Origin: Clostridia bacterium
Lineage (GTDB): Bacteria; Bacillota_A; Clostridia; Oscillospirales; CAG-272
Assembly: GCA_017462125.1 (NCBI GenBank)
Contig: JAFTRQ010000140.1
Span: 1 to 5,294 of the forward strand
Reading direction: 5' to 3'
Length of the DNA: 5,294 bases
Shown: positions 1-5,294 of the stretch, piece by piece
Position numbering within the stretch: the stretch's first letter is position 1
Layout of the letters: each line of letters begins with the position of its first letter
The notes under the pieces: model-generated
Databases searched by the model: none
What the model saw: only the letters and a program-made list of their open reading frames with translations
What the model was told of the DNA's origin: nothing
Translations under genes and position numbers: made by a program

Positions 1-1
1 C

Positions 2-370
2 ATTGAAAATCTCGACCTTGACGGTGAGAATACCGATTATATGAGTCCTCGACGCTTATTTGAAACCTTGAGGGATTCCGGTGTGTTCTTTGACGCGGAT
101 AAATTTGAGGTTATGGAAGCCTACATAGAAGCACGCAGCTTTCGTGACTTTGAGGCTTTGGTCGAACAGAACGGCGAGAGCTGGGACGATGACATTCACC
201 TCTACAAAGGCTATGACTGGGAAGATTACGGACGCGAGCAATTCAGTAATTGCGGCTATGAATTTCCCGGCGATTTAGAAAACTATTTTGACTTTGCCGA
301 ATACGGAGAATCGTTCTCCCACAACGGAACGATTGAAACGTACAGCGGCGGCTTGATCGAAATTTATTAA
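2..370 (+). CDS. ardA: ArdA-like antirestriction protein, 5' end missing
   Basis: The reading frame is open from the left edge to TAA at 368-370, giving 122 visible residues. The ATG at 41 has no ribosome binding site and the frame continues upstream of it, so it is taken as an internal Met. The C-terminal half resembles the Tn916 Orf18/ArdA family. It has a WEDYGREQF segment, then a 'P-x-x-L-x-N-Y-x-D-F-x-x-Y-G' block (about 300 bases into the gene), and ends in GLIEIY, much like the ArdA ending. ArdA proteins are about 165-170 residues, so roughly the first 45 would lie outside the window. The family is known as acidic, elongated DNA mimics that bind and inhibit type I restriction-modification enzymes in the recipient cell during conjugation. 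The fragment is rich in Asp and Glu, as expected. Family assignment is by remembered similarity and the N-terminal domain cannot be checked. Confidence 0.7.
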   Translation: MENLDLDGENTDYMSPRRLFETLRDSGVFFDADKFEVMEAYIEARSFRDFEALVEQNGESWDDDIHLYKGYDWEDYGREQFSNCGYEFPGDLENYFDFAEYGESFSHNGTIETYSGGLIEIY

Positions 371-385
371 AAAGGAGATAAGACA

Positions 386-826
386 ATGACAAACCAATAT
401 CAGATCTTGAAGGACAGACAGCAAAAGGAATTTAACGCTTTCCCGATGGGCGCGGCGTTTAGTCAACAGCAATTCGCGGAAATGATGGCGAAATGGGGCT
501 TGCTCCCTACCGATACCGATAAGATCGTACACATCGGCGGTGGCTGCTATATCCGCAAGACAGACCGTGAAGCGTTCCACGCACTTGTGGAAAAGCTCGA
601 AAAAGAAAAAGAAGATGCACTCGCGGCAGATACGACCGGCGAAGGCATCATCAAAGATATGTTCCTTTACGAGCTTGGCAATCACGAATATTGCATTACA
701 TACGACCTTGAAGATACGCTGGACGCGGTAGGGCTTTCCGTTGATGAAATCAATGCGGACAAGCGGCTGTTGCGCGGACTTGAAAAGGCGCTTTCGCAGT
801 ATTTGAAGGATACGAAAAATTATTAA
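386..826 (+). CDS. Conserved small accessory protein of clostridial conjugative elements, function unknown
   Basis: Encodes 146 residues. ATG at 386 follows AAAGGAGAT (371-379) with 8 bases of spacing, and the gene begins 15 bases after the ArdA-like stop. The protein is soluble, with no signal peptide or membrane segment. The N-terminus (residues 1-35) is rich in Gln and Phe (QQKEFNAFP, FSQQQFAEM). The middle has a 'IVHIGGGCYIRKTD' segment (about 47-60) and then a Lys/Glu-rich helix (about 66-80). The C-terminal half carries YELGNHEYCITYDLEDTLDA. The NHEYCITYD segment looks like the conserved core of a family I have seen in mobile elements of gut Firmicutes, but I cannot name a biochemical role. 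Its position directly after an antirestriction gene makes a role in host takeover or anti-defence possible; this is inference only. Confidence 0.85.
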   Translation: MTNQYQILKDRQQKEFNAFPMGAAFSQQQFAEMMAKWGLLPTDTDKIVHIGGGCYIRKTDREAFHALVEKLEKEKEDALAADTTGEGIIKDMFLYELGNHEYCITYDLEDTLDAVGLSVDEINADKRLLRGLEKALSQYLKDTKNY

Positions 827-836
827 GGAGGCGGAT

Positions 837-1094
837 ATGGATACCTTACTAAATCTTTTGTATTACGGGCAGATCAATGAAGCTGATAAAAGCCCGAAAC
901 CGCCGACACCCGACAAAGAGCTGCAAACATACGATATTCTGTATGAATCGCTCAATGACGAGCAAAAGAAGCTCTTTACACAGTGGCAAAAGATGTATGC
1001 CGACAGGTTGGAGGTTCGCGTCGAATTTGCCTTTGAGCGAGGCTTCAAGCTCGGTTTCCATCTTGCCGAAGAAATCCAAAAATTTGACGTATAG
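837..1094 (+). CDS. DUF6809-like small protein, paralogue 1 of 3
   Basis: Encodes 85 residues. AAGGAGG at 825-831 overlaps the previous stop codon and sits 5 bases before ATG 837. The N-terminal signature is LLNLLYYGQIN (residues 4-14) and the C-terminal signature is RGFKLGFHLAEEI (68-80). Both recur in the genes at 1884 and 2183, with a variable acidic or polar middle. I match this pattern to the family I remember as DUF6809, small proteins of unknown function common in clostridial mobile elements. The predicted fold is mostly helical and cytoplasmic. Compared with the other two copies it is about four residues shorter between the two signatures and has Tyr-Tyr-Gly-Gln in place of Tyr/Asn-Gly-Asn. 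Function unknown. The family name is from memory and moderately sure; the paralogy is visible directly. Confidence 0.85.
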   Translation: MDTLLNLLYYGQINEADKSPKPPTPDKELQTYDILYESLNDEQKKLFTQWQKMYADRLEVRVEFAFERGFKLGFHLAEEIQKFDV

Positions 1095-1106
1095 GAGGAT
1101 CTGAAA

Positions 1107-1643
1107 ATGACATCTGTTCAAGAAATTTACGACGGTTATTTGCAAGTATGCGCCGAAAGGCGTAAAAACGATGAAAGGATATGCGATAAAGAACGCTCTA
1201 TCGCACGACTTCAAAAGCAGATCGAGCGTCTGGAAAGCAAGAAATACACAGGCGGTTGGGTGAAATGCCTACTTGAACCGCTTGCCGAACTTTTAATGCC
1301 CCTTTTGGGATGTGACAAGTATCGTATTCTCGGCCCGTTTGGGCTGAGAAACGAAACAAGCCTATGGTTCATAAAACCTAATTCCACGGCGCAGTATTGC
1401 GATTACAGCCTATCGTTCACCGTCAGATGTGAATACAACGACGATGATGACTACAAAGGCGTGTACTGCTCGCCATCAATGAAAAACGTGCGTCTGTTCT
1501 ACAATACGGGCAGGCGCACAAACATTTATCCGCAAGGCAGTATCGGAGAGCTGAACGGTTTTGACGTTATCGAAGCTCCACTGCCGGACGATGTGGACGA
1601 AATCATAAAAATACTGAAAGAACAGGAGAAATCGCAAAAATGA
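1107..1643 (+). CDS. Coiled-coil N-terminus protein of unknown function
   Basis: Encodes 178 residues. ATG 1107 is preceded by AGGAGG at 1093-1098, which overlaps the previous TAG stop. Residues about 15-46 are a charged helix with heptad-like Leu/Ile spacing (RSIARLQKQIERLESKK), a likely short coiled coil for self-association. The remainder looks like an alpha/beta domain with a RILGPFGLRNETSLWF segment (73-88), an acidic loop NDDDD (111-115), and a C-terminal acidic helix ending in a Lys/Glu/Gln tail. I associate the coiled coil followed by 'YRI-GPFGLR-ET' with accessory proteins of clostridial conjugative elements, but no function is known to me. There is no signal peptide. The final codons overlap the next start as ATGA, so translation of the next gene is probably coupled to this one. 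Confidence 0.85.
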   Translation: MTSVQEIYDGYLQVCAERRKNDERICDKERSIARLQKQIERLESKKYTGGWVKCLLEPLAELLMPLLGCDKYRILGPFGLRNETSLWFIKPNSTAQYCDYSLSFTVRCEYNDDDDYKGVYCSPSMKNVRLFYNTGRRTNIYPQGSIGELNGFDVIEAPLPDDVDEIIKILKEQEKSQK

Positions 1644-1903
1644 AAAACACCAAAGAAATCGACGCTATTATGACCGCTATTCACTGCATCAACGTAGTCA
1701 ACGAGCATCGGGATCCCGACATTATGAGGCTGACCGATTATTTCTTCCGCCGCGTGCTTGGCTACAATTCCAATCTCAAAACCATCTATTGCGTTGGGCA
1801 GACCAAAGAGACCATTATGCCCGTCCTGATGCAGTTGCTCGAAGAAGATACCGAATACAAAAAATACTTGGAGGAATACGCAAATGAAAAGAACACTCAT
1901 TGA
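1640..1903 (+). CDS. Small hypothetical protein, translationally coupled
   Basis: Encodes 87 residues. The ATG shares the ATGA at 1640-1643 with the upstream stop. An AGGAG (1624-1628, inside the upstream gene) lies 11 bases before the start, a slightly long spacing that fits termination-reinitiation coupling. The protein is mainly helical and contains HRDPDIMRLTDYFFRRVLGYN (written here as two parts: HRDPDIMRLTDYF and FRRVLGYN) and a C-terminal acidic helix (LLEEDTEYKKYLEEY). There are two Cys, no recognisable motif, no membrane segment. I do not recognise a family. Its 3' end overlaps the next gene by 20 bases in another frame. It is accepted as real because of the operon position, clean coupling and lack of any competing frame. 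Confidence 0.75.
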   Translation: MKNTKEIDAIMTAIHCINVVNEHRDPDIMRLTDYFFRRVLGYNSNLKTIYCVGQTKETIMPVLMQLLEEDTEYKKYLEEYANEKNTH

Positions 1904-2168
1904 TTTTTGGTACGGCAATATCAATCCGCAGGATCACAAACAGGACGATCCGCGCATAGCCGACCTTTTGAAGCTGATGGAGCGTAACCGTTCCGAGCTT
2001 AACCAGACCTTGAATGACAGCCAGCGCGAAAGCCTTGAAAAATATGAGGATTGCGCCAACGAAATGACCGGGTACTGTGAGCGTGATATTTTTATTTACG
2101 CTTTCCGTCTCGGAATGCGGCTGGCTATTGAGGCTCTTTCCGACGAAGAACCCGAAGATATACCGTAA
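1884..2168 (+). CDS. DUF6809-like small protein, paralogue 2 of 3
   Basis: Encodes 94 residues. ATG 1884 lies within the end of the previous gene (20-base overlap), with GGAGGA at 1870-1875 as ribosome binding site and 8 bases of spacing. It carries the same two signatures as the genes at 837 and 2183: LIDFWYGNINP (residues 5-15) and YAFRLGMRLAIE (72-83). It aligns with the 2183 product without any gap between Gly11 and Glu83, so G11, N12, I13, F74, L76, G77, L80 and E83 coincide. The tail after residue 84 is acidic (SDEEPEDIP). The centre is a polar helix with LNDSQRESLEKYED, matching LNDEQKKLFTQW in paralogue 1. Predicted helical, cytoplasmic. Molecular function unknown. Confidence 0.87.
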   Translation: MKRTLIDFWYGNINPQDHKQDDPRIADLLKLMERNRSELNQTLNDSQRESLEKYEDCANEMTGYCERDIFIYAFRLGMRLAIEALSDEEPEDIP

Positions 2169-2182
2169 AGGAGGAACAGAAT

Positions 2183-2452
2183 ATGAAAAATATGATTGAT
2201 GAATTATGGAACGGCAACATTCAGCCTTTGGAGGAAACGACGCCCACCGATGAAATGAAGGACGTTTCCCGCCATATCTCCCAGCGTACCGAAGCACTAC
2301 GCGAAATGCTTTCAGAGGACGGAACGGCGTTGCTTGAAAAGCTCGTAGATAACTTCTACGAATCTTCATCACTTCTCGCCCGCGAAGCATTCAGACACGG
2401 CTTTAAGCTCGGGGCGAACCTGATGCTTGAAATACGTAACACGGAGGAATAA
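2183..2452 (+). CDS. DUF6809-like small protein, paralogue 3 of 3
   Basis: Encodes 89 residues. ATG 2183 follows AAAGGAGGA (2167-2175), 14 bases after the previous stop. The N-terminal signature is MIDELWNGNIQP (4-15) and the C-terminal one is HGFKLGANLMLEI (72-84). Residues between them (LREMLSEDGTALLEKLVDN) correspond to the helix with LNDSQRESLEKYED in paralogue 2. It is adjacent to paralogue 2, as expected from tandem duplication, although the two have clearly diverged outside the signatures. Its last codons (ACG GAG GAA) supply the ribosome binding site of the next gene. Function unknown; helical cytoplasmic protein. Confidence 0.87.
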   Translation: MKNMIDELWNGNIQPLEETTPTDEMKDVSRHISQRTEALREMLSEDGTALLEKLVDNFYESSSLLAREAFRHGFKLGANLMLEIRNTEE

Positions 2453-2456
2453 GAAA

Positions 2457-2663
2457 ATGACCGAATTTAAGACAATGGCGCATATCCATTCCCTTGACGG
2501 AGCGATGGATGAAATCACCATTCTCGACAGCAGACAGGACGGTGCGCAAACGGTGTATATCGTGGACTATAAGGGAGTAAAATGCACTGCCATTTTTAAC
2601 TGGTTCGTGAATGCGTACTACGCAGACGATAAATACGGAATTATTAAGGAGGCAAGACAATGA
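2457..2663 (+). CDS. Small conserved protein with VKCTAIFN / YADDKYG motifs, function unknown
   Basis: Encodes 68 residues from ATG 2457. A longer frame opens at an in-frame start codon at 2427, but that would run through the previous gene's end; GGAGGA at 2443-2448 is placed 8 bases before 2457, which decides the start. The protein looks like a small beta-rich domain: an acidic first half (DEITILDSRQDG), a strand YIVDYKGVKCTAIFN (residues about 44-58), and FVNAYYADDKYGIIKE at the end. I recall 'GVKCTAIFN-FV---Y-DD-YG' as a pattern of small proteins in clostridial conjugative elements, without an assigned function. Its TGA overlaps the next ATG (ATGA, 2660-2663). Confidence 0.82.
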   Translation: MTEFKTMAHIHSLDGAMDEITILDSRQDGAQTVYIVDYKGVKCTAIFNWFVNAYYADDKYGIIKEARQ

Positions 2664-2917
2664 GCATTAAACAGGATATCCGAAACCGCATCAAAGACGC
2701 GATCCGTCATTACGATTTTGAAGAAGCGATCAGTAACGCGATGGACGAGATCGACATTGAGGAAATTATCACCAAGCGTCTGAAAAGAAGAATCGAAGAT
2801 ATGGACTTTGAGCCGTTGGTGTCGGGGCTGATCGAGGATGCCATCGACGAGCAGCTTGACGATATCGACATTGAGGGCGAGGTGCTGAACGCCTTGCAGG
2901 AAGAATTTGAGGTGTAA
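2660..2917 (+). CDS. Strongly acidic repeat-like helical protein, function unknown
   Basis: Encodes 85 residues. AAGGAGG at 2646-2652 precedes ATG 2660, which overlaps the previous stop by four bases. I count 26 Asp/Glu against 10 Lys/Arg, a net charge near -16. The sequence shows four copies of a short hydrophobic-Asp-hydrophobic-Glu unit: YDFEEAI (18-24), IDIEEII (31-37), MDFEPLV (48-54) and IDIEGEV (69-75). Residues 28-41 and 66-79 align over 14 positions. It is probably a set of amphipathic helices without a classical fold signature. Similar acidic proteins with Asp-Ile-Asp repeats occur in phages and conjugative elements. DNA mimicry is an attractive but unproven idea given the ArdA-like gene upstream. 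It could equally be a structural or protein-binding module. Confidence 0.83.
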   Translation: MSIKQDIRNRIKDAIRHYDFEEAISNAMDEIDIEEIITKRLKRRIEDMDFEPLVSGLIEDAIDEQLDDIDIEGEVLNALQEEFEV

Positions 2918-2921
2918 GCGT

Positions 2922-3455
2922 ATGAAAACAAAAACCACCGTTTTCTATAACGATACCGATTGCGCGAGCTTTGAAGCCACGAAAAACTATCTGTTTGAGA
3001 CCTTTGCCGAAGAAGAAGGCTGGGAGTCGGCAGACGATATTCCCGATTGCGTGGTCTATCACGAAATGGACGAAGATCGCAGACGCGAATGGGACGATTT
3101 CAGAGCCGATGTTGAACCCGTCTTTGCACAAGGCAGCTACCTCTTGACAGGTACTTGCGGCAGATGGGACGGGCCCGCGCAGGGCGGCAAATTTATACAT
3201 AGCTTTGATGATCTGCTTGACTGTATTCGCCATCTGGACTACGTAAAGTTCTATGATGAAAACGGTCATTTTTATATTTCCGGTTATCATCACGACGGCT
3301 CGGATCACTACGAGGTGAAAAGGCTGACGAAAAAGGGCTATGAGTTTGCAGACCGTAATTATTTCGCACACGACAGATATTTGCATACAACGATTATGCG
3401 GACTAACTTTTACTCGGCTCTGCCGCGCCTTGCACAGAGGCTTTACGGGGTGTGA
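2922..3455 (+). CDS. Conserved accessory protein with TGTCGRWDGP and HHDGSDHYE motifs
   Basis: Encodes 177 residues from ATG 2922. A TTG at 2907 in the same frame lies inside the previous gene; GAGGTG (2909-2914) about 7 bases before 2922 supports the ATG. The N-terminal third (1-66) is acidic, with EEEGWESADDIPD and EMDEDRRREWDDF. The core starts with LLTGTCGRWDGPAQGGKF (74-91), continues with a helix FDDLLDCIRHLDYVKFYDENG, then GHFYISGYHHDGSDHYEVKR (115-134) and LTKKGYEFADR. I recognise this core as one that recurs in clostridial conjugative elements and some phages, but no activity is known to me. The clustered His123, His124, Asp125, Asp128 and His129 could bind a metal; this is speculation from composition. 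No signal peptide or membrane helix. Confidence 0.86.
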   Translation: MKTKTTVFYNDTDCASFEATKNYLFETFAEEEGWESADDIPDCVVYHEMDEDRRREWDDFRADVEPVFAQGSYLLTGTCGRWDGPAQGGKFIHSFDDLLDCIRHLDYVKFYDENGHFYISGYHHDGSDHYEVKRLTKKGYEFADRNYFAHDRYLHTTIMRTNFYSALPRLAQRLYGV

Positions 3456-3458
3456 GAT

Positions 3459-3704
3459 ATGGGAAATATTACGAACAATCCTTACGGTTACAAGGTCTGC
3501 TATAAGGAAGAAGGTGCGGCGGAATACATAAGGCACTTTATGACCTACACCTACCGTCAAGCCGTTTCCGCTAAAGCCGGATATATTCGCTTCCCTCCGA
3601 GAGCGCGGGAGGACGGACATATTCTCAATAAACCGAAATGGGTGATCATCCCGATCAAACACTCCGAAGTACGTGCCGGCATCTGGCGCGAGGATCCCTT
3701 CTGA
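3459..3704 (+). CDS. Small conserved protein (GNITNNPYGYKVCY...REDPF), function unknown
   Basis: Encodes 81 residues and starts 3 bases after the previous stop. The ribosome binding site is weak (GGGGTGTGAG within 3447-3456), so translation probably depends on ribosomes leaving the upstream gene. The N-terminus NNPYGYKVCYKEEG and the stretch RHFMTYTYRQAVSAKAGYIR (25-44) followed by FPPRAREDGH look like a compact alpha/beta domain with many Tyr and Arg. The C-terminus is KWVIIPIKHSEVRAGIWRED, then Pro-Phe. It is less acidic than its neighbours. I recall close relatives in gut clostridial mobile elements but not a function. The last two codons and stop form part of the terminator hairpin at 3695-3725. 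Confidence 0.83.
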   Translation: MGNITNNPYGYKVCYKEEGAAEYIRHFMTYTYRQAVSAKAGYIRFPPRAREDGHILNKPKWVIIPIKHSEVRAGIWREDPF

Positions 3705-3725
3705 TACGAAGGGGCTTTTTTATTT
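3695..3725 (+). terminator. Rho-independent terminator embedded in a gene end
   Basis: Stem CCCTTC (3696-3701) pairs with GAAGGG (3708-3713) around the 6-base loop TGATAC; a T-G pair (3695/3714) can extend it to 7. Six T (3716-3721), then A and TTT, follow after one C. The stop codon of the preceding gene is the first three bases of the loop. It should end the long operon that enters from the left. Confidence 0.82.
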
Positions 3726-3730
3726 ATACT
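3701..3730 (+). promoter_or_regulatory. Possible sigma-70/SigA promoter for the pcfK-like/pcfJ-like unit
   Basis: TATACT at 3725-3730 is a 5 of 6 match to the -10 consensus. CTGATA at 3701-3706 is a 4 of 6 match to the -35, with an 18-base spacer. Transcription would begin near 3737, giving a leader of about 23 bases before ATG 3760. It overlaps the terminator hairpin. AT-rich sequence makes chance matches likely; the support is that a terminator lies just upstream and the next gene otherwise lacks a promoter. Confidence 0.35.
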
Positions 3731-3759
3731 GAAAAAATTATGAAATGGAGGTAACACAG

Positions 3760-4848
3760 ATGATTACATTGAACCTTACTGCAACCACTACCGAAGAAAA
3801 GGTACTGAAAGAATATTTGGAGCAGAACGTCAGCGAGATACTTGCCGATAAGATCAACAACGGTGTTCCCGTGGAGAAAGACGGCAAGCAACTGATCAGC
3901 CGTAAAACGCTTGCGGGCTTTATGAAGTTTGCTACCGAAGAAGCAAGAAAACAAGCCGAGAACGGAGCTACAAGCGCGTGTGTGCATAGTGACGTTGTTT
4001 TCGGCTGGGCGATCCACTACTTTGAAGAAGATAGCATCCTCGGTACGCTCTATAACGAGGACGGGACGGAGTACAAAGCTCCCAAGTCTGCACCGAAGCC
4101 GAAGAAAGCGGCTGCATCCACTACCGCAACCGATACCAAGACTACTACTCCCGCCGTTTCTGCTCCTGCACCTAAAAAGGCAAATCCCACGGGACAGCTT
4201 ACAATGTTTGACTTTATGGACGAGCCTGAAACGCCCGTTAAGGATGCAGAAGCTCCCGCCGATGAAGCCGCAGAGGATGCCGCCGTAGAGGTCACAGAAC
4301 AGCCCGTAGAGGTCGTTGACGACGAGGTGAAGGAAGATCCCGTTACAGAGGAAAAGCCGCCTGAAAAGCCTAAAATCCTGCCTCTGTACGAGAAGTATCA
4401 GCACTATCAGCAGGAGTTCCCGAACACCGTTGTAGCTATGCGCGTAGGTGACTTCTTTGAGATCTTCGGAGAGGCAGCCGTGACGGTTGCAAAGGAGCTT
4501 GAAATGACGCTGACGAGCCGAGACTGCGGACTTTCGGAGCGCGTTCCGATGATCGGTTATCCCTTCCACGTCGCAGATACCTACCGCGAGAAGATACGGG
4601 CGTTTGCCAATATCGCGGTGATTGACGGCGAGCAGATGAACTTCTATCCAAAGATTGAACCCGTCCAGCCCGAGCCTGTCGCTGTCCTTCCCGATAATTA
4701 CGCGGTTATCGAAGAAACCGGGGAGATCGTGGAGCTTCCTGCCGTTGAGGAACCCCAAGAGCCGCAGGGCGAAGATCCTTACGCCGATATGGATTTGATG
4801 TATAAAATCTATATGCTGCTCGATCAGAAAATTGATATTGTAAAGTGA
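3760..4848 (+). CDS. PcfK/AcrIIA9-like protein fused to a MutS domain I-like module
   Basis: Encodes 362 residues. GGAGG (3747-3751) lies 8 bases before ATG 3760, so this start is preferred over the in-frame ATG 3745, which overlaps that site. Residues 1-108 resemble the PcfK-like family of conjugative elements, to which the Cas9 inhibitor AcrIIA9 belongs (VSEILADKINNG, LISRKTLAGFMKFATEEA, HSDVVFGWAIHYFEED). Residues 109-205 are a low-complexity linker: first Lys/Ala/Pro/Thr, then GQLTMFDFMDE (145-155, a sliding-clamp-binding-like motif), then very acidic. Residues about 208-297 match MutS domain I: PLYEKYQHYQQEFPNTVVAMRVG (in part), GDFFEIF (230-236), LTSRD, and VPMIGYPFHVADTY (262-275). F232 and E234 align with the mismatch-contacting F36 and E38 of E. 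coli MutS. No MutS clamp, lever or ATPase domains follow. The C-terminus is acidic and ends in a short helix. Role is inferred: a DNA or replication-linked factor, possibly also anti-Cas9. Cytoplasmic. Confidence 0.85.
   Translation: MITLNLTATTTEEKVLKEYLEQNVSEILADKINNGVPVEKDGKQLISRKTLAGFMKFATEEARKQAENGATSACVHSDVVFGWAIHYFEEDSILGTLYNEDGTEYKAPKSAPKPKKAAASTTATDTKTTTPAVSAPAPKKANPTGQLTMFDFMDEPETPVKDAEAPADEAAEDAAVEVTEQPVEVVDDEVKEDPVTEEKPPEKPKILPLYEKYQHYQQEFPNTVVAMRVGDFFEIFGEAAVTVAKELEMTLTSRDCGLSERVPMIGYPFHVADTYREKIRAFANIAVIDGEQMNFYPKIEPVQPEPVAVLPDNYAVIEETGEIVELPAVEEPQEPQGEDPYADMDLMYKIYMLLDQKIDIVK
4195..4209 (+). other. Sliding-clamp-binding-like motif QLTMF in the linker
   Basis: Residues 146-150 of the PcfK-like protein read QLTMF, close to the bacterial beta-clamp-binding consensus QL(S/D)LF. 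It sits in a disordered, Pro/Ala/Lys-rich linker, the usual setting for such motifs. It is followed by an acidic DFMDEPE. The match is by eye; binding is inferred. Confidence 0.5.
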
Positions 4849-4862
4849 GGTACAATGTAATG
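4847..4862 (+). promoter_or_regulatory. Ribosome binding site with a start-stop (ATG TAA) before the pcfJ-like start
   Basis: GAGGT (4847-4851), overlapping the previous stop codon, is 8 bases before ATG 4860. Between them ATG TAA (4855-4860) forms a minimal start-stop frame whose last A is the first base of the true ATG. Its spacing to GAGGT (3 bases) is too short for efficient use, so its effect, if any, is probably small. Confidence 0.5.
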
Positions 4863-5294
4863 AAGATTGAAAAAATAAAGCCGATACCGAAATACATCGA
4901 AAAAATGATCCATAAGCGCGACGTAGCCGATTTTCCCAAACAGGACGGCACGTTGCGCTATTATTGTTATCTGACCAAGAATGACGGTGAGCTGGTGAAA
5001 GTAACCGTTGCCGTAAAGAACCGCTGTAAAAAGTGGTATTGCAAGCAGGTCGCCGTCCACGGCGTTCACTCAAAACAGTGCTTTTTGCGTGATATGGTAT
5101 TTTACTACATCGGCGGTTATCGCGTCGGTTGGCACGATATGGGGTTTTACAGTACACCGAGGTGGTATGAAGATGGGCTTTGGGATAATAACGAGGACAG
5201 ATACTTTGATCCGTGGGCTCCACTGGTCAATAAAGAATACCTTGCTAAATTTCCGGAATACAAATACTCCGCTTGGGAGCTTTACAGCGGATAC
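4860..5294 (+). CDS. PcfJ-like protein, 3' end missing
   Basis: The frame is open from ATG 4860 to the right edge (145 residues seen). The gene follows the PcfK-like gene by 11 bases, the same neighbour pairing as pcfK/pcfJ in conjugative elements. The visible part starts with a Lys-rich helix (KIEKIKPIPKYIEKMIHKRD), then a Cys/His-containing beta-like stretch (C36, C56, C61, H67, H70, C74) that could bind zinc, then aromatic segments YYIGGYRVGWHDMGFYS (82-98) and YFDPWAPLVNKEYLAKFPEY (115-134), ending in KYSAWELYSG. The PWAP-VN-EYL-KFPEYKYSAWELY pattern is what I remember of PcfJ-like proteins. PcfJ proteins are several hundred residues, so most lies beyond the window. Their biochemical role in conjugation is not established. 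Translation is probably coupled to the upstream gene. Confidence 0.75.
   Translation, partial: MKIEKIKPIPKYIEKMIHKRDVADFPKQDGTLRYYCYLTKNDGELVKVTVAVKNRCKKWYCKQVAVHGVHSKQCFLRDMVFYYIGGYRVGWHDMGFYSTPRWYEDGLWDNNEDRYFDPWAPLVNKEYLAKFPEYKYSAWELYSGY

Follow-up and report, generated by a model that had tools for sequence, protein, structure and literature searches.

A PcfK-family protein with an isolated MutS domain I and a sliding-clamp-binding-like motif in a Clostridia genome

Introduction

MutS acts as a dimer whose Phe-x-Glu residues point to DNA, and its domain I has residues that touch DNA and residues that touch other domains of the protein. Outside MutS, domain I (MutS-I) has been described in the polyvalent proteins of Bacteroidetes and Firmicutes, which the accessible part of Iyer et al. 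(2017, PMC5512222) presents as the only instance to date. These are multidomain proteins, about 80% of those with MutS-I having ArdC-N as well, and neither PcfK nor PcfJ is mentioned in the accessible main text of that work. The PcfK family has been brought to attention by anti-CRISPR research, since AcrIIA9, which is among the anti-CRISPR families with most homologs, contains a PcfK domain, and among the proteins surrounding AcrIIA9 homologs, ArdA was identified in 56 (PMC6739104, accessible part). ArdA also appears, together with SSB, in the anti-defence islands of plasmid leading regions (PMC11541004), where PcfK, PcfJ and MutS are unmentioned in the main text as far as it is accessible. 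At the level of replication, docking on the sliding clamp has been described for mobile-DNA proteins such as transposases (part of PMC4549789), and the clamp-binding consensus QL[S/D]LF has given way to revised forms that include Q-phi-x-[L/M][F/L] (part of PMC13254535).

Here we describe a gene in which these families meet. It lies in a window of 5,294 nucleotides from a Clostridia bacterium (contig JAFTRQ010000140.1), the whole stretch of DNA that was analysed, and encodes a PcfK-family protein fused to an isolated MutS-I. With the polyvalent proteins it shares an isolated MutS-I in Firmicutes mobile DNA, whereas their ArdC-N-bearing multidomain build is not found in it. With the PcfK/AcrIIA9 family (PF14058) it shares the PcfK core, a clamp-like motif near the end of the match and an adjoining PcfJ (PF14284). 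With the clamp-binding proteins of mobile DNA it would share the docking on the clamp, which is here predicted from sequence. Since isolated MutS-I is reported only in polyvalent proteins in the accessible part of PMC5512222, the PcfK fusion looks like a new architecture, and it was absent among the open papers listed on MutS domain I in conjugative elements or on factors that counter mismatch repair.

Gene organization and domain layout

The open reading frame occupies 3760..4848 on the plus strand, from the ATG at 3760 to the TGA at 4846-4848, and its translation and Pfam matches define a protein of 362 residues composed of PcfK, a linker, MutS domain I and a tail. A ribosome-binding-like GGAGGT was read in the sequence at 3747..3752 (plus strand) and, because it precedes ATG 3760, the alternative start at ATG 3745 (367 residues) is less likely. 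Just upstream of the gene, a terminator-like hairpin with a T run after it (3695..3714, plus strand) was picked up by a pattern scan, which is weak by itself given that three such hairpins were observed in the region against 2.3 expected in shuffles, and RNA folding gives a z of -2.9 for 3690-3726.

The PcfK (AcrIIA9-like) core takes up residues 1-107 (3760..4080, plus strand). The PF14058 match runs over residues 46-151 (E 1.3e-7, 32.2 bits against a cut-off of 27), bearing out an earlier reading of this DNA, made from the sequence only, that had assigned a PcfK/AcrIIA9-like domain. The predicted structure reaches a pLDDT of 84-96 in blocks across residues 1-110, and the model of a PcfK-only relative gave no convincing fold match in the PDB. 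Residues 108-203 form an acidic linker of low confidence in the predicted structure; they are followed by MutS domain I at residues 204-296 (4369..4647, plus strand), recognized by Pfam, by a PDB sequence match and by its predicted fold, and finally by an acidic tail of 66 residues (4648..4845, plus strand) that ends in a predicted helix (342-353) and is common to relatives without MutS-I. MutS_I and PcfK are the only Pfam matches above cut-off in the protein, with none to the effector domains of polyvalent proteins (ArdC-N, protease, helicase, methylase). Every one of the four parts is acidic, the net charge summing to about -35, and this acidity of the whole protein does not favour unaided DNA binding. 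The domain I of host MutS is acidic too, with a median charge of -5.2 against -4.2 in the fusions.

A slimmed MutS domain I that keeps its wedge residues

The MutS_I profile (PF01624) matches residues 208-279 with an E-value of 8.6e-15 (55.4 bits against a cut-off of 20.6), and the top PDB match from sequence alone is E. coli MutS 12-85 (E 3.4e-8). The sequence match spans only profile positions 2-73 of 113. In the predicted structure, residues 201-300 align with E. coli MutS 2-117 (1e3m_A), so the modelled domain is slimmed, not halved. The sequence-only reading had recognized here an isolated MutS-I whose GDFFEIF segment (residues 230-236; 4447..4467, plus strand) would place F232 and E234 at the positions of E. 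coli MutS F36 and E38. Alignments confirm this correspondence, and the structural superposition that was proposed as a check agrees, the model having a hairpin at 223-236 with both residues after the same turn as in MutS.

The likeness to bacterial MutS thus covers the predicted fold, the hairpin with Phe-x-Glu and the majority of the conserved loops around it, and stops there. Pfam found no MutS ATPase, lever or clamp domain before the protein ends at residue 362, as the same reading had stated for the ATPase and clamp domains; the connector is missing as well, and domain I sits between the PcfK linker and a different tail. Accordingly, the MutS equivalog models score far short of their thresholds (65.5 of 480 bits and 57.6 of 641.7 bits). 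Host MutS above the family cut-off is encoded in 36 of 40 genomes carrying the fusion.

The wedge residues are constant. The pattern GDFxE is present in 149 of 149 proteins (the query P0001 and 148 listed homologs, P0002-P0149, all picked by similarity to it). In an alignment of 67 rows including the window protein (A1), with a mean column identity of 26%, nine columns are invariant (Y213, G230, D231, F232, E234, A240, G266, P268 and Y275), all of them within MutS-I. It follows from both observations that the pattern is not due to chance. Residues 233 and 235, the strand neighbours of the wedge, vary among hydrophobics, whereas F232 and E234 are fixed.

The remainder of the domain was compared between 65 different fusion rows and a set of 30 MutS proteins encoded by relatives of the nearest genome. 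The loops R-x-G-D-F-x-E, T-x-R-D and R-x-P-M-x-G-x-P-x-H are mostly retained in the fusions (T252 0.82, R254 0.88, R261 0.91, M264 0.94, G266 1.00, P268 1.00, H270 0.97). Among residues invariant in the 30 MutS, M14, Q16, K21 and D43 are lost, E50 is weakened to about half of the fusions, and the GKVAICEQ end of the MutS domain is mostly lost. This pattern would be expected of a domain that retains its DNA-facing loops and has given up its contacts with the remainder of MutS. In agreement with constraint, dN/dS between the window gene and its relative L009 is 0.09 in PcfK, 0.80 in the linker, 0.12 in MutS-I and 0.25 in the tail. Of 14 pairs, the ratio for MutS-I is defined in 13 and lies there at 0.00-0.25; sequences recur across the pairs, one pair repeats another, and dS is in some cases saturated or very small.

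A sliding-clamp-binding-like motif that recurs in PcfK proteins

A feature overlooked by the sequence-only reading is the segment QLTMF (residues 146-150; 4195..4209, plus strand), which fits Q-phi-x-[LM]-[FL] and falls at the end of the PF14058 match, in the low-confidence linker (mean pLDDT 51 over block 141-150, with a short helix called at 149-153). A second candidate, QMNFY at 292-296, was set aside, as it lies in a confidently predicted strand and varies in more distant fusions. The C-terminal part of E. coli MutS, which binds the clamp, has a similar QMSLL.

Under a broad pattern, which was drawn after part of the family had been seen, a similar motif is present in 85 of 90 parsed relatives against 2 expected in shuffles, that is, in 58 of 61 fusions (0.8 in shuffles; six of the 67 A1 rows were unparsed) and in 27 of 29 PcfK-only proteins (1.2 in shuffles). 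The strict pattern is found in only 14 of the 61 fusions and 14 of the 29 PcfK-only proteins, with 0.1 and 0.2 in the respective shuffles. Both patterns were fixed before plasmid and phage proteins were tested. These proteins were chosen as relatives of a plasmid protein from Vagococcus that its record names 'Cas9 inhibitor AcrIIA9 family protein' and whose C-terminus shows the motif, and in one of those tested (P0150) the motif had already been noticed. In these 13 PcfK proteins (four from plasmids, including the Vagococcus one, and nine from phages, out of 441 plasmid and 27 phage records matched; three are closely similar E. faecalis proteins), the broad pattern occurs in the last residues of 13 of 13 (0.22 expected) and the strict one in 9 of 13 (QISLF, QIKLF, QLDLF, QLDLL). 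As background, the motif appears in the last 45 residues of 32 of 1505 neighbouring open reading frames and in 0 of 78 PcfJ; no p-value is drawn from this comparison, in which related proteins would count as independent. The putative clamp-binding motif therefore recurs across the PcfK family, and a clamp role for PcfK was not found among the matches listed from open papers. The 13 plasmid and phage proteins end at the motif or within a few residues of it, whereas in the fusion MutS-I and the tail come after. The enterococcal and Vagococcus proteins (L132, L133, L134 and L135; 257-269 residues) have an extra region before the PcfK match, N-terminal in this case, so PcfK may act as a chassis onto which different regions are added.

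MutS-I as a cassette

Related genes were collected from 88 loci, 80 from genomes and 8 from a viral collection. The fusion is encoded in 48 and PcfK without detectable MutS-I in 40, a count that includes three loci whose sequence stops soon after the PcfK core (L075, L078, L080); MutS-I was found in none of the eight viral-collection loci. Four near relatives (L019, L023, L038, L042) keep the linker and the final helix and lack MutS-I, and because of them the domain can be described as a cassette. Distances differ between modules in the same pair of proteins (dS 0.55 in PcfK against 0.07 in MutS-I for L053/L057; dN 0.08 against 0.46 for L043/L045), as if MutS-I had been exchanged by recombination. 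In a PcfK tree, built without L067 and L011, the presence of MutS-I needs 17 changes. Well-supported branches force only two of them, so no counts of gain or loss are claimed.

In a database search, 6069 of 7998 scored proteins had an E-value of at most 0.001, and PF01624 was present in 120 of 120 proteins among the matches listed. Nearly all rows among the matches listed in a class-wide search with A1 fit ordinary MutS, a PcfK part being found just in G001 and G218. A region search with MutS-I (93-residue query, 69 proteins), which relies on word sharing and is thus biased to close kin, revealed no small architecture besides relatives of the fusion. The fusion hosts in this sample are mostly Clostridia bins. 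Five genomes (G508, G497, G494, G492, G514) have more than one short MutS-I reading frame each, suggesting several related elements per genome. Three BFVD phage proteins of 74-153 residues that match the model (A0A8S5PPT8, A0A8S5PL02, A0A8S5L9N2) are named as MutS domain I or mismatch repair protein.

Larger MutS-I proteins also exist in relatives of the nearest genome, such as a 2903-residue reading frame in G078 with MutS-I, N6-methylase and SNF2 matches. The genome with locus L024 encodes a MutS-I protein of 602 residues (L129, 3306-5111) with an N-terminal part that is ArdC-N-like by eye and a QKSFFDE after MutS-I that resembles the clamp motif. Another protein, of 526 residues (L123, 7895-9475), carries a divergent MutS-I with Tyr in place of the wedge Phe (NGYFE), and adjoins a 606-residue protein that is ArdC-like by eye. 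Such proteins give some weight to the idea that the fusion is an establishment factor in the polyvalent style, whose MutS-I would shield entering single-stranded or partly paired element DNA and would have no role in mismatch repair. Recognition of single-stranded DNA after entry has been proposed for polyvalent MutS-I, as a prediction, in the accessible part of Iyer et al. (2017, PMC5512222). However, the fusion has neither an ArdC-N nor a protease match, and in a MutS-I tree (every second fusion row, diverged L123 copy omitted), which is weakly resolved and has long branches, the fusions stand apart from three large-protein copies. We consider this explanation unlikely, albeit one to be taken seriously.

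Genomic neighbourhood

The gene that follows the fusion is PcfJ, of which the window holds the 5' part (4860..5294, plus strand). It starts at an ATG 12 bases past the fusion stop (4860) or at a GTG at 4845 that overlaps it, and is 64% identical over 144 residues to a protein of L119 that matches PcfJ with E 1.7e-26. This order recurs: PcfJ, whose representatives match PF14284, starts at most 150 bases from the PcfK end on the same strand in 77 of 88 loci, and in the other 11 the available sequence ends less than 800 bases from PcfK. No function for the PcfK-PcfJ pair was present among the literature matches listed.

The window itself is a run of small plus-strand reading frames, beginning with an ArdA-like antirestriction gene truncated at the start of the window (2..370, plus strand; PF07275, E 1.3e-7) and a DUF7659 gene (386-826, plus strand; Pfam), continuing through a DUF6809 gene and others, and ending with the fusion and the PcfJ start. 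Three small proteins (837-1094, 1884-2168, 2183-2452) look by eye like repeats of one family, the middle one, which is the only one scanned, being that with the DUF6809 match. Ten window proteins were scanned and gave no matches to transfer genes, and PADLOC returned just a weak methyltransferase match (E 0.023) in the window.

Regarding the wider flanks, no clear element type emerged, and the element is assigned neither to conjugative elements nor to phages or plasmids. One flank cluster is present in 16 of 88 loci, its tested member matching the HUH-type replication family REP_ORF2-G2P; another, resembling serine recombinases by eye, is present in nine; clusters 24 and 25 have neither a Pfam nor a named PHROG match. 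The HUH family, to which the replication protein at L084 17543-18577 belongs by its REP_ORF2-G2P match, and unnamed large proteins (e.g., L045 13068-20354) are met repeatedly at a distance of a few kb from PcfJ, in most cases on the other strand. Searches of phage and plasmid collections returned 25 and 53 matching records, respectively, of which one phage record (H1, an unannotated virome scaffold) and no plasmid record cover at least 80% of the query.

In phage genomes, PcfK and the next gene lie near replication or recombination genes, according to the labels of the records themselves, in eight of nine cases, with RecT, Bet, exonuclease, RusA, a replisome organizer, a DnaC-like loader and a replication initiator within about 2 kb; in the ninth, Javan367, every neighbour is labelled hypothetical. 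A PcfJ-sized gene follows PcfK in all nine, and it is PcfJ by Pfam or by label in Clyde, SM1, SE-1 and B054 and a candidate PcfJ, by its size, in the other five. On the E. faecalis plasmid pMG2200, ssb is located about 2.5 kb from PcfK. The surroundings of PcfK are thus a replication and recombination setting.

Discussion

The most economical reading of these data is that of a clamp-docked PcfK protein that took on a MutS-I reader. We propose, tentatively and well short of conviction, that the fusion serves a gut-bacterial mobile element, the mobility itself being inferred, as an accessory replication protein that reads distorted DNA and may compete with host MutS. The PcfK core would serve as chassis, and the QLTMF motif of the linker would dock the protein on DnaN, the sliding clamp of the host, either at forks or on newly copied DNA of the element. 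MutS-I, on its flexible tether, would insert its Phe-x-Glu wedge close to the clamp, into DNA with mismatches, loops or junctions. Because the fusion has no MutS ATPase, lever or connector domains, its action would be passive: unable to call MutL, it would retain PcfK, and perhaps PcfJ through a putative contact, at distorted DNA, from which host MutS would most likely be kept off. Competition with MutS is the boldest step of the proposal and is argued from anatomy only. Weighing against the proposal are the acidity of the protein, the small share of fusions that fit the strict motif, the absence of transfer-gene matches in the ten window proteins scanned, and the fact that MutS itself acts as a dimer.

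The sequence-only reading had proposed that the protein inspects DNA structure, naming heteroduplex during transfer, replication forks and a Cas9 R-loop as targets. Among these the replication fork gains most, owing to the clamp motif and to the eight of nine phage neighbourhoods, heteroduplex in conjugation may also be a target, and the R-loop is weakly served by the Cas9 counts given below. The recurrence of the motif, the pairing with PcfJ and the replication and recombination neighbours in phages together favour a role at the replisome over one at Cas9 R-loops.

The proposal can be extended in two directions, which taken jointly we hold to be rather improbable. In the first, the fusion would be a decoy, one protein mimicking both the clamp-pocket and the mismatch-wedge contacts of MutS minus the ATPase, that blinds host MutS at element forks or where the element forms heteroduplex with copies already resident; element DNA that is diverged or rich in errors would thereby survive entry. 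In the second, the 'AcrIIA9 family' as a whole would consist of clamp-docking replisome factors that sometimes add readers such as MutS-I.

An anti-CRISPR function, with the PcfK/AcrIIA9 domain inhibiting Cas9 and MutS-I helping to read the R-loop or target mismatches, would fit the presence of the PcfK Pfam domain in AcrIIA9 (PMC6739104, accessible part), the label 'Cas9 inhibitor AcrIIA9 family protein' that some records give to PcfK relatives with PcfJ adjoining as here, and the ArdA near the fusion gene. Cas9 (TIGR01865 above cut-off, some split or short pieces being included in all three sets) is encoded in 7 of 40 fusion genomes (from 40 of the 48 fusion loci), in 5 of 32 genomes with PcfK and no MutS-I (all 32 genome loci without detectable MutS-I) and in 32 of 391 sampled genomes of the class, a sample that is not matched to the carriers for completeness. 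It is somewhat commoner in PcfK carriers taken together, with 12 of 72, than in the class sample (p 0.046), and for the fusion genomes alone the comparison with the class gives p 0.075. However, the rate with MutS-I is like that without it (p 1.0), for which reason the association was dropped as support for an R-loop role; Cas9 data leave an anti-CRISPR role of PcfK conceivable and do not link MutS-I to it. Furthermore, 33 of the 40 fusion genomes, which may be incomplete, have no Cas9 above cut-off, and Cas9 inhibition would leave the clamp motif common to phages and plasmids unexplained, all of which makes this function doubtful. Equally doubtful is that MutS-I is kept for protein contacts with Phe-x-Glu conserved merely for hairpin folding, as the acidity of the whole protein and the four near relatives that dispense with the domain might suggest, given that both wedge residues point to DNA in MutS and that F232 and E234 are invariant while 233 and 235 vary among hydrophobics.

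Returning to the clamp-docked reader, the recurrent C-terminal clamp-docking motif of PcfK proteins constitutes a direct and testable lead, and warns that the label 'Cas9 inhibitor AcrIIA9' need not denote an anti-CRISPR in every case. The fusion itself would provide a minimal mismatch reader of natural origin and perhaps a means by which mobile elements respond to mismatch repair, in that mobile DNA may bring along a sensor of its own, or a decoy, for distorted DNA at the replication machinery.
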